DNA from: Bacteroidales bacterium
Lineage (GTDB): Bacteria; Bacteroidota; Bacteroidia; Bacteroidales; UBA932
Assembly (NCBI GenBank): GCA_017625535.1
Contig: JAGAKR010000019.1
Coordinates: 62,001 to 126,000 of the forward strand
Direction of reading: 5' to 3'
DNA: 64,000 nucleotides
Below the pieces are notes generated by a model. The model was not told the DNA's origin and ran no database searches. It saw only the letters and a list, made by a program, of their open reading frames with translations. The stretch's first letter is position 1. The number at the start of each line of letters is the position of its first letter. The translations under genes and the position numbers were made by a program. Shown piece by piece: positions 1 to 64,000 of this stretch.

Positions 1-230
1 TGGAGCATTTGTGCAATGAGATAAAACTTATTGCCCCTAAGGACAAGGTGCTGTCTGTATTCGGCAGTTCTACCTGGAATGGTGCAGGTGTAAAGGCTCT
101 TGTAAAATATGCCCCTGAAATGGGAATGGAGATTACAGGCACACCGCTTGAAATTATGGGTTCCGCTACTTTTGACAAACTCGACAAGGCTGCTGATGAG
201 TTTGTGGAGCAGTTCATTGCAGCACTTTAA
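1..230 (+). CDS. FprA-type flavodiiron protein, C-terminal end (partial)
   Basis: The reading frame is open from the window edge, so only the last ~75 residues are visible. The segment VFGSSTWNGAGVKAL followed by a short helical tail is the typical end of the flavodoxin (FMN-binding) domain of A-type flavoproteins. Such proteins reduce O2 or NO using a di-iron centre that would lie upstream of the window. An in-frame TTG at 9 is not a credible start because homology continues before it. The role fits oxygen detoxification in an anaerobe. The family call rests on the C-terminal domain only, so a stand-alone flavodoxin is possible but less likely. Confidence 0.6.
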   Translation, partial: EHLCNEIKLIAPKDKVLSVFGSSTWNGAGVKALVKYAPEMGMEITGTPLEIMGSATFDKLDKAADEFVEQFIAAL

Positions 231-254
231 TGGATTATTTATCGGGAAGAAGAT

Positions 255-620
255 ATGGAAATAAAAAATACATTCAGAGTTGATATTGTTGTGCAGGATT
301 GTGATACTGCAATTGCACACAAATCGGGAGGACTCCCTGTTTATGCCACTCCTGCAATGATTGCATTGATGGAGAATGCTGCATTCACTTTGCTTAAGAA
401 TGAAGGGAAGGACAGCGTTGGCACAGAGATGAATGTGAAGCACACCAGGGCCTGCCTTGTTGGTGCAAAAGTTTATGCACTGGCGGAGGTTGTCTCTGTT
501 AACGGCAACTGGGTTAACTTTAATGTTTCCGCTTTTGATGAGAAAGGGGAAATAGGGAGCGGAGTGCATACACGCTACATTATTGACAGCGAAAAATTCA
601 TGGCTAAACTGAACAAGTAA
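255..620 (+). CDS. Hotdog-fold thioesterase, FlK-like
   Basis: This 121-residue protein has the size and pattern of fluoroacetyl-CoA thioesterase (FlK) family hotdog proteins. The conserved positions are visible: Thr in YATPAMIALMENAA with the following Glu, and His in NVKHTRACLVG, which together match the Thr-Glu-His triad of the family. It probably hydrolyses a short acyl-CoA in the cytoplasm. The true substrate is unknown, since most bacterial members do not act on fluoroacetate. It lies 24 bp after the flavodiiron end and is followed at once by yihY, so co-transcription is likely. Confidence 0.7.
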   Translation: MEIKNTFRVDIVVQDCDTAIAHKSGGLPVYATPAMIALMENAAFTLLKNEGKDSVGTEMNVKHTRACLVGAKVYALAEVVSVNGNWVNFNVSAFDEKGEIGSGVHTRYIIDSEKFMAKLNK

Positions 621-621
621 A

Positions 622-1605
622 TTGAAAGACCTTATTGAAGAAATACAGGAATTCTACGACTGGTTTGTCAAATTCATTACAGATGACATATGGCATCTGA
701 ATCTTGATGATTTTGGCAAGGCAAAGAAGAAATTCATAAAGTACCTTAAAGTGGCATTGATTACGGTTAAGGAGGCTGGGATAAACCATCTTGGCCTGTA
801 TGCCTTTTCCCTGAGTTTCTTTTCCACTATGTCTATGGTCCCTTTTGTTGCAGTGGCTTTTGCAATTACAGACGGATTCGGACTTAAGGACAACCTCCAG
901 GAGATGCTTCTGGAGTATTTCTCAAACAATAAGGATATTGTGCAATATATAATTCAGTTTGCAGAGAACATTGTTACAATCAGCCAGCAGGATGTCTTTG
1001 GAATTGTGAGCCTGGGGTTCTTCATTGGCACCATCCTTTGGCTGATACTTAACGTGGAGAAGTGTTTCAACCTCATATGGAAGGCGGAAAGGGGAAGGTC
1101 AATTGCAAAGAGGTTCCTTTATTATTTTGGGGTGCTGGCAATTGCACCGCTCCTCATTACCATTTTCCTTTCGCTTTCACTTATGTTCACCAAGACTTTT
1201 GATGCTTATGATTTTAATATTCAATGGCTTGAGTCTGCCGGGTTCTTGATAAAGTGGGGCTCTTTCTATGGGATTATGACATTGTTCTTCACCATCATCT
1301 ACAAATATGTGCCTAATGTTAAAGTTAAGTTCCCTGCTGCATTTTTTGCTGCACTAATTTCTGCACTTGCATTTGTGGTATGGCAGTACCTGTATGTGGA
1401 GACACAGGTGTTCGTTTCCAGAATGAATACCGTGTACGGTGCCTTTGCGGCAATACCGCTCTTCCTCATATGGATGAATGTAAGTTGGACAATAATACTT
1501 ATAGGTGCTGAAATATCTCATGCCTACCAGTATGAGAGCAGTTATTTGTCTGAAGACAACTACAAGGAACTTGAACAGGAGGTTATTAAAAAGACAAATC
1601 TATGA
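622..1605 (+). CDS. YihY/virulence factor BrkB family inner-membrane protein
   Basis: This 327-residue protein contains about six hydrophobic segments and the YihY-family core (SFFSTMSMVPFVAVAFA near residue 65, and VYGAFAAIPLFLIWMNVSW near residue 275). The start is TTG at 622. An in-frame stop at 610-612 and the absence of an in-frame ATG before residue ~68 leave no better start, so the TTG is well supported. The family is often mislabelled ribonuclease BN; its real role is not settled. The stop overlaps the hydG start by 4 bp (ATGA), which suggests translational coupling. Confidence 0.85.
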   Translation: MKDLIEEIQEFYDWFVKFITDDIWHLNLDDFGKAKKKFIKYLKVALITVKEAGINHLGLYAFSLSFFSTMSMVPFVAVAFAITDGFGLKDNLQEMLLEYFSNNKDIVQYIIQFAENIVTISQQDVFGIVSLGFFIGTILWLILNVEKCFNLIWKAERGRSIAKRFLYYFGVLAIAPLLITIFLSLSLMFTKTFDAYDFNIQWLESAGFLIKWGSFYGIMTLFFTIIYKYVPNVKVKFPAAFFAALISALAFVVWQYLYVETQVFVSRMNTVYGAFAAIPLFLIWMNVSWTIILIGAEISHAYQYESSYLSEDNYKELEQEVIKKTNL

Positions 1606-3032
1606 TTAAAGGAGTTAAGATAAATATGGAATTGCCGGCAGATGCAGTCAACTTCATTGATGATGACAAACTGCAGGGGCTGCTGGCACAGACAAAGGAG
1701 GACTTGCCAAGGGCAAGGGAACTCTTCAAGAAAGCGTTGGACAAGAAGCCTCTTACTGTAGAGGAGACAGCAGTTTTGCTTGCAATAGAGTCTGAAGAGG
1801 GTTTGAAAGAACTTTTTGATGCGGCAAGGGAACTTAAGAGGATGGTTTACGGGAACAGGATTGTATTGTTTGCTCCGCTGTATGTAGGAAACAGTTGTGT
1901 GAACAACTGCAAATATTGCGGATTCAGGAGGGATGCAAAGGGAATAGTGAGAAAAACCCTTAACCAGCAGGAACTTGAAGCTGAAATAGAGAATCTTGAA
2001 AAATACGGGCACAAGAGGCTTATCCTGGTGTTCGGAGAATCGCCTGTATACACTCCTGAGTTTATTGCAAACAGCGTAAAAACCTGCTATAGAATCAAAT
2101 CCGGCAATGGGGAGATAAGGAGGGTGAACATAAACGCCGCTCCTCTGGATGTTGAAGGTTTCCGTATTGTAAAGGAGGCAGGTATAGGCACTTTCCAGGT
2201 GTTCCAGGAGACATACCATAAAGAGACTTATGCCAAATACCACCCTGCAGGAGATATAAAAGGGGATTATATGTGGAGGCTCAATGCTATGGATCGTGCA
2301 TTCAAGGGAGGTATAGATGATATGGGCATTGGTGCATTGTTCGGGCTCTACAACTGGAAATATGAAGTGCTGGGACTCGTTTCACACGCACTGCATCTGC
2401 AGAAGACCTGTGGTGTTGGTCCGCATACCATCAGTTTCCCGCGTATAAAGCCGGCTGCGGATATGAACATAGAACTTCCGTATGAAGTGAATGATGATGA
2501 GTTCAAGCGTATTGTGGCAATCCTGCGACTTGCTGTGCCTTATACAGGTCTCATTATGACTGCCCGTGAAAGCAGTGCCATAAGGGATGAGGTTATAGAA
2601 TTTGGCGTATCCCAGATAGATGCAGGTACAAAACTGGAGATTGGAGGATACCAGAACCAGAAAGGTGAGCAGCAGGATATAAACAAGGAACAGTTTGTAA
2701 TTGGGGATACCAGGGAATTGGATGATGTAATGTATTGGCTCCTTACAAAAGGTTATATACCAAGTTTCTGTACAGCCTGCTACAGGATGGGAAGGACAGG
2801 CGAACACTTTATGGAGTTTGCAATTCCAGGATTCATAAAGAGGTTCTGCACCCCTAATGCACTTATTACAATGGCTGAATATCTTGAGGATTATTCAAGT
2901 GAAAAGACTAAGGCCGCCGGCTATGCACTTATTGAAAAAGAACTTCAAAAAATGCCCGAGAGTGCGCAGAAACAAAAGATTATAACTAATTTAGAGGCGG
3001 TAAAACAAGGTACAAGAGATTTAAGATTCTAA
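1602..3032 (+). CDS. hydG: [FeFe]-hydrogenase maturase HydG (radical SAM tyrosine lyase)
   Basis: This 476-residue radical SAM enzyme carries the SAM-cluster motif CVNNCKYC (CX3CX2C) near residue 100. A C-terminal CX2CX22C motif (CTACYR...RFC, near residue 390) is diagnostic of HydG as opposed to ThiH. HydG cleaves tyrosine to give the CO and CN- ligands of the hydrogenase H-cluster. Its presence implies an [FeFe]-hydrogenase and HydE/HydF elsewhere in the genome; none lies in this window. ATG at 1602 overlaps the yihY stop. A second ATG at 1626, preceded by AAAGGAG at 1608, is an alternative start. Confidence 0.9.
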   Translation: MIKGVKINMELPADAVNFIDDDKLQGLLAQTKEDLPRARELFKKALDKKPLTVEETAVLLAIESEEGLKELFDAARELKRMVYGNRIVLFAPLYVGNSCVNNCKYCGFRRDAKGIVRKTLNQQELEAEIENLEKYGHKRLILVFGESPVYTPEFIANSVKTCYRIKSGNGEIRRVNINAAPLDVEGFRIVKEAGIGTFQVFQETYHKETYAKYHPAGDIKGDYMWRLNAMDRAFKGGIDDMGIGALFGLYNWKYEVLGLVSHALHLQKTCGVGPHTISFPRIKPAADMNIELPYEVNDDEFKRIVAILRLAVPYTGLIMTARESSAIRDEVIEFGVSQIDAGTKLEIGGYQNQKGEQQDINKEQFVIGDTRELDDVMYWLLTKGYIPSFCTACYRMGRTGEHFMEFAIPGFIKRFCTPNALITMAEYLEDYSSEKTKAAGYALIEKELQKMPESAQKQKIITNLEAVKQGTRDLRF

Positions 3033-3033
3033 T

Positions 3034-5304
3034 ATGTTTACACAAGAGGACAACGAACTTATCCAGAGGGAATTTGAGTCTTTGCGTATAGCAAGTCTCA
3101 AAAGGTGTGCGAACCAGGAAGAGTATGAGGATGTAATCAGGGCATTTGAGTTTGCAAATGAGGCACATAAAGGTGTCCGCAGACGCTCTGGAGAGCCATA
3201 TATCATACACCCAATTGCAGTGGCAAAGATTGTGGTTCAGGAGATAGGCCTGGGCTACAAATCTATTGTAACTGCCCTTCTGCATGATATTGTTGAAGAT
3301 ACAGAATACACTGTAGAAGACATTGAAAGGCTTTTTGGCTCCAAGGTTGCCTCTCTTGTAGACGGACTTACCAAAATAAAGTCTGCAATGGACAACAAGC
3401 ACAATTCCAACCAGAATGATGAAAAGTCCATGCAGGCGGAGAATTTCAAGAGGATTCTCCTCACCTTGAATGATGATGTGAGGGTTGTCCTCATAAAACT
3501 GGCAGACCGCCTCCATAATCTCCGTACAATTGGCTCAATGCCCGAGAGGAAGAAGGACAAGATTCTCAGCGAGAGTATGTATATTTTTGTACCGCTTGCC
3601 CATAAACTGGGACTTTACAGCATGAAGTCTGAGATGGAGAACATCTGGCTCAAATACAGGGAGCCTGAGTATTACAACAAGATTTCCCAAAGGGTTGAAA
3701 ATCTCATAGAAGAGAGAGGAGATGCAATAAACCAGTTCATTGCCCCAATTTCACAGGCACTGCACGATGAGGGATACAACTTTACAATAACAAAAAGGAC
3801 AAAAACCCCTTATTCCATCTGGAGGAAGATGGAGAGCAAGGGGATTCCGTTTGAACAGATTTATGACCTCTTTGCAGTAAGGATCATTTTTGACCCTAAG
3901 GAGGGCATTGCAGAAAGGAAACAGTGCTGGGACATTTACTCTATTATCTCTGAATTCTACCGTTCAAAGATGGACCGTATAAGGGACTGGGTGAGTGTTC
4001 CAAAGAGCAACGGCTATGAAGCCCTCCACTGTACACTAATGAGCCAGAACGGAAACTGGGTGGAAGTGCAGATCCGCTCCGAGAGGATGAACCAGATTGC
4101 AGAGAAGGGAGTTGCAGCCCACTGGAGTTACAAAGGGGTGAACAAGAGTGAGTCTGAACTTGACAAATGGCTTACAATGGTACGCGAGGTGCTTGAGAAT
4201 CCGGATGTAAGCGCCCTTGAATTCCTTGACAAGTTCCACGAAGGCCTCCTTGCCTCAGAGATATATGTTTTCACTCCAAAAGGTGAATCAAAACCGCTCC
4301 CTAAAGGGGCTACGGCTCTTGATTTTGCTTATTATATCCATAGCAAGATAGGCAACAGGGCTATTGCGGCCAAGGTGAACCACAGGCTTGTGCCACTTTC
4401 TCACGAACTCAAGAACGGAGACCAGGTAGAGATAATTACATCAGACACCCAGAAGCCGCAGCGCGAATGGCTTGAGTATGTCCATACCCCAAAAGCCAAG
4501 GACATCATTTATGATTCCCTTAAAGCAGACATAGAGGATGCAATATCCAAAGGACAGCATATTCTGGAAAGTGAACTTGCCAAACTTGGCGTAAAAGTTC
4601 AGAACAGGGTAATAAGGAAACTCCTGATAGAGTACAAACTCAATAACAAGGATGAACTGTACAACAAAATTGCAACAGGGGTGGTAAAACTGGATGACCT
4701 TGACAAAATCCTGAGGAAAAACAACGAGAACAAATTTGTAAAATACTGGAAACTCCAGTTCTTCCCCAACAGCGTAAACGAAGAGGAAGATGATATAAAT
4801 GAGGAAGAGGTAGAGAAAAAACCTGCCATTGACAAGAAGAAGGATTATCTTCTTAAGGAGAATACCATTGACCAGACTCTCACCTACAAAGTTGCAGATT
4901 GCTGCAACCCTATTCCGGGTGATGCAATAGTTGGTTTTGTGGATGCAAACAACAATGTAATTGTACACAAGAAGGTTTGTCCTAAAGCCATTTCTCTTGC
5001 AACGGTTCAGGGCGAGAAGATAATAAATGCAAAATGGACAAAACACACAATACTTTCATTCCTGGCACGCATTTCCCTAAGGGGTATAGACAGGATGGGC
5101 ATTGTAAATGAAATTACAAAATTCATCACACTGGATCTTAACGTGAACATCCGTAAAATCCACTTTGAAACCCACGATGGCATTTTTGACGGTTATATAG
5201 ACCTTTATGTACACGATACACAGGACCTTGATATGATCATTAACCGTCTCCTTACAGTTAAAGGGGTTGAGAGCGTAACAAGAACAGATGTGAAAACAAA
5301 TTGA
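3034..5304 (+). CDS. Bifunctional (p)ppGpp synthetase/hydrolase (RelA/SpoT)
   Basis: This 756-residue protein has the full long-RSH architecture: HD hydrolase domain (HDIVEDT near residue 86), synthetase domain (RTKTPYSIWRKM, YDLFAVRIIF and PKSNGYEALHC), TGS domain (IYVFTPKGESKPLPKGATA near residue 410) and a C-terminal ACT domain. The intact HD motif and synthetase landmarks suggest it both makes and degrades the alarmone. It starts 1 bp after the hydG stop and its own stop overlaps the region of the next start, so it is embedded in a continuous plus-strand operon. Confidence 0.93.
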   Translation: MFTQEDNELIQREFESLRIASLKRCANQEEYEDVIRAFEFANEAHKGVRRRSGEPYIIHPIAVAKIVVQEIGLGYKSIVTALLHDIVEDTEYTVEDIERLFGSKVASLVDGLTKIKSAMDNKHNSNQNDEKSMQAENFKRILLTLNDDVRVVLIKLADRLHNLRTIGSMPERKKDKILSESMYIFVPLAHKLGLYSMKSEMENIWLKYREPEYYNKISQRVENLIEERGDAINQFIAPISQALHDEGYNFTITKRTKTPYSIWRKMESKGIPFEQIYDLFAVRIIFDPKEGIAERKQCWDIYSIISEFYRSKMDRIRDWVSVPKSNGYEALHCTLMSQNGNWVEVQIRSERMNQIAEKGVAAHWSYKGVNKSESELDKWLTMVREVLENPDVSALEFLDKFHEGLLASEIYVFTPKGESKPLPKGATALDFAYYIHSKIGNRAIAAKVNHRLVPLSHELKNGDQVEIITSDTQKPQREWLEYVHTPKAKDIIYDSLKADIEDAISKGQHILESELAKLGVKVQNRVIRKLLIEYKLNNKDELYNKIATGVVKLDDLDKILRKNNENKFVKYWKLQFFPNSVNEEEDDINEEEVEKKPAIDKKKDYLLKENTIDQTLTYKVADCCNPIPGDAIVGFVDANNNVIVHKKVCPKAISLATVQGEKIINAKWTKHTILSFLARISLRGIDRMGIVNEITKFITLDLNVNIRKIHFETHDGIFDGYIDLYVHDTQDLDMIINRLLTVKGVESVTRTDVKTN

Positions 5305-5309
5305 TAAAG

Positions 5310-7109
5310 ATGCAATTGAAAAAATATTACATATACAGGGCGGTTGTGTTCCTGCTGGTTGCGGCATATTGCCTCCATACCAGTTCCTGTGCCAGCACCA
5401 AGGCTGCGCCAAGCGGTGGCCCCAAAGATACAATCCCCCCTACTGTGCTTGAAGTATACCCACCTGAGGGTGCTGTGAATTTCCCTCTCCAGAAAGGGGA
5501 AATTACTATAACATTCAATGAATATGTCCAGATTAAGGATGCCAACAAGAACATCCTTTTGTCACCTCCACAGAAAAAGCCTGTAAAGGCCAGAATAAAA
5601 AAGAAAGGGATAGTTGTAGAATTCCAGGAACCGCTTGATTCCAACACAACATACTCCCTCAATTTTGGCAATTCTATAGCTGACAACAATGAAGGGAACA
5701 TCCTTGGAGGATTCTCATACTCATTTTCTACCGGAAATGTTGTTGATTCAATGATGCTCAGCGGTACTGTTGTGGATGCTGTTACCCTCTTCCCGATAGA
5801 GAATGCCACTATTGCACTCTACCATAACAACACTGATTCAATAGCAATGACAACCCTCCCTGCAGCGGTTGCCAGAAGTGACAAATGGGGATATTTTACA
5901 GTAAAGAACATAAAACCCATCCCATACACAGTATTTGCCTTTTCTGATGAAAATACAAACAACAAATACGATCAGGGAGTGGAAAAGATTGCATTTCTTG
6001 ATACACTTGTTGTCCCTACAGAGGTAATGCGCAAGGATTCTCCGCAACTCCAATACATCAATCCTCTTGATACTGCAGCACTCCAGGCCAGGCCATCCCA
6101 GGTTGAGTTGCAGTTGTTCCAGGAGAAATCGCTTATGCAGTTCATTAAAGACCACAAGAGGTTCAGCCGCAGGGGTTCATACATAAAATTCAATGCTGCG
6201 GATGTACAGATAGACTCATTCGCCATTGCAGGTATAAAGGATGAACAGATAATCAGGCAGTTCAACATCACCAAAGACAGCCTTGTATTCTGGGTAAATG
6301 AGCCTGGCAGTCTTCCTGACACATTGAAACTTGGAATCAAATACCACAAGACCGATACATCCGGAAACCTCTCCCCTGCTACAGAGAACCTGAAGCTTGT
6401 TGCACCTATAAAGAAAAAGAAGGATAAAGATGAGCGGAAGAGTGAAAAGAGGGAAGACCTTCTGGAGTTCACTATAATGTCCGACAACAAGAAGGTTGAG
6501 CAGGAAGGTATCCAGTTCCAGTTCAACGAGCCTCTTGCAGTTGCCGGATTTGATTCCATAACATTTACAATGAGTACCCCTAAACAGATAAAGAGCAATG
6601 TGGAATTTTCGATTGTACAGGATTCTCTGGATATGAAGAAATACACCCTGCTCCCATCGGTACAATTTGTTAAGGGAAATGACTACTTGCTTAAGATACC
6701 CGAAGGAACATTCAGAGACATTAACGGTTTCTACAATGATTCAACTGATGTTAAGATAACTCTTCCAAACAATGACAATGCAAGTTCAATTACCGTATCG
6801 CTTGTAAATGTTGATGCAAGGTACATTGTGGAGCTTATAAATGACACACGCAGTACGGTATACAGGAGATACATAATTAATGACGATTCTGAACTTCTGT
6901 TCCCTTACCTCGACAAAGGGAAGTACTCAATAAGGATTACAGAGGACAAGAACAGCAACGGACTGTTTGATACAGGTGAGTATCTTACAAGAAAACAGGC
7001 TGAGAAGGTTATGCTGTATACCTTACCTGGAGGTACTTCTGTAATCAATCTGAGTGAAAGGACAGATCTTGTGCAGGATATAGACATTGCCGTAATGTTC
7101 GGAAAATGA
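5310..7109 (+). CDS. Ig-like (Big_5) domain lipoprotein
   Basis: This protein has a lipoprotein signal peptide (LLVAAYCLHTSSC) with the acylated Cys near residue 27, followed by PSGGPKDTIPPTVLEVYPP. That sequence opens the Big_5-type Ig-like domain found in many Bacteroidetes lipoproteins. The rest is beta-rich and includes an EF-like segment, DKNSNGLFDTGEYL, near residue 550. A start at TTG 5301 would overlap relA. ATG at 5310, giving 599 residues, is preferred. Its function is unknown. The neighbouring signal-peptide beta-barrel gene suggests a joint envelope role. Confidence 0.75.
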   Translation: MQLKKYYIYRAVVFLLVAAYCLHTSSCASTKAAPSGGPKDTIPPTVLEVYPPEGAVNFPLQKGEITITFNEYVQIKDANKNILLSPPQKKPVKARIKKKGIVVEFQEPLDSNTTYSLNFGNSIADNNEGNILGGFSYSFSTGNVVDSMMLSGTVVDAVTLFPIENATIALYHNNTDSIAMTTLPAAVARSDKWGYFTVKNIKPIPYTVFAFSDENTNNKYDQGVEKIAFLDTLVVPTEVMRKDSPQLQYINPLDTAALQARPSQVELQLFQEKSLMQFIKDHKRFSRRGSYIKFNAADVQIDSFAIAGIKDEQIIRQFNITKDSLVFWVNEPGSLPDTLKLGIKYHKTDTSGNLSPATENLKLVAPIKKKKDKDERKSEKREDLLEFTIMSDNKKVEQEGIQFQFNEPLAVAGFDSITFTMSTPKQIKSNVEFSIVQDSLDMKKYTLLPSVQFVKGNDYLLKIPEGTFRDINGFYNDSTDVKITLPNNDNASSITVSLVNVDARYIVELINDTRSTVYRRYIINDDSELLFPYLDKGKYSIRITEDKNSNGLFDTGEYLTRKQAEKVMLYTLPGGTSVINLSERTDLVQDIDIAVMFGK

Positions 7110-7116
7110 TTTTGAG

Positions 7117-7890
7117 ATGAAAAGATTTATCAGATACATATTTTTGTCGGGAATAATGGCATTTGCTTTGTGCTCAAATGCATTTGGACAGAATGTCATT
7201 GAAAATGAAGAGGCAAATCTGAAGGAGTTTGATTTGTACTCATTCAAGGATGCAGGCACAAAAATCAAGGACAGTTCGGTGCTTTATATGCACCTTGTGG
7301 GTGTGAAATGGGGATATGCAATGTCAAGTGTAGGATTCCAGCACACAAATATTCATAAAGGGATAAAATCACCGATGAATGCCGGAGTGTATTATACATA
7401 TCTCCACTCCCTGCTTGGTACAATGCCGTATTTTGGAATTCAGACAGGATTGGCCACCACACAGGTTGGTTATGTGCACGTTACGGAGGTGGAAGGTGAT
7501 GCAAATATAGAGGAAGAGCAGATTTATTCTGCTGTTGAACTTCCTCTCCTCTCAATATTCAGGGTTGATTTGAAAAGGGTAAGGCTTATGCTTGGAGTTG
7601 GAGGCTATCTGTCATACATTTATGATACAGATCTTCCCGACGGAATCCCTTCAACAACAAAGAAAGGGAGTTTCGGTCTTATGGGCCAGGGGGGATTGGC
7701 AATAAAACTCCACCCGTTTGAACTTCATCTTGAAGCATCGTACAAATATGGCCTCACTCCTTTCCTCGATCACGAATTCTACTCGGAAGACCAGTGGATC
7801 TACAGCCACTCAACCCAACTGCAGATCTCTGCCGGGCTGCATTATGTGGTTGGAAGGAAATTTTACAACAAGAAAAAAGGGAACAAGTGA
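7117..7890 (+). CDS. Outer-membrane beta-barrel protein (PorT-like size), function unknown
   Basis: The 257-residue product has a clear signal peptide (FLSGIMAFALCSNAFGQ). Alternating hydrophobic/polar strands follow, ending in aromatic-rich LQISAGLHYVVGRKF, as in small 8-10 strand barrels of Bacteroidetes. It begins 7 bp after the Ig-like lipoprotein and its stop is 2 bp before ispG, so the three are probably one transcript. No catalytic motif is seen. The assignment rests on composition and pattern rather than on a recognised family. Confidence 0.6.
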   Translation: MKRFIRYIFLSGIMAFALCSNAFGQNVIENEEANLKEFDLYSFKDAGTKIKDSSVLYMHLVGVKWGYAMSSVGFQHTNIHKGIKSPMNAGVYYTYLHSLLGTMPYFGIQTGLATTQVGYVHVTEVEGDANIEEEQIYSAVELPLLSIFRVDLKRVRLMLGVGGYLSYIYDTDLPDGIPSTTKKGSFGLMGQGGLAIKLHPFELHLEASYKYGLTPFLDHEFYSEDQWIYSHSTQLQISAGLHYVVGRKFYNKKKGNK

Positions 7891-7892
7891 AA

Positions 7893-9191
7893 ATGAAAAG
7901 CAGAGAAGTTAAAGTTGCGGGCCTCACTATTGGAGGCGGCACCCCAATTAAGATACAGACAATGTGCAACACCCACACACAGGATGTAATGCCTTCTGTT
8001 GAACAGTGTATGGAGATGGCTGCAGCAGGTGCAGAACTCATAAGGCTCACTACCCAGGGAATGAAGGAGGTTGAAGCCCTTAAGGAGATAAAGAAAATCC
8101 TTAGGGAGAGAGGTATAGAGACCCCATTGGTTGCAGATGTACATTTCAGTTCAGATGTTGCCATAGAGGTTGCCAAGGTGGCAGACAAAGTGAGGATAAA
8201 TCCCGGGAACTTTGCCAAAGAGCACTCTGTGGCGCAGTCCCAATTTGCCAGGTTCATTGAAGTGTGCAAAGAATACAATACAGCAGTAAGGATTGGCATA
8301 AACCACGGCTCGCTTGGAGAGCGCATCATAAACCTTTATGGAGATACACCTCTGGGTATGATGAAGGCTGCTATGGAGTGGATAGAAATGTGTATAGATA
8401 ACGATTTCTATAATGTTGTGGTTTCACTCAAGGCCAGCAACACCATTGTAATGTCAACTGCATACAGACTTCTGTGGAAAGCAATGCAGGAGAGAGACGT
8501 GGTTTTTCCTGTACATCTTGGAGTTACAGAGGCTGGAAACGGAGATACAGGAAGAATAAAGTCTGCAGTTGGAATTGCTGCCCTGCTTAAAGAGGGTATT
8601 GGTGACACAATAAGGGTTTCACTTACTGAGAATCCTGTAAATGAGTTGCCCGTAGCCAGAATCATTGCAGATTATTTCTATTCAGGAGAATACGCAAAAG
8701 AGAAGATAACCCAAAGACATTACGATTGTGCAAACTGGGACGAATTCATCATTAAGGCTTCGTGCGATTTCGGCCCCCTTCTTCTGGATAAAGAGATAGA
8801 TGACTTCACCGTTACCGCTACCTGTGCAGGAGAGCCTGTCTATGCAGAGGCTATTGAAGAGTTCAAGGATAATCTTCAGCAGGCTGCAAGGAGAAAATTC
8901 ACCAAACCTGAATATATCGCCTGTCCGGGATGCGGAAGGACACTATACAACCTGGAGGAGACTTTTAATGAAGTTAAACGCCGCACATCCCATCTCAAAG
9001 GGGTAAGGATTGCAATAATGGGATGCATTGTAAACGGTCCGGGAGAGATGGCTGATGCAGATTTCGGATATGTTGGTGAAGGGAAAGGCAAAGTATGCAT
9101 ATATAAAGGTAAAGAGCCGGTGCTCCGCTCTGTCCCTCAAGAAGAGGCAATAGATGCCCTCCTTAAGATAATTGAAGAGAATATGCAGTAA
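7893..9191 (+). CDS. ispG: 4-hydroxy-3-methylbut-2-enyl diphosphate synthase, short-insert form
   Basis: IspG catalyses the reductive ring opening of MEcPP in the MEP isoprenoid pathway. The N-terminal TIM barrel is clear (PIKIQTMCNTHTQDV, VADVHFSSDVAIEVA, VSLKASNT). The C-terminal [4Fe-4S] domain carries CPGCGRTLYN and GCIVNGPGEMADADFGYVG. ATG at 7893 gives 432 residues; the open frame extends back to 7794 only inside the preceding gene. Between the barrel and the Fe-S domain lies an extra ~70 residues (DFGPLLLDKEIDDF...). This is more than in E. coli but much less than in the ~600-residue form usual in Bacteroidetes. The stop abuts the convergent nucleotidase gene. Confidence 0.92.
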   Translation: MKSREVKVAGLTIGGGTPIKIQTMCNTHTQDVMPSVEQCMEMAAAGAELIRLTTQGMKEVEALKEIKKILRERGIETPLVADVHFSSDVAIEVAKVADKVRINPGNFAKEHSVAQSQFARFIEVCKEYNTAVRIGINHGSLGERIINLYGDTPLGMMKAAMEWIEMCIDNDFYNVVVSLKASNTIVMSTAYRLLWKAMQERDVVFPVHLGVTEAGNGDTGRIKSAVGIAALLKEGIGDTIRVSLTENPVNELPVARIIADYFYSGEYAKEKITQRHYDCANWDEFIIKASCDFGPLLLDKEIDDFTVTATCAGEPVYAEAIEEFKDNLQQAARRKFTKPEYIACPGCGRTLYNLEETFNEVKRRTSHLKGVRIAIMGCIVNGPGEMADADFGYVGEGKGKVCIYKGKEPVLRSVPQEEAIDALLKIIEENMQ

Positions 9192-10790
9192 CTATAATAT
9201 TTTCCAGTCAGAAACAGCGGCCAGTGAGGCTGCTGTTTTCTTTTCCCCTCTGAAGAAGTCATACAGCATCTCCTTTACAGGACCATACTTCTCTATAAAA
9301 ATCCCTTCCAGTTGTTCCAAATGCAGTCCTGTAGCCTCAAGCAGCAGATCCCCTCCCCCATTGGCCCTGTAAGATGCCATTGCAGCAGTATAGGTTGCAT
9401 CCTCATTGAAAGGTCTGCCGTCTGTAAAAGAAATTACATTAACCCTGCTCCCCAGCGGCTTTGAAAAATCAACTGTATATCTCAATCCCCCTGCACAATC
9501 AAATGAGACAGGCTTCTTTTTCCAGTTGTCATAGGAGAGTTCCAGATAATTCTTTATCTGAGCACCGGTAAGTGAAACTTTATATAGCAGATTCTCAAAA
9601 GGATACAGATCCAGAATATCATTATAGCATATATCACCTGTAGGAACACTTCCCCTGAATTTGGTAGGCGAAACAAAAGAGATGTCCGCTCCGCTGTTCT
9701 GCAGTTGTACATAATGCAGCAGATTGCTGTACAGACAAGGTGCATCAAAGATATCCCCAGGGACAATATCATCATCAATGCTCCCCAATTTCCTGTTGGA
9801 AAACTCCTTTACCCTCAGATAATCCTCCCCGAAAGTTGAATTGAACAGGGAATCCCCCTCCCCTGCTATATCGTGCAATACAGCATCAATCCTCATTGAA
9901 GAGACAACGCCGTCAGAAATTGTAATGGAGACTTTTACTCCCGACAACTTTTTTCCATACGGTCCTGAATTCACAACCACAATGCTGTCCTTCCCATTCC
10001 ACTCCTTTCCGCAATAAGGGATATGGTCGTGTGAGGCAAACACCCCGTCAATCCCCTTAATTGAAGCAGCCATATACCTGCAGGGATCCTCAATATCTTC
10101 AGGCGTTCCATCACCAGTACCGGCATGTACAGCCAGAAATACCAGGTGTGGTTTCTCTTTCTCCCTTATCTGCGCCACATACTTCTCTGCAGCATTATAA
10201 ATTGGAACTACATCAAGCCCCTCTATCTTCTCCTCACCAAGCCATTTCTTTACCTCTGGGGTTGTAAGACCTATAATGGCAACCTTTATCCCTTCCCTCT
10301 CAATAATGGTATAAGGTTCAAAGAACGGAACGCCATCCTTGGCTGAAACCACATTTGCTGCAAGGTAAGGTATTCCAAGTTCATCCCTAATCCTTGTGAA
10401 TAGTGGCAAACCAACCTCAAGGTCGTGGTTCCCCGCAACAATTGCATCATACCCCACAAATTCAGCCACTCTTGTGTAAAGGTGCTTTTCATCTGGAGCA
10501 TAATTATAAACATAGTTGTAGAAATGTGTGCTGTTGTCGCCGTGGTTATGGTCTCCCAAATCCAGGACAATAACTTTATCTGCACCGGCAGCCTCCCTCC
10601 GTTGTGATATGAAAGAGTATATTCCCGACAATGACCCCTCATTCACTCCCCCATCAACATAAGTATTGCTGAAGAAACGCCCGTGAATGTCACCGTGGGC
10701 ATATAGTTCAAAAGAATAATCCCCATCTGCCGGCCCGGATGAGCAGGCAGTGAGGATAATTATAATTGCAAATATAAATATGTTGCGCAT
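9192..10790 (-). CDS. Bifunctional metallophosphatase/5'-nucleotidase lipoprotein (UshA-like)
   Basis: This 532-residue protein has a lipobox (ILTACSSG). The calcineurin-like phosphoesterase motifs are present in order: AHGDIHGRFF, LDLGDHNHGDN and VAGNHDLEVG, with later metal-site histidines in HAGTGDG and SHDHIPY. A 5'-nucleotidase C-terminal domain follows (SFVSPTKFRGSVPTGDI, DLYPFENLLYKVSLTG, YRANGGGDLL). It should hydrolyse nucleotides or UDP-sugars in the periplasm while anchored to a membrane. It lies head-to-tail with the nitrilase gene, whose stop is directly before its start. Confidence 0.88.
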   Translation of the reverse strand: MRNIFIFAIIIILTACSSGPADGDYSFELYAHGDIHGRFFSNTYVDGGVNEGSLSGIYSFISQRREAAGADKVIVLDLGDHNHGDNSTHFYNYVYNYAPDEKHLYTRVAEFVGYDAIVAGNHDLEVGLPLFTRIRDELGIPYLAANVVSAKDGVPFFEPYTIIEREGIKVAIIGLTTPEVKKWLGEEKIEGLDVVPIYNAAEKYVAQIREKEKPHLVFLAVHAGTGDGTPEDIEDPCRYMAASIKGIDGVFASHDHIPYCGKEWNGKDSIVVVNSGPYGKKLSGVKVSITISDGVVSSMRIDAVLHDIAGEGDSLFNSTFGEDYLRVKEFSNRKLGSIDDDIVPGDIFDAPCLYSNLLHYVQLQNSGADISFVSPTKFRGSVPTGDICYNDILDLYPFENLLYKVSLTGAQIKNYLELSYDNWKKKPVSFDCAGGLRYTVDFSKPLGSRVNVISFTDGRPFNEDATYTAAMASYRANGGGDLLLEATGLHLEQLEGIFIEKYGPVKEMLYDFFRGEKKTAASLAAVSDWKIL

Positions 10791-11579
10791 CTATCTGATA
10801 ACATTAAAGGTGTCCGCATCCATCCAGGCAGGGAACCTGTATCTGAAATCCTCCAGTGCATCCTTGTCTATTGTACAGGTCAGGACTTGTGTAGGGAACC
10901 CGGAAGAATCATTCAGGAATTTCTCCTGCGAAGCAGGCTGCCCTTTGAAATCATAAATCTGGGAACTTGGGGAATAAACACAAAGCGGATCATTTCCATC
11001 CCTGTTCACAAATACGGCATAAGAGATATTCTCAATGGCCCTTGCCCTTACGAGCGGTTCAATTGCCCCAATCCTCACCTGTGGAAAGTTTGCAATGTTT
11101 ATCAATACATCATATCTGTTGCCCCTGTTCCTGCTCCACACAGGAAACCTTATATCATAACAGATATTCAACGCAAACTTTACCCCTTTATAATCTGTAA
11201 TGCACATTTCATCCCCCCTGGTATAGTGGTTGTTCTCATCGCCCATCCTGAACAGATGGCGCTTGTCATAGTGCTCCCAGGTACCGTCCGGTTTAACAAA
11301 ATATGCCCTGTTGAACATCTCCCTTCCGTTCTGTGTATAAGGGAAAGAACCTATGAGTGCTACATTGTATTTTGCAGCAGTTGCCAGCATCCAATGGAGG
11401 GTTATTCCTGCAGCATCCTCAGCAAGTTGCTTGTTCATTGTAAAACCGGTGGAGAACATCTCTGGAAGAATAATAACATCACTAGCCTCATCCAACTGGG
11501 AAAGCAATGATTCCACTTTGGCAAAATTCGCCTCTTTATTCTCCCATTCAATGTTCAATGAAAGTGCAGTAATCTTCAT
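10791..11579 (-). CDS. Carbon-nitrogen hydrolase, omega-amidase (YafV-type)
   Basis: The nitrilase-superfamily triad is visible: Glu in ILPEMFSTGF, Lys in HYDKRHLF and Cys in ALNICYDIRFPVW. The 262-residue length and the CYDIRFPVWSRN signature fit the omega-amidase group (YafV/Nit2), which hydrolyses alpha-ketoglutaramate-type omega-amides during metabolite repair. An upstream TTG/ATG extension to 11630 lacks homology-like sequence and overlaps the symporter gene, so the ATG at 11579 (MKITALSLNIEW) is chosen. It forms a minus-strand operon with the symporter upstream and the nucleotidase downstream. Confidence 0.85.
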   Translation of the reverse strand: MKITALSLNIEWENKEANFAKVESLLSQLDEASDVIILPEMFSTGFTMNKQLAEDAAGITLHWMLATAAKYNVALIGSFPYTQNGREMFNRAYFVKPDGTWEHYDKRHLFRMGDENNHYTRGDEMCITDYKGVKFALNICYDIRFPVWSRNRGNRYDVLINIANFPQVRIGAIEPLVRARAIENISYAVFVNRDGNDPLCVYSPSSQIYDFKGQPASQEKFLNDSSGFPTQVLTCTIDKDALEDFRYRFPAWMDADTFNVIR

Positions 11580-11583
11580 AATC

Positions 11584-12750
11584 TTACTTTTTATAAATCC
11601 TGTCAACAACAAGGGCAATTGCTCCATCACCAGTTACATTACAAGCGGTACCGAATGTATCCATTGCAATGTACAAGGCAATCATAAGGCCCTGCAGTTC
11701 CTCATTGAAACCGAGCATTGAAGCCAGCAGGCCAAGAGCTGCCATAATTGCACCTCCGGGAACTCCAGGAGCGGCAACCATAGTAATACCCAACATACAG
11801 ATGAATCCGGCAAACATATCAATGCCGTGAGGCATACCCTGCATCCAAAGTATTGCAAAAGCACAAGCCACAATCTTAAGCGTACTTCCTGCCAGATGGA
11901 TTGTTGCACAAAGAGGAATTACAAAACCAGCAAGTTTCTCATCAACTCCGTTCTTTATGGCCTGTCTCATAGTTACAGGAATGGTAGCAGCTGAAGACTG
12001 TGTACCCAAAGCGGTCATATATGCAGGAAGCATAGTTATGAGGAGTCTGATAGGGTTCCTCTTTACAATGGAACCTGCAATTATAAACTGGATAAGGAGC
12101 AATGAGACGTGCAGTACAAAAATGATTGCAATAACCTTAATAAAGAGTTTCATAATTGCACCTGCCTGCCCCTCGGTACCTATCTGAAGGAAAATGCCGA
12201 ATACATATAAAGGGAGAAGAGGGATTATTACTCCCGATATAACTTTATTTATAAGATCCCTGAATTCAATGAGTCCGTTCTTGAGTTTGTCTCCCTGTAC
12301 TGCACACAAGCCCAATCCAAGTACAAATGCAAGTACAAGGGCTGATGTCACACTCATCACAGCAGGCATATCCACTGTAAAGAATGGGAGTATTTTGTTG
12401 GCCTGCGCTACATTCTGGGTAAGCCCTGCAGATGAGTCAAGGAAAATGGGATACGAAAAATCGCAGGCAAAATATGAAAAGAAACCTGCAAACAATGTAG
12501 ATCCGTATGCTATGGCTGCTGTAATTGCAAGAAGCCTTCCAGCCCCGCTTCCAAGTTCAGCAATGCCGGGAGCAACAAGCCCTACAATTATAAGAGGAAT
12601 TATGAATCCCAGGAAATTGCCGAAAATACCGTTGATTGTTACAAAAATCCTGTTGAGGAACTCTGGGAAAAAGAAGGAACAAAGGATACCCAGAGCAATT
12701 GCAATAGCCACCTTGCCCAAAAGAGGCATGTTTTTCAATTTGTTTATCAT
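11584..12750 (-). CDS. Dicarboxylate/amino acid:cation symporter (DAACS family)
   Basis: This 388-residue multi-spanning protein carries the family's re-entrant-loop motifs: the Ser-rich segment ALGTQSSAATIPVTMRQA and, toward the end, FGTACNVTGDGAIALVVDR, which matches the NxxGDG-type substrate/Na+ site. It probably imports a dicarboxylate or an amino acid such as serine, threonine or glutamate together with Na+ (or H+). ATG at 12750 is preferred over a TTG at 12756. It is the first gene of the minus-strand group with the amidase and nucleotidase. Confidence 0.85.
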   Translation of the reverse strand: MINKLKNMPLLGKVAIAIALGILCSFFFPEFLNRIFVTINGIFGNFLGFIIPLIIVGLVAPGIAELGSGAGRLLAITAAIAYGSTLFAGFFSYFACDFSYPIFLDSSAGLTQNVAQANKILPFFTVDMPAVMSVTSALVLAFVLGLGLCAVQGDKLKNGLIEFRDLINKVISGVIIPLLPLYVFGIFLQIGTEGQAGAIMKLFIKVIAIIFVLHVSLLLIQFIIAGSIVKRNPIRLLITMLPAYMTALGTQSSAATIPVTMRQAIKNGVDEKLAGFVIPLCATIHLAGSTLKIVACAFAILWMQGMPHGIDMFAGFICMLGITMVAAPGVPGGAIMAALGLLASMLGFNEELQGLMIALYIAMDTFGTACNVTGDGAIALVVDRIYKK

Positions 12751-12787
12751 AGTCAATTATTTAATTCCGAATAATTTTTAAATTTAA

Positions 12788-12795
12788 TACATTTG
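12788..12795 (+). promoter_or_regulatory. Bacteroidetes-type -7 box (TACATTTG)
   Basis: TACATTTG matches the Bacteroidetes TAnnTTTG consensus and lies 31 bp upstream of the polyferredoxin start. No clear TTTG -33 element is seen, so the call rests on the -7 box and position. Confidence 0.5.
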
Positions 12796-12826
12796 CACGA
12801 ATAATCAGATAAAAATCCTGAATTTT

Positions 12827-14320
12827 ATGAACAAACACTTAAGGACATTAAGAATTGTTGTTGCAACACTCATATTTATTACAATTACCTGCGGTTTTTT
12901 GAATATGAGCGGAGGCAACCCACTCTCACAGGCACTTTTAAGGACCCAGTTTGTACCGGCTTTGGTTTCTGTTTTTACAGGCAGTGCATTGGCATTCATC
13001 ATATTGATGCTGCTTACATTGCTGTTTGGCAGAGTATATTGTTCATTCCTTTGTCCTCTTGGAATTTTTCAGGACATCATCTACAGAATTTCAAAATTTG
13101 CAAGGAAACGTGCAAACGGAGGGAAGAAACATCGCGAGGTATACCGCAAGCCGCACAATATTCTAAGATATACGATTCTTGTACTTTCAGGAATCAGTTT
13201 TGCTGCACTCTTCACTTACCCGGTTGCTCTGCTGGATCCTTACTCAAACTACGGCAGAATTGCAACTCACGTTTTCGGCACAGTGGAAACATTCATCACC
13301 AATATGCTGTCGGGAGTAATGCCTGATTATTTCTTTACACAGAAATATGTTTCAATAGGTTCTGTTGCCTTCATATACTCTTTGGTTTTCTTTTTTGTAG
13401 TGGTGGTTTTCAGTGCTGCAAGGGGAAGGCTCTATTGCAACACAATATGTCCGGTAGGTTCTTTTCTTGGACTTGTGGGCGGTTTCTCATTATTCAAACC
13501 TGTCCTTGACAAAGAGAAATGTGTAAAGTGCGGTCTCTGTGCAGGAAGCTGCAAAAGCAATTGCATTAATCTTGAAACCAAGGAGATTGATGCAACAAGA
13601 TGTGTTGCCTGTTACGATTGTATTGTAAGTTGCAAGCGTGGCGGTGTAAAACTGGTTCCAACCTGGTTCAGGAAGAGAAAATCCGATGAGCCATACCACA
13701 GGAACATAGAGAGTGTGGAGAGGAGGAATGCCCTCATAGCAATGGGAGGTTTTGCAGTTGCCGCAGGTGCAAAATATATCGGGAACAAAGTTGGAGCAAA
13801 AGATATTGCAGATGAAAAGGGTGCCATTATGCCTCCTGGTGCAAGGAACTTGCAGGCTTTCAAAGATTCGTGTACTGCCTGCCACGCCTGTGTTGCTGCT
13901 TGTCCAAACAATATAATCAAGCCTGCATTCTTTGAATATGGTGCTGATGGCATTATGCTTCCTACTCTCAAATATGACAAGAAGTATTGTTCATACAACT
14001 GCAATACCTGTTCACAGACTTGTCCTCACGGAGCATTGGAGCATATTTCATTGGAGGTGAAACAGAAGACCCAGATTGCACTTGCCAAATATGACCCTAC
14101 AACCTGTGTTGTAGTTACAGATGGTGTAAAATGCGGTGCGTGTTCGCGCAGTTGCTCTGCCGGTGCAATCCAGATGAAGGAGAACCCTGTTACACCTGGG
14201 CAATTCCTGCCAAGTATAGACAGCTCACTTTGTATAGGTTGTGGAGCCTGTGAATATTCTTGCCCGGCAATGCCCAAAGCAATTATGGTTACCGGAAAAA
14301 CAAAACAGACTGTTATTTGA
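12827..14320 (+). CDS. Membrane-bound polyferredoxin, NapH/CcoG-like 4Fe-4S protein
   Basis: The N-terminal half has about five membrane segments with two CX3CP motifs (YCSFLCPLG near residue 66, YCNTICPVG near residue 204), the hallmark of NapH/CcoG/RnfB-like membrane ferredoxins. The C-terminal half holds several [4Fe-4S] motifs: CVKCGLCAGSC, CVACYDCIVSC, CTACHACVAAC, CNTCSQTC, CGACSRSC and CIGCGACEYSC. A hydrophobic stretch after RRNALIAMGGFAVAAG suggests a further membrane segment. It probably moves electrons across or along the membrane. No terminal reductase is encoded nearby, so the partner is unknown. Confidence 0.8.
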   Translation: MNKHLRTLRIVVATLIFITITCGFLNMSGGNPLSQALLRTQFVPALVSVFTGSALAFIILMLLTLLFGRVYCSFLCPLGIFQDIIYRISKFARKRANGGKKHREVYRKPHNILRYTILVLSGISFAALFTYPVALLDPYSNYGRIATHVFGTVETFITNMLSGVMPDYFFTQKYVSIGSVAFIYSLVFFFVVVVFSAARGRLYCNTICPVGSFLGLVGGFSLFKPVLDKEKCVKCGLCAGSCKSNCINLETKEIDATRCVACYDCIVSCKRGGVKLVPTWFRKRKSDEPYHRNIESVERRNALIAMGGFAVAAGAKYIGNKVGAKDIADEKGAIMPPGARNLQAFKDSCTACHACVAACPNNIIKPAFFEYGADGIMLPTLKYDKKYCSYNCNTCSQTCPHGALEHISLEVKQKTQIALAKYDPTTCVVVTDGVKCGACSRSCSAGAIQMKENPVTPGQFLPSIDSSLCIGCGACEYSCPAMPKAIMVTGKTKQTVI

Positions 14321-14336
14321 TAACAGTCTGTTTTAT
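14302..14336 (+). terminator. Intrinsic terminator, bidirectional
   Basis: A perfect 15-bp stem (AAAACAGACTGTTAT, then its complement) with a TTG loop spans the stop codon of the polyferredoxin gene. The convergent folD gene ends 18 bp further on. T-rich flanks exist on both strands. Confidence 0.85.
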
Positions 14337-14353
14337 TATAAACTTATTATAAG

Positions 14354-15235
14354 TTATTTGCGTTTCTTGCATTCTGCAGCCTTAAGGGTATTCACCATCA
14401 GTGATACAATTGTCATAGGACCTACTCCGCCAGGTACAGGGGTGATATATGAAGCCTTAGGGGCAACTGTCTCAAAATCCACATCTCCAAGGAGCCTGTA
14501 GCCGTTCTTTTTTGTAGAATCTGCAACACGGGTAATTCCCACATCCACAATTACGGCCCCTTCCCTGACCATATCTCCTTTTACAAATCCTGGAGAGCCA
14601 AGGGCAGCAATGATGATGTCAGCCTGTCTTGTAAAGAACTCTATATTTTTTGTGTGGCTGTGACAAATGGTAACCGTACAGTCACCCGGATCGTCCTTAA
14701 GTGAGAGGAGGTTGGCCAAAGGTCTTCCCACTATATTGCTTCGTCCTATTATTACGCAATGTTTGCCTTTTGTCTCAATACCGTATTCAGACAATAATCT
14801 CAAGATTCCATATGGAGTTGCAGGAAGAAATGTAGGGAGGCCCAATGTCATCTTTCCAACATTCATAGGATGGAATCCGTCAACATCTTTACAAGGATCT
14901 ATTGCATTGATTACAGCATCCTCATCCAAATGTGCAGGAAGCGGCAACTGTACAATAAGACCGTCTATATCGTCATTCTCATTTATCTCATGGATAATCT
15001 CAATCAATTCATCCTGAGTAATCTCTGCAGGAAACCTGTGAAGTGTTGACTTGAAACCCACCTGGGAGCAAGCCCTCTCCTTATGGCCCACATATGTCTG
15101 GCTGGCACCGTCATTTCCTACAAGGATTGCTGCAAGATGCGGGCGTTTGCCACCGGCTTCCACCCTCTCCTTAACCATCTGTGCAATTTCAAGTTTGATT
15201 TTGTCCGAAGTTGCTTTTCCGTCAAGTATAACCAT
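14354..15235 (-). CDS. folD: Bifunctional methylenetetrahydrofolate dehydrogenase/cyclohydrolase
   Basis: This 293-residue cytoplasmic enzyme interconverts 5,10-methylene-, methenyl- and 10-formyl-tetrahydrofolate with NADP+. The family signatures are intact: the catalytic segment ending in [13 protein letters not shown] (Tyr and Lys), the [14 protein letters not shown] box, the PxTPxGI-like [10 protein letters not shown] segment, the Rossmann motif [14 protein letters not shown], and the closing [13 protein letters not shown]. It is the downstream neighbour of ffh on the minus strand with a 23-bp gap. Confidence 0.95.
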
Positions 15236-15258
15236 ATTTATAATTGTGTTGGATAATA

Positions 15259-16605
15259 TTATCTTCTTCTCATTCCCTGCATGGCTCTCATTGCGCCCAT
15301 AGCCTTGTTTTTGGCACCACCGCCTGCCATCATCTTCATAACCTTGCGGGTGTCCTCAAATTGTTTCAGCAGTCTGTTGACCTCTACAATTGTAGTACCG
15401 CTTCCCTCTGCAATACGTCTTCTCCTGCTTCCGTTTATTACCTGCGGGTTATTCCTCTCATATGGTGTCATTGAGAGGATGATAGCCTCCACACCCTTGA
15501 ATGCAGAGTTGTCTATATCTACATCTCTCAGTGCTTTGCCCACTCCTGGAAGCATTGAAGCAAGATCCTTTATATTACCCATCTTCTTTATCTGCTGAAT
15601 CTGGTCGTAGAAATCAGAGAGGGTGAACTGGTCCTTTATAAGTTTTTTCTGCAGTTTCTTTGCCTCTTCCTCATCAAACTGCTCCTGGGCCTTCTCAACA
15701 AGGGAAACAACGTCACCCATACCCAAGATACGGTCCGCAATACGTTTTGGATGGAAAACATCCAGAGCCTCCATCTTCTCGCCTGCACTTATGAACTTGA
15801 TAGGCTTGTTTACAACAGCCCTTATGGAAAGTGCTGCACCACCACGGGTGTCACCGTCGAGTTTTGTAAGTACAACACCGTCAAAGTTGAGTCTGTCATT
15901 GAATGCCTTTGCTGTCTCAACTGCATCCTGACCGGTCATTGAGTCAACTACAAAGAGAGTCTCAGTAGGATTGATTGCCTCTTTAATTGCTGCAATCTCG
16001 TTCATCATCTCCTCATCAACGGCAAGACGGCCTGCTGTATCCACAATTACAAGTGAATAGCCCTCTGCCTTGGCTTTTGCAACAGCATTTTTGGCAATTG
16101 AAACAGGATCTTTTGAGCCCTCTTCTGTATATACTTCAACACCAATCTGTTCACCCAATACCTTCAACTGGTCTATAGCCGCAGGCCTGTATACGTCACC
16201 AGCTGCAAGGAGCACTTTCTTTCCCCTCTTGGTCTTGCAGTTCAATGCAAGTTTTCCCGAGAATGTTGTCTTACCTGAACCCTGGAGACCTGCCACCAGC
16301 ACAATGCCCGGCTCACCCTTTATGTTGATGTCGGTTGCCTCAGTACCCATAAGCCTTGTAAGCTCATCGTGTACAATTTTAACCATCATCTGGCTTGGCT
16401 TTACAGCTTTAAGCACATTCTGTCCCAGTGCTATCTTCTTCACATCATCACAGAATGTCTTTGCTATCTTGTAGCTCACATCAGCATCAAGCAAAGCCTT
16501 TCTCACATCCTTTAAGGTTTCTGCAACATTAATCTCCGTAATCTTGCCCTCACCTTTGAGAATCTTAAAGGAACTCTCCAACCTGTCTATCAAATTTTCA
16601 AACAT
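15259..16605 (-). CDS. ffh: Signal recognition particle GTPase
   Basis: This 448-residue SRP54 homologue has an N domain, then the G domain with [15 protein letters not shown] (P-loop), [13 protein letters not shown] and [14 protein letters not shown] methionine-rich M domain ends in MMAGGG...[13 protein letters not shown]. With 4.5S RNA and FtsY it targets nascent inner-membrane proteins to the translocon. The length is normal and the domains are complete. The gene order folD-ffh on one strand suggests co-transcription. Confidence 0.97.
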
Positions 16606-16630
16606 ATATATTCAAATAATTTGTTTCCAA

Positions 16631-17233
16631 TCATAAATAATTTTCAAGCAGTGCACGCCCTTTGTCATTTACAACAGAATAAAGGTGGTGCACTACCAAT
16701 GCACGGTGATATTCAGATGTATTCTCCAGAAATCTGAATCCGCCGTCCCATTTGTAGAACAACTCTATGGCTGACGCATAGAACAATGCGGAATAATCCA
16801 TATCAAGATTATCCCTGTACAAACCTTCACTGATTCCCCTGCACAAATTCTCTCTAAGCAGTTTGGAATAATAATTCTGTCTGTCCGTAAAATTGAAGAT
16901 GTCCGGACAAGACGGATATAAAGAGAGGTCTTTCAAAAGCAATGCTCCAAGTTTGGAAATTTCATTGCTGATGACAACTGAAACATCAAAAAAAGCCTCA
17001 ATTGCGTTCACGCTTTTTTGGTTTGAGGCTTGGATTTTCTTGTCCAGTTCCGAGTAGAAATAATCTAGCACAGTAGCAATGAGCTCATGCTTGCTGCTGA
17101 AATTGTTGTACAGTGTCTTTTTGGTAAGTCCAAGGCTTTGGGCTATCTGCTCCATATTGAGCAGAAGCCCTTTATCCTTGAAAAGTTCAAAAACCTGAAC
17201 CGTATATTTGTGCTTGGAACTGACTCTTGGCAT
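16631..17233 (-). CDS. TetR/AcrR family transcriptional regulator
   Basis: This 200-residue protein has an N-terminal helix-turn-helix (MEQIAQSLGLTKKTLYNNF followed by SSKHELIATVLDYFY), the usual TetR DNA-binding domain. A helical ligand domain follows, rich in aromatic residues. Its ligand and targets are unknown. It starts 7 bp downstream of lysA on the same strand, so it may be co-transcribed with lysA, but nothing shows that it regulates it. No efflux pump lies next to it. Confidence 0.85.
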   Translation of the reverse strand: MPRVSSKHKYTVQVFELFKDKGLLLNMEQIAQSLGLTKKTLYNNFSSKHELIATVLDYFYSELDKKIQASNQKSVNAIEAFFDVSVVISNEISKLGALLLKDLSLYPSCPDIFNFTDRQNYYSKLLRENLCRGISEGLYRDNLDMDYSALFYASAIELFYKWDGGFRFLENTSEYHRALVVHHLYSVVNDKGRALLENYL

Positions 17234-17240
17234 ATATCAA

Positions 17241-18398
17241 TTATAGTTCGTCTGAATAATATGCTTTTGCAATGTCCCTCTGGTTGTATTTCATTGCCAT
17301 AACCTGACCGTATGCACCTGCTGTATGCAAAGCAACCAGATCTCCCCTGCTTGTCTGAGGAAGCATAATGTTCTTGCCGAACTGGTCGCTGCTCTCGCAA
17401 ACCGGACCCACTACATCATATCTCATCTTGCGTTTGTAAGGTGAAGTGAGGTTCTCAATTGCGTGGTGTGCCTGATACAATGCAGGACGGATAAGGTCGT
17501 TCATACCTGCGTCAAGAATTGCAAATTTCTTCTTCTGGCCAACTTTTACATAAAGCACCCTTGAGATGAGGTGACCGCACTGTGCAACAATTGCACGGCC
17601 CGGCTCAAAGTGTACGTTCTGGCCAGGAGCTACGATAAGGTTCTCATTTATAAGTTTGAAGTACTCCTCAAAACTTGCAATAGGATTCTCGTTAGGATTT
17701 GCATAATCAACACCAAGGCCACCGCCCAAGTTGAGGTTGGCAATCTTCATATCCCTGTCTGTAAACCATTTCTGGAGTTCTGCAATCCTCTCACACAAAG
17801 TCTTGAACACGCCAAGGTCAAGGATCTGTGAACCAACGTGGAAGTGGAGACCAATAAGTTCAACATTCTTGCACTCTTTGAAAAGGTTTGCAAAATCCTC
17901 AAACATCCAAGGGCTTACACCAAACTTGTTCTCTTTAAGGCCTGTTGAGATGTATTTGTGGGTATGTGCGTCAATGTCAGGATTGATACGCAAAGCTATC
18001 TTTGCAACTTTACCCATACCTGCTGCAAGGTCGTTGATAACCTTAACCTCAGGAACTGACTCACAGTTGAAGCTGAAAATGCCGGCCTTCAGGGCTGTCT
18101 TTATCTCTTTGTCTGATTTACCTACACCTGCATACACTACATTCTCTGCACCGAAGCCCGATTTGATTGCAAGAGCAACCTCATTACCGCTTACACAGTC
18201 TGCGCCAAGACCTGCATTCTTAATCATCTCAAGAATTCTTGGATTGGCATTTGCCTTAAGGGCAAAGTGTGCGTGGTAACCGTATTTTTTGATTTGTGAA
18301 GTATAAATATCCAAAGTTTTCTTCAAAATCTCCATATCGTAGTAATAGAAAGGAGTCTCAATGCTTTGGAAAGCTGAAATTGCAGATGCTGTAATCAT
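17241..18398 (-). CDS. lysA: Diaminopimelate decarboxylase
   Basis: This 385-residue fold-type III PLP enzyme makes L-lysine from meso-diaminopimelate. Visible landmarks are HFALKANANPRIL (PLP lysine), LGGGLGVDY, the phosphate-binding/active-site region FEPGRAIVAQCG, and VGPVCESSDQFGKN, which carries the catalytic Cys of the decarboxylase family. It is somewhat shorter than the ~420-residue E. coli enzyme but contains all landmarks. A possible -7 box on the minus strand lies at 18443-18450. Confidence 0.92.
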   Translation of the reverse strand: MITASAISAFQSIETPFYYYDMEILKKTLDIYTSQIKKYGYHAHFALKANANPRILEMIKNAGLGADCVSGNEVALAIKSGFGAENVVYAGVGKSDKEIKTALKAGIFSFNCESVPEVKVINDLAAGMGKVAKIALRINPDIDAHTHKYISTGLKENKFGVSPWMFEDFANLFKECKNVELIGLHFHVGSQILDLGVFKTLCERIAELQKWFTDRDMKIANLNLGGGLGVDYANPNENPIASFEEYFKLINENLIVAPGQNVHFEPGRAIVAQCGHLISRVLYVKVGQKKKFAILDAGMNDLIRPALYQAHHAIENLTSPYKRKMRYDVVGPVCESSDQFGKNIMLPQTSRGDLVALHTAGAYGQVMAMKYNQRDIAKAYYSDEL

Positions 18399-18442
18399 AG
18401 TTATTTATAAATTATCTGGTTATTATTCTTTTTACTAAACTG

Positions 18443-18450
18443 CAAATTTA
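18443..18450 (-). promoter_or_regulatory. Candidate -7 box (TAAATTTG) for lysA
   Basis: Read on the minus strand, the sequence is TAAATTTG, a TAnnTTTG match 45 bp upstream of the lysA start. The nearest TTTG upstream is closer than the usual 17-21 bp spacing, so support is moderate. Confidence 0.4.
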
Positions 18451-18491
18451 TGAAAATTTTAGCAAAATTATTCCCGACAGCAGATAAAAAA

Positions 18492-18520
18492 TGCCTCTGC
18501 AGAAAAAAACCGCAGAGGCA
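18492..18520 (-). terminator. Intrinsic terminator after the DUF4301 gene
   Basis: TGCCTCTGC pairs with GCAGAGGCA around an 11-base loop. Read on the minus strand it is followed by a run of six T, which fits termination of the operon ending at 18540. Confidence 0.8.
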
Positions 18521-18539
18521 CATATAAATGATTGATAAA

Positions 18540-19997
18540 TTATCTGTTGCAGTGCTGCTCCCTTAAAAGGTCGAGCACAGTCTTCACAGGGTTGAAAGTG
18601 ATGAGCGGAGTCTCTACAAACTGGGTATTCCAGTCGCTCATTGCTCCGTTCCACAAGCCAGGAAGTTCCTGAGCCTTGAGTGGCCTTCCCTGGAAACTCT
18701 TCTCAGAGATGAAACCGGTCTGAGGATCTGTATGTTTCAGAAGATCATATTTTTCACCTTTATAGTTCTTCACTGCACATACAAGATCTACAGGGTTGAA
18801 GTGGGTTGCACCTTGCATTGCATTGAATGCCTGAGGATTGTTCTTGTCAATCTGTGCAGCCTCAAGAATCTGCAATGAAGTTGTACCGTCCTCTCCCTTA
18901 ATTACATAAGGGCCGCCACCAGGCTCACCTTCATTCTTTACCATACCGCAAATCCTTACAGGACGGTCCAATTTTGCACGGAGAACTTTCACAAGTTCAT
19001 CTGCCGGCATCTCTGGTACTGCTACACAGAACTCATCCTCAAGGAATCCCTTTATCTCAGCAACCAAAGCCTCTGGAAGGTTGTCATTAAGATCATCCAT
19101 CTTCTTCAGATATGCAAACACCTTCTCCTGAAGTTCTACAGCCTTGCCAACAAGAATCTTCTTCCAACGGATTGTCTCATCAAGGAGTGACTCTTTGACA
19201 ACATTGTCTATATTCTTGATTACAAGCACATCAGCATCAATATCATTTAGGTTGGTGAGCAATGCTCCGTGTCCGCCTGGACGGAAAAGAAGAGAGCCGT
19301 CATCCTTAGTGAACGGATTGTTCTCCATATCAACGGCAACTATATCAGTTGCAGGCGACTGGTTGGTGAAAGTAACGTGATATTTGCAGTTGAAACGTTT
19401 CTCATATTTCTCCTTTACCTGGGCATACAGTTCCTCAAAGCCTTTCTGATGCTCAACAGAAACTGTTACAACCATCCTTACATCTCCGTTTGCATCCTTT
19501 GCATAAAGGGCACCCTCCACAAGATGCTCCTCAAATGGAGTGCGGTTCTCATTCTCATATTTGTGGAACTGGATAAGTCCCTTAGGCATTGCGCCATAGT
19601 TCCATGCTTTTGGATATAGGGTAAGGTTAAGTATTGCCTTGGCATCAAAGAATGGGAACAAGGTTATGTTCTCCACAAATTTTGCAGCAGGAGATCCCTC
19701 TTTAAGTTTTTCGCCTGCAGCAAGTTTGTCTGCAGCCTCAAACAAGTCCTTGAACATTCTGGTTGCGGCACCTGATGCAGGTACAAATTTGCATACATTT
19801 CCTGCATATTTGTCGGCTGAAGCAATATATTTTGCCTGCTCATCTTCCGAAAGCACCTTAATGCCTTTTGCAGGGGTGGCGGCAGCCTCAATGTTGAGAT
19901 ATGGGAAACCTTTCTTGAAGTTCTCCAACTGTGTCTCAAATGTCTCCACAGCTATACCACGCGCCTGGATCTGTTGTTTTTGTTGTTCAGATAACAT
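18540..19997 (-). CDS. DUF4301 family protein, possibly nucleotidyltransferase-like
   Basis: This 485-residue protein matches the DUF4301 family in length and sequence. Its N-terminal FVPASGAATRMFKDLF and central RPGGHGALLTNLNDIDADVLVIKNID resemble the nucleotide- and sugar-binding motifs of UDP-sugar pyrophosphorylases. A sugar nucleotidyltransferase fold is therefore an inference; the reaction is not known. Its start overlaps the end of pdxB by 11 bp, which implies co-translation. It is the last gene of the three-gene minus-strand operon closed by the terminator at 18492. Confidence 0.75.
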   Translation of the reverse strand: MLSEQQKQQIQARGIAVETFETQLENFKKGFPYLNIEAAATPAKGIKVLSEDEQAKYIASADKYAGNVCKFVPASGAATRMFKDLFEAADKLAAGEKLKEGSPAAKFVENITLFPFFDAKAILNLTLYPKAWNYGAMPKGLIQFHKYENENRTPFEEHLVEGALYAKDANGDVRMVVTVSVEHQKGFEELYAQVKEKYEKRFNCKYHVTFTNQSPATDIVAVDMENNPFTKDDGSLLFRPGGHGALLTNLNDIDADVLVIKNIDNVVKESLLDETIRWKKILVGKAVELQEKVFAYLKKMDDLNDNLPEALVAEIKGFLEDEFCVAVPEMPADELVKVLRAKLDRPVRICGMVKNEGEPGGGPYVIKGEDGTTSLQILEAAQIDKNNPQAFNAMQGATHFNPVDLVCAVKNYKGEKYDLLKHTDPQTGFISEKSFQGRPLKAQELPGLWNGAMSDWNTQFVETPLITFNPVKTVLDLLREQHCNR

Positions 19998-21111
19998 AAA
20001 ATTCTCTCCTGTATTTAAAGTTAGATCTTAATTTCTCAAAATCGCCCGGATTCCCCTTAAGGTCCGCACAATGTTCAAAGATAGGGAAAATTCCGTTAAA
20101 ATATCCACTTATTTCATTTAGGTCCAGGCCATTTTTGGAAAAGAAGTTGTTGTTCTTCTCCTGTGGCACAATTGAAAACTCTTTCAATTCTTCAATCCCA
20201 AAATGACGTGCAATGCTCTTTACAGACATAACGGTTCCGTTCACCTTCCCTTCATAGGAATAACCCGCAATATGCGGAGTGGCAATGTCGGCCTTTTCCA
20301 TAAGGGCAATATTCAGATCCGGCTCACCGTTCCATACATCCAATATCAATCCCTGCAATTTTCCGCAATGGGCCAGCAGCGCCTCATCCTGCACCACCTC
20401 ACCCCTTGAAGAATTGATGAAAATTGCCCCATCCTTCATTTTCCTGAAAAACTCCTCCCCTGCCATTCCCCTGCTGGTTGGGTTGAGGTCTGTATGAAGT
20501 GTAATTATATCTGAATTCTCCAGAACATATTCAAGTGAATAAAACGGCTTGAAATCCTTCAAGTGCATATTCCCTGCATTGAATGCCAAAGTCTGCTCCC
20601 TCTCCTTTGCAGGATCGCACCTGAGCACCTCAAAACCCATATACTCTCCCATATTTGCAACCCTGGTACCCACATTTCCAACCCCAATCACACCAAGACG
20701 GGGGACGACTGCAGTGTCAGTTGAGACACGACTGCAATGTAAGTCGTCACACGACTTCACTCCAGAAGGGAGCGGAATCCCCTTCTTACAGGCCACTGCG
20801 TAGAGGGCGGTGAATACATACTGCATCACTCCACCGGCATTGCATCCTGCCGCATTGGAAACAGTTATTCCTGCATTTTTGCAATACTCAAGGTCTATGT
20901 GGTCTGTACCTATGGTTGCAGTTGCAATCATCTTTACTGCTGTGCCTTCAAGCAATTGGGCATTGCAAATGGTACGGGTTCTCACAACAAGGGAATCCGC
21001 ATCTATAACTGCGGAATTTACAATCTCTTTACCAGGCAGATAAACCACATTGAAATATGGCTCAAATACACCTTGTATAAAAGGTATTGCGTTGTCAACA
21101 ACTATTTTCAT
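19987..21111 (-). CDS. pdxB: 4-phosphoerythronate dehydrogenase
   Basis: This D-2-hydroxyacid dehydrogenase family member (374 residues) has the PdxB-type N-terminus (MKIVVDNAIPFIQGVFEP), ATATIGTDHID, the NAD-binding LGVIGVGNVGTRVANMGEYMGFEV, INSSRGEVVQDEALLAHC, and the PHIAGYSYEGK histidine region. It oxidises 4-phosphoerythronate in DXP-dependent pyridoxal phosphate synthesis. Residues ~118-136, just before the Rossmann strand, are an unusual extra segment encoded by a dense palindromic repeat. The start is 5 bp after the thioesterase stop. Confidence 0.9.
   Translation of the reverse strand: MKIVVDNAIPFIQGVFEPYFNVVYLPGKEIVNSAVIDADSLVVRTRTICNAQLLEGTAVKMIATATIGTDHIDLEYCKNAGITVSNAAGCNAGGVMQYVFTALYAVACKKGIPLPSGVKSCDDLHCSRVSTDTAVVPRLGVIGVGNVGTRVANMGEYMGFEVLRCDPAKEREQTLAFNAGNMHLKDFKPFYSLEYVLENSDIITLHTDLNPTSRGMAGEEFFRKMKDGAIFINSSRGEVVQDEALLAHCGKLQGLILDVWNGEPDLNIALMEKADIATPHIAGYSYEGKVNGTVMSVKSIARHFGIEELKEFSIVPQEKNNNFFSKNGLDLNEISGYFNGIFPIFEHCADLKGNPGDFEKLRSNFKYRREFYVI
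20705..20757. repeat. Palindromic insert inside pdxB
   Basis: Within 53 bp there are two near-identical direct copies (ACGACTGCAGTGT at 20705, ACGACTGCAATGT at 20728) and three inverted pairs: GTGTC/GACAC, ACGACT/AGTCGT and AAGTCGT-CAC-ACGACTT. The reading frame stays open through it. It looks like a small in-frame repeat insertion between the first lobe and the NAD-binding strand. Confidence 0.6.
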
Positions 21112-21116
21112 AAGAA

Positions 21117-21857
21117 TCAGAATGTCATTTTAATGCTGAAACTGGTTTTACCGGCCACTTTGCCAACCACATAATATACAGGTGAACCGTTTTCCTCAGT
21201 TGAAACCCTGTAAAGATCCACTTCCTGTCCCGGCATAACCTCAGAATCGTAATTTATAAGCATCTCTTTCAGCACCCTCTCTTTTGCAATGTCAAAATCA
21301 ATGGCATCAAGAGCCCAAACTGCATATTTAACATTGTTCACGTGTCCGTTGGTATCAATGTCGCTCCATACCACTTTGTGGGTATGCACCATTTCCGGCT
21401 CAATCCCTTTGGGGAGGGATACCTTGTCTGCAGGCTCCTCAATCGCGTGTCCCATCTCTGAGTTGTCAAAATTCTCCGCAAGGTATGTATTCCTTACCAT
21501 CCGTCGGGAAGAGAGATCTATTATAAGCCACGATGTTGTGGCGGAGACAAGTTTCTCACCGCTCTCTGATTCCAGAAGGAAATCCCTCAGATAAAAGATG
21601 CGGTTTGCACCTTTGTGCCAGGTCTTTAAGTTAACGGTGTCCCTCCATTTGGGAGTGTTGTGGAACACTACCCTTATGCGGGAAAGTACCCAGGCTGTAT
21701 TTGTACTTATCATATCATCATAACCGAACCCAAGGGTGGAAGCATCACGCCCTGCCGCCTCCTGCATAAGATCGAGCATTGCTGTTGGTCTGAGATTATG
21801 ATTTGCATCAGCCTCATAACACGAAACAATTCTTTTTTCTGAATATTTTTCTCTCAT
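21117..21857 (-). CDS. Acyl-ACP thioesterase (FatA/FatB family)
   Basis: This 246-residue double-hotdog protein has the bacterial acyl-ACP thioesterase pattern: DLMQEAAGRDASTLGFGYDDM, WVLSRIRVVFHNTPKW, WLIIDLSSRRMVRN, and a C-terminal VVWSDIDTNGHVNNVKYAVWALDAI. In the last, the Asp-x-Asn-x-His arrangement corresponds to the catalytic region. It releases fatty acids from acyl carrier protein. It leads the pdxB-DUF4301 operon. A minus-strand TAACTTTG box lies 23 bp upstream (21880-21887). Confidence 0.85.
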   Translation of the reverse strand: MREKYSEKRIVSCYEADANHNLRPTAMLDLMQEAAGRDASTLGFGYDDMISTNTAWVLSRIRVVFHNTPKWRDTVNLKTWHKGANRIFYLRDFLLESESGEKLVSATTSWLIIDLSSRRMVRNTYLAENFDNSEMGHAIEEPADKVSLPKGIEPEMVHTHKVVWSDIDTNGHVNNVKYAVWALDAIDFDIAKERVLKEMLINYDSEVMPGQEVDLYRVSTEENGSPVYYVVGKVAGKTSFSIKMTF

Positions 21858-21879
21858 ATTTTACATACTTATATGTATG

Positions 21880-21887
21880 CAAAGTTA
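21880..21887 (-). promoter_or_regulatory. -7 box (TAACTTTG) for the thioesterase-pdxB operon
   Basis: The minus strand reads TAACTTTG, fitting TAnnTTTG, a short distance upstream of the ATG at 21857. The -33 region (CAAAGG-like) is only a partial match. Confidence 0.45.
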
Positions 21888-21941
21888 TAAAACCTTTGGA
21901 AAATACCCTCTTTGGGGTGGTACAGGTATTGGAAATAGTGC

Positions 21942-21949
21942 TATATTTG
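21942..21949 (+). promoter_or_regulatory. -7 box (TATATTTG) for the His-rich protein and TonB receptor
   Basis: TATATTTG fits the consensus and ends only 9 bp before the ATG at 21959, so the transcript would be nearly leaderless. A TTTG at 21911 is too distant for ideal spacing. Confidence 0.45.
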
Positions 21950-21958
21950 CAGCCGTTT

Positions 21959-22288
21959 ATGAAAAAGGCTCTCAAATACTGCAGAATCATATTTGCCGCT
22001 TATCTGGCATTGTACATGTTGTGCAATGCGGTCTTTATCCATAATCATATCATAGACGGGCAGAACATTTCACACGCCCACATCTTTACAGGAGCAGAAC
22101 ACACCGCTTCAGGTGCACAACTCATCCAGTTGTACAACACAACCTCAGCACTTGTTGCAGAAGTTCTCTCTGTGCCACAGGAATACATTTTGTCTGTAGA
22201 GGATTCCTTCCAGCAATTGCAGGAAATCTTTACCTGCAGGGAACTGGAAACATCAACCCTCAGGGGCCCTCCTGCCCTTCTCATCTGA
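21959..22288 (+). CDS. Small His-containing exported or membrane protein next to TonB receptor
   Basis: The 109-residue protein starts MKKALKYCRIIFAAYLALYML, a signal or membrane anchor. HNHIIDGQNISHAHIF follows, where four histidines lie within 14 residues, a plausible metal-binding patch. The rest is helical with no known domain. An upstream in-frame extension from 21803 overlaps the divergent thioesterase gene and is rejected. It precedes the TonB receptor by 83 bp, in which two small hairpins sit. A role in metal or haem acquisition is inference from the His residues and neighbour. Confidence 0.55.
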   Translation: MKKALKYCRIIFAAYLALYMLCNAVFIHNHIIDGQNISHAHIFTGAEHTASGAQLIQLYNTTSALVAEVLSVPQEYILSVEDSFQQLQEIFTCRELETSTLRGPPALLI

Positions 22289-22371
22289 TTTGTGCGGCAA
22301 TTAGGCCGCAATTTTCTTCCCGACAAATTATCGGGAATATATTCCACATATTTATAAATTACACAGATAAG

Positions 22372-24663
22372 ATGAGAAAATGTTTTATGGCATTGCTTGC
22401 AATGCTTGTGTTGTGCATTGGTGCAAATGCGCAATCAGACCCCCATATTATTGGACACGTAATAGACAAGAAAACCCAGGAGCACGTGCCCTACGTAACC
22501 ATAAGGCTTGTAAACACAACAATAGCCACAATTACCGATGATACAGGCCATTATAAACTCACCAACGTTCCCGACGGCAATTATATAATTGAGGCTTCCG
22601 CTGTAGGATACATTACAGCATCACAGCCTGTAAGCATTAAATCAAACACCACAATAACAGTAAATTTTACAATTGAAGAGGATGCCCTATTGCTTGAGCA
22701 GGTGGTTGTTACCGGAAACCGCAGCGAGACAAAGAAGAGGCACAGCGCAACACTTGTGAATGTTGTGAACAGGGAGATTTTTGAACTTGTAAGTGCCTCG
22801 TCGCTTGCAGACGGACTCAATTTCCAGCCCGGAGTGAGGGTTGAGAACGACTGCCAGAACTGCGGATTTACCCAGGTTAGGATAAACGGCCTTGACGGAC
22901 ACTACTCACAGATTCTCATGAACTCAAAACCGGTATTCTCCGCACTTGCCGGAGTTTACGGACTTGAACATATCCCTGCCACGATGATAGACCGTGTGGA
23001 GGTTATGCGTGGCGGCGGTTCTGCACTGTTCGGCTCTTCTGCCATTGGAGGTACCATAAACATAATTACTAAAGACCCTGTAACAAACACCGCTGAGGTA
23101 AGCCATACACTTACAACAATAGGTATGAGCGGTGCACTTGACAACAATACCACAGCAAATGCCTCCATTGTGAATGATAACGGAAAAACCGGACTGTTTG
23201 TATACGGACAGAGCCGTGAAAGGGACCACTATGACCATAATGATGACGGTTTTTCAGAGATAGGTACAATTGATGCCAAGACCCTTGGAGTAAACACCTT
23301 TTACAATATAACAGACAACTCAAAGATAAGGGCAGAATACAGTGCTACAAACGAGTACCGAAGGGGTGGTGACCAGTTGGACATTCCTCCTCACCAGGCT
23401 ATGATTGCAGAGCAGACAGACCACAAGATACACGCAGGAAACATTACTTATGATTTATGGTCAAAAGATTACAAAAACAAATATAATGTATATGCTGCTT
23501 TGAGGGATACCAAGCGTGACAGTTACTATGGCAGCAATATGGACCCCAATGCATACGGCAGCACACACGACCTTGTGGTTGTGGGAGGCGGACAGTTTGT
23601 ACACAAATTCTTTAAATTGTGGTTCATGCCGGCAGAACTGACAGCAGGTGTAGAGTACAACTACAACTACCTTAACGATGTTACCATAGGTTATGACCAC
23701 GATGTTACCCAGAAGATAAACATCTACTCTGCATTCCTCCAGAATGAGTGGCGTACAGACAAATGGGGATTCCTCCTTGGTGCCCGTATAGACAAGCACT
23801 CACTTATAGACCACGCCATTGTTTCACCAAGGGCAAATGTCAGGTATAACCCTTCAAACAAATTGAACTTCAGGCTCTCATACTCTACAGGTTTCCGTGC
23901 CCCACAGGCATTTGACGAGGATTTCCACATTGCAATTGTAGGCGGTGAAAGGGTTGTTACAGTATTGGCCGAGGACTTGAAGCAGGAGAGTTCAAACAGT
24001 TTCAGTTTCTCTGCAGACTGGTATCCGAAAATTGGAAAAGTACAGAGCAACCTGATGCTTGAACTGTTCCACACAGACCTTAAAGATGTATTTACAATAA
24101 GGATGCTTGAGGAGTTTGATTCCAAAGGCAACCAGGTACAGGAGCGCTATAACGGAAGCGGTGCAACAGTTACCGGCTTCAACCTGGAGGGGAAGGCTGT
24201 ATTCAGCCATGCATTTATGGTACAGGCAGGCCTCACATACCAGCAGAGCCGCTACAAAGAGCCTGAGGAGTGGAGCGAGAACCCTGAAGTACCCACTGAG
24301 AAGAGGATGTTCCGTACTCCCGACATTTATGGCTACTTTACAATGCAGTACACCCCAACCAAGAGTTTCTCGATGTCCCTGACAGGAACATACTCGGGCA
24401 GTATGCTGGTACAACATATGGAGAGTTCGGGATCCCCAGTTGATGTGGCTGTGGAGACACCATCCTTCTTTGATGCCAACTTCAAGGTTTCAAAGGACTT
24501 CAGAATATTCCCGGGAGTTGATATGCAGCTGAATGCTGGAGTGATGAACATATTTGATTCATTCCAGGATGACTTTGATTCAGGTGTAGACCGTGACTCC
24601 GGCTACATCTATGGCCCTATGATGCCAAGGAGCCTCTATTTTGGAGTGAAATTGTCACTGTAA
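22372..24663 (+). CDS. TonB-dependent receptor with carboxypeptidase-like N-terminal domain
   Basis: This 763-residue outer-membrane receptor has a signal peptide (MALLAMLVLCIGANAQ), then a carboxypeptidase D regulatory-like domain (residues ~27-105). A plug follows, with LEQVVVTGNRSETKK as TonB-box-like start, and RVEVMRGGGSALFGSSAIGGTINIITK. A 22-strand-type barrel ends in SLYFGVKLSL. The plug contains CQNCGFTQVRINGLDG, a CX2C pair that is unusual. There is no SusD partner, so it is more like metal/haem/cobalamin receptors than glycan receptors. The substrate is unknown; the His-rich upstream protein hints at metal. Confidence 0.88.
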   Translation: MRKCFMALLAMLVLCIGANAQSDPHIIGHVIDKKTQEHVPYVTIRLVNTTIATITDDTGHYKLTNVPDGNYIIEASAVGYITASQPVSIKSNTTITVNFTIEEDALLLEQVVVTGNRSETKKRHSATLVNVVNREIFELVSASSLADGLNFQPGVRVENDCQNCGFTQVRINGLDGHYSQILMNSKPVFSALAGVYGLEHIPATMIDRVEVMRGGGSALFGSSAIGGTINIITKDPVTNTAEVSHTLTTIGMSGALDNNTTANASIVNDNGKTGLFVYGQSRERDHYDHNDDGFSEIGTIDAKTLGVNTFYNITDNSKIRAEYSATNEYRRGGDQLDIPPHQAMIAEQTDHKIHAGNITYDLWSKDYKNKYNVYAALRDTKRDSYYGSNMDPNAYGSTHDLVVVGGGQFVHKFFKLWFMPAELTAGVEYNYNYLNDVTIGYDHDVTQKINIYSAFLQNEWRTDKWGFLLGARIDKHSLIDHAIVSPRANVRYNPSNKLNFRLSYSTGFRAPQAFDEDFHIAIVGGERVVTVLAEDLKQESSNSFSFSADWYPKIGKVQSNLMLELFHTDLKDVFTIRMLEEFDSKGNQVQERYNGSGATVTGFNLEGKAVFSHAFMVQAGLTYQQSRYKEPEEWSENPEVPTEKRMFRTPDIYGYFTMQYTPTKSFSMSLTGTYSGSMLVQHMESSGSPVDVAVETPSFFDANFKVSKDFRIFPGVDMQLNAGVMNIFDSFQDDFDSGVDRDSGYIYGPMMPRSLYFGVKLSL

Positions 24664-24692
24664 ATAAAAGCCGGTGTTTACCGGCTTTTATT
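24663..24692. terminator. Bidirectional intrinsic terminator
   Basis: AATAAAAGCCGG pairs with CCGGCTTTTATT around TGTTTA. It lies between the convergent TonB-receptor and DUF721 genes and overlaps both gene ends. Confidence 0.85.
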
Positions 24693-24978
24693 TTAAAACT
24701 ATTTTACTGACAATATTATCATTCAGCATCTTGTTTATCTTAAGAGCAATCTCCTCTTTTCTATAATAGAGTTGCGTTCTTATAATTGAAGAATTGATTG
24801 TACAGTAAAGGATACCGTCCCTGAAGAATTTGCTGGTAGTAGCCCTTGCACCGGCATCCCCTACAACAAGGTCCCAGGCACCGAAAATACGTACCCTCTG
24901 GAGCCCGTCTTCAAGACGTTCCTCTTTTATGAATTCCTGAAGCACATCTTTGATCAGTTGAGTGTTCTCTCTTTTCAT
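24688..24978 (-). CDS. DUF721 family protein (DciA-like)
   Basis: This 96-residue DUF721 protein has the family core WDLVVGDAGARATTSKFFRDGILYCTINSS followed by a basic helical end, split here only by length. DUF721 proteins are related to DciA, which loads replicative helicase, and typically neighbour recF or dnaA-region genes. It begins 3 bp after the recF stop on the same strand, which supports a DNA-replication or repair role. A loader function here is inference. Confidence 0.75.
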   Translation of the reverse strand: MKRENTQLIKDVLQEFIKEERLEDGLQRVRIFGAWDLVVGDAGARATTSKFFRDGILYCTINSSIIRTQLYYRKEEIALKINKMLNDNIVSKIVLK

Positions 24979-24981
24979 ACA

Positions 24982-26076
24982 TTACAGGGTTTTGAACTCA
25001 CCTGATGACACCTCAAACGAGCGGCATTCATTAGTAAACCTCTCCACAATTGAAGCCATCCTCACCTTATTGCTGTCAGAGATGAAAATCTGGCCGAAAG
25101 AATCGCCTGCCACAAGCCCCAACAGATACTCAACACGCTGCATGTCCAGTTTGTCAAACACATCATCCAGAAGAAGGATTGGAGCAACGCCGTGCAACTG
25201 TTTCATAAGTTCAAACTGTGCCAATTTCAATGCCACAAGGAAACTTTTCTGCTGCCCCTGTGAACCGCATTTTTTTAAAGGCATTCCATTGAGTGTGAAT
25301 TCAATATCATCCTTATGTATACCCACAGAGGTGAACTTGAGAAAAGAATCCTTCTCCCTGCACCCTGCAAGCAGTTCATCAAGAGGGCCTTCCCTTAGGT
25401 CAGAAATGTACTCCATAGAAACAGCCTCCTTGGAGCCACTCAATTCAGCATAATACCCGGTAGCCTTCTCCAGGAGCATACCGCACAGTTCATCCCTCTT
25501 TTTGAATATATAATCTGCGTGTACAGACATCTGGAAATCCAGAGTATCCATAAGTTCCCAGGAAATTGAAGGCATCTTAAGGAGCTTGTTCCTCTGCACC
25601 AGCAGCTGGTTGTATGACTGCATCCTCTTCAAGTACTCCTTGTCTATCTGGGAAAGTATGAGTGTAAGGAACTTCCTCCTCTCCTCACCTGAACCGTTCA
25701 CAAGAACCGTATCCGCAGGGGAAACCATAACAATGGGATACCGGCCAATATGCTCAGAAATCCTCTTGTATACTTTGGCATTCTTCTTCACTGTCTTCTC
25801 CCCCTCCCTCTTCAATCCAATGCTTATGGTATCTTCAGTTTCATCATCCAACACATATGATCCGTTCAATGCAGCTGCATCTTCCCCAAACCTGAATGTA
25901 TAGGCATCAGTACTGGAGAAGAAACTCTTTGTCATTGAAAGGTAATATATGGCATCAAGAAGATTTGTCTTTCCCTCCCCGTTATTGCCGGAAATGCAAT
26001 TCACTTTCCGGGAAAACTCAAGTTGTGCCCCCCGGATATTCTTAAAATCCGAAACTGATATTCTTCTCAAGTACAT
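24982..26076 (-). CDS. recF: DNA replication/repair protein RecF
   Basis: RecF is an SMC-like ATPase that helps load RecA at gaps. The 364-residue protein has the Walker A region (NCISGNNGEGKTNLLDAIYY), the signature region (CGSQGQQKSFLVALKLAQFE) and Walker B (PILLLDDVFDKLD). The open frame reaches back to 26199, but homology starts at MYLRRISVSDFKNI. ATG at 26076 is therefore used, and it avoids the divergent gene at 26180. A TATATTTG box on the minus strand at 26084-26091 sits 7 bp upstream, implying a very short leader. Confidence 0.93.
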   Translation of the reverse strand: MYLRRISVSDFKNIRGAQLEFSRKVNCISGNNGEGKTNLLDAIYYLSMTKSFFSSTDAYTFRFGEDAAALNGSYVLDDETEDTISIGLKREGEKTVKKNAKVYKRISEHIGRYPIVMVSPADTVLVNGSGEERRKFLTLILSQIDKEYLKRMQSYNQLLVQRNKLLKMPSISWELMDTLDFQMSVHADYIFKKRDELCGMLLEKATGYYAELSGSKEAVSMEYISDLREGPLDELLAGCREKDSFLKFTSVGIHKDDIEFTLNGMPLKKCGSQGQQKSFLVALKLAQFELMKQLHGVAPILLLDDVFDKLDMQRVEYLLGLVAGDSFGQIFISDSNKVRMASIVERFTNECRSFEVSSGEFKTL

Positions 26077-26083
26077 AACAGCG

Positions 26084-26091
26084 CAAATATA
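26084..26091 (-). promoter_or_regulatory. -7 box (TATATTTG) for recF
   Basis: The minus strand reads TATATTTG a few bases before the recF ATG, fitting TAnnTTTG. A near-leaderless recF message would result. Confidence 0.4.
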
Positions 26092-26112
26092 CCCAAAAAC
26101 TGCAAAATAAAC

Positions 26113-26142
26113 TTTGTGATTCATTAAAATATTGTAAATTTG
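26113..26142 (+). promoter_or_regulatory. Bacteroidetes promoter for the TPR-yebC operon
   Basis: TTTG at 26113 and TAAATTTG at 26135 are separated by 18 bp, a good match to the -33/-7 architecture. The site lies 37 bp upstream of the start at 26180. Confidence 0.65.
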
Positions 26143-26179
26143 CACGCTCATAAATTTTGGAAAATAATATCTTATAAAT

Positions 26180-26854
26180 ATGTCAAACAACAAGAACATC
26201 CAGGAGCCTGAAGTAAATGTAGGAGAGGCTCTGTCAAAGACTGAAAAGTTTTTTGAGACTTACAAAAACCACATCATCTATGGTTCAATCGGTATAATTG
26301 CAGTAGTTGCAATTGCACTTCTTTACCACAACTTCATCACCCTTCCTGCACAGCAGGAGGCAATGGCCCAGACTTTCACTGCAGAGCAGTATTTCAGGGC
26401 CGGTGAGTATGAGAAAGCACTCAATGGTGACGGCAACGCACTTGGCTTTAACCAGATCATCAGCGAGTACGGCACAAAATCAGGTGAGGCTGTATACTTC
26501 TACGCAGGTGTATGCAACCTTCAGTTGGGCAATTTTGCAGATGCAATTTCAGACCTCAAGAAGTACAACGGTGAGGATGCAGTAATCGCTGCAAGGGCTT
26601 TGGCCTGCATCGGTGATGCTTATGCCGCACAGAATGATTTCAACTCAGCTGTAAACAACTACAAGGCTGCAGCTGCAAAAGCTGACAACATCCTTGCTGC
26701 AAACTATCTGTTGAAAGCAGGTATCATCTGCGAGGAGCAGGGCAATACTGCAGAGGCTTTGAAATTCTACCAGGAGATTAAAGACAAATATCCTGCTTCA
26801 CCAGAGGGATATGATATAAACAAATACATTTCACGCATCCAGGTTTCAAAATAA
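26180..26854 (+). CDS. Tetratricopeptide-repeat membrane protein (YfgM-like organisation)
   Basis: This 224-residue protein has a cytoplasmic N-terminus, one membrane segment (IIYGSIGIIAVVAIALLY, residues ~33-52) and a periplasmic part. The latter holds TPR-like helical pairs such as AVYFYAGVCNLQLGNFADAI, ARALACIGDAYAAQNDFNSA and GIICEEQGNTAEALKFYQEI. The layout resembles YfgM/ancillary SecYEG-chaperone proteins, but that role is inferred from architecture only. It is followed by yebC after 10 bp. Confidence 0.75.
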   Translation: MSNNKNIQEPEVNVGEALSKTEKFFETYKNHIIYGSIGIIAVVAIALLYHNFITLPAQQEAMAQTFTAEQYFRAGEYEKALNGDGNALGFNQIISEYGTKSGEAVYFYAGVCNLQLGNFADAISDLKKYNGEDAVIAARALACIGDAYAAQNDFNSAVNNYKAAAAKADNILAANYLLKAGIICEEQGNTAEALKFYQEIKDKYPASPEGYDINKYISRIQVSK

Positions 26855-26864
26855 TCATAGAGTT

Positions 26865-27593
26865 ATGGGAAGAGCGTTTGAGTTCAGAAAAGAGAGGAAA
26901 TTGAAACGTTGGGGCAATATGGCCCGCGTTTTTACAAGATTGGGAAAAGAGATTACAATCTGTGCAAAATCAGGCGGTCCTGATCCTGATACAAACCCAA
27001 GATTGCGTACCCTCATCCAGACTGCAAAGAGTGAGAATATGCCTAAAGACAACATAGACAGGGCTATCAAACGTGCAGTTGAGAAGGATACAGCAGATTA
27101 TAAGGAGATTGTATACGAAGGCTATGCACCGCACGGCATTGCAGTGCTTGTAGAGACAGCAACCGACAACAACAACAGGACTGTTGCAAACGTAAGAAGC
27201 TACTTCAACAAGTTCGGCGGTTCATTGGGAACTTCAGGCAGTGTTGATTTCATGTTTGAGCGCAAATGTGTCTTTAAAGTTACTGCCAAAGAGGGGCTTG
27301 ATATGGAGGAGCTTGAACTTGAAATGATTGATTACGGCGTGGATGAGATTTTCCTTGATGAGGAAGAGAATGTGATTGTCATCTACGGTGCATTCGAGTC
27401 TTTCGGAGACATCCAGAAATATCTGGAGGGCAACGGATTTGAGATCAAATCGGGACAGTTTGAGAGAATCCCTACCAGTGACCCTAAAAAACTCACTGCA
27501 GAGGAGAAGGCAGATGTTGAGAAACTTCTTGCCAAACTTGAGGAAGATGATGATGTCCAGAATGTTTACCACACAATGGACATGGCTGAATAG
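26865..27593 (+). CDS. yebC: YebC/PmpR family DNA-binding regulator or ribosome factor
   Basis: This 242-residue protein matches YebC throughout: MGRAFEFRKERKLKRWGNMAR at the start, GPDPDTNPRLRTLIQTAK, NMPKDNIDRAIKRA, the EGYAPHGIAVLVETATDN box, and an acidic C-terminal domain. The family was described as transcriptional regulators; some members help translation through proline stretches. A hairpin terminator follows at 27613. The short spacing to the TPR gene suggests one transcript. Confidence 0.92.
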   Translation: MGRAFEFRKERKLKRWGNMARVFTRLGKEITICAKSGGPDPDTNPRLRTLIQTAKSENMPKDNIDRAIKRAVEKDTADYKEIVYEGYAPHGIAVLVETATDNNNRTVANVRSYFNKFGGSLGTSGSVDFMFERKCVFKVTAKEGLDMEELELEMIDYGVDEIFLDEEENVIVIYGAFESFGDIQKYLEGNGFEIKSGQFERIPTSDPKKLTAEEKADVEKLLAKLEEDDDVQNVYHTMDMAE

Positions 27594-27612
27594 TCACATA
27601 CAAATAAATGGG

Positions 27613-27646
27613 AATACCGCACCACATTCTGGTTGCGGTATTCTTT
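27613..27646 (+). terminator. Intrinsic terminator after yebC
   Basis: AATACCGCA pairs with TGCGGTATT, and inner ACCA/TGGT may extend the stem. A CTTTTTTA tract follows. Confidence 0.8.
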
Positions 27647-27655
27647 TTTATTTCT

Positions 27656-27663
27656 TACATTTG
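27656..27663 (+). promoter_or_regulatory. -7 box (TACATTTG) for the methylmalonyl-CoA operon
   Basis: TACATTTG lies 44 bp before the epimerase start, directly after the yebC terminator. A T-rich stretch occupies the -33 position. Confidence 0.5.
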
Positions 27664-27707
27664 TACGATATTATGCACATATTCTAACATTTTAAATACT
27701 TATTGAT

Positions 27708-28121
27708 ATGGAACTAACACATATTGAGCACATTGGTATTGCAGTTAAATCATTGGAGACTGCTATCCCTTACTACGAGGAGAAACTCGGATTGAAATGC
27801 TATGCAATTGAAGAGGTTGCTGACCAGAAAGTTAAAACTGCTTTCTTCAAAATAGGCCAGACAAAACTTGAGCTTCTTGAGAGCACATCTCCAGAGGGTA
27901 CAATTGCAAAATTCATTGAGAAAAAAGGTGAGGGTGTACACCACATTGCATTTGCAACCAACGGTGTTCAGAAATCACTTGACGAGCTTGCTGCAAAAGA
28001 GGTACAGCTTATTGACAAAGCTCCAAGAAAAGGTGCTGAGGGTTTGAACATTGCTTTCCTTCATCCAAAATCAACTTGCGGTGTTCTTACAGAGCTTTGC
28101 GAGGATCCATCTAAAATGTAA
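27708..28121 (+). CDS. mce: Methylmalonyl-CoA epimerase
   Basis: This 137-residue protein has the vicinal-oxygen-chelate fold with the epimerase hallmarks: HIEHIGIAVKSLETAIPYYEE at the N-terminus, then KLELLESTSPEGTIAKFIEKKGEGVHHIAF and GLNIAFLHPKSTCGVLTELCE. His and Glu metal ligands are at the usual places. It converts (R)- to (S)-methylmalonyl-CoA and so feeds the decarboxylase encoded next. It starts the five-gene operon 27708-32322. Confidence 0.93.
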   Translation: MELTHIEHIGIAVKSLETAIPYYEEKLGLKCYAIEEVADQKVKTAFFKIGQTKLELLESTSPEGTIAKFIEKKGEGVHHIAFATNGVQKSLDELAAKEVQLIDKAPRKGAEGLNIAFLHPKSTCGVLTELCEDPSKM

Positions 28122-28152
28122 TTGAAATTTAAACCTAACATAATTAATTAAA

Positions 28153-29706
28153 ATGAGCCAACAACTCGAACAAGTAAAGGCGTTGATTTCTCTACGTGAG
28201 AAAGCTCGCATTGGCGGTGGTCAAAAAAGAATTGACTCACAGCACGAAAAAGGCAAATATACTGCTCGTGAAAGAATTAATATGCTCCTTGACGAGGGAA
28301 GTTTTGAGGAGTTTGATATGTTTGTAACACACCGTTGTACAAACTTCGGTATGGAGAAGAACGTATTCCTTGGTGATGGTGTTGTAACCGGTAGAGGTAC
28401 AATCGACGGCCGTATGGTTTACGTATTCGCACAGGACTTTACAGTATTCGGAGGTTCACTTTCTGAGAGCTTTGCAATGAAGATCTGTAAAGTAATGGAC
28501 AAAGGTATGAGAATGGGTGCACCTGTAATTGGTCTTAACGACTCAGGTGGAGCACGTATCCAGGAGGGTGTGAACGCTCTTGCAGGTTATACTGAGATTT
28601 TCCAGAGAAATATCCTTGCATCAGGTGTTATCCCTCAGATTTCTGCAATCTTCGGTCCTTGTGCAGGTGGTGCAGTTTACTCTCCAGCACTTACAGACTT
28701 CAACATCATGACCAGAGGTACCAGCTACATGTTCCTTACAGGTCCTAAAGTAGTAAAATCAGTAACTGGTGAGGATGTTACCCAGGAGCAGTTGGGTGGT
28801 GCAAGCGTACACGCTTCTAAGAGTGGTGTTGCACACTTTGCTGTAGACAATGAGGAGGAAGGTCTTGAGGTAATCAAAGCCCTTTTGAGCTATATCCCTC
28901 AGAACAACTTGGAGGAGGCTCCATATGTTGAGACCAATGACCCTATCGACAGACTTGAGGATTCATTGAACGATATTATCCCTGACGACCCTAACAAACC
29001 ATACGATGTATACGAGGTAATTGGTGCAATCGTTGATGAGGGCAAATTCCTTGAGGTACACAAAGACTACGCTAAGAACATTGTTGTTGGTTTCGCACGT
29101 TTCAACGGTCAGTCAGTAGGTATCGTTGCAAACCAGCCTAAGGCTCTTGCAGGTGTTCTTGACAACAACTCTTCAAGAAAGGCTGCACGTTTCGTTCGTT
29201 TCTGCGACGCATTCAACATTCCATTGGTAACCCTTGTTGACGTTCCTGGTTTCTTGCCTGGTACACAGCAGGAGTACGGCGGAATCATCCTTCACGGTGC
29301 AAAACTTCTTTACGCATACGGTGAGGCAACTGTTCCAAAAGTAACTGTAGTTCTTAGAAAAGCATACGGTGGAGCATACTGTGTGATGAGTTCTAAACAC
29401 TTGAGAGGTGACATCAACTACGCTTGGCCTACAGGTGAGATTGCAGTAATGGGTCCATCAGGAGCAATTGAGGTTCTTTACGGTAAAGAGATGAAAGAGG
29501 CTGCTGATCCTAAAGCATTCGCTAAAGAGAAAGAGCAGGAGTACAGAGATGCATTTGCAAACCCTTACAACGCTGCTAAATACGGCTACATCGATGATGT
29601 TATCGAGCCAAGAAATACCCGTTTCCGTATTATCCGCGCACTTCAGGAGTTGCAGACCAAGAAACTTGTAAACCCTGCGAAGAAGCACGATAACCTTCCT
29701 CTATAA
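28153..29706 (+). CDS. mmdA: Methylmalonyl-CoA decarboxylase alpha subunit (carboxyltransferase)
   Basis: This 517-residue carboxyltransferase closely follows the propionyl-CoA carboxylase beta/MmdA family ([85 protein letters not shown]). It moves the carboxyl group from methylmalonyl-CoA to biotin on MmdC. Because OadG-like, biotin-carrier and OadB-like genes follow and no biotin carboxylase is present, the Na+-pumping decarboxylase role is favoured over propionyl-CoA carboxylase. Confidence 0.93.
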
Positions 29707-29723
29707 TTAAAACAACTTAAAAA

Positions 29724-30707
29724 ATGAAGAAATTTTATACATTAATTTTGTTGTTGGGAGTTGTCTGCGCTTCAAATCTGTATGCCCAGAACATGTCCGA
29801 CATGCGTCTCAATGAGGTACTTGTTACCAACACTGAGGGCTTTGAGGATGACTACGGCTACAGAAGCGGTTGGATAGAACTTTTCAACACTTCATATGGT
29901 ACAGTGGATATTGCGGGCTGTTATCTCTCTACAGATCCCAATAACCTTACAATGTACATGATCCCTAAAGGGGATGTCCTTACAAAAGTACAGCCTCGCC
30001 AGCACATCCTGTTCTGGGCAGACGGCATTGCAAACAGAGGCACTTTCCACCTTGGTTTCACTTTGGATGGCGCAAAAGAGGTGATCTTCACTGCCGCTGA
30101 CGGTAGAACCGTAATTGACAGAGTTGAGTTCCCAGCATTGGAGCCAAACAAATCATACGGCAGAAAGATGGACGGTGAGGGTTCAGCAGCAGAAGTTGGA
30201 GTTTTCTATACTTCATATAGGAATTCACTTAAAGATGCTGAGGCAAAAGCTGACAAATCAACCAAATTCGGTTGGATAAATATGGACAACCCTACTCCTA
30301 GCACCAACAATGCCACTTTGGTCGGCGAGTCCAAATCTGCAATGATGGCCAAGAATGACCCTTACGGTATCTTTATGACAGTAACAGCAATGGGTGTTAC
30401 ATTCCTTGTATTGGCTATCCTGTACATTGTGTTCAAACAGGTGGGCAAGTTCCATATAAAGAAGAAATCAGAGAATGCCACCAAAGCTGTTGCAGGAATT
30501 GCACAGAGCGGCAAAGCAGATACTTCAGGCCAGGTTTCAGCAGAGACTTATGCTGCAATCTCAATGGCCATCCACTTGTTCATGCAGGACAATGAAACTC
30601 ACGATTTTGAGGATACTGTCCTTACTATCAACAAAGTATCAAGAACTTACTCTCCATGGAGTTCTAAGATTTACACTCTAAGAGAGACACCACAGTTAAA
30701 AAAATAA
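29724..30707 (+). CDS. Lamin-tail domain fused to OadG/MmdD-type gamma/delta subunit
   Basis: The product starts with a signal peptide (LILLLGVVCASNLYAQ). It continues with a lamin-tail domain (LNEVLVTNTEGFEDDYG, GWIELFNTSYGTVDIAGCYLS, residues ~25-165), then one membrane segment near residue 220 (VTAMGVTFLVLAILYIVF), typical of the small OadG/MmdD membrane subunit. It should anchor and assemble the Na+-pump decarboxylase, with the lamin-tail part outside the cytoplasm. Classical delta subunits are only ~100 residues, so the N-terminal domain is extra. Confidence 0.8.
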   Translation: MKKFYTLILLLGVVCASNLYAQNMSDMRLNEVLVTNTEGFEDDYGYRSGWIELFNTSYGTVDIAGCYLSTDPNNLTMYMIPKGDVLTKVQPRQHILFWADGIANRGTFHLGFTLDGAKEVIFTAADGRTVIDRVEFPALEPNKSYGRKMDGEGSAAEVGVFYTSYRNSLKDAEAKADKSTKFGWINMDNPTPSTNNATLVGESKSAMMAKNDPYGIFMTVTAMGVTFLVLAILYIVFKQVGKFHIKKKSENATKAVAGIAQSGKADTSGQVSAETYAAISMAIHLFMQDNETHDFEDTVLTINKVSRTYSPWSSKIYTLRETPQLKK

Positions 30708-30727
30708 CACATTAAAAGAAAACGGTA

Positions 30728-31168
30728 ATGAAAGAATATAAATTGAAAATTAACGGTAATGACTATGCTGTAACCGTTAACGAGGTAGATGGCTCAATGG
30801 CTGAGGTGGAGGTAAATGGAACTCCTTTCAAAGTTGAGTTTGAGAAACCAATCAAGAAAGCTGCTGCTCCAGTTGCTAAACCTATGGCTCCTAAGGCTAC
30901 CCCTGCAGGTGCTCCTGAGGTTAAAGTTACAAAACCTGCTGCTGCAGGCGGAGCAGGCAATGCAGTTACTTCACCACTTCCAGGCGTTATCCTTGAGGTA
31001 TCTGTAAAAGTTGGTGATGCAGTTAAGAGAGGCCAGAAAGTGATGGTTCTTGAGGCCATGAAAATGGAGAATGTCATTGAGGCTACTGCAGACGGTACAG
31101 TAACAGCAATCAAAGTAGAAAAAGGTGATTCAGTACTTGAGGGTGCTCCACTTGTAATAATCGGTTAA
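30728..31168 (+). CDS. mmdC: Biotin carboxyl carrier subunit of the Na+ pump
   Basis: The 146-residue protein has an Ala/Pro/Lys-rich linker and a C-terminal biotinyl domain with the VLEAMKMENVIEA motif (biotin on the Lys of MKM). It carries CO2 from the alpha to the beta subunit. It lies between the OadG-like and beta subunits. The short N-terminal beta region binds partners in related enzymes, but this is not shown here. Confidence 0.93.
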   Translation: MKEYKLKINGNDYAVTVNEVDGSMAEVEVNGTPFKVEFEKPIKKAAAPVAKPMAPKATPAGAPEVKVTKPAAAGGAGNAVTSPLPGVILEVSVKVGDAVKRGQKVMVLEAMKMENVIEATADGTVTAIKVEKGDSVLEGAPLVIIG

Positions 31169-31170
31169 TT

Positions 31171-32322
31171 ATGGTTTACGAAGCTAGTATATTTGATAAT
31201 TTGACCCAATTCTTTATGTTCACAGGATTTGCCAATGTAACACTTGGCCATATCGTGATGATATTGATTGGATTGGTGTTCATATACCTGGCCATTACAA
31301 AGGATTGGGAGCCTATGCTGTTGATTCCTATTGGTTTCGGTATACTTATTGGTAACATTCCATTGTTCCCAGGTCTTAATGTAGGTGTGTACGAGCAAGG
31401 TTCTGTATTGAACATTTTCTACCAGGGCGTAAGCCAGGGCTGGTATCCACCGTTGATTTTCTTGGGTATTGGTGCAATGACAGATTTCTCTGCATTGATT
31501 TCTAACCCTAAACTTATGCTTATAGGTGCTGCTGCACAGTTCGGTATCTTTGGTGCATACACATTGGCACTTGCATTGGGCTTCAGCCCTGCAGAGGCTG
31601 GTGCTATCGGTATCATCGGTGGTGCTGACGGTCCTACAGCAATCTTCCTTTCAGGTAGACTTGCTCCAGATATGATGGGTGCAATTGCAGTGTCTGCATA
31701 CTCTTATATGGCTCTTGTACCGGTTATCCAGCCGCCTATCATGAGGCTTCTTACAACCGAGAAAGAGAGAGTTATTAAGATGAAACCGCCACGTGCCGTT
31801 TCTCCTACTGAGAAGAGACTCTTCCCTATAGTTGGTTTCCTTCTTACAGCATTCATTGTACCTTCAGGTATTCCGCTCTTGGGTATGCTGTTCTTCGGTA
31901 ACCTCATTAAAGAGTCAGGTGTGACAAAACGTTTGGCTACAACTGCAAGCGGTCCGCTAATTGACGTTATGTCTATCCTTATCGGTATTACTGTAGGTGC
32001 ATCTACACAGGCTGACAAATTCCTTCAGTGGAGTTCAGTTAAGATCTTCATCCTTGGTGCATTCTCATTTGTCATTGCAACATTGACAGGTGTGCTTTTC
32101 GTGAAGTTCTTCAACCTGTTCCTCAAAGAGGGCAACAAGATCAACCCGCTTATCGGTAATGCAGGTGTATCTGCAGTTCCTGATGCAGCACGTGTATCAA
32201 ATAACGTAGGTCTTGAGTATGACAAGAGAAACTATCTTTTGATGCATGCTATGGGTCCTAACGTTGCAGGTGTTATCGGTAGTGCTGTTGCAGCCGGTAT
32301 CCTTCTTGCATTCCTTGCATAA
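31171..32322 (+). CDS. mmdB: Na+-translocating decarboxylase beta subunit
   Basis: This 383-residue multi-spanning membrane protein has the OadB/MmdB landmarks: IGAMTDFSALISNPKLMLIG, the GIIGGADGPTAIFLSGRLAP region containing the Asp essential for Na+ transport, and the C-terminal NAGVSAVPDAARVSNNVG and HAMGPNVAGVIGSAVAAG. It decarboxylates carboxybiotin and couples this to Na+ export. It starts 2 bp after mmdC and is the last gene before a terminator at 32350. Confidence 0.95.
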   Translation: MVYEASIFDNLTQFFMFTGFANVTLGHIVMILIGLVFIYLAITKDWEPMLLIPIGFGILIGNIPLFPGLNVGVYEQGSVLNIFYQGVSQGWYPPLIFLGIGAMTDFSALISNPKLMLIGAAAQFGIFGAYTLALALGFSPAEAGAIGIIGGADGPTAIFLSGRLAPDMMGAIAVSAYSYMALVPVIQPPIMRLLTTEKERVIKMKPPRAVSPTEKRLFPIVGFLLTAFIVPSGIPLLGMLFFGNLIKESGVTKRLATTASGPLIDVMSILIGITVGASTQADKFLQWSSVKIFILGAFSFVIATLTGVLFVKFFNLFLKEGNKINPLIGNAGVSAVPDAARVSNNVGLEYDKRNYLLMHAMGPNVAGVIGSAVAAGILLAFLA

Positions 32323-32349
32323 GGCGTTATACTAAATATCAATTCATAT

Positions 32350-32378
32350 AAGGTGGCCCTTACGGGTCACCTTATTTT
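32350..32378 (+). terminator. Intrinsic terminator after mmdB
   Basis: AAGGTGGCCC pairs with GGGTCACCTT (one mismatch) around TTAC and is followed by ATTTTTTAT. Confidence 0.85.
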
Positions 32379-32420
32379 TTATGCAGAATTACAGAGAAGT
32401 ATCCTCAAGGAATGTGGCCC

Positions 32421-32670
32421 CGGGCGGAGTTTGGTGCATAAATGGGGCATTTTCTGCACCGGAAGTTGAGGCCCAGGCAGTTCGGCGCTAAATAGAGTGT
32501 TTTTCTGCACCGAATGTTGCACCAGGCGGAGTTTGGTGCATAAATGGGGCATTTTCTGCACCGGAAGTTGAGGCCCAGGCAGTTCGGCGCTAAATAGAGT
32601 GTTTTTCTGCACCGAATGTTGCACCGGGCGGAGTTTGGTGCATAAATGGGGCATTTTCTGCACGGGAAGG
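32421..32670. repeat. 102-bp tandem repeat made of paired 51-bp units (REP-like)
   Basis: Copies begin at about 32424, 32526 and 32628, exactly 102 bp apart (about 2.4 copies, nearly identical). On the minus strand each unit contains GTGCAG, 15 bases, then TGCAC, forming a hairpin. A second, degenerate half-unit with GTGCAGAAAAAC...AGCGC is offset by 51 bp. Core and spacing match the array beside the RAYT gene at 51-53 kb. The intergenic gap 32323-32815 holds only this, the mmdB terminator and the V-ATPase promoter region. Confidence 0.85.
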
Positions 32671-32770
32671 ATTTGTCGGGAGTAGGAAAATGGGACAATT
32701 AAGATTGGTATTTGACAATAATATGAGTTATAATTGCTGAAATCCGGCAGGGATTGTGCATAAAAATGAT

Positions 32771-32778
32771 TAAATTTG
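32771..32778 (+). promoter_or_regulatory. Candidate -7 box (TAAATTTG) for the V-ATPase operon
   Basis: TAAATTTG lies 37 bp before the subunit E start. A TTG at 32754 is closer than ideal, so the -33 part is uncertain. Confidence 0.4.
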
Positions 32779-32815
32779 AAGATTCTTTATAAAAATAATA
32801 TAGGAGACATTATAT

Positions 32816-33427
32816 ATGCAGAACAAGTTGCAGGAACTGACAGACAAACTCTATAATGAGGGGCTGTCGAAAGGCAAACAGGAGGCTGAACAGTTGAAGG
32901 CCAACGCCAAGAATGAGGCTGCACAGATAATTGCACAGGCAAAGGAGCAGGCTCAGGAGATTCTGGCAAAGGCACAGGCAGAAGCCGCAGAATTGAAATC
33001 AAAAAGTGAGAATGATGTAAAAATGGCTGCTCAGCAGACTTTTACAACAGTAAAGAAACAGATTGAAAATGCAATAATTGCCAAATCTGTGGCTGAACCT
33101 GTAAAATCTGCAACTTCAGATGCAGAATTTCTTAAGGGGATAATTAAAGATATAGTGGCCGCATTCAATCCTGGCAACTCAGATTCTGTAGCACTTGAAC
33201 TTATACTCCCGGCTGAGAAACAGAAGGAACTTGATGCATATGCAAAAGAGACCCTTTCAAAAGTATGTGCTGCAGGAGTTGATGTGCAGTTCAGCAAATC
33301 GGTGCAGGGTGGATTCAGAATTTCACCTAAAGGTGAGGGATATATGCTCAGTTTCACCGACAAAGACTTTGAGAACATCATTGCAGAGTACCTGAGACCA
33401 AAAACAAAAGCTCTTCTTTTTGGATAA
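32816..33427 (+). CDS. atpE: V/A-type ATPase subunit E
   Basis: This 203-residue protein has an N-terminal long Ala/Glu/Lys/Gln-rich helix (residues ~1-85) and a small alpha/beta C-terminal domain (GFRISPKGEGYMLSFTDKDF, IIAEYLRPKTKALLF). This is the peripheral-stalk subunit E layout. It is the first gene of the seven-gene ATPase operon. The function follows from architecture and operon position. Confidence 0.85.
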   Translation: MQNKLQELTDKLYNEGLSKGKQEAEQLKANAKNEAAQIIAQAKEQAQEILAKAQAEAAELKSKSENDVKMAAQQTFTTVKKQIENAIIAKSVAEPVKSATSDAEFLKGIIKDIVAAFNPGNSDSVALELILPAEKQKELDAYAKETLSKVCAAGVDVQFSKSVQGGFRISPKGEGYMLSFTDKDFENIIAEYLRPKTKALLFG

Positions 33428-33441
33428 AACTCTCTTGAACA

Positions 33442-34056
33442 ATGGGAAACTATCATTACATAATTGCAGGATTGCCTGAATTGGTACTCAATGCAGACAA
33501 CAAGTCCTTCTCATATGATGCTGTAAGGGAATCAATATACCAGAGCAGCGATGAAAAGGACAGACGTCTTATTGAGTGGTTTGATTTTGGCACAAGCGAA
33601 GAGAACCTCACTTCCCATTTCTACAGGGCTGCCTTCAGGAACAAGTGCAGATTCATAAGGCTATGGTTTGCATTGGACCTTGAAATAAGGAACCGAAAGG
33701 TTGATTTTGTTGCAGGCAAGATGGGCAGGGATGCCTCACTGTACAAGGTTGCCACCGGATGTAATGTTGATCTGGGGCTTTCTGATGAGCAGTTGGATAA
33801 ATTGTCGGGAATATTTGCCAATAAAAACATCCTTGAAAAGGAACAGTTGCTTGACAAATTCAAATGGGACTATATAAGCGGCCTGAATGAATACGGAGAG
33901 TTCAATATGGATGTGATTCTGGCATTCCTTGCCAAAGGCAAACTTATTGACAGGTGGAACAAATTGGACCGCAAGGCCGGTGAGGAGATGTTCCGCAGGC
34001 TGGTTGATGAAGTGAGGGGGACATTCAATGGAATTGGAAACAGAAAATTAGATTAA
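33442..34056 (+). CDS. DUF2764 protein, probable V-ATPase C-subunit counterpart
   Basis: This 204-residue helical protein belongs to DUF2764, found in Bacteroidetes V-type ATPase operons between subunits E and A. Its segments IRLWFALDLEIRNRK and DVILAFLAKGKLIDRWNKLD, and its position, resemble the V/A-ATPase C (d) subunit, which otherwise lies in this place in many operons and is missing here. A role as central-stalk socket is an inference. It is followed by subunit A after 6 bp. Confidence 0.7.
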   Translation: MGNYHYIIAGLPELVLNADNKSFSYDAVRESIYQSSDEKDRRLIEWFDFGTSEENLTSHFYRAAFRNKCRFIRLWFALDLEIRNRKVDFVAGKMGRDASLYKVATGCNVDLGLSDEQLDKLSGIFANKNILEKEQLLDKFKWDYISGLNEYGEFNMDVILAFLAKGKLIDRWNKLDRKAGEEMFRRLVDEVRGTFNGIGNRKLD

Positions 34057-34062
34057 ATATAT

Positions 34063-35814
34063 ATGAGTACCACAGGAAAAGTTACAGGTATCATTGCCAA
34101 CCTTGTTACAGTGGAGGTTAATGGTCCTGTTGCACAGAATGAGATATGCTACATAAAGCTTGGCGACAGCAGGCTTATGGCAGAGGTCATAAAGGTGAAC
34201 GGCAAGAGTGCTTCCGTTCAGGTTTATGAGAGTACCCGTGGAGTAAGGAAAGGGAACGATGTGGAGTTTATGGGCTATATGCTTGAGGCTACACTTGGTC
34301 CTGGTCTACTTTCCAGCAACTACGACGGTTTGCAGAACAACCTGGCTACAATGACAGGAGTGTTCCTGCAGAGGGGCGAGTACACCTCCCCTATTGATAT
34401 GGAGAAGAAATGGGACTTCACCCCATTGGCCAAAGCGGGCGACAAAGTTGTTGCTGCAGACTGGCTTGGTGAGGTAAAAGAGGGATGGCTCCCCCATAAA
34501 ATTATGGTCCCTTTCAGTTTCAAGGGTGAGTATACAGTAAAATCTGTAGCTGCTGCAGGAAGTTACAAGGCTTCAGATACAGTTGCAGTAGTAACTGATG
34601 CAGCCGGTGAAGACCACAATGTTACAATGGTGCAGAAATGGCCTGTAAAAGTTGCCATTGGAGGATATAAAGAGAAACCAAGGCCTTACAGGATTATGGA
34701 GACAGGTGTAAGGTGTATAGATACACTCAACCCTATGGCAGAGGGCGGTACAGGATTCATTCCAGGGCCATTCGGCTGTGGAAAAACTGTGCTCCAGCAC
34801 GCAATTGCAAAACAGGGTGAGGCTGATGTTATCATTATGGCTGCCTGCGGTGAACGTGCGAATGAGGTAGTGGAGATTTTTGCAGAGTTCCCTGAACTTA
34901 TAGATGCAAGGACCGGACGCAAATTGAGCGAGCGTACCACAATCATCTGCAATACATCCAACATGCCGGTTGCAGCCCGTGAGGCTTCTGTATATACAGC
35001 AATGACAATAGGTGAGTATTACAGGGCAATGGGACTTAAAGTTCTTCTCCTTGCAGACTCCACTTCACGTTGGGCTCAGGCTCTTAGGGAGATGAGTAAC
35101 CGTATGGAGGAACTGCCTGGTGCAGATGCATTCCCTGTAGACCTTCCTGCAATCATCTCAAACTTCTATGCAAGGGCAGGTATTGTTACACTCAATAACG
35201 GGGAAACCGGTTCAGTTACATTCATTGGAACAGTATCACCTGCCGGCGGTAACCTTAAAGAGCCTGTTACAGAGTCTACAAAGAAAGCTGCAAGATGTTT
35301 CTACGCACTCAGCCAGAACCGTGCAGACCGCAAACGTTACCCTGCAGTAGACCCTATTGATTCATATTCAAAATACCTTGAGTATCCTGAAATTGCAGAA
35401 TACCTTAACGCAAAGGTTGACCCTCAGTGGGTTGAAAAGGTAAACAAAGCAAAGAACTATATCTTAAGGGGTAAAGAGGCATATGAGCAGATTAACATCC
35501 TTGGAGATGACGGTGTGCCTATGGAGTACCACAACAGATACTGGAAGAGCGAACTTATAGACTTCATCATCCTTCAGCAGGATGCATTTGATGCAATTGA
35601 CAGTTCAACTCCTATGGACCGTCAGGAGTTCATGCTTAACAAGGTTCTTGAGGTTTGTGATGCACCAGTAGATTTTGAGAGTTTTGAGGATTGCAGCGCA
35701 CACTACAAGAACATAATTAACATAATGCGCCAGATGAACTATTCAGAGTACAAGAGCGCAGACTTTGAAAAATATCTTGAGCAATTAAATAAAGTTACCA
35801 GACATGACAACTAA
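34063..35814 (+). CDS. atpA: V/A-type ATPase catalytic subunit A
   Basis: This 583-residue catalytic subunit has the P-loop GPFGCGKTVLQHAIAKQ near residue 233, ACGERANEVVEIFAEFPEL, LADSTSRWAQALREMSNRMEELPGADAFPVDL, and the non-homologous bulge (residues ~110-180) typical of A subunits. It hydrolyses or makes ATP in the A3B3 head. It overlaps subunit B by 11 bp, suggesting translational coupling. Confidence 0.96.
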   Translation: MSTTGKVTGIIANLVTVEVNGPVAQNEICYIKLGDSRLMAEVIKVNGKSASVQVYESTRGVRKGNDVEFMGYMLEATLGPGLLSSNYDGLQNNLATMTGVFLQRGEYTSPIDMEKKWDFTPLAKAGDKVVAADWLGEVKEGWLPHKIMVPFSFKGEYTVKSVAAAGSYKASDTVAVVTDAAGEDHNVTMVQKWPVKVAIGGYKEKPRPYRIMETGVRCIDTLNPMAEGGTGFIPGPFGCGKTVLQHAIAKQGEADVIIMAACGERANEVVEIFAEFPELIDARTGRKLSERTTIICNTSNMPVAAREASVYTAMTIGEYYRAMGLKVLLLADSTSRWAQALREMSNRMEELPGADAFPVDLPAIISNFYARAGIVTLNNGETGSVTFIGTVSPAGGNLKEPVTESTKKAARCFYALSQNRADRKRYPAVDPIDSYSKYLEYPEIAEYLNAKVDPQWVEKVNKAKNYILRGKEAYEQINILGDDGVPMEYHNRYWKSELIDFIILQQDAFDAIDSSTPMDRQEFMLNKVLEVCDAPVDFESFEDCSAHYKNIINIMRQMNYSEYKSADFEKYLEQLNKVTRHDN

Positions 35815-37126
35815 AGCATTTCAAAGAATATATACCCAATTGGAGGCCATCACCAAGGCCACAGTTGCCCTAAAGGCACAGGGTGTATCCAACGATGAGC
35901 TGGCTACCGTGGACGGTCGATTGGCTCAAGTTGTAAAGATAAAGGGAGACCTTGTAACCCTGCAGGTTTTCTCGGGTACTGAAGGTATCCCTACAGATTC
36001 AGAGGTGATCTTCTTTGGTGAGGCGCCATCCCTGAATGTAAGCGAGCAGTTGGCAGGCCGATTCTTCAATGCTTACGGAGAGCCTATAGACAACGGTCCG
36101 GCAGTGGACGGCGAAAAGAGGTTCATCGGTGGCCCAAGTGTAAACCCTTACAGAAGGAAACAGCCTTCACAGCTAATTCCAACCGGTATTGCAGGAATTG
36201 ACCTTAACAATACACTGGTTTCCGGCCAGAAGATCCCTTTCTTTGCCAACGCAGACCAGCCATACAACCAGGTTATGGCCAACGTAGCACTGAGGGCTGA
36301 TGTAGACAAGATCATCCTTGGCGGTATGGGTCTTACAAACGATGACTACCTCTACTTCAAACAGATGTTTGAGAATGCAGGTGCATTGAACAAGATCATC
36401 AGTTTTGTAAACACCACAGAACAGCCTCCGGTAGAGCGTCTGCTAATCCCGGATATGGCACTTACAGCAGCAGAGTACTTTGCAGTGGACAAAAACGAGA
36501 AGGTGCTTGTACTCCTTACAGACATGACACTCTATGCAGATGCCCTCTCAATTGTAAGTAACCGTATGGACCAGATCCCTTCAAAAGACTCAATGCCAGG
36601 TTCCCTCTATTCAGACCTTGCAAAAATCTATGAGAAGGCAGTACAGCTTCCCGACGGAGGTTCAATTACAATCATAGCAGTAACAACCCTGAACGACGGA
36701 GACATTACCCACGCCATTCCGGACAACACAGGATACATTACAGAGGGACAGCTCTTCCTGAGGACCGATACCGATACAGGAAAAGTTATCATTGACCCGT
36801 TCCGTTCACTTTCACGTCTGAAACAGCTTGTAATTGGAAAACAGACCAGGGAAGACCACGGACAGGTTATGAACACCGGAGTACGTCTGTATGCAGACGC
36901 AGCAAACGCAAAGACAAAACTGGAGAACGGTTTTGACCTTAGCGACTACGACCTCCGCTGTCTGGATTACGCCAAAGACTACTCAAACAAACTTCTGGCA
37001 ATTGACGTGAACATTAAGATAGACCAGATGCTGGATACAGCCTGGGACCTCTTTGGAAAATACTTCAAGCCTGAAGAACTTGGTATAAAGCAGAACCTTG
37101 TAGACAAATACTGGAAAGGCAACTAA
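35804..37126 (+). CDS. atpB: V/A-type ATPase non-catalytic subunit B
   Basis: This 440-residue protein is homologous to subunit A but lacks a P-loop, having SGQKIPFFANADQPYNQV in that place, as in other B subunits. Further landmarks are LLTDMTLYADALSIVSNRMDQIPSKDSMPGSLYSDLAKIYE (here spanning residues ~240-280) and GYITEGQLF. It forms the A3B3 ring. It starts inside the end of atpA and is followed by subunit D after 3 bp. Confidence 0.96.
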   Translation: MTTKAFQRIYTQLEAITKATVALKAQGVSNDELATVDGRLAQVVKIKGDLVTLQVFSGTEGIPTDSEVIFFGEAPSLNVSEQLAGRFFNAYGEPIDNGPAVDGEKRFIGGPSVNPYRRKQPSQLIPTGIAGIDLNNTLVSGQKIPFFANADQPYNQVMANVALRADVDKIILGGMGLTNDDYLYFKQMFENAGALNKIISFVNTTEQPPVERLLIPDMALTAAEYFAVDKNEKVLVLLTDMTLYADALSIVSNRMDQIPSKDSMPGSLYSDLAKIYEKAVQLPDGGSITIIAVTTLNDGDITHAIPDNTGYITEGQLFLRTDTDTGKVIIDPFRSLSRLKQLVIGKQTREDHGQVMNTGVRLYADAANAKTKLENGFDLSDYDLRCLDYAKDYSNKLLAIDVNIKIDQMLDTAWDLFGKYFKPEELGIKQNLVDKYWKGN

Positions 37127-37129
37127 CGT

Positions 37130-37741
37130 ATGGCAATCAAATTCCAATATAACAAGACATCACTTAACGAGCTTAACAAGCAACTTAAGATAAGGAAGAA
37201 CGCCCTCCCTACCCTTAAGAACAAGGAGAGCGCACTCCGTCTTGAGGTGAAGCGTGCAAAGGCCACAAGTGATGAACTTATGGAAAAACTTGATGCCTCC
37301 CTTAAAGCATACGAATATCTGGCCGCCCTTTGGAACGAATTCACTCCCGGACTCATTGCAGTGAAGGATGTAGTGCTTAAAACCGAAAAAATAGCGGGTG
37401 TAAAGACCCCAGCCCTGGTTGAAGTGCTGTATGAAGTGAATGAATTTGACATCTTCCGCAGGCCGCTCTGGTACTCAGACGGTGTGGAGATACTCCAGCA
37501 GTTGGCCCAGATAGGTATAGAATCCGAAATCTACAGGGAAAAGATGAGGATACTGGACTTTACCAGAAAGAAGACCACCCAAAAGGTGAATCTTTATGAA
37601 AAAGTACAGATACCTGGTTATCAGGAGGCAATAAGGAAAATAAAGAGATATATGGAGGATGAGGAGAATCTTTCAAAAGCATCTCAGAAAATAGTGAAAA
37701 CCCGACACTTAATTGAAGAGGAGGAGGAGAACAATGATTAA
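37130..37741 (+). CDS. atpD: V/A-type ATPase subunit D (rotor shaft)
   Basis: The 203-residue product is predicted to be a long antiparallel coiled coil (FQYNKTSLNELNKQLKIRKN at the N-terminus and a highly charged C-terminal helix ending in HLIEEEEENND). This is the central-shaft subunit D pattern. Its stop overlaps the start of subunit I. The ribosome binding site for subunit I (GAGGAGGAGA) lies inside its last codons. Confidence 0.9.
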   Translation: MAIKFQYNKTSLNELNKQLKIRKNALPTLKNKESALRLEVKRAKATSDELMEKLDASLKAYEYLAALWNEFTPGLIAVKDVVLKTEKIAGVKTPALVEVLYEVNEFDIFRRPLWYSDGVEILQQLAQIGIESEIYREKMRILDFTRKKTTQKVNLYEKVQIPGYQEAIRKIKRYMEDEENLSKASQKIVKTRHLIEEEEENND

Positions 37742-39521
37742 GAAAATGACAAAATACTCTTTTGTGGTATTCCACAGGGAGGTGGATGATTTTCTGAGGA
37801 ATCTCCAGGAAATAGGTGTTGTAGACATTACCAGACAGAAGCGTGCAATTGACTCATACTCAATGGATAAATTTGAGGAAATTGCCCAATGCAACGCTGC
37901 TTCCGGTGCATTGAAGAGACTTAAGGCAGAAGCTCTGAAAAACAAGGTTGATATACCTGCAGAGAAACCTGAGTCAGACAATCTTTTGGCACTGTACACA
38001 GAATCAGCTGCACAGAAAGAGGCACTTAAGGCAAAACTGGCTGCACTCAAAAGTGAACTGGCAGATGCACTCCCTTGGGGGGCATTCACCCAGGAAGACC
38101 TGCAGAATCTTGAGAAACTGGGACTTACCCCATACTTCTACACTATTTCCGCACAGAAATACAACAAGGAGTGGGAAAGCCTCTACCCTATCCATATTCT
38201 GAATGAATATGAGGGCAAGATATACTTTGCAGCACTTGCAGAGGATGGCAAAAAGCCTTCACTCCCTCTTCCCGACAGCACATTCCCTGCAGTCTCTGCA
38301 GATGTGCTGCAAAAGCAGCAGGAAGAGTGCCAGGCACAGGCAGAATTTGTGGAAAGACAGTTACTGTCACTCACAAACTGCATAGAAGATCTTGAGGCTG
38401 AAAAAAATAGACTCTTCAGCAATCTTGACCTGTACCTTGCAAATGAGGCTTCTGTAAAGAAAGCGGATGAGACCATTGTGATTTTTGAGGCATTTGCACC
38501 AACAGATGTAGACTCTGATGTTGTGAAATTCCTTGAACAGAACAATGTATACTACCTGAAAGAAGAGGCAAAAGAGGAGGACAATCCTCCTATAAAACTG
38601 AAGAACAACTTCTTTGCAAAATTATATGAGCCTATAGGAGACCTGTATATGCTCCCTAAATATGGTGAACTTGACCTTACAGTCTTCTTTGCACCATTCT
38701 ATATGCTCTTCTTTGGCTTATGCCTTGGAGATATGGGATACGGACTTGTACTCATAATTGCAGGACTGTTTGTAAACTTTAAGGTAAAGGCATACGCAAA
38801 CTACGGAAAACTTGTTGCCTGGCTGGGCCTTGGAGCAGTAATTATGCCGGCACTGAACGGAACTGTATTCGGAGCCAAGATATATGACTTCATTCCAATG
38901 CCACAGAGCATAACAGACCTGTTCTTCAACGATATGCAGATGTTCTGGTTTGCAATACTCTTTGGTATCTTCCAGATTATATTTGCAAGGATGATACAGG
39001 TTGTATACTGCTTTATGAAAGGCAATATACACGCGGCATTAAGCGGACTGGGATGGGCAATCTGCATAGGTTGGGCTGCGTTGGCATACGCATCAATGGA
39101 GGCCCAGTTCACCTATCCTGGCTGGATAAACTACATTGCAATGGGAGGCCTTGCTCTCATACTCCTCTTTACATCAAACGTAAAGAATCCGTTTGTAAGG
39201 CTCTTCAAAGGAACTGCTGCGCTGTACGACTCAACAGGAGTATTCGGTGATGTGCTCTCATACATCCGTCTGTTCGGATTGGGAACGTCCGGCGGTATCC
39301 TTGGTTTTGTAGTGAACTCAATTGCAATGAACCTTGCAGAAATTCCATACGCAGGCTGGTTCTTTATGGGGCTTATGCTTGTGATAGGGCATATTTTTGT
39401 ACTGCTCCTTTCTTGCCTTGGTGCATTTGTACACCCTATGCGACTCACATTCATAGAGTTTTACAAAAATGCAGGGTTTGAAGGTGGCGGAAGGGCTTAC
39501 AACCCACTTGAAAAGAAATAA
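37734..39521 (+). CDS. atpI: V/A-type ATPase subunit I (stator membrane subunit)
   Basis: The N-terminal half (residues ~1-310) is a soluble coiled-coil domain. The C-terminal half has about seven membrane segments, including FFAPFYMLFFGLCLGDMGYG, VFGDVLSYIRLFGLGTSGGI and GHIFVLLLSCLGAFVHPMRL, characteristic of subunit I/a. It forms the ion half-channels against the K ring. ATG at 37734, preceded by a strong GAGGAGG, is chosen over an upstream frame start at 37713; it gives 595 residues and overlaps atpD. Confidence 0.93.
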   Translation: MIKKMTKYSFVVFHREVDDFLRNLQEIGVVDITRQKRAIDSYSMDKFEEIAQCNAASGALKRLKAEALKNKVDIPAEKPESDNLLALYTESAAQKEALKAKLAALKSELADALPWGAFTQEDLQNLEKLGLTPYFYTISAQKYNKEWESLYPIHILNEYEGKIYFAALAEDGKKPSLPLPDSTFPAVSADVLQKQQEECQAQAEFVERQLLSLTNCIEDLEAEKNRLFSNLDLYLANEASVKKADETIVIFEAFAPTDVDSDVVKFLEQNNVYYLKEEAKEEDNPPIKLKNNFFAKLYEPIGDLYMLPKYGELDLTVFFAPFYMLFFGLCLGDMGYGLVLIIAGLFVNFKVKAYANYGKLVAWLGLGAVIMPALNGTVFGAKIYDFIPMPQSITDLFFNDMQMFWFAILFGIFQIIFARMIQVVYCFMKGNIHAALSGLGWAICIGWAALAYASMEAQFTYPGWINYIAMGGLALILLFTSNVKNPFVRLFKGTAALYDSTGVFGDVLSYIRLFGLGTSGGILGFVVNSIAMNLAEIPYAGWFFMGLMLVIGHIFVLLLSCLGAFVHPMRLTFIEFYKNAGFEGGGRAYNPLEKK

Positions 39522-39524
39522 TAA

Positions 39525-40001
<477 letters not shown>

Positions 40002-40044
40002 GTTATTGATGACCTTTTGTACAACTGATTGTTTTACAGATAAT

Positions 40045-40082
40045 AAAAACGAGATACATGAAATTCCACGTATCTCGTTTTT
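40045..40082 (+). terminator. Intrinsic terminator of the V-ATPase operon
   Basis: AAAAACGAGATAC pairs with GTATCTCGTTTTT, a 13-bp perfect stem with a T-run. It faces the convergent S24/S26 peptidase gene ending at 40099. Confidence 0.9.
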
Positions 40083-40098
40083 TCTTATAATGAGAATA

Positions 40099-40539
40099 TT
40101 ATGCAAAAAGACGACGATAAATAAAAAGCAAATATTTTCTCAAGAACCTTAAGTTGACCCATAAAGAGGAAAACATCCGCCACTTGAAGGAAGTTACAGG
40201 GATAATTTTACCTGAAGGATGCTGTATCTGGGTTACTTTGCCTATAATGTCTTTTGAATGGCAGAATTCCCTGCTGGCATATACACCGTCACCCTGTATT
40301 ATATATTTTTCACCCTCAATTTTAATTACCCTATGGAGTACATGGCGTCCTTTGTAGAAAAAAAGAACAACGTCATTTTTTACAACAGGCTCATTTACAG
40401 GAGAAAGAAGAATAGAATCTTTATCGCCTGATAAGAAGGGGTACATGGAGTTGCCTTTTACTTTAAACCAGACACTCCGGCCCTGGGATATCTCGGATTC
40501 TACTTGTGCAAAGAATAAGTCATTAGGGAGAGATTTCAT
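40099..40539 (-). CDS. S24/S26 peptidase, SipW/S26B-like, in the peptide cassette
   Basis: This 146-residue peptidase has KGNSMYPFL (nucleophile Ser31) and VLHRVIKIEG, where His69 takes the place of the general-base Lys of bacterial signal peptidase I. GDGV follows. A Ser-His arrangement is typical of the S26B (SipW/eukaryotic) branch. A basic, hydrophobic C-terminus (SLWVNLRFLRKYLLFIYRR) may anchor it to the membrane. ATG at 40539 overlaps the upstream kinase stop as ATGA. It is the last gene of the minus-strand cassette and the likely leader or signal peptidase. Confidence 0.75.
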   Translation of the reverse strand: MKSLPNDLFFAQVESEISQGRSVWFKVKGNSMYPFLSGDKDSILLSPVNEPVVKNDVVLFFYKGRHVLHRVIKIEGEKYIIQGDGVYASREFCHSKDIIGKVTQIQHPSGKIIPVTSFKWRMFSSLWVNLRFLRKYLLFIYRRLFA

Positions 40540-41393
40540 AGCTGAGAGGAAAAAATTGTATTGCAGGAAAGTTGAGCAGCATCTGCATCCGGTAGGCATT
40601 CAAGCCACCAGCATGGTGCAGAACGGAGTATTTGGCCTAAAGAAGAGGAAATATGGGAGTATATCCTCTCATCATAGGCAAATTCTGGTGGGCAGGATGG
40701 ATGCAATGCGGCATAGCCTTTCAGCACAGGAAGCTTATGCATTTTATTGTATGGAGCCTGTGAAAGCCTTACACAACCGGCAAGGGGGTATCTCTCCTGC
40801 TTATAGCAAGGGGTCTTTCCGCTCCAAGGGCTGCCGTAAACCCAAACCGAACCATCAATTATACGTACAATAGGGCTGTCATCATTAAGCAGAAAAGAAC
40901 CGGATATATTCTCACGCCATAAACGGGTATGGGTACTTTTGCCTGTACCGCTTTCACCCAAAAACAGGACAGCCTTGCCATCATGTACAATACAGCTGCT
41001 GTGGATTGCCACAGTCCCCCTGCTGCATGTCATAAGCCCATAACCAACCCAAAGGGCAAAACGGAAAAGTCTCAAACTCAAATTCCCATTAAGGAATACC
41101 TCATTCCCCCCAAGAGAACACCACATATACAGCGGCTCCTCAGCCTCAGGCTTCTGAATAAGGTAAAAACCTTCCTCAGTAGAGCCAAACTCACCATGCA
41201 CGTCCTCATAATCAAAGGAATACTGTTCAACAAGTCCACAAGGAAGAGTATCAGACAAAACAAAACTGAAATCCGGATCTCCGGAGGTGTCCTCAAAATG
41301 GCTGAACCCGCCAATACGGGAAATTTCACCGCACAAAGTCTCACCCTGTACCTCAAAATAATGGTCGGCTACTCTATATCTCTTACTTGTCAT
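40536..41393 (-). CDS. HPr-kinase-like (HprK/PEPCK-fold) P-loop protein
   Basis: This 285-residue protein carries the P-loop GESGTGKST (residues 146-154), a preceding AIHSSCIV (His131), and LLNDDSPIV with the Asp pair 171-172, which is the HprK arrangement. The N-terminal part is unlike HprK domain 1. There is no HPr or PTS gene nearby. Related kinases in lasso-peptide clusters phosphorylate a Ser of the precursor, and a similar role is inferred. ATG at 41393 overlaps the ABC-transporter stop by 11 bp; a longer frame to 41450 lies inside that gene. Confidence 0.75.
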   Translation of the reverse strand: MTSKRYRVADHYFEVQGETLCGEISRIGGFSHFEDTSGDPDFSFVLSDTLPCGLVEQYSFDYEDVHGEFGSTEEGFYLIQKPEAEEPLYMWCSLGGNEVFLNGNLSLRLFRFALWVGYGLMTCSRGTVAIHSSCIVHDGKAVLFLGESGTGKSTHTRLWRENISGSFLLNDDSPIVRIIDGSVWVYGSPWSGKTPCYKQERYPLAGCVRLSQAPYNKMHKLPVLKGYAALHPSCPPEFAYDERIYSHISSSLGQILRSAPCWWLECLPDADAAQLSCNTIFSSQL

Positions 41394-43008
41394 CTTCTTC
41401 CAAATTAATAATTCTGCTGCAATAAGCCAATGAACTTTCCCTATGGGCAATAGAAAGGATTGTAAGTCCCGGACAGGATTCCCTCAAATCCATCAGCATC
41501 ATATTTATCTCCTTTTCAGTTGCATTATCCAAAGCAGAAGTAGCCTCGTCCAAAAGGAGGAGTGTCGCCCCCTTGTACAAAGCCCTTGCAATGCCAATCC
41601 TCTGCTTTTGTCCTCCCGACAATTTGCCTCCACCTTCGCCCAAAATGGTATCAAGGCCATTCTCAAGAGAATCGGCCCAATCCTTCAGGCAAACTTTTTC
41701 AAGAATTTGAAGAATTCTTTCCCTGTCGGGAAGATCATACCCAAGTGCAATATTCTCTGCTATTGACCCGTTGAAAATGAAAACCTCCTGAGGAACATAC
41801 CCAATCTGGGCAAGCCATGATTTTCTGGCAGCGGAAGTGAGGGGAACCCCATCTATCCTTATTTTCCCTTTTGAAGGGCTCAGGAAGCCGAGTAGCAAAT
41901 TGAACAAAGTGGTTTTACCAACTCCGCTGTAACCGCAGAAACCAACATACTCTCCTTTGGAAATTTTAAAATCCTTAAAATTTATAGGTTCTTCTGAATA
42001 GCTGAAAGAGAGTCCGCAAACCTCAATGGCATTATTGAATGAAACCGTCTCATCAGCAGCAGCTTTGGAAGAAACCGGCTCTGCCAGTCCCTCCTCTATA
42101 ACCTCCAACGAAGGGAGTGCATTCTGCAGCTGGGTAATTCCTCCAAGAATGCCCCTTAAAGCCGGTAGCAGCCTGAATGCAGAAACTGCAAAAATTCCAA
42201 CCAGCATACCGGCATTCTCACCTCCCAGGAGCACCATAATAGCAAGTCCTATGATAACTGCAAGCTCTGAAAGCAGACGCGGCAATATATACACCGTTTC
42301 CAGCTTTATTCTTGCATCATTCACTATATCAACCCCTTTAAGGAAAGAATCCTGCAACTTGGGAAACGCCCCGTTAATCTCAAGTTCCGTATAACCTCTG
42401 AAAGTATCTGTAACAAGCCTGGCCTGGGAACGTTTTGCCTCAAAATCTGCACGTCCGTACTCCTTCACCTTTTTCCTTATGAAAAAAAGATACAGCAACA
42501 TGAACGGTATAAAACAGATATACAGCACAACAACAGACCTCCAGTCATATATAAGCAATGCAACGGAAACCAGAACAATAAGCAGCCCCTCCCCTGCCAT
42601 ACGCAAAAGGGGCATAAGGATACGGTCGCTGAAAGTATAGCAGATGAAATTCACTGAATGTCCCAGATTGCTGTACCCTTTATCCCTTATAAAAAGCAGG
42701 CCGTTATTGTAATATCTCTCATAAAGGCTGGAACTCAGCCTCTTGTACAAAGCCAGCAGATAACGGCTCTGGTATCTGGTAAACAATGTTGAGAAAATCC
42801 CTTTGGTTGCAATAAGGGCAAAAGCCAGAAGAGAAAAATAAATTGCAGCACTCCTGTTCTCACCACCCTCAAGCAGATAATACAGAACCGGGAGCAAAGA
42901 GGCCAGCCCCACAAAATCAAGCAAGGAATTAAAGAAGACAGTACACACAACCTTCAACCCCTGCCTCTTCTCCTGCGGCTGCAACAAATTTATTATCCTT
43001 CTGAACAT
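41383..43008 (-). CDS. ABC exporter, fused permease-ATPase (McjD/PglK-like)
   Basis: The 541-residue half-transporter has about six membrane segments (residues ~20-300), Walker A GYSGVGKT (359-366), signature LSGGQ (463-467) and Walker B LLLLDE (483-488). It lacks an N-terminal C39 peptidase domain, which fits a separate peptidase gene in the operon. It probably exports a modified peptide or glycolipid across the inner membrane. ATG at 43008 shares one base with the upstream stop (TGATG); a GTG at 43011 is an alternative. Confidence 0.85.
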   Translation of the reverse strand: MFRRIINLLQPQEKRQGLKVVCTVFFNSLLDFVGLASLLPVLYYLLEGGENRSAAIYFSLLAFALIATKGIFSTLFTRYQSRYLLALYKRLSSSLYERYYNNGLLFIRDKGYSNLGHSVNFICYTFSDRILMPLLRMAGEGLLIVLVSVALLIYDWRSVVVLYICFIPFMLLYLFFIRKKVKEYGRADFEAKRSQARLVTDTFRGYTELEINGAFPKLQDSFLKGVDIVNDARIKLETVYILPRLLSELAVIIGLAIMVLLGGENAGMLVGIFAVSAFRLLPALRGILGGITQLQNALPSLEVIEEGLAEPVSSKAAADETVSFNNAIEVCGLSFSYSEEPINFKDFKISKGEYVGFCGYSGVGKTTLFNLLLGFLSPSKGKIRIDGVPLTSAARKSWLAQIGYVPQEVFIFNGSIAENIALGYDLPDRERILQILEKVCLKDWADSLENGLDTILGEGGGKLSGGQKQRIGIARALYKGATLLLLDEATSALDNATEKEINMMLMDLRESCPGLTILSIAHRESSLAYCSRIINLEEDDK

Positions 43009-44108
43009 CACTTCTCCCCCCTGTTTAAAATCATATCCGGGGCCTTTATATGTGCCACAACCGAAGAAAGGAACCTCCTTACAGGAGATGCGCCCAATAC
43101 ATCGTATGAAAGTTTTGCACTTCTCAACACCCTGCGGAATTTATAGAAAATTACTGCCAACGGATTGCTGTGGGGCACTACAGAATCAAATTTCGGGTAC
43201 AGCATCTCCTCCAGCATCTCATCCGCCAAGGCGGTATAATCCTGCGGTAAAAAGCTTATATCCTGCTCTGTCCCCAGGTACTTGTTTGCCAAATGGGTAA
43301 ATGCTGCCAAGGCACGGAGGAAATTGGTTTCCTTAACTTCGCAAGGAATAACAAGATTATTCTTCTTTAAAAGTGCTGCCCAATCATACAGGTGATGCAG
43401 GGCAATGCCGCTCCCATAATGCTGGAAGGCGTGGCAGCTTATAAACAGCATATTGAACTGCGGCGAAGGTACAAGAATCCTGTACTTGCCCTCATAAAAA
43501 GAAACCTCCACAGGGTTAAGGCACCTCCAGAGCACCTCATTCAAACTCCCCAGAAACTTTGGATAAGTCTTTACATTTAGAAAAAACTTGTGGTTCTCTA
43601 TTGGAATCCCCTTGAAATAAAAATTGCTGTGTTTATAAGAATGCGAATGGTCAACCTCAATCCCCTTCTCCCCCACAAGCCTGTCTGACAGGAGATTTGC
43701 TTCCCGATGGCCAATTGCCTTTTCATCTGCAGAGTAAGTATAGATGTCAATGTCGCCCCCTTCCCTATGGGCAGGGACATTATAATTGGCAGAAAAACCC
43801 ACACCCTTCATCTGCACCGCAACAATACCATTTTCCCTGTAAAACTGCTGCAGTTCCTGCGCAGCCTCACAATACCTCCGGTGCTTCTGCTCATACTTCT
43901 CTACCGAGATTCCCCACTGGAACTTCAGCCCTTTTGGAGGATGCAGACTCTGCTCCAACTGCAGCACCCCTTCCCACGCCAATGCCAGCACCCCCTGTCG
44001 GGATGCTGCATTAAAACACATCTTCCAGTCCTGTTCCTCAGCCCCTTCAAACAGCCCCACCTCCGGCTCCACACCATGCAGCGAACTCCTCAAAAGGGCA
44101 AAAAGCAT
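43008..44108 (-). CDS. NTP_transf_5-type nucleotidyltransferase
   Basis: This 366-residue protein matches the uncharacterised nucleotidyltransferase family seen in lasso-peptide and capsule-linked clusters. Residues 100-121 contain MKGVGF and REGGDIDIY, giving the Asp119-x-Asp121 metal pair and Lys101. ATG at 44108 is preceded by AGAGGAG. In-frame ATGs at 44132 and 44192 are possible but lie before that site. It is the first gene of the cassette. In related clusters such enzymes act on a phosphorylated Ser of the precursor, an inferred parallel here. Confidence 0.75.
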   Translation of the reverse strand: MLFALLRSSLHGVEPEVGLFEGAEEQDWKMCFNAASRQGVLALAWEGVLQLEQSLHPPKGLKFQWGISVEKYEQKHRRYCEAAQELQQFYRENGIVAVQMKGVGFSANYNVPAHREGGDIDIYTYSADEKAIGHREANLLSDRLVGEKGIEVDHSHSYKHSNFYFKGIPIENHKFFLNVKTYPKFLGSLNEVLWRCLNPVEVSFYEGKYRILVPSPQFNMLFISCHAFQHYGSGIALHHLYDWAALLKKNNLVIPCEVKETNFLRALAAFTHLANKYLGTEQDISFLPQDYTALADEMLEEMLYPKFDSVVPHSNPLAVIFYKFRRVLRSAKLSYDVLGASPVRRFLSSVVAHIKAPDMILNRGEK

Positions 44109-44217
44109 CTGTTCTCCTCTCTGTAAAATCATACACTTGAATATTGCTGGACAAAGATAAATAAATATTGCAATGAAAAATTTATAAAACAAAATTAAAA
44201 TTTTTGAGGTTCAGGGA

Positions 44218-44248
44218 TTTGTAAAAGAAAGAAACTTAATTATATTTG
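44218..44248 (+). promoter_or_regulatory. Promoter of peptide locus 1
   Basis: TTTG (44218) and TATATTTG (44241) are 19 bp apart, an excellent Bacteroidetes match. The following leader contains GGCTACATGTATA, which recurs at locus 2. Confidence 0.75.
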
Positions 44249-44324
44249 TAGCGTATTGGCTACATGTATACACTTCGTCTACTATTAAATCATAAATACT
44301 AACTAACAAACACACCTTAAAATT

Positions 44325-44453
44325 ATGGAACAGAAAAAATTGCTTTACGACTCTCCTCTTGTAGAGTACATTGAGGTTGAAGTTGAAAAAGGGTTTGCAA
44401 ACAGCAACGGTTCTGCCGGATCCGAAGATTATAATCAACAGGAATGGCAATAA
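44325..44453 (+). CDS. Small peptide 1 (42 residues), candidate precursor peptide
   Basis: An ATG at 44325 opens 42 codons in front of the fimbrillin-like gene. The central motif is SPLVEYIEVEVEKGFANS; a Gly/Ser/Asn/Gln-rich tail (NGSAGSEDYNQQEW) ends the peptide. Peptide 2 at 47381 shares Y-(D/E)-x-P-x-V-E-x-x-E-V-x-V-E-x-G-F-A-x-S. The promoter sits 76 bp upstream and the divergent cassette (nucleotidyltransferase, exporter, kinase, peptidase) begins just across it. It may be a leader-plus-core precursor, or a short regulatory leader peptide for the downstream gene. No known family is recognised. Confidence 0.65.
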   Translation: MEQKKLLYDSPLVEYIEVEVEKGFANSNGSAGSEDYNQQEWQ

Positions 44454-44483
44454 ATTTTTTCAAACATTCAAAACATTTATACT

Positions 44484-47099
44484 ATGAAAAAAATATTTGC
44501 AATTATATCTCTCTTCGCTCTGGTCCTTACCAGTTGTGAAAAAGAAGAGGCTATAGTTATTGGATCTGGATTGGATACAATAACTGCAACAATAGAGTCA
44601 ACTACTGATACAAAAGCCACATTACAGGATGGAACTAATAACAATGTTGTATTGTGGGAAGAAGATGACCCTATATCTGTATTTATAGAGCAAGAAAACA
44701 CCGTTTACAATGTAAAATACGAATTGAACGAGGGTGATGGGACTACTGAAGGAGTTTTCGTTAAAGCAGAACCTAATTTTGAAATCGCTGCTGATGCTAC
44801 AATTCTTGCAGCAGTATATCCGTATGATGAAGATGCTGTTTATGCTGATGGTTCAGTTTCCGGGCTCAGCACAACTGATAGTTATACATACTCTCAAACA
44901 GAGAAAGTTGGCCCAATGGCTGCAAAAGCCAATGGCAGCAACCTATCTTTCAAAAATGTAGGAGCATTGGTACAAATATCCACAAGTAATGTTCCGAACG
45001 GCTACAACAAGATAGAATTGTCATCAGCAACAAGCGGTCTACAGGGAGAGTATTCGCTTTCATTTGATGAAAATGGCATTCCTGTACCAACTTTGACAGG
45101 TACAGGTAAAACAATTACTTTTGAAGGCACCTCTGCAGACCAAACAGTATATTTCCCTGTATTTGCAGGAAGTTACTCTGATTTGACAGTAAAGGCTAAA
45201 AATGATGCCGGTTCAGAAGTAATCCTCATCTCTCCTAAAGCTCTTGAGGCTGTAAGGAATACAATCCACTGGACACAAAGAAGTGTTATAACCGAAACTA
45301 TCATTGCTGAATCAGGTACAATATCGCTAACTGAGAACAATGGTAAAGAACTCACATTAATAATTTATAAAGACGGTGGTAATCATGCTTGGGATATAAC
45401 CATTGAACCTGCAGATCAATATACAATTATTGACGGTATAGTTAATATAATGATTGACGGGCTTACTATAGATAACGACTTGAATATCAATCTTCCTAAT
45501 GCAACAGTTAACCTTACCGGAACATCAACTTATACAAATATTAACTCAACAACTGCATCAAACACATTGATTCTGGGTAAAGGTGTGACAGCACAGAAAG
45601 TAACGGTAAATCAAGGCAATGTCCAGGTTAATGAAGGGGCAACTGTTACACAGTTTGAGAATGACAGTACTGAAGAAATTGTGATAATTGATAACGGAGG
45701 AACTATTCCAGATGAAAATACAGATTTTACTAAACGTACATACGCAGAGCATGAATTGATTAAAGCCATTAATGATAACACTGTCAATACTCATACTCTT
45801 ACTGGCAATGTTACATTGTCTGATATTTTGACAATCAACAAGAACTTTGTACTGGATGGTAATGGTTACACTCTAACATCTACAATGAATGGTAGTAATG
45901 GTAGAGCAATAAATGTAGGTGAATCTGGTTGCGGAAACCTTAATGTTACCATAAAGAACCTCGAAATTGAGGCAAGTGGTCAAAGAGCTATTAATTTGAT
46001 TCAAGGAAGTCATAATGTTACAATAGAGAATGTTACTGCAACATCAACAAATTACACAGTTAACGTAGCAGCCTCTGCTCCAGGTTCAATAGTTACAATC
46101 AATAAATCAACACTGACGGGTAAAAACACAATCAATGTAGGAGCAGAAAATACCACTATGACTGTTTCTGAATCAACTCTTTCAACAATTGACGATAATG
46201 CCGGTGAAGGATATTCAACAATTACTGTAGGCTCATACAATGCTGGTAACTCAACTTTCCTTTCAGGATCTGAAGTCTCAGTACAGAATTGTAACTTCAA
46301 CATTGGTGGTACTCAGATAGACGAAACATACAACGTTTCATATGCTTCGAGTTTGAATGATGTAGAAATTATAAGTTCAAATCCGGCTCAACTTAGCATA
46401 GAAGACGTTAAAGCCATCTTACCCCAAGGTAATGATAATTACTATAGTGCTTCAACATTAGATGAACTAATTGAAGAAGCCAAAGAAGGAAATACAATAA
46501 AACTGGTTGATAATGTAACAATAAACGAACCTGTTGAAATTTCCACTGGTGAAACATTTACAATAGACCTCAATAATAAGACTTTAAAAACTGCAGAAAT
46601 ACTGGATGCAGATAGTTGGTCGGCTGCAATTATTGTTTTGAAAGGTGACGTAACAATTAAGGGCGGAACCATTGAAACTCAAGGAACTGCTGAACATAAA
46701 AAAATGGGGGCAATCTGGGTAAGAGGTAGTGAGTCCGCAACAGTTACCATAACTGATGGAACCTATAAAGGTAACAGTTGGAATACTACGGCTACATATA
46801 CCGATGATTGTATGGCCACTATTTATGTATCAAATGAAAATGGAAATGTAACCATAAATGGAGGTAATTTCTATTGCGTCCAACAGGAACAGACTACAGG
46901 CTATAACCATATTCTAAACTATTTAAACTCATTTGGCAGCAACCAGAAGATTTTTGTAAAAGGCGGAAAATTCTACAGAATGAATCCTGCCGTAGGAAAT
47001 GGAACTGAGCAGACATATCTGAATACAGGATATACATCGGCTGAAACAACAGAAAATGATATAAAAGTATTTACTGTCTCTGCTGCAGAAAATAATTAG
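44484..47099 (+). CDS. Fimbrillin-like lipoprotein with C-terminal beta-helix
   Basis: This 871-residue protein has a lipobox (FALVLTSCEKEE) with acidic residues right after the Cys, consistent with a surface-export signal. Residues ~25-265 resemble fimbrillin/Mfa-like domains (DTKATLQDG, FKNVGALVQIS, YFPVFAGSYSDLTV). The remainder is a series of VTIxNVTA-type rungs (NLNVTIKNLEIEASGQRAIN, STITVGSYNAGNSTF, SATVTITDGTYKGNSW), a right-handed beta-helix pattern. It is probably a surface adhesin. It starts 30 bp after peptide 1 and is followed by the terminator at 47146. Confidence 0.75.
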   Translation: MKKIFAIISLFALVLTSCEKEEAIVIGSGLDTITATIESTTDTKATLQDGTNNNVVLWEEDDPISVFIEQENTVYNVKYELNEGDGTTEGVFVKAEPNFEIAADATILAAVYPYDEDAVYADGSVSGLSTTDSYTYSQTEKVGPMAAKANGSNLSFKNVGALVQISTSNVPNGYNKIELSSATSGLQGEYSLSFDENGIPVPTLTGTGKTITFEGTSADQTVYFPVFAGSYSDLTVKAKNDAGSEVILISPKALEAVRNTIHWTQRSVITETIIAESGTISLTENNGKELTLIIYKDGGNHAWDITIEPADQYTIIDGIVNIMIDGLTIDNDLNINLPNATVNLTGTSTYTNINSTTASNTLILGKGVTAQKVTVNQGNVQVNEGATVTQFENDSTEEIVIIDNGGTIPDENTDFTKRTYAEHELIKAINDNTVNTHTLTGNVTLSDILTINKNFVLDGNGYTLTSTMNGSNGRAINVGESGCGNLNVTIKNLEIEASGQRAINLIQGSHNVTIENVTATSTNYTVNVAASAPGSIVTINKSTLTGKNTINVGAENTTMTVSESTLSTIDDNAGEGYSTITVGSYNAGNSTFLSGSEVSVQNCNFNIGGTQIDETYNVSYASSLNDVEIISSNPAQLSIEDVKAILPQGNDNYYSASTLDELIEEAKEGNTIKLVDNVTINEPVEISTGETFTIDLNNKTLKTAEILDADSWSAAIIVLKGDVTIKGGTIETQGTAEHKKMGAIWVRGSESATVTITDGTYKGNSWNTTATYTDDCMATIYVSNENGNVTINGGNFYCVQQEQTTGYNHILNYLNSFGSNQKIFVKGGKFYRMNPAVGNGTEQTYLNTGYTSAETTENDIKVFTVSAAENN

Positions 47100-47145
47100 T
47101 CTGAATATTATATGTAAACTTGAGAATTACATATTGAACTGAATG

Positions 47146-47186
47146 AGCCGCCATTATCAGGTTTAATCCGGTAATGGCGGCTTTTT
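47146..47186 (+). terminator. Terminator of peptide locus 1
   Basis: AGCCGCCATTA pairs with TAATGGCGGCT, with inner GG/CC, followed by TTTTTAC. The hairpin is almost identical to the one after peptide 2. Confidence 0.85.
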
Positions 47187-47285
47187 ACATAAGTATTCTT
47201 TTCAATATATAGGTCTGCGTAGTCCAATAATTCGTGCGGGTCCTGGACCAGACAGAAATCTGTCGGGATGGAAATCTTTCAATTG

Positions 47286-47315
47286 TTTGAATTATAAGAA
47301 TATTTGCTACATTTG
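47286..47315 (+). promoter_or_regulatory. Promoter of peptide locus 2
   Basis: TTTG (47286) and TACATTTG (47308) are 18 bp apart. The leader that follows (TAACGCCGTATGGTACATGT) matches that of locus 1. The remainder of 47187-47285 is unassigned apart from a TGTCGGGA octamer at 47261. Confidence 0.75.
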
Positions 47316-47380
47316 TAACGCCGTATGGTACATGTATATTTTTATTCAACAAAGGTGTGGAATTCTAAAACTTTTTGATT

Positions 47381-47461
47381 ATGGAAAACACTATGAATTA
47401 TGAGGCTCCTCAGGTTGAGTTGCTTGAGGTTGCTGTTGAGCAGGGATTTGCTGCTTCATAA
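47381..47461 (+). CDS. Small peptide 2 (26 residues), paralogue of peptide 1
   Basis: ATG at 47381 opens 26 codons ending in a C-terminal Ser: the core is APQVELLEVAVEQGFAAS. It aligns with peptide 1 without gaps over this stretch but stops directly after the GFAxS motif, lacking the Gly/Ser-rich tail. It has its own promoter and matching leader, and is followed at 64 bp by the same hairpin as locus 1, with no surface-protein gene between. It could be a free-standing precursor or a decayed duplicate. Confidence 0.6.
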   Translation: MENTMNYEAPQVELLEVAVEQGFAAS

Positions 47462-47524
47462 GGGCTCAACTCAATTAAAGGATTATTATCGTTGTGAAAT
47501 AATAATGAATCGTCTAAAAAAATG

Positions 47525-47560
47525 GCCGCCATTATCAGGGATTTGCCCGGTAATGGCGGC
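47525..47560. terminator. Hairpin of peptide locus 2
   Basis: GCCGCCATTA pairs with TAATGGCGGC with the same inner bases as at 47146. No T-run follows on the plus strand. A run of seven A precedes it, so on the minus strand it would be a better terminator. Confidence 0.65.
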
Positions 47561-47604
47561 TGTTGGTTATAATCAAATGCTAAAATATGTTGTTCATCCT
47601 TTGT

Positions 47605-47657
47605 AATATCTGCTAAAAAATGTAAATTTACAACTGAAATATCTGCTGAATAATGTA
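47605..47657. promoter_or_regulatory. Direct repeats and palindrome upstream of the ATPase gene
   Basis: AATATCTGCTAAAAAATGTAA and AATATCTGCTGAATAATGTAA recur about 32 bp apart (two close copies of ~20 bp), with the perfect palindrome TGTAAATTTACA at 47621-47632 between. This looks like an operator next to the start at 47667, but no regulator is assigned. Confidence 0.45.
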
Positions 47658-47666
47658 ATAATATAT

Positions 47667-48953
47667 ATGTATAGAATTGTATTTCAAAGGCTTATTGAAT
47701 GGAAAAACAACACAGGCAGAAAGCCTTTAATCCTTAATGGTGCCAGACAGGTTGGCAAAACATGGCTGTTAAAAGAATTAGGGGATAAGCACTATGATAA
47801 AGTTGCATATCTGGTCTGCCGTAAGAACCAGACTTTAAAGGATGTGTTTTCTCTAGATTTTAATACAGACAGAATACTCAGAGCTCTTAGAGCGTTGTCG
47901 GGGGTTGACATTACTCCTGGGGATACTCTTATTGTTCTTGATGAGGTACAAGATATTCCGGAAGCCATAGAATCATTGAAGTATTTCAGCGAGGAAGCTC
48001 CAGAGTACCATATTGCAGTAGCAGGGTCGCTGTTGGGAATATCTCTGCATAAGGATGTATCATATCCGGTAGGCAAAGTTGATGAGATTAATGTCTACCC
48101 TCTGAACTTTGCTGAATTCCTTTTGGCCAAAGGAGAGACAGAAGCATACAATCTTCTAAAAAACAAAGATTTCAGCACTATAAATCTGATACATGAAAAG
48201 TACACAGACTTGCTCAGACAATATTATTATGTTGGCGGAATGCCAGAGGCTGTGAAGGTTTTTATAGAGACCGACGGTCTAAAGGCTGTGCGTAAAGTAC
48301 AAAAGTCTATTTTAAATGGATATGAGAAAGACTTCTCAAAACACGCTCCTAAAGAACAGGTTGCGAGAATCAGACTTGTGTGGCAGACACTCCCGTCCCA
48401 GTTATTTAAAGAGAATAAAAAATTCATTTACGGGTCAATGAAGCATGGCGCACGTGCAAAAGACTTTGAGATTGCTATCCAGTGGCTTGCAGATGCCGGA
48501 CTTGTTTATAAAGTTCCTCTATGTAAGGAGGTAAAACTTCCTCTGAAAGTATACGAAGACACTACAGCATTCAAGTTATTCACCCTGGATCTTGGATTAC
48601 TGGGGGCTATGGTTGGCACTGAAGCAGGACAAGTACTTATAAAGAACGACATATTCACAGAATATAAAGGGGGTATGACTGAACAGTTTGTACTTGAAGA
48701 AATGAAGAGTAACGGCGAAGAAAATATCTTCTACTACAAAGCTGAAGATGGGACTAGACTGGAGATTGACTTTATGATACAGAGAGAGGGCAAACTTTTA
48801 CCAATTGAAGTAAAAGCAGAAGGGAATGTGAGAGCAAACTCACTTAGTAATCTTCTTAAGCAAACGCCGGAGCTCCATGCAATTAGATATTCAATGAAAC
48901 CGTATATTGAACAGGAACAAATGACATGTTACCCGCTATATGCTATACAATAA
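47667..48953 (+). CDS. AAA_14/DUF4143 ATP-binding protein
   Basis: This 428-residue protein of the widespread AAA_14 + DUF4143 family has the P-loop LNGARQVGKTWLLKELG (residues ~23-40) and a Walker B-like LIVLDEVQDIPEAIESLKYF. A C-terminal nuclease-like region carries LEIDFMIQREGKLLPIEVKAEG (ExK motif). The cellular role of the family is not established. It sits alone between the second peptide locus and the PqqD-like gene and may be unrelated cargo. Confidence 0.85.
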   Translation: MYRIVFQRLIEWKNNTGRKPLILNGARQVGKTWLLKELGDKHYDKVAYLVCRKNQTLKDVFSLDFNTDRILRALRALSGVDITPGDTLIVLDEVQDIPEAIESLKYFSEEAPEYHIAVAGSLLGISLHKDVSYPVGKVDEINVYPLNFAEFLLAKGETEAYNLLKNKDFSTINLIHEKYTDLLRQYYYVGGMPEAVKVFIETDGLKAVRKVQKSILNGYEKDFSKHAPKEQVARIRLVWQTLPSQLFKENKKFIYGSMKHGARAKDFEIAIQWLADAGLVYKVPLCKEVKLPLKVYEDTTAFKLFTLDLGLLGAMVGTEAGQVLIKNDIFTEYKGGMTEQFVLEEMKSNGEENIFYYKAEDGTRLEIDFMIQREGKLLPIEVKAEGNVRANSLSNLLKQTPELHAIRYSMKPYIEQEQMTCYPLYAIQ

Positions 48954-48974
48954 TGAAAATTCGGCAGGAATAAG

Positions 48975-48982
48975 TAACTTTG
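48975..48982 (+). promoter_or_regulatory. -7 box (TAACTTTG) for the PqqD-like gene
   Basis: TAACTTTG lies 22 bp upstream of the ATG at 49005 and fits TAnnTTTG. No clear -33 element is seen. Confidence 0.4.
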
Positions 48983-49004
48983 TCATAAACTAAAGCATGA
49001 TGTT

Positions 49005-49274
49005 ATGAAATTGAGCAACAATTATATTTTAAGGGAGATAGCCGGTGAAAAGATTGTGGTTAAGCAGGGGACACACGGCGTGGATATGACAAAAATCATC
49101 TCTTTCAATGAGAGTGCGGCGGCACTTTGGGAGAATTTTACAAATAAGGATTTTACTGCAGAGGATGCAGCGCAGTTCCTTGTTTCCCGATATGGAATTT
49201 CTGCAGAGACTGCAACCAAAGATGCGGGGTTGTGGATTTGGAAACTGAAGGATTGTGGTGCGATTATTGAGTAA
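49005..49274 (+). CDS. PqqD-family protein (RiPP recognition element fold)
   Basis: This 89-residue protein has the PqqD pattern: a short beta-sheet (YILREIAGEKIVVKQG), ISFNESAAALWENFTNK, then helices with FLVSRYGISAETATKDAGLWIWKLKDCGAI. PqqD-fold domains bind leader peptides of ribosomally made, modified peptides. Together with the nearby kinase, nucleotidyltransferase, exporter and peptidase this suggests it recognises the small peptides at 44325 and 47381. It is 4.8 kb from the cassette, so the link is an inference. Confidence 0.75.
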   Translation: MKLSNNYILREIAGEKIVVKQGTHGVDMTKIISFNESAAALWENFTNKDFTAEDAAQFLVSRYGISAETATKDAGLWIWKLKDCGAIIE

Positions 49275-49306
49275 TTTGTCGGGAAGAAAAAAGATAAGGA
49301 GAAGAG

Positions 49307-50533
49307 ATGTTTTCATTCAGAACAACTTCATTTTTTGAGCAGCCGGATCTTGTGCTGCAGAGGGGGCGTTTGGGTGTGTTGTGCAACCAGACTGCCTGGT
49401 GCCCGGAGCGTGGCGAGTATTTGTTTGAGACTATTGCAAAGAGAGGCAGGCTTGCCAAGGTATTTATGCCTGAGCATGGGTTGTTTGGGGAGCTGCAGGA
49501 TCAGGTCAAACTGAACAGCGGAAGCGGTTACAGCAAGCTGCTTGAGGGGGTGGAGTTCATTTCCCTTTACGGCAACAGCGAGGAGTCGCTTTCTGCAAGC
49601 CTCAAGGACCTTACAGAAATAGATGCGCTTGTGGTTGAGCTGCAGGATGTGGGCTGCAGGTATTATACATACCTCTCTACAATTTTCAATCTGTTTAAGG
49701 TGCTTAAGGCCAATGAGATTGATTTGCCGGTATATATAATAGACCGCATAAATCCTGCTGGAAGGCAGGTTGAAGGTACGGCATTGCGTGCCGGATACCG
49801 CTCATTCATTGGAATTGAGGGAATTGTACACCGCCACGGTCTTACAATAGGTGAGATTTCCTATATGCTTTACAATGAGATTAATGCCAAGTTTCCGCTG
49901 CATATAATTTCATATAAGGCATCAGCAGTAAACAGGGAGCTTATGCCTTGGAGCATCCCCCCTTCTCCCAATTTCCCGGGGTTGTTTACCGCCCATTTCT
50001 ACAGCGGGCAGTGCCTTTGGGAGGGTACAAATGTGAGTGAGGGAAGGGGTACAACCCGTCCGTTTGAGATGTTTGGCGCCCCATATATGGAGCAGTTGGC
50101 AACATACTGCAAAGAGCACAATCTGGAGGGTTGGAATGACAAGAACTCCCCAATTGCAGATGAAGGAGTTTGGGTAAGGTGGCTGAGGTTCATCCCTACA
50201 TTCCACAAATGGAAGGATGAGTGCTGTTTCGGATTCCAGTTCATTCCAAACCCAAATATGCAGTACCACGCCCTTTCTCACAATCTAAGGGTAATGAGGT
50301 TCCTGCATGACAATTGTGCAGAGTTCCAGTTCCGCCCGGGCAAATATGAGGCTGGAAATGACCGCACAGCAATAGAATTGCTCCTTGGAGACAAAGATCT
50401 CATTGACTTTGTGGCAGGAAATGGAGATTGGCACGATATTAAAGAGCATATAAAGGTAGAGGAGCAGAAATGGATCCGCAAGGCCAAAAAGGCATTGCTT
50501 TATGAAGAGGAACAGTTGTTCAGGATAAAATAA
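49307..50533 (+). CDS. DUF1343 / NamZ-type exo-N-acetylmuramidase
   Basis: This 408-residue DUF1343 protein shows the family motifs LGVLCNQTAW, FMPEHGLFGELQDQVKL, LVVELQDVGCRYYTYLSTI, DRINPAGRQVEGTAL and SEGRGTTRPFEMFGAPYM. Characterised members release N-acetylmuramic acid from the non-reducing end of peptidoglycan fragments. No signal peptide is visible at the chosen ATG, so a cytoplasmic recycling role is likelier than a secreted one. It is 32 bp downstream of the PqqD-like gene. Confidence 0.85.
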   Translation: MFSFRTTSFFEQPDLVLQRGRLGVLCNQTAWCPERGEYLFETIAKRGRLAKVFMPEHGLFGELQDQVKLNSGSGYSKLLEGVEFISLYGNSEESLSASLKDLTEIDALVVELQDVGCRYYTYLSTIFNLFKVLKANEIDLPVYIIDRINPAGRQVEGTALRAGYRSFIGIEGIVHRHGLTIGEISYMLYNEINAKFPLHIISYKASAVNRELMPWSIPPSPNFPGLFTAHFYSGQCLWEGTNVSEGRGTTRPFEMFGAPYMEQLATYCKEHNLEGWNDKNSPIADEGVWVRWLRFIPTFHKWKDECCFGFQFIPNPNMQYHALSHNLRVMRFLHDNCAEFQFRPGKYEAGNDRTAIELLLGDKDLIDFVAGNGDWHDIKEHIKVEEQKWIRKAKKALLYEEEQLFRIK

Positions 50534-50568
50534 TCTGCTTCCCGACAAATTTTTAAAAGGAAAGAATT

Positions 50569-51321
50569 ATGGCAAATCCCGTATTGAACGAAAACATTTT
50601 CAGGAACCAGGCCTATACATACGGCAAAACTGGTGTGATGACAATTGGCGGAACAGCAACCAAGACACTGCTGCTCCTTCTTATGGTAATTGCAGGTGCA
50701 GCATACACCTGGAAACTCTATTACAATGCAATTAACCCTCAGTCCATTACTGGATGGATGTTCGGTGGACTCATTGTGGCATTCATTTTGGCAATGATCA
50801 TCTCATTCAAGCCAAAGACCGCGCAGTTCCTCTCCCCTATCTACGCTGCAGGTGAAGGATTGGCATTGGGCGGCATTTCGGCAATCTTCAATGAGCAGTT
50901 TGCCCTAACCGCACCAAACATTGTTATTCACGCAGTATCACTTACACTGGTTACAGCACTGGTAATGCTTACCGTATACAGGAGCGGGCTCATTAAGGTT
51001 AACGGCACATTCATGAAAGTGCTCTCAATTGCCCTCATCTCCATTATGGTATTCTACATTAGTACCTGGATTGTCTCACTCTTTGGTGTAAACCTAAGTA
51101 TGTTGCACAACAGCAGCCCGTTGAGCATTGGCATAAGCCTTGTAATTGTGGCAGTTGCAGCATTCAGCCTCCTTATGGACTACGAGTTCATCCGTCAGGC
51201 ATCATACGCCGGTGCACCAAAATATATGGAGTGGTACGGAGCATTCGGCCTTACAGTAACCCTCGTATGGCTCTACCTTGAACTCCTCAAACTCCTGGCA
51301 AAATTTGCCAACAGGGAATAA
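50569..51321 (+). CDS. Bax inhibitor-1/YccA family membrane protein
   Basis: This 250-residue protein has seven membrane segments and the family ends: ENIFRNQAYTYGKTGVMTIGG at the start, FILAMIISFKPK, SPIYAAGEGLALGGISAIFN, and a C-terminal DYEFIRQASYAGAPKYMEWYG with GLTVTLVWLYLELLKLLAKF, whose acidic residues correspond to the pH-sensing/Ca2+-leak pair of BsYetJ. The function in Bacteroidetes is unknown. It is followed by the repeat array around the transposase. Confidence 0.88.
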   Translation: MANPVLNENIFRNQAYTYGKTGVMTIGGTATKTLLLLLMVIAGAAYTWKLYYNAINPQSITGWMFGGLIVAFILAMIISFKPKTAQFLSPIYAAGEGLALGGISAIFNEQFALTAPNIVIHAVSLTLVTALVMLTVYRSGLIKVNGTFMKVLSIALISIMVFYISTWIVSLFGVNLSMLHNSSPLSIGISLVIVAVAAFSLLMDYEFIRQASYAGAPKYMEWYGAFGLTVTLVWLYLELLKLLAKFANRE

Positions 51322-51344
51322 ACCTCCCCTCATTGCGCAGAAAT

Positions 51345-51480
51345 TGTGCAGCAGGCCCCATAATCCTGCACAAAGTTGAGTGCAGAGGTCAAGATTGTGC
51401 AGCAGGCGCCACAATTCTGCACAAAATTGGGCGCGAAAGTGAAGAATGTGCAGAAATACTGTGATTTCTGCACATTCTTT
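51345..51480. repeat. REP-like 51-bp repeats, left array of RAYT element
   Basis: Three units begin at about 51346, 51397 and 51448, each 51 bp apart and each containing GTGCAG, 15 bases, then TGCAC. The last is a perfect 16-bp palindrome: AAGAATGTGCAGAAAT at 51442-51457 with its complement at 51464-51479. The array ends 14 bp past the stop of the transposase gene. Confidence 0.85.
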
Positions 51481-51493
51481 ATGTCTGCACCTA

Positions 51494-52405
51494 TCAACCT
51501 ATGGCAATTGGGAAGAGTGCATTAACCGCAGTAACATCAAGTTTAAGGATGCGGCTTATCTGTTTATTTGAAGCATTATACTCAAAGTGCATATTCTTTG
51601 CCACTTCAATTTTCTCAATTTTAGACAGTGCAGTAATGTTATCCTTATCATACTTTTTACGAATCAAATGTATAACCGCAACAAACATTTCTTCATCTGT
51701 ATATGTAATTGTATCTCCAATATCACGTGCAATGTCAGAGAATGTCTCCACCCGTCGGGAGACTAATGAAAAATAATGGTGGGCATCCTTGAACAATTTC
51801 TCACCAGATTCTATTCTGCAGTAGCAGTATGGTGAAATGTAGCCATTTGTCAGATAATAATTGTCGGGAAAACAAATATCCCTTGTATGGAACATCTCCA
51901 TTTTTGTTCTATTGGGAGTTTTGTGTAAAGTAATTTTTGTCTCCATTTCTCCCAAATTGGAAAAATAATACCGGTTTGCTCCCCATGGATATGAAAATGG
52001 AGTGTATGATTTGTTTACAAGGTATCCGTTTCTGTTTACATATGCAATGAGATTTCTCAAATATCCGAGATCTTTTACATTATACACGTTGAAAGTAATA
52101 TTCTTTATATCAAATAATCTATTCTGTTTTAAAAGGTACCTTCTCAATCTCTGGATAAGATCATTATAAAAAGAAATTACATTCTCTTTACTTCCTCTTA
52201 ATACAAAATGAAGATGATTGCTCATCAATTGGAAAGTAAATATCTCTACCTCATCCTTGAATTTTGCAGCAGTAACACCAACCATATTCATCCCATAAAT
52301 ATAATCTTCCTTAATCCAGAAGAGTATTCCCGACGAATCACCTGGAGTACATAAATGCCAAAACTGTTCCTCATCAAAACTAACATAATTCCAATTGTTG
52401 TCCAT
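51494..52405 (-). CDS. REP-associated tyrosine transposase (RAYT / Y1_Tnp)
   Basis: The 303-residue protein has the HUH motif LMSNHLHFVLRG (His64 and His66) and the downstream AYVNRNGYLV segment where RAYT proteins carry the catalytic Tyr. These single-strand transposases are linked with palindromic REP sequences. The C-terminal ~110 residues have a helix-turn-helix-like end (KQISRILKLDVTAVNALF). ATG at 52405 is chosen over the frame start at 52480. Repeat arrays with the same core lie on both sides, so it is very probably their mobiliser. Confidence 0.8.
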   Translation of the reverse strand: MDNNWNYVSFDEEQFWHLCTPGDSSGILFWIKEDYIYGMNMVGVTAAKFKDEVEIFTFQLMSNHLHFVLRGSKENVISFYNDLIQRLRRYLLKQNRLFDIKNITFNVYNVKDLGYLRNLIAYVNRNGYLVNKSYTPFSYPWGANRYYFSNLGEMETKITLHKTPNRTKMEMFHTRDICFPDNYYLTNGYISPYCYCRIESGEKLFKDAHHYFSLVSRRVETFSDIARDIGDTITYTDEEMFVAVIHLIRKKYDKDNITALSKIEKIEVAKNMHFEYNASNKQISRILKLDVTAVNALFPIAIG

Positions 52406-52512
52406 AGTATTTTTTTGAGCAAGATAAAATACAGAATGTGAAAGGGTGTTCAAAAAAGGAAAAACATTTGCAGTAAACACAAAGAATATCTCTTTTTAAG
52501 AAAACAAAAGCG

Positions 52513-52925
52513 TGTAATTGTGCAGCACGCCCCACAATCCTGCACAAAGTTGAACGCGGAGGTGAAGATTGTGCAGCAGGCCCCACAATCCTGCACAAAG
52601 TTATACTCGGAAGCGAAGATTGTGCAGCAGGCCCCACAATTCTGCACAAAGTTGTACGCGGAAGTGAAGATTGTGCAGCAGGCCCCACAATTCTGCACAA
52701 AGTTGTACGCGGAAGTGAAGATTGTGCAGCAGGCCCCACAATCCTGCACAAAGTTGGACGCAGAGGTGAAGATTGTGCAGCAGGCGCCACAATCCTGCAC
52801 AAAATTGGACGCAGAGGTGAAGATTGTGCAGCAGGCGCCACAATCCTGCACAAAGTTGGACGCGGAAGTGAAGATTGTGCAGCAGGCGCCACAATCCTGC
52901 ACAAAGGGAAGCACAAAGGTGAAAA
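52513..52925. repeat. REP-like 51-bp repeats, right array (eight units)
   Basis: Units begin at 52520, 52571, 52622, 52673, 52724, 52775, 52826 and 52877, period exactly 51 bp. Each has GTGCAG-N15-TGCAC, and TTGTGCAG pairs with CTGCACAA. The linker (AAGTTGTACGCGGAAGTGAAGA) varies at a few bases between copies. Because 51 is a multiple of three, several frames stay open, but the open frames only repeat a 17-residue motif and are not genes. The 610-bp gap 52406-53016 holds this array and the L31 promoter. Confidence 0.9.
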
Positions 52926-52950
52926 AAGTATGATTTTAAACGCAATAAAT

Positions 52951-52981
52951 TTTGTAATCACAAATTGAATTGCTACATTTG
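52951..52981 (+). promoter_or_regulatory. Promoter of rpmE2
   Basis: TTTG at 52951 and TACATTTG at 52974 are 19 bp apart, a strong match to the Bacteroidetes -33/-7 consensus, 36 bp before the L31 start. Confidence 0.75.
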
Positions 52982-53016
52982 CGCGCTGAAAATTAACATT
53001 TAAACACAATAAAGAA

Positions 53017-53262
53017 ATGAAAAAAGGTATTCATCCCGATAGCTACCGTCTTGTAGCCTTCAAGGATATGTCAAACGACGTTGTATTCATTACACGCTCA
53101 TGTGTAAACACTAAAGAGACAATTGATATTGATGGCGTTACTTACCCAGTAATGAAACTTGAGATCTCAAACACTTCTCACCCATTCTACACTGGTAAGA
53201 TGAAACTTGTAGACACTGCAGGTAGAGTTGACAAGTTCTACAGCCGTTACAAAAAGAAATAA
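53017..53262 (+). CDS. rpmE2: Ribosomal protein L31 type B
   Basis: This 81-residue L31 starts MKKGIHPDSYRLVAFKDMSN and contains FITRSCVNTKETI and SNTSHPFYTGKMKLVDTAGRVDKF. It lacks the CXXC zinc motif, so it is the Zn-free type B paralogue often used in zinc limitation. It has its own promoter and terminator. Confidence 0.96.
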   Translation: MKKGIHPDSYRLVAFKDMSNDVVFITRSCVNTKETIDIDGVTYPVMKLEISNTSHPFYTGKMKLVDTAGRVDKFYSRYKKK

Positions 53263-53282
53263 TTCTGTATATGGCAGAAGAG

Positions 53283-53315
53283 AAAAGCCGGTTGGAAATG
53301 ATCCAGCCGGCTTTT
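53283..53315 (+). terminator. Terminator after rpmE2
   Basis: AAAAGCCGG pairs with CCGGCTTTT around TTGG...TCCA, followed by T. It lies between rpmE2 and the convergent WD40 gene. Confidence 0.85.
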
Positions 53316-53339
53316 TCGTTTTATCTGCTTCAATAAAAC

Positions 53340-56300
53340 TTACCACATGTTTCTGTAAAAATCCAGAATCTCCTGGAAAGTTACCAATTTGTCAAGATAG
53401 AGTTTTCCTCTCCTTACTTTTACAAAATCATTGGAACCAGGTCTGAATACTGTTGTGTAACCTTCCTGTGAATAAGGCTCAGGTGCACTTGCAGGTTTTC
53501 CTGTGGTTATATCCCATTTCTGGATTACTTCTCCGTTGAGTGTAATATACCTGCTGCAAGGGGAAATGAATGCATCATATAATTTATAATTGAAGAAAAT
53601 GGGGCTGAATATCTCTTTCCCTGTTTCTATATCATAAAATCTCACCTGTGACTTCACTTTTTCCGCTCCCAGGTTAAAAGCTGCAATGAATTTGCCGTCG
53701 GAAGACAATACAACTTTGAATACTCCATCAGGGAACTCAATAGGGTCATACTTCAGATAGCCATCCTTTGCATCTGAAACCCTTATCTGGTTTTCAAATA
53801 TGGTTATGATGTTTTTGTCATCACGGGAAATCTCTCCGTGAGGGAAATAGGTTGAAGGGGCAACAGATACAATCTGTTTTTTAAGATTGTCTGCATCCAG
53901 AAGCCTGGCTGAAGAACCCGGAGATGTCATGAGCAGGGATTTGCCGTCATTGCTGAAACATACTGTAGAGAATGAATTCTTGTACGGCAATGATTCGGAT
54001 ATAAGCGAGCCATCCCTAAGGTTCCATACCTTTAATGTATGCTCAGCTGATTCTGTATTTGTAGAAAAGTCTCCAAATGTATATTTATAGCTTACAAGCC
54101 TTTTTGCATCAGAATCAAAAAGGAGCCTGTTTGCACGCGGATGAATGATATTTTCAACCAAATGTTTGCCGGTTCTAATATCCATTACATTAATATGATT
54201 CAAATTTGATATTGCTGCAATAGTTTTGGAATCACCGCTTATCCTAATATCATTTACTTTGCCGGTAAGTTTGAATACCTGCACAAGAGAGCGGGTATCA
54301 CTGTCAAGTATATAAAGGTAGCCATCAGTTGTTCCAACAGACAAGAGTTTCCCGTCCGGAGAATACTGTACAGTTAAAACATTTGAATAATCCAGCTCCT
54401 GCATTTTTCCGTATGAGGAATTGTAAATGTCTACAAGAAGCTGCATTGTTTCATCTGCATAACTCTTTTCAGGGTTCTCCACATTCACAGGCAACCCATC
54501 CAGAAGCAAAAAAGCTGCTTCAAGTGTATCTTTCTTTTTCAGATATATTTCCGCTTCAGATGCAATCCAATGAGATTTTGCAAGGTCTGTATCACCAGAT
54601 GCAGAGATAAACAGCTCTTTGGCCGGTTCTTCAATTGGAGAAATTGCAGCAAATGAATTCTTCAGCAATGAATCTGGTGGAATGAGACTCCAGACCTTGG
54701 ATGTAAAATCCAGTGAGCCTGAAACCATAAATTTCCCATTTGGAGAAACTTCCAGATGCTGCACACGCTTTTTGTGCTTCATTGCAGGAAGAACCTGTTC
54801 CCCTGTAGAAATATCATACACATACACATTGCCATCCCAACAGGCAACAGCAATATATTTGTCATTATGAAGGAATGCAGCACCTCCAGTATAGCCTTTA
54901 TGTTTCAAAGGTCCCATAACAGGTTTGCCAGAACGGGCATCCCACACAACAACAGTAGAATCATTGGAATATGTAGCAACCATCCTGCTGTTGGAACTGA
55001 ACACACCACCAAAGATCCTCCCTTTATGTTTCATATCTTTTCCAAGCTGTTTTCCCGACAGAACATCCATCACTTTTGCTGTAGAATCTGTGCTGTAGGA
55101 AAGAGTCAGTTTGCTGTCGGGAGAAAAAATTGCCCCTGACACTGCTGCATTGTGGCGGATCAATGAGGAAACCCTTACCCTTGGCTCCCCTTTCCATCCT
55201 GCAATGTCCCATATTCTTACCTGGCCTGCCCTGTCTGCTGTAAGGACATTTTTCCCGTCATTGCTGAATTTTACAGCCGACACACTGCTAGTATGTGCCA
55301 GTTCTGGGAATGCCAGCTTCCCCTCTTTGAAATCCCAGATATAGGCCGTAAGCATATGAGTACCTGTAATCAAATATTTTCCGCAAGGACTGAACTCCGC
55401 TGCAGTAATTTTCTCTCCAGATACAGAAAAGTCCATTGGGAGCTTTTTGCCTGTCTTTACATCCCATACGTTTATCTTGTCTGAATCCCGGCCAAACGAA
55501 ATGAGCCAGTTACCGCAAGGACTGAAATTCACCAGGGATACATGTTTTTCTTTATGGCGCAACGGCGGCACAACAAGTTTTCCTGTAGATGCATCCCATA
55601 TTCTTGCAAAATGGTCAAATGAGGCTGTAGCAATATACCTGTTGTCTTTACTTATCTTCACATCCAAAAGCTGTCCTGAATGTGTCATTCGCACAAATTC
55701 AGGGACACCTCCCACTGTACGGAGCTTGCTTTTGGTATGTACATAAATTTTCTGCCCGTCTTCACTGAACGACACATTTACAATACCCTCCTTTACAAGT
55801 CTTCTTTCCAGATAATTTACACCTTCTGCATCATATATATCAATAGCTAGACTGCCTGTAAAAGGGACTTTTGCAATATAGTTGCCGCACTTGCTGTATA
55901 CTGCAATTGCAGCCTTGGGTATATTGTCCAGATTCCTGCGCCCCCATGTGGCAAGGTCTATCTCATTTACCTTGCTTTTTGTTGTTACAACCAGCAATTT
56001 GTCCCCTTTTGGGGAGAAGTCAGCCCTTATAACATCCAGAATAACATCCCCTGCAGGTGTTCCGGAATCCAGATTCCACACTTGCGCAACGCCGTCCCCA
56101 ACAGTAACAATCTGTTTGCCGTCTGGAGAAACTTTAATGAAATGGACCGTTGAACGGTGTTTGAAAGGGAGCGGCACCATATTTCCAGTTGCAAAATCAA
56201 GCTTACTTATCTCTCCATTTAAATGTGCAAAATAAATGATACCGCCGGAAGGGGAAATATCCGCAGAGACTATAGTTGCCTTGCAGTTTATTGTTGCAAA

Positions 56301-56699
56301 GTTTATTCCACTTGCCGATTCCCATAAATGGACTCTATTGCCGCTTAAGGTGATTACAAACTTATTGTCCGGGGTAAAGGCAGAAGAATGGCCTTTAAAA
56401 CTGTCTGACAATATTTCTTCTTTAATGTCATGATTATAATATATTTCATATAGTTTGTGTAGAGGCTCCTTTAGAAGAGGCTTGTTGGGATTGTTCAAAT
56501 CCTCTGGCAAAGCCTTCAGCAAAAGAGTTGCAGCAGACTTGGTATCTCCATTATTTATCAGTTTTGTGGCATGATTGGTCAGATACAGGCTCTCATATCT
56601 TTTTAGCAAAGAATCTTTTTGGGGAAAATTTCCGGGGGAAATTGCAAATACAGATGCTGAAAATGAAATGATTGACAGCAATAAAACGGAAGGTTTCAT
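53340..56699 (-). CDS. Large exported WD40-repeat protein with duplicated architecture
   Basis: The 1119-residue protein begins with a signal peptide (MKPSVLLLSIISFSASVFA). It has two [helical hairpin + beta-propeller] halves. Each half starts with a helical segment (AATLLLKALPEDLNNPNKP near residue 60 and AAFLLLDGLPVNVENPEKS near residue 745). Many WD40 rungs follow (DNRYIATASFDHFARIWDAS, GKFMVSGSLDFTSKVW, DGKLLSVGTTDGYLYILDSD). ATG at 56699 gives a cleaner signal peptide than the frame start at 56717. Likely a periplasmic scaffold; the partner is unknown. Confidence 0.8.
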   Translation of the reverse strand: MKPSVLLLSIISFSASVFAISPGNFPQKDSLLKRYESLYLTNHATKLINNGDTKSAATLLLKALPEDLNNPNKPLLKEPLHKLYEIYYNHDIKEEILSDSFKGHSSAFTPDNKFVITLSGNRVHLWESASGINFATINCKATIVSADISPSGGIIYFAHLNGEISKLDFATGNMVPLPFKHRSTVHFIKVSPDGKQIVTVGDGVAQVWNLDSGTPAGDVILDVIRADFSPKGDKLLVVTTKSKVNEIDLATWGRRNLDNIPKAAIAVYSKCGNYIAKVPFTGSLAIDIYDAEGVNYLERRLVKEGIVNVSFSEDGQKIYVHTKSKLRTVGGVPEFVRMTHSGQLLDVKISKDNRYIATASFDHFARIWDASTGKLVVPPLRHKEKHVSLVNFSPCGNWLISFGRDSDKINVWDVKTGKKLPMDFSVSGEKITAAEFSPCGKYLITGTHMLTAYIWDFKEGKLAFPELAHTSSVSAVKFSNDGKNVLTADRAGQVRIWDIAGWKGEPRVRVSSLIRHNAAVSGAIFSPDSKLTLSYSTDSTAKVMDVLSGKQLGKDMKHKGRIFGGVFSSNSRMVATYSNDSTVVVWDARSGKPVMGPLKHKGYTGGAAFLHNDKYIAVACWDGNVYVYDISTGEQVLPAMKHKKRVQHLEVSPNGKFMVSGSLDFTSKVWSLIPPDSLLKNSFAAISPIEEPAKELFISASGDTDLAKSHWIASEAEIYLKKKDTLEAAFLLLDGLPVNVENPEKSYADETMQLLVDIYNSSYGKMQELDYSNVLTVQYSPDGKLLSVGTTDGYLYILDSDTRSLVQVFKLTGKVNDIRISGDSKTIAAISNLNHINVMDIRTGKHLVENIIHPRANRLLFDSDAKRLVSYKYTFGDFSTNTESAEHTLKVWNLRDGSLISESLPYKNSFSTVCFSNDGKSLLMTSPGSSARLLDADNLKKQIVSVAPSTYFPHGEISRDDKNIITIFENQIRVSDAKDGYLKYDPIEFPDGVFKVVLSSDGKFIAAFNLGAEKVKSQVRFYDIETGKEIFSPIFFNYKLYDAFISPCSRYITLNGEVIQKWDITTGKPASAPEPYSQEGYTTVFRPGSNDFVKVRRGKLYLDKLVTFQEILDFYRNMW

Positions 56700-56829
56700 A
56701 AAATCAAACGGTCTCATAAAATCTTGGGTTAAATTGTTTCAGATGCAAGATAACAATAATTATGCCTGCAGACAAGTGTGGGGCAGATTAAATTGGTCTA
56801 CAAAGCAATTTGGTGTATATTTGCAAGTT

Positions 56830-57615
56830 ATGAAAAAGGAGATTGAAATTGTCCGCGCACTTGCGGAACAATATAACAAGGAGGAGTATTTTACAGGAGA
56901 TCCCATCATTTTCCCCAAGCATTTTGCAAGGCTGATGCAGGGGAAAGAGGGATTGCCCGGAATGGGCGGCTGCCCGGCTGGGGAGAGTGCCTGTGGTGCG
57001 GAGGCCAGGGGCCTGTCGGGAAGGAAATATACCCTGCAGGATGTGGAGATTGCGGCTGTTGTTGCTGCACATCTGGCCTGGGGCCGGAGGGATATGATTG
57101 TGAGGGACTGCAAGAGGGCATTTGATGAAATGGGTTGGGAGCCATACAATTATATAATGGCCGGAAAGTACAGGGATGAGGATGCAAGCCTGCACCGGAC
57201 CATAAAATGGAGTGAGTTTGCAGGAATATGCCGCAGGCTGAAGGAGTTCTACAGCAGCAGCCCCAGCCTGGAGATTCTTACTCCCGACGAAATGCGCGTT
57301 AAAATTTACGGCCAGAAGAGCGACCCAAAGGCGGCCAACAAGAAGATACATATGCTCCGCAGATGGATGGTGCGTAATGACGGCATTGTGGACCTGGGGC
57401 TGTGGAAAAGCATTTCCCCTGCCAACCTGGTGATTCCACTTGATGTGCACGTGCACAGGAGTGCCTTGAATCTGGGGGTTACCGCCCGGAAAGGGGCAGA
57501 CATAGTAACTGCCGGTGAAATTACCGCCTTCCTGCGGGATGCCTTCCCCGGTGATCCCTGCAAAGGGGACTTTGCCCTATTCGCCTACGCCGCCACTGTT
57601 CGGGAAAAAGGTTGA
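56830..57615 (+). CDS. TIGR02757 (DUF2400) family protein
   Basis: The 261-residue protein matches TIGR02757 by ILTPDEMRVKIY, KIHMLRRWMVRNDGIVDLGL, PANLVIPLDVHVHRSALNLG and ending FALFAYAATV. It is common and uncharacterised in Bacteroidetes. It may have a helix-hairpin-helix DNA glycosylase-like fold, but no catalytic residue can be named. ATG at 56830 is used because the frame upstream overlaps the divergent WD40 gene's promoter. Residues ~42-60 form a Gly-rich stretch between the first helices. Confidence 0.75.
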   Translation: MKKEIEIVRALAEQYNKEEYFTGDPIIFPKHFARLMQGKEGLPGMGGCPAGESACGAEARGLSGRKYTLQDVEIAAVVAAHLAWGRRDMIVRDCKRAFDEMGWEPYNYIMAGKYRDEDASLHRTIKWSEFAGICRRLKEFYSSSPSLEILTPDEMRVKIYGQKSDPKAANKKIHMLRRWMVRNDGIVDLGLWKSISPANLVIPLDVHVHRSALNLGVTARKGADIVTAGEITAFLRDAFPGDPCKGDFALFAYAATVREKG

Positions 57616-57654
57616 TTTCCCGAACGCAAAACAGATTAATAATACTTAATTTAT

Positions 57655-59199
57655 ATGAAAAGATTTTTTACAATTGCAGTAATGGTGCTCCTGGCAACTG
57701 CAGCACAGGCGCAGATCGAGTTCTCGGCAGATTTTGAGAGCGGATCAATGGAAAAGGCAGTATTGGTATCTCAGGAGACCAAGAACGGTATGGAGACAAT
57801 CACATATGATTTCTACAGCCGTTTTGACCCGGTTAATCCGGCTCGCCCTTCACTTGCCCCAAGTGCAAGATGGTATTATTTCAAGATGACCGGCACAAAG
57901 GACAAGGAGGTTATCCTTAACATAAAGAACTCAGATGCCAGAAGGCCGTACTACAGTTATGACAACAAGAACTGGACAAGATTCTCGGCACAGGAGTCTC
58001 CCGACGAGAAGACAATCATAAAGAAGTATGACCAGGATGAGGTATATATTGCATACTACATCCCATACACATACACCCGCCTGCTCAATAAAATCATTGG
58101 ATGGGTAAACAATGACTGGACAGACCTTAGCAGCATAGGCAAAAGTGAGCACGGCCGCAATATGCCATTGCTCACCATCACCAACAGGAACGGTAAAACC
58201 AATAAGAAAGTGGTTTACATCCACGGCCGTGTACATACAAGCGAAACCCCTGGCACCTGGCATCTTGAGAGGATGATTGATGTCCTTACATCAGACACCC
58301 CATACGGCCACGCACTCAGAGAGAATGTAATCTACTACATTCTTCCGTTCACAAACCCCGATGGTGTGGTTGAGGGTATGAGCCGCTCAAACTCAAACGG
58401 TGTTAATATGGAGGTGAACTGGGATGACCCTGAGGAGGTTACAACTCAGGAGGTTAAGAATATGAGGGCATTCCTGCAGTCACTCCTTGCAAAAGGGGGC
58501 GTTGATGTATTCCTGAACATGCACTCGCAGAGCATGCACCAGGCAACATACTGGGTACATACCGCAGAAACATCATCTGACTACTTCTACAAGAACCTTA
58601 TGCTTCTGGCAAACCTTACCATAAATGACAACCCTTACTTCTCAAAGAAGGACCTCTGTTTCTCAAAGATGGGCAGCAGATATTGTGAGGGATGGTTCTG
58701 GAACAATGCCGGAGAGAAAACCCTGGCAGTAACCTTTGAAACCCCATACACATACTACAGCCAGAACAAGGATGGTGAGTGGGTATCTATAGAGAACCTT
58801 CAGAAATTTGCAGACTACAATGTCTATGCACTTGGAGATTACCTTGGAGAGGGAGCACCATACAGGATAAACATTGCAGAACCTGAGCAGGCCACAGGTT
58901 TCCAGAAAATGACTGACAACAGCAAATTCTACTTTGGAAAGAGTTACCTGAAGGCCGGCAAGGATGGAGCAAAAGTAAAATACACCTACAACGGCACAAA
59001 AGAGGGAGTTGATCTTCCAAGCGGCACTTACGAGGTTTACAAATGGGCAGTTGGAGAGAACAAGACCATAAGCAACCCTGATGAGAACGAGTGGATAAAG
59101 ATTGGAGAGATAAAGCACAACGGTGGAAACAAGATAAAATTCACCCTTACAGCAAAAGAGGGTGAACTTGTAGACAACATCCTATTGAAACTGAAATAA
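57655..59199 (+). CDS. Exported M14 family zinc carboxypeptidase
   Basis: This 514-residue protein has a signal peptide (TIAVMVLLATAAQAQ). A beta-rich N-terminal domain precedes the M14 catalytic domain with zinc ligands H-T-S-E in YIHGRVHTSETPGTWH, the later His in LNMHSQSMHQ, and the catalytic Glu in VTFETPYTYYSQ. A small C-terminal beta domain (~residues 430-514) follows. It trims C-terminal residues from peptides in the periplasm or outside the cell. Its stop overlaps the tldD start region (59199). Confidence 0.85.
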   Translation: MKRFFTIAVMVLLATAAQAQIEFSADFESGSMEKAVLVSQETKNGMETITYDFYSRFDPVNPARPSLAPSARWYYFKMTGTKDKEVILNIKNSDARRPYYSYDNKNWTRFSAQESPDEKTIIKKYDQDEVYIAYYIPYTYTRLLNKIIGWVNNDWTDLSSIGKSEHGRNMPLLTITNRNGKTNKKVVYIHGRVHTSETPGTWHLERMIDVLTSDTPYGHALRENVIYYILPFTNPDGVVEGMSRSNSNGVNMEVNWDDPEEVTTQEVKNMRAFLQSLLAKGGVDVFLNMHSQSMHQATYWVHTAETSSDYFYKNLMLLANLTINDNPYFSKKDLCFSKMGSRYCEGWFWNNAGEKTLAVTFETPYTYYSQNKDGEWVSIENLQKFADYNVYALGDYLGEGAPYRINIAEPEQATGFQKMTDNSKFYFGKSYLKAGKDGAKVKYTYNGTKEGVDLPSGTYEVYKWAVGENKTISNPDENEWIKIGEIKHNGGNKIKFTLTAKEGELVDNILLKLK

Positions 59200-60626
59200 T
59201 GTACAACTGGAACAAATACTTGAACTTCTTTGGAGTAACTCAGGAGAACCTTCAGGAACTTATTGGAATTGCCCTCTCAAAAGGGGGTGAATATGCAGAC
59301 CTCTTCTTTGAACACTCTGTAATAAATGAACTTACACTGCGGGACGGTGAGGTGAATGCCGCCGGTACGCATATAGATTACGGTGTAGGTATAAGGGTAG
59401 TGAAAGGGGAAAAGACAGGTTATGCCTATTCAGAGATTACCACAATGCCCCTTATGAGGAAAGCAGCCCTTACTGCAGCACAGATTGCAGACCAGGATAC
59501 TGCTTCTGTTGATGTAACAGGCAAGTTCAAACTCCTCAAGGGTGAAAACCTCTATCCTATTGGAAAGAACTGGGAAGATACCGGGATTGCATATAAGATT
59601 CCTTACCTTGAAAAGCTCAATGAGAAGATTTTCTCCAAAGACAGCAGAACAGTAAAAGTTATCGGGAAGATTGCAGATTCCAATACACTTGTCCTGTTCT
59701 ACAACTCCCTTGGGGAGGCCTTTACAGATGAAAGGCCTATGATAAATGTGGTTGCCAACTGTGTTATGACAGATTCCAACGGAAGATCGGAGACACAGGG
59801 GGTGTCCAGAAGTTACAGGATGGGGTTTGAACTCCTTACGGATGAACTTATGGAGGAGATTGCAACAGAACTGGTGGAGAAGACATCATTCCTGTTCAAC
59901 GCATCCCAGCCGAAAGGGGGATCAATGCCGGTTGTAATGGGGGCAGGAGGAAGCGGAATCCTGCTTCACGAGGCTGTAGGACACGCATTTGAGGCAGATT
60001 TCAACCGCAAAGGAACTTCAATCTTTTCAGATATGATGGGACAGCAGGTATGCAATTCCAATATAAGCATAGTTGATGACGGAACAATTCCGGGCAACCG
60101 CGGAACCTGCAACTACGATGATGAGGGAATCCCCGGGCAGAAGACATATCTTGTAAAGGACGGAATCCTTAATTCTTACCTGCACGACCGCATAAGCGCC
60201 AAATGGTACGGGGTATCCCCTACCGGCAACGGACGCAGGGAATCATTCCGCTATATGCCAATCCCAAGGATGAGGGCAACCTATATGGAAAACGGAACAG
60301 TTACCGAAGAGGAACTGATTTCACAGGTTAAGAAAGGCATTTATGTAGACAACTTCAGCAACGGCCAGGTGCAGATTGGAGCAGGAGACTTTACTTTTTA
60401 CGTAAAGAGCGGATGGCTCATTGAAAAAGGGAAACTCACCCAGCCAATCAAAGATGTTAACATAATCGGCAACGGCCCTAAAGCCCTTGAAGATATAGTT
60501 GATGTTGCCAACAACGGCCGTATGGAAAATGCCACCTGGACCTGCGGAAAAGGACAATACGTTCCGGTATCCTGCGGAATGCCAAGCATCCTTGTAAAAA
60601 AACTTGTAGTAGGAGGCAGTGTATGA
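59199..60626 (+). CDS. tldD: TldD, metalloprotease subunit
   Basis: This 475-residue PmbA/TldD protein contains the metal motif HEAVGHAFEAD (HEXXXH), which defines the active TldD subunit. Also present is CGKGQYVPVSCGMPSI near the C-terminus. With TldE it forms a heterodimer that degrades unfolded or modified peptides. The stop overlaps the next gene by 4 bp (ATGA). It follows the M14 peptidase, giving a peptide-catabolism set. Confidence 0.92.
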   Translation: MYNWNKYLNFFGVTQENLQELIGIALSKGGEYADLFFEHSVINELTLRDGEVNAAGTHIDYGVGIRVVKGEKTGYAYSEITTMPLMRKAALTAAQIADQDTASVDVTGKFKLLKGENLYPIGKNWEDTGIAYKIPYLEKLNEKIFSKDSRTVKVIGKIADSNTLVLFYNSLGEAFTDERPMINVVANCVMTDSNGRSETQGVSRSYRMGFELLTDELMEEIATELVEKTSFLFNASQPKGGSMPVVMGAGGSGILLHEAVGHAFEADFNRKGTSIFSDMMGQQVCNSNISIVDDGTIPGNRGTCNYDDEGIPGQKTYLVKDGILNSYLHDRISAKWYGVSPTGNGRRESFRYMPIPRMRATYMENGTVTEEELISQVKKGIYVDNFSNGQVQIGAGDFTFYVKSGWLIEKGKLTQPIKDVNIIGNGPKALEDIVDVANNGRMENATWTCGKGQYVPVSCGMPSILVKKLVVGGSV

Positions 60627-61978
60627 AAACAAACAAGATAGACAATAAATTTGAGGTAGAATCGGCCCAAATGGCCCTGGATATGGTAATGAAGCAGGGG
60701 GCTCAGGCTTGCAGGATAACCATGAACTTCGGTATCCAGAACTCATTCTCGGCATTGGACGGCAAACTGGAGAACCTGCAGAATGCAAATGACCGCAACC
60801 TCTATATACAGATTATCTCAAACGGCAGATATGGAGCTTACTCCACAAACCGCCTGAACAAAGAGGAACTGGAAAAATTCATATCCCAGGCAATGCACAC
60901 AACCTCATATCTCACTCCCGACGAATGCAGGACACTCCCTCCAAAAGAGATCTGCTGGTTCGGAAATGAAGATGCCCTGGAGCAATATGACCCATACATA
61001 AAGGAGATGCCTCCCCAGCGCAAAAAAGAGATTGCCTTTGAAGTGATGGAAGAGATATACGGTAAAAACAAGAAGATTGTCTCTGTAAACACAGAATACG
61101 GGGATATGCTTGAATACCAGTATATGGTAGATTCCCAAGGGTTTGAAGGAGACTCGCTGCAGAGCAACTTTACCGTAAGTGCAGAGTGCTCCGTAAAAGG
61201 ACGCGGCAACGCCAGAAGTGAGGGATGGTGGTACGAATCTGCCCTCCACTACAACAAATTCAACCCTGCCGGCTGCGGTACAAAAGCCCTCAAGAGGGCG
61301 CTTGACAAACTGAACCCAAAGGATATGGAAGGTGGATGTATGAACATGATAGTGGACAACACCTGTTCAAGCAGAGTAATCTCCCCTATTTTCCAGGCCC
61401 TAAACGGAAGCAACATTCAGCAGCAGAATTCATTCCTACTTAACAAGAAGGGGGAAAAGGTATTCTCACACAAATTCACACTGCTGGATAACCCCCACTG
61501 GAGAGGAATGAGCGGCAGCCGCTATTTTGACGGAGACGGCATTGCCACACGCCCTATGGACATTATCCGTAACGGAGTTGTGCAAACCTACTTCATAAAC
61601 ACATACTCTGCCAACAAGATGGGTTGTGCCCCTACAGTTGAAAGCGCATCTGTGCCACATTTCTCATTGGATGAATTCCCTGAAGATATGAGGAACCTTA
61701 CCCATACAGAGATGATGAAGATAATGGAGAAAGGTATACTTGTAACCGGATTCAACGGAGGAAACTGCAACGGACTCACAGGAGATTTCTCATACGGAAT
61801 AGAGGGATTCTACTTTGAGGGGGGTGAGATATTATTTCCAGTAAGGGAGATGAATATCAGCGGCAATATAGTATCTTTGTGGCGCAATTTGGCAATGGTT
61901 GGAAATGATGCCAGAACCTGCTCAAGGTGGCTCATCCCTTCCCTCGCATTTGAAAACGTGGAATTTACAGGAATTTGA
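60623..61978 (+). CDS. tldE: TldE/PmbA, TldD partner
   Basis: This 451-residue PmbA-family protein lacks the HEXXXH motif of TldD, which is expected of TldE. Conserved parts are NAGTxxG-like VDNTCSSRVISPIFQALNGS, GDGIATRPMDIIRNGVVQTYF and GNCNGLTGDFSYGIEGF. It partners with the upstream TldD, with which it overlaps by 4 bp. The stop overlaps nhaC by 4 bp, so at least three genes are translationally coupled. Confidence 0.88.
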   Translation: MKTNKIDNKFEVESAQMALDMVMKQGAQACRITMNFGIQNSFSALDGKLENLQNANDRNLYIQIISNGRYGAYSTNRLNKEELEKFISQAMHTTSYLTPDECRTLPPKEICWFGNEDALEQYDPYIKEMPPQRKKEIAFEVMEEIYGKNKKIVSVNTEYGDMLEYQYMVDSQGFEGDSLQSNFTVSAECSVKGRGNARSEGWWYESALHYNKFNPAGCGTKALKRALDKLNPKDMEGGCMNMIVDNTCSSRVISPIFQALNGSNIQQQNSFLLNKKGEKVFSHKFTLLDNPHWRGMSGSRYFDGDGIATRPMDIIRNGVVQTYFINTYSANKMGCAPTVESASVPHFSLDEFPEDMRNLTHTEMMKIMEKGILVTGFNGGNCNGLTGDFSYGIEGFYFEGGEILFPVREMNISGNIVSLWRNLAMVGNDARTCSRWLIPSLAFENVEFTGI

Positions 61979-63435
61979 TCATGAAAAAAATGACAGGCTG
62001 GCTTGCCTTAATACCGGTAAGCGTATTGGTAATACTCATAGTTGTGGGCTCAATCCTTTTTGGAGATGACCTCACTTCAGGTCCTTCACAGATAGCACTT
62101 CTTGTTGCTACAGTGGTAGGGGCACTAATTGCAATGTTCCGCCAGAAAATCTCCTGGGAGAAACTGGAAGAGGGAATAGCGGACAATTTCAGCAAATCTG
62201 GAGGAGTGTTCTTCATTCTTCTGGCAATTGGAGCAATCACCTCATCTTGGATGATATCGGGAGTAGTGCCTACACTCATATATTATGGCCTCAAACTTAT
62301 AAATCCGTCCATCTTCCTGTTGGTAATCTTCATTTTCACCGCCCTTATCTCATTGATATTGGGAAGTTCCTGGACCACAATAGGCACCATTGGAATTGCA
62401 ATGCTCAGTGCAGGTGAAATTATGGGTTTCGACAGCGGATGGCTTGCAGGCGCAATCATATCGGGAGCATACTTCGGAGACAAGGTTTCCCCTCTATCAG
62501 ATACAACATATCTTTCATCGGGAATAGCTGGGGTAGACCTTTACAAACACGTAAAATATCTCCTTACCACCAACATTCCACTGCTGGTATTGACAGGAAT
62601 AATTTTTACAGTTGCCGGGTTCCTCATCCCTTCAAATGCAAACCTTGATGTTGCAGCAGAGAGTGCCCAGATTGCATCAACCTTCAATATCTCATTGTGG
62701 CTGCTGCTGATTCCTGCTTCAACCATATTCATGATGTACAAAAAGGTTCCTGCATTCCTTACATTGTTCATCTCTGCAATCCTCAGTTCAATTGTTGCAG
62801 TATTTGCACAGCCTCAGATCATTGCACAGATAGTACCGGAAGGTGCAACAGTTGCACAGACATTCATCATTGCCCCGCTTAAAGTGCTCTCAATGCCAAT
62901 TGAGGTGGTTACAGAGAGCCCTATGCTTACAGAACTTGCAAGTACCAGCGGAATGGCAGGTATGCTCAATACCGTATGGCTCATAATGTGTGTATGCGCA
63001 TTCGGCGGAGTAATGGAAGCAGGCGGATACATAGGTGCCATTACAGAGGCAATGACAAAAGTTATAAAATCACGCACAAGCCTTGTGGGCAGTACAGTAG
63101 GTACCTGCATCATAAGCAACCTTACCCTTTCAGACCAGTATATGTCTATCATCATTCCTGGAAAGATGTTTGCAGACATATACAAAAAAGAGGGTTATGC
63201 CCCTGAACTGCTCAGCCGCTCGCTCCAGGATTCTGCTACAGTAACATCTGTACTTATCCCTTGGAACTCCTGTGCCGCAATGCAGAGCAGCGTATTGGGT
63301 ATCCCTACACTTACATATCTGCCTTACTGCTTCCTAAATATTCTCTCACCAATTGTTACCATTGCATTTGCAGCAATTGGTTACAAGGTAACAAGATGGG
63401 GAAAACCGGTAAACGGCAAAGAGGATAAGAAGTAA
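61975..63435 (+). CDS. nhaC: NhaC-type Na+/H+ antiporter
   Basis: This 486-residue membrane protein has about 11-12 segments and the NhaC landmarks IGAITSSWMISGVVPTLIYYG, SSWTTIGTIGIAM, GAIISGAYFGDKVSPLSDTTYLSS and PWNSCAAMQSSVLG. It exports Na+ in exchange for H+ (or, in some members, drives malate/lactate exchange). With a Na+-type V-ATPase and a Na+ decarboxylase elsewhere in the window it fits a Na+-based economy. Confidence 0.9.
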   Translation: MIMKKMTGWLALIPVSVLVILIVVGSILFGDDLTSGPSQIALLVATVVGALIAMFRQKISWEKLEEGIADNFSKSGGVFFILLAIGAITSSWMISGVVPTLIYYGLKLINPSIFLLVIFIFTALISLILGSSWTTIGTIGIAMLSAGEIMGFDSGWLAGAIISGAYFGDKVSPLSDTTYLSSGIAGVDLYKHVKYLLTTNIPLLVLTGIIFTVAGFLIPSNANLDVAAESAQIASTFNISLWLLLIPASTIFMMYKKVPAFLTLFISAILSSIVAVFAQPQIIAQIVPEGATVAQTFIIAPLKVLSMPIEVVTESPMLTELASTSGMAGMLNTVWLIMCVCAFGGVMEAGGYIGAITEAMTKVIKSRTSLVGSTVGTCIISNLTLSDQYMSIIIPGKMFADIYKKEGYAPELLSRSLQDSATVTSVLIPWNSCAAMQSSVLGIPTLTYLPYCFLNILSPIVTIAFAAIGYKVTRWGKPVNGKEDKK

Positions 63436-63495
63436 TTTGGGATAATGGAAAATTTGAATCAAATTTGCATATAAACAATAAACACAAAAATAGAA

Positions 63496-64000
63496 ATGGA
63501 AATAAATCTTAACAAAGTAGTTTCGTTATCATATACATTGGAAGTTGATGGCGACGTTATTGAGACAGTATCGGCACAGAAGCCTATGATGTTCATCTTT
63601 GGAACCGGCTACCTTCTTCCAAAATTTGAGGAGTACATTGCAGGCAAGAAAGTTGGTGACACATTTGAGTTCACCCTAACAGAGGATGAGGGTTACGGCA
63701 AAGTTAATCCGGATGCAATTGTAGAGCTTCCTAAGAAATTGTTTGAGGTAGAGGGCAAGATTGAGGACGGTCTCCTTACAGTTGGAAACGTGCTTCCTAT
63801 GATGGATTCAGAGGGCAACAGACTTAATGGTGCTATTGACGAGGTTAAGGATGAGACAGTTGTAATGAACTTCAACCACCCTCTTGCAGGTGCAGCACTT
63901 CACTTTACAGGTAAAGTTGAGGATATAAGGGAGGCAACTGAGACCGAACTTACAAACGGCCTTTTCAATGAGAAGGTACAGCACTCTTGCGGCGACAGCT
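63496..64000 (+). CDS. SlyD-like FKBP-type peptidyl-prolyl isomerase (partial, cut by window end)
   Basis: From ATG at 63496 the frame is open to the window edge (168 codons visible). The N-terminal FKBP core (LNKVVSLSYTLEVDGDVIET, FIFGTGYLLPKFEEYIAGKKVGDTFEFTL), the inserted flap, then VVMNFNHPLAGAALHFTGKVEDI match SlyD proteins, a cytoplasmic prolyl isomerase/chaperone. The C-terminal, often His/Cys-rich, metal tail begins at QHSCGDS but is not visible in full. Confidence 0.9.
   Translation, partial: MEINLNKVVSLSYTLEVDGDVIETVSAQKPMMFIFGTGYLLPKFEEYIAGKKVGDTFEFTLTEDEGYGKVNPDAIVELPKKLFEVEGKIEDGLLTVGNVLPMMDSEGNRLNGAIDEVKDETVVMNFNHPLAGAALHFTGKVEDIREATETELTNGLFNEKVQHSCGDS

Follow-up and report, generated by a model that had tools for sequence, protein, structure and literature searches.

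In May 2026 the Linear Polyphosphorylated Peptide (LPP) pathway was described, and its authors took it to be restricted to Bacillota (PMC13381572). The LPP gene set comprises an RRE, an HprK-like kinase, an archaeal-type signal-peptidase-like leader peptidase, an MsbA-like exporter, and an NTP transferase, and it was studied experimentally with the lpp cluster of Paenibacillus alginolyticus, in which the set modifies its precursor peptide. Clusters encode one to three precursors, which share the motif YxxPxVLxHQxIxFETxxS. In the RRE LppB, residues N33 and D70 fix the Pro kink and the Tyr of the leader. Changing the phosphosite from Ser to Thr abolished phosphorylation, and deletion of lppN caused no change in a heterologous host. 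According to its authors, the gain and loss patterns of the pathway are typical of biological conflict (PMC13381572). Other relatives are found among lasso-peptide clusters of the paeninodin/pseudomycoidin type. The PsmN protein of pseudomycoidin gave hexosylation. Paeninodin leaders carry a Trp within a WxxP motif (PMC13381572).

The window, that is, the whole stretch of 64,000 nucleotides of Bacteroidales DNA that was analysed, carries a similarly composed set of genes. The minus strand encodes an S26B-type (archaeal-type signal-peptidase-like) leader peptidase resembling LppS (40099..40539; listed ORF 40099-40599, likely start 40539), a putative HprK-like peptide kinase resembling LppK (40536..41393; listed ORF 40536-41450, likely start 41393), an MsbA/PglK-type ABC exporter resembling LppD (41383..43008; listed ORF 41383-43011, likely start 43008), and an NTP_transf_5 protein, a putative nucleotidyl/glycosyl transferase resembling LppN (43008..44192; likely start 44132). 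With these likely starts, the genes overlap as a preliminary description of this DNA had it: by an ATGA between the kinase and peptidase genes, by 11 bp between the exporter and kinase genes, and by 1 bp (TGATG) between the NTP_transf_5 and exporter genes. The plus strand encodes a PqqD-fold discrete RRE resembling LppB (49005..49274), which would bind YxxP leaders. Matches above the family cut-offs were obtained for the NTP_transf_5 protein (PF14907, E 3.5e-37), the PqqD protein (PF05402, E 2.3e-9), the S26-like protein (PF00717, E 6e-6), and the exporter (ABC_tran, 3e-32). Below the curated cut-offs lie those of the S26-like protein to archaeal-type signal peptidase I (TIGR02228, 7e-8), of the kinase to HprK_rel_A (TIGR04352, 1.1e-3) and ScmC (TIGR04249, 1.9e-4), and of the exporter to PglK and MsbA, its top NCBIfam matches. 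Since PqqD and PF14907 are each found once in the genome to which the window belongs, both at this locus, their grouping goes beyond chance.

Conserved residues are found throughout the set. N35 and D73 of the RRE are equivalent to N33 and D70 of LppB; in the family alignment the Asn is kept in 60/60 sequences and the Asp in 59/60, and the family profile matches the lasso RRE TfuB1 (6jx3_B) in a PDB profile search with an E value of 1.9e-6. The 99-row alignment of the S26 peptidase, counted only over rows with a letter at the site, retains the Ser in 96/96, the His in 96/96, and the Asp in 94/96, while a cruder pattern count finds the Ser motif in 93/93 and, at the His position, HR in 65, Lys in 2, and neither in 26 of 93. 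The His-Lys-Asp-Asp residues of the putative kinase (H150, K171, D190, and D191) are invariant in 32/32 homologues, 21 of which are matched by TIGR04352 at E<=0.01 (best 1.3e-5). Against the PDB, the kinase profile gives weak P-loop and PEPCK matches, and HPr kinase is not among the 60 listed of the 71 matches. The designation HprK-like is thus a sequence-based one, taken from the motif and from matches below cut-off. KG and GDxD residues are invariant in 14 NTP_transf_5 sequences, for which a PDB profile search returned a single chance match (E 1).

Two short peptides had been placed divergent to the cassette in the preliminary description, and both are there, on the plus strand. The precursor P1 (44325..44453) has the leader YDSPLVEYIEVEVEKGFANS and an acidic core with its end near a Trp. 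The precursor-like peptide P2 (47381..47461) stops immediately after GFAAS and has no downstream core, a feature absent from that description. Both score well against a peptide HMM (E 2.5e-12 for P1 and 2.4e-14 for P2) and in a genome search (E 3.1e-11 and 3.7e-12), and they are themselves seeds of both. The RRE-binding motif YxxP is present in the short peptides as YxxPx[V/I/M], and their conserved Ser aligns with the LPP phosphosite. Among 24 aligned leaders the Y, P, E, and G are invariant and the Ser is found in 23, the conservation of Y, P, and Ser being partly built in because the profile that retrieved the peptides held them; one leader, with a gap sign in its sequence, was omitted from A3. 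The tail after the Ser is short (median 13 aa). The residue four positions after the G is S in 58, T in 3, and D in 1 of 62 peptides (67 distinct ones less five not fitting the pattern) and is never A or G, so a signal-peptidase -3/-1 site with cleavage after the Ser of GFAxS was rejected. The alignment with LPP also disfavours this cut, as it puts the Ser at position 3 of the core, which is phosphorylated in LPP. A peptide containing masked sequence (L081) and duplicates, judged by the sequence from the Tyr on, had been dropped before these counts. An initial search by regular expression for other types of leader yielded nothing (3 matches vs 1 in reversed sequences as control). With a wider pattern, 59 matches stood against 7 in that control, 44 of the 59 being GFA-type, and this search, together with regions of a second kinase subtype, led to the recognition of a GVICxS leader class. 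The merged profile A9 covers 15 kinase genomes only, without kinase-free control genomes. Precursors are dispersed over the genome, with up to 17 matches in a single one, and this scattering is new here. As short ORFs, they are easily overlooked by gene finders.

Between P1 and P2, 31 nt past P1, lies an 871-aa gene (44484..47099, plus strand) that the earlier account had missed. It encodes a lipoprotein with a lipobox Cys18 and a fimbrillin-like N-terminal motif, beyond which no Pfam family is matched at 0.001; the gene is part of the unit, and that account is corrected in this respect. A lipoprotein is encoded by the next ORF after the precursor in 50/66 cases, against a background of 114/1634. 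Two further sets gave 22/28 (the loci that yielded a peptide out of 30, L243 and L264 having the same peptide and L261 one of the GFAxS class) and 21/30 (with all loci kept, including L308 without a credible peptide, L310 with only a truncated one, and L289 and L302 with the same one). This pairing of precursor and lipoprotein is also new here. The intervening gap is between -94 and 84 nt in 48/50 pairs, as measured from longest-ORF starts. The 50 partners range from 154 to 1274 aa and are mostly large; Cys18 is invariant and W58 nearly so, and their domains include Mfa_like_1 (6), BspA-type LRR (6), and FISUMP (2).

The gene set recurs widely. A kinase homologue occurs in 98 of the 121 loci examined, some of which are redundant and 80 of which were retrieved via the kinase itself; labelled beside these 98 are S26 (93), ABC (71), and PqqD (59). 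Locus counts are slightly inflated, since redundant loci were kept: L048 and L135 have the same peptide and neighbours, and L081 and L086 share one. The co-occurrence with PqqD that had been anticipated is borne out, PqqD being present in 29/33 loci with kinase, NTP_transf_5, and ABC genes. Moreover, 15 kinase loci picked for the lack of a nearby PqqD all have one of the same family elsewhere in the genome (15/15), two of these distant matches holding an in-frame stop. NTP_transf_5 is optional in the pathway, since it is unlabelled in 17/18 regions of the second kinase subtype. It was also rejected as a pathway marker: 23 NTP_transf_5 loci devoid of the kinase contained 0 peptides, 0 S26, and 1 PqqD.

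Peptides track the kinase, in genome counts that include related and hence non-independent genomes. Of the 118 genomes, 44 have a kinase scoring 200 bits or more, and leader peptides occur in 31/44 of these vs 3/74 of the rest (p 7e-15), or in 22/35 vs 3/74 once the seed genomes are removed (p 3.5e-11). Order-wide, they occur in 7/30 genomes whose kinase scores 100 bits or more vs 3/363 (p 8e-7). No peptide at E<=1e-3 was found in 13/44 kinase genomes, and peptides are present without a kinase match in G006 and G069, and with a kinase of only 62.7 bits in G107. Leader class largely follows kinase subtype: at E<=1e-3, GFAxS leaders occur in 11/12 subtype-1 vs 5/32 subtype-2 genomes, and GVICxS leaders in 0/12 vs 17/32. 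The tie between enzymes and peptides made in the preliminary description thus holds in 11/12 genomes of the window's own subtype and partly in the second, where one of the two classes occurs in 20/32 genomes and neither, at E<=1e-3, in 12/32. The GFAxS class is rare order-wide (10/393), and peptides lie inside the examined flank in 25/98 kinase loci.

The window thus shares with LPP a discrete RRE, an HprK-like kinase, an SpI-like Ser/His/Asp leader peptidase, an MsbA-like exporter, and an NTP transferase, as well as a YxxPxV leader with a conserved Ser soon after the RRE-binding segment. Neither set includes a lasso cyclase or B2 protease. By contrast, the Bacteroidales leader lacks HQxIxFET and its Tyr-to-Ser distance is one residue longer, many precursors are scattered over each genome instead of one to three per cluster, tails are short, a surface lipoprotein is paired with the precursor, and the NTP transferase is often missing. 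The phosphosite is Thr in 3/62 and Asp in 1/62 peptides, although Thr abolished phosphorylation in LPP. Membership of LPP is not claimed, since HQxIxFET of its motif is absent. The Bacteroidota system is a genuine and new LPP-like variant, for which we infer chemistry, cleavage site, and role.

The enzymes most likely phosphorylate, trim, and export small gene-encoded peptides in gut Bacteroidales, and a RiPP-like, LPP-type pathway, from leader binding through Ser phosphorylation, trimming, and export to partnership with a lipoprotein, is highly probable. The PqqD-fold protein would grip the YxxP leader and present the peptide to the HprK-like kinase, which would (poly)phosphorylate the conserved Ser of GFAxS. 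Where present, NTP_transf_5 might add a further group to that phosphate, a guess in view of the lppN deletion that had no effect in its heterologous host. The S26B peptidase would cut off the leader beside the Ser, most likely at GF|AxS, and the ABC exporter would move out a short acidic peptide, often ending near a Trp, that may work with the surface lipoprotein whose gene follows immediately. The original proposal of a peptide phosphorylation and export pathway in which S26B replaces the lasso protease finds support in the gene content, the catalytic residues, the co-occurrence of the genes, and the Bacillota counterpart studied by experiment. That most precursors of this LPP-like pathway in gut Bacteroidales have a partner lipoprotein beside them offers an initial, concrete lead to function, at the cell surface, and the many natural precursors, whose two classes of leader pair with enzyme subtypes, offer material for tests of peptide choice by the RRE.

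The parallel with lasso tailoring drawn at the outset stands for the His-Lys-Asp-Asp kinase, the NTP_transf_5 homologue, the PqqD RRE, and the exporter, which the paeninodin/pseudomycoidin type shares, but the closest system is LPP. That the locus is a paeninodin-type cluster with its cyclase lost or hidden would fit this common content and is nevertheless extremely improbable: an S26B peptidase is present instead, all 24 aligned leaders have a Tyr where paeninodin leaders have the Trp of WxxP, a search of the window's own genome (88.6% complete) for the lasso B2 protease domain PF13471 found nothing at E<=0.001, and no macrolactam cyclase family is matched among nine scanned proteins. The lasso cluster was therefore rejected, and the absence of cyclase and transglutaminase-like protease reported earlier is confirmed within this scope. 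The tight spacing upstream of lipoprotein genes would also suit short ORFs that act as regulatory leaders of these genes, with the enzymes acting on a glycan or lipid. This is very improbable, as the amino-acid conservation sits in the leader with its RRE-binding Y and P, peptide presence tracks the kinase and leader class its subtype, and a like-composed Bacillota gene set modifies such a peptide (PMC13381572).

The peptides could be antimicrobial or signalling molecules of a bacteriocin-like kind, with the adjoining lipoprotein as immunity protein or receptor. For this speak the constancy of the leader beside cores that vary, usually with one partner gene each, the correlation of core and partner similarity (Mantel p 0.0005), and the conflict-type gain and loss patterns of LPP (PMC13381572). 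Small immunity proteins differ, however, from the mostly large and in several cases adhesin-like partners, and leader similarity correlates with that of the partner too (p 0.001), more strongly by Spearman (0.287, the core giving 0.136), so that shared ancestry by itself could explain the core correlation. We regard the bacteriocin-like role as unlikely, though deserving some weight. Tentatively, and as a possibility short of probable, we put forward a widespread phosphopeptide system with one enzyme set and scattered precursors, in which every mature peptide would serve the fimbrillin-like lipoprotein of its own locus as a surface ligand, cap, or prosthetic piece, and the surface repertoire as a whole would be decorated. 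Such decorating peptides would be phosphorylated and perhaps further nucleotidylated or glycosylated.

Upstream of P1 (44241..44270, plus strand) lies a promoter-proximal element made up of TAnnTTTG and a shared element that is present also before P2 (47308..47338, plus strand), with a local alignment score of 29, where 300 mononucleotide shuffles reached at most 28. The idea that such an element marks the peptides in general was rejected, TACATGTATA being found in 3/67. Three kinase relatives were found in plasmid records. On plasmid pNP243 of Butyrivibrio fibrisolvens (NZ_CP146964), a member of Bacillota, the stretch shown has no annotated lipoprotein, unlike the Bacteroidales loci, and the precursor differs in being Cys-rich with an EGVYA segment. 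As here, the plasmid carries genes for an NTP transferase, ABC proteins, PqqD, and an S24/S26 peptidase, which together with an HprK-like hypothetical protein surround a 57-aa YxxP peptide.

The four overlapping minus-strand genes of the cassette, both short peptides and the gene for PqqD lie where the preliminary description placed them; the family matches of the HprK-like kinase fall short of curated cut-offs. The genome itself (2.18 Mb, 88.6% complete) contains one PqqD match and one match to PF14907 (NTP_transf_5), both located in the cassette. Between the precursor peptide P1 (44325-44453, plus strand) and the second precursor-like peptide P2 (47381-47461, plus strand) lies an 871-aa gene (44484-47099, plus strand), absent from the preliminary description, which starts 31 nt downstream of P1 and encodes a lipoprotein. 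In loci L045 and L060, as in the window, the cluster adjoins the same V-ATPase-like gene run with a NamZ gene nearby, as judged from ORF size and order. The interval between PqqD and NTP_transf_5 is just a short gap in L045, whereas L060 and the window each have a peptide-lipoprotein stretch of their own there; since its contents differ among the three, it looks like an insertion spot for peptide-lipoprotein cassettes.

PF14907 is present in 53 of 118 genomes (the source genome counted), and 40 regions around such genes were taken for comparison, together with 80 named loci carrying a kinase homologue, the best 80 of at least 544 relatives among at least 595 candidate stretches. Profiles built from the proteins of the window served to label the genes of each locus. 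In this set of 121 loci, partly picked by the kinase itself through those best 80 of at least 544 relatives, the kinase is present in 98, which also carry labelled S26 (93), ABC (71) and PqqD (59) genes; PqqD is found in 29 of the 33 loci with kinase, NTP_transf_5 and ABC. Six loci (L074, L076, L078, L090, L095 and L150) have the order peptide, lipoprotein, PqqD, NTP_transf_5, ABC, kinase, S26. A second layout, with kinase, S26, PqqD and ABC and without NTP_transf_5, accounts for 15 of 18 regions taken for kinase subtype 2, the other three being one without a labelled S26, one without PqqD and ABC, and one with NTP_transf_5. A third layout, found in Alistipes and other Rikenellaceae, consists of ABC, kinase and S26 alone; a close PqqD relative is encoded elsewhere in the genome for all 15 chosen loci (E 2e-27 to 4e-39), with an in-frame stop in two of these matches. 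In four loci (L091, L092, L105 and L114) yet another layout occurs: PqqD-kinase-S26, then an ORF of 241 aa and one of 715-724 aa, which in L091 encode a family-2 glycosyltransferase and a DPP IV-like peptidase, respectively.

Searching the short ORFs of the 121 loci with a profile returned 28 peptides at E<0.01. The consensus of 24 aligned leaders is YxxPx[V/I/M]E..E....ExGFAxS, in which Y, P, E and G never vary and the Ser is present in 23 of the 24, a conservation that is partly by construction, as the search profile itself contains these residues. Four positions after the G, the 62 pattern-fitting peptides among 67 distinct ones have S (58), T (3) or D (1); profile construction gives no account of the total absence of Ala or Gly there. 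The tail after the conserved Ser (median 13 residues) is Gly/Glu/Asp-rich, with a mean net charge of -3.3, and Trp is among the last four residues in 31 of 49 peptides. Of the 67 peptides, 29 have a TAnnTTTG promoter core in the 260 nt before them. For comparison, such cores occur in 1237 of 10956 consecutive 260-nt tiles from all loci examined, a background that includes coding sequence and is thus not matched in composition to the peptide upstreams.

Of 118 genomes, 20 have matches to the GFAxS leader profile (A3) at E<=0.01, with up to 11 matches in one genome, and 56 have matches to the kinase profile (A2) at E<=0.001, 44 of them reaching at least 200 bits. Of these 44, the 12 genomes with at least 339 bits were assigned to subtype 1 and the 32 with 200-287 bits to subtype 2; weaker kinase matches occur in 12 of the remaining 74. 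A second leader class, in which GVICxS replaces GFAxS, was represented by a profile from six seeds, whose matches at E<=0.01, many of them weak, are spread over 23 of the 118 genomes (maximum 17 in one). At E<=1e-3, GFAxS leaders occur in 11/12 subtype-1, 5/32 subtype-2 and 2/74 other genomes, and GVICxS leaders in 0/12, 17/32 and 1/74, respectively. Either class is found in 31 of 44 kinase genomes versus 3 of 74 others (p 7e-15), and, with seed genomes excluded, in 22 of 35 versus 3 of 74 (p 3.5e-11), a set within which seeds from the named kinase loci may still have relatives. In an order-wide sample of 393 genomes, A3 matches in 10, comprising 7 of 30 with a kinase of at least 100 bits and 3 among the other 363 (p 8e-7). 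As genomes within the sets are related, all these p-values overstate independence. A merged leader profile matches in 15 of 15 third-layout genomes at E<=0.01 (best E per genome 1.7e-8 to 0.0037; kinase genomes only).

The next same-strand ORF after 66 distinct GFAxS peptides is, by a simple lipobox rule, a lipoprotein in 50 cases and another gene in 12, while in 4 no such ORF follows within 500 nt; among the remaining ORFs of these loci the background rate is 114 of 1634. By eye, the 12 comprise four lipoproteins missed by the rule, three instances of the kinase itself and five other genes, including the ATPase after P2. The next ORF is likewise a lipoprotein in 22 of 28 loci from the GVICxS search and 21 of 30 from third-layout genomes. 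Near the N-terminus, 34 of 50 partners have the motif T[RK]...W..D.I, versus 9 of 85 other lipoproteins. At E<=0.001, Pfam assigns Mfa_like_1 (fimbrillin-like) to 6 of the 50, BspA-type LRR_5 to 6, DUF4465 to 3, and M48 peptidase and FISUMP to 2 each, with zero matches for the window's own partner; given so few assignments, a fimbrillin-like label for most partners therefore depends on the short motif. Similarity of cores correlates with that of partners (Mantel p 0.0005); shared descent suffices to explain it, because leader similarity correlates too (p 0.001; Spearman 0.287 versus 0.136 for the core).

The closest parallel is the Linear Polyphosphorylated Peptide (LPP) pathway of Bacillota, described as a discrete RRE, an HprK-like kinase, an SpI-like peptidase, an MsbA-like exporter and an NTP transferase (PMC13381572). 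According to that paper, the kinase places several phosphates on core Ser3, with forms bearing up to four detected, and a Ser3-to-Thr variant is not phosphorylated; the peptidase cleaves after Thr-1, in vitro in an RRE-dependent manner; deletion of the NTP transferase gene lppN brings no change; and N33 and D70 of the RRE protein LppB fix the leader. By spacing and a TfuB1 alignment, N35 and D73 of the window PqqD match these two residues, and they are kept in 60/60 and 59/60 aligned sequences. For the three catalytic residues of the peptidase the figures are 96/96, 96/96 and 94/96, and the His-Lys-Asp-Asp motif described for lasso kinases (review PMC9266682) is invariant across 32 kinase homologues. 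Because A-x-S after GF parallels the A-Q-S with which the LPP core begins (PMC13381572), we infer that the conserved Ser is most likely the phosphosite, with a cut between GF and AxS; a strict rule for the phosphosite is disfavoured by the few variants with Thr or Asp. The LPP motif segment HQxIxFET is missing from these leaders, so the pathway is filed as a new variant that probably works like LPP, not as an LPP member. No word starting "Bacteroid" occurs in the main text of the LPP paper, and searches of open-licence PMC papers, with passages of PMC7533575, listed no description of such a pathway in Bacteroidota; subscription papers or preprints may contain one.

On the Butyrivibrio plasmid pNP243 (Bacillota), a YxxP peptide of 57 aa, annotated as hypothetical, is surrounded by genes related to those for the kinase (E 4e-39), PqqD (1.6e-19), S26 (1.7e-22) and NTP_transf_5 (1.3e-40). 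This cluster fits one pathway family across Bacteroidota and Bacillota. The peptide (L272, 7612-7785) is Cys-rich and lies between an HprK-like gene and those for PqqD and S26, which makes it a candidate for a related RiPP from Clostridia.

P2 has its stop directly behind GFAAS and zero downstream core, the sole such case among the 67 peptides; two loci from third-layout genomes have peptide tails of two residues. P2 may be a leader-only remnant, or the source of a tiny product ending in Ser. Rather than a lipoprotein gene, P2 is followed by one for a DUF4143/AAA_14 ATPase (47667-48953). Two near-identical strong hairpins (47147-47181 and 47525-47560; folding z-scores about -5.8 each) flank P2 and resemble the terminators of a small unit standing on its own. 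A promoter-proximal element ending in TACATGTATA is common to P1 (44241-44270) and P2 (47308-47338); the plus strand of the window has just these two copies.
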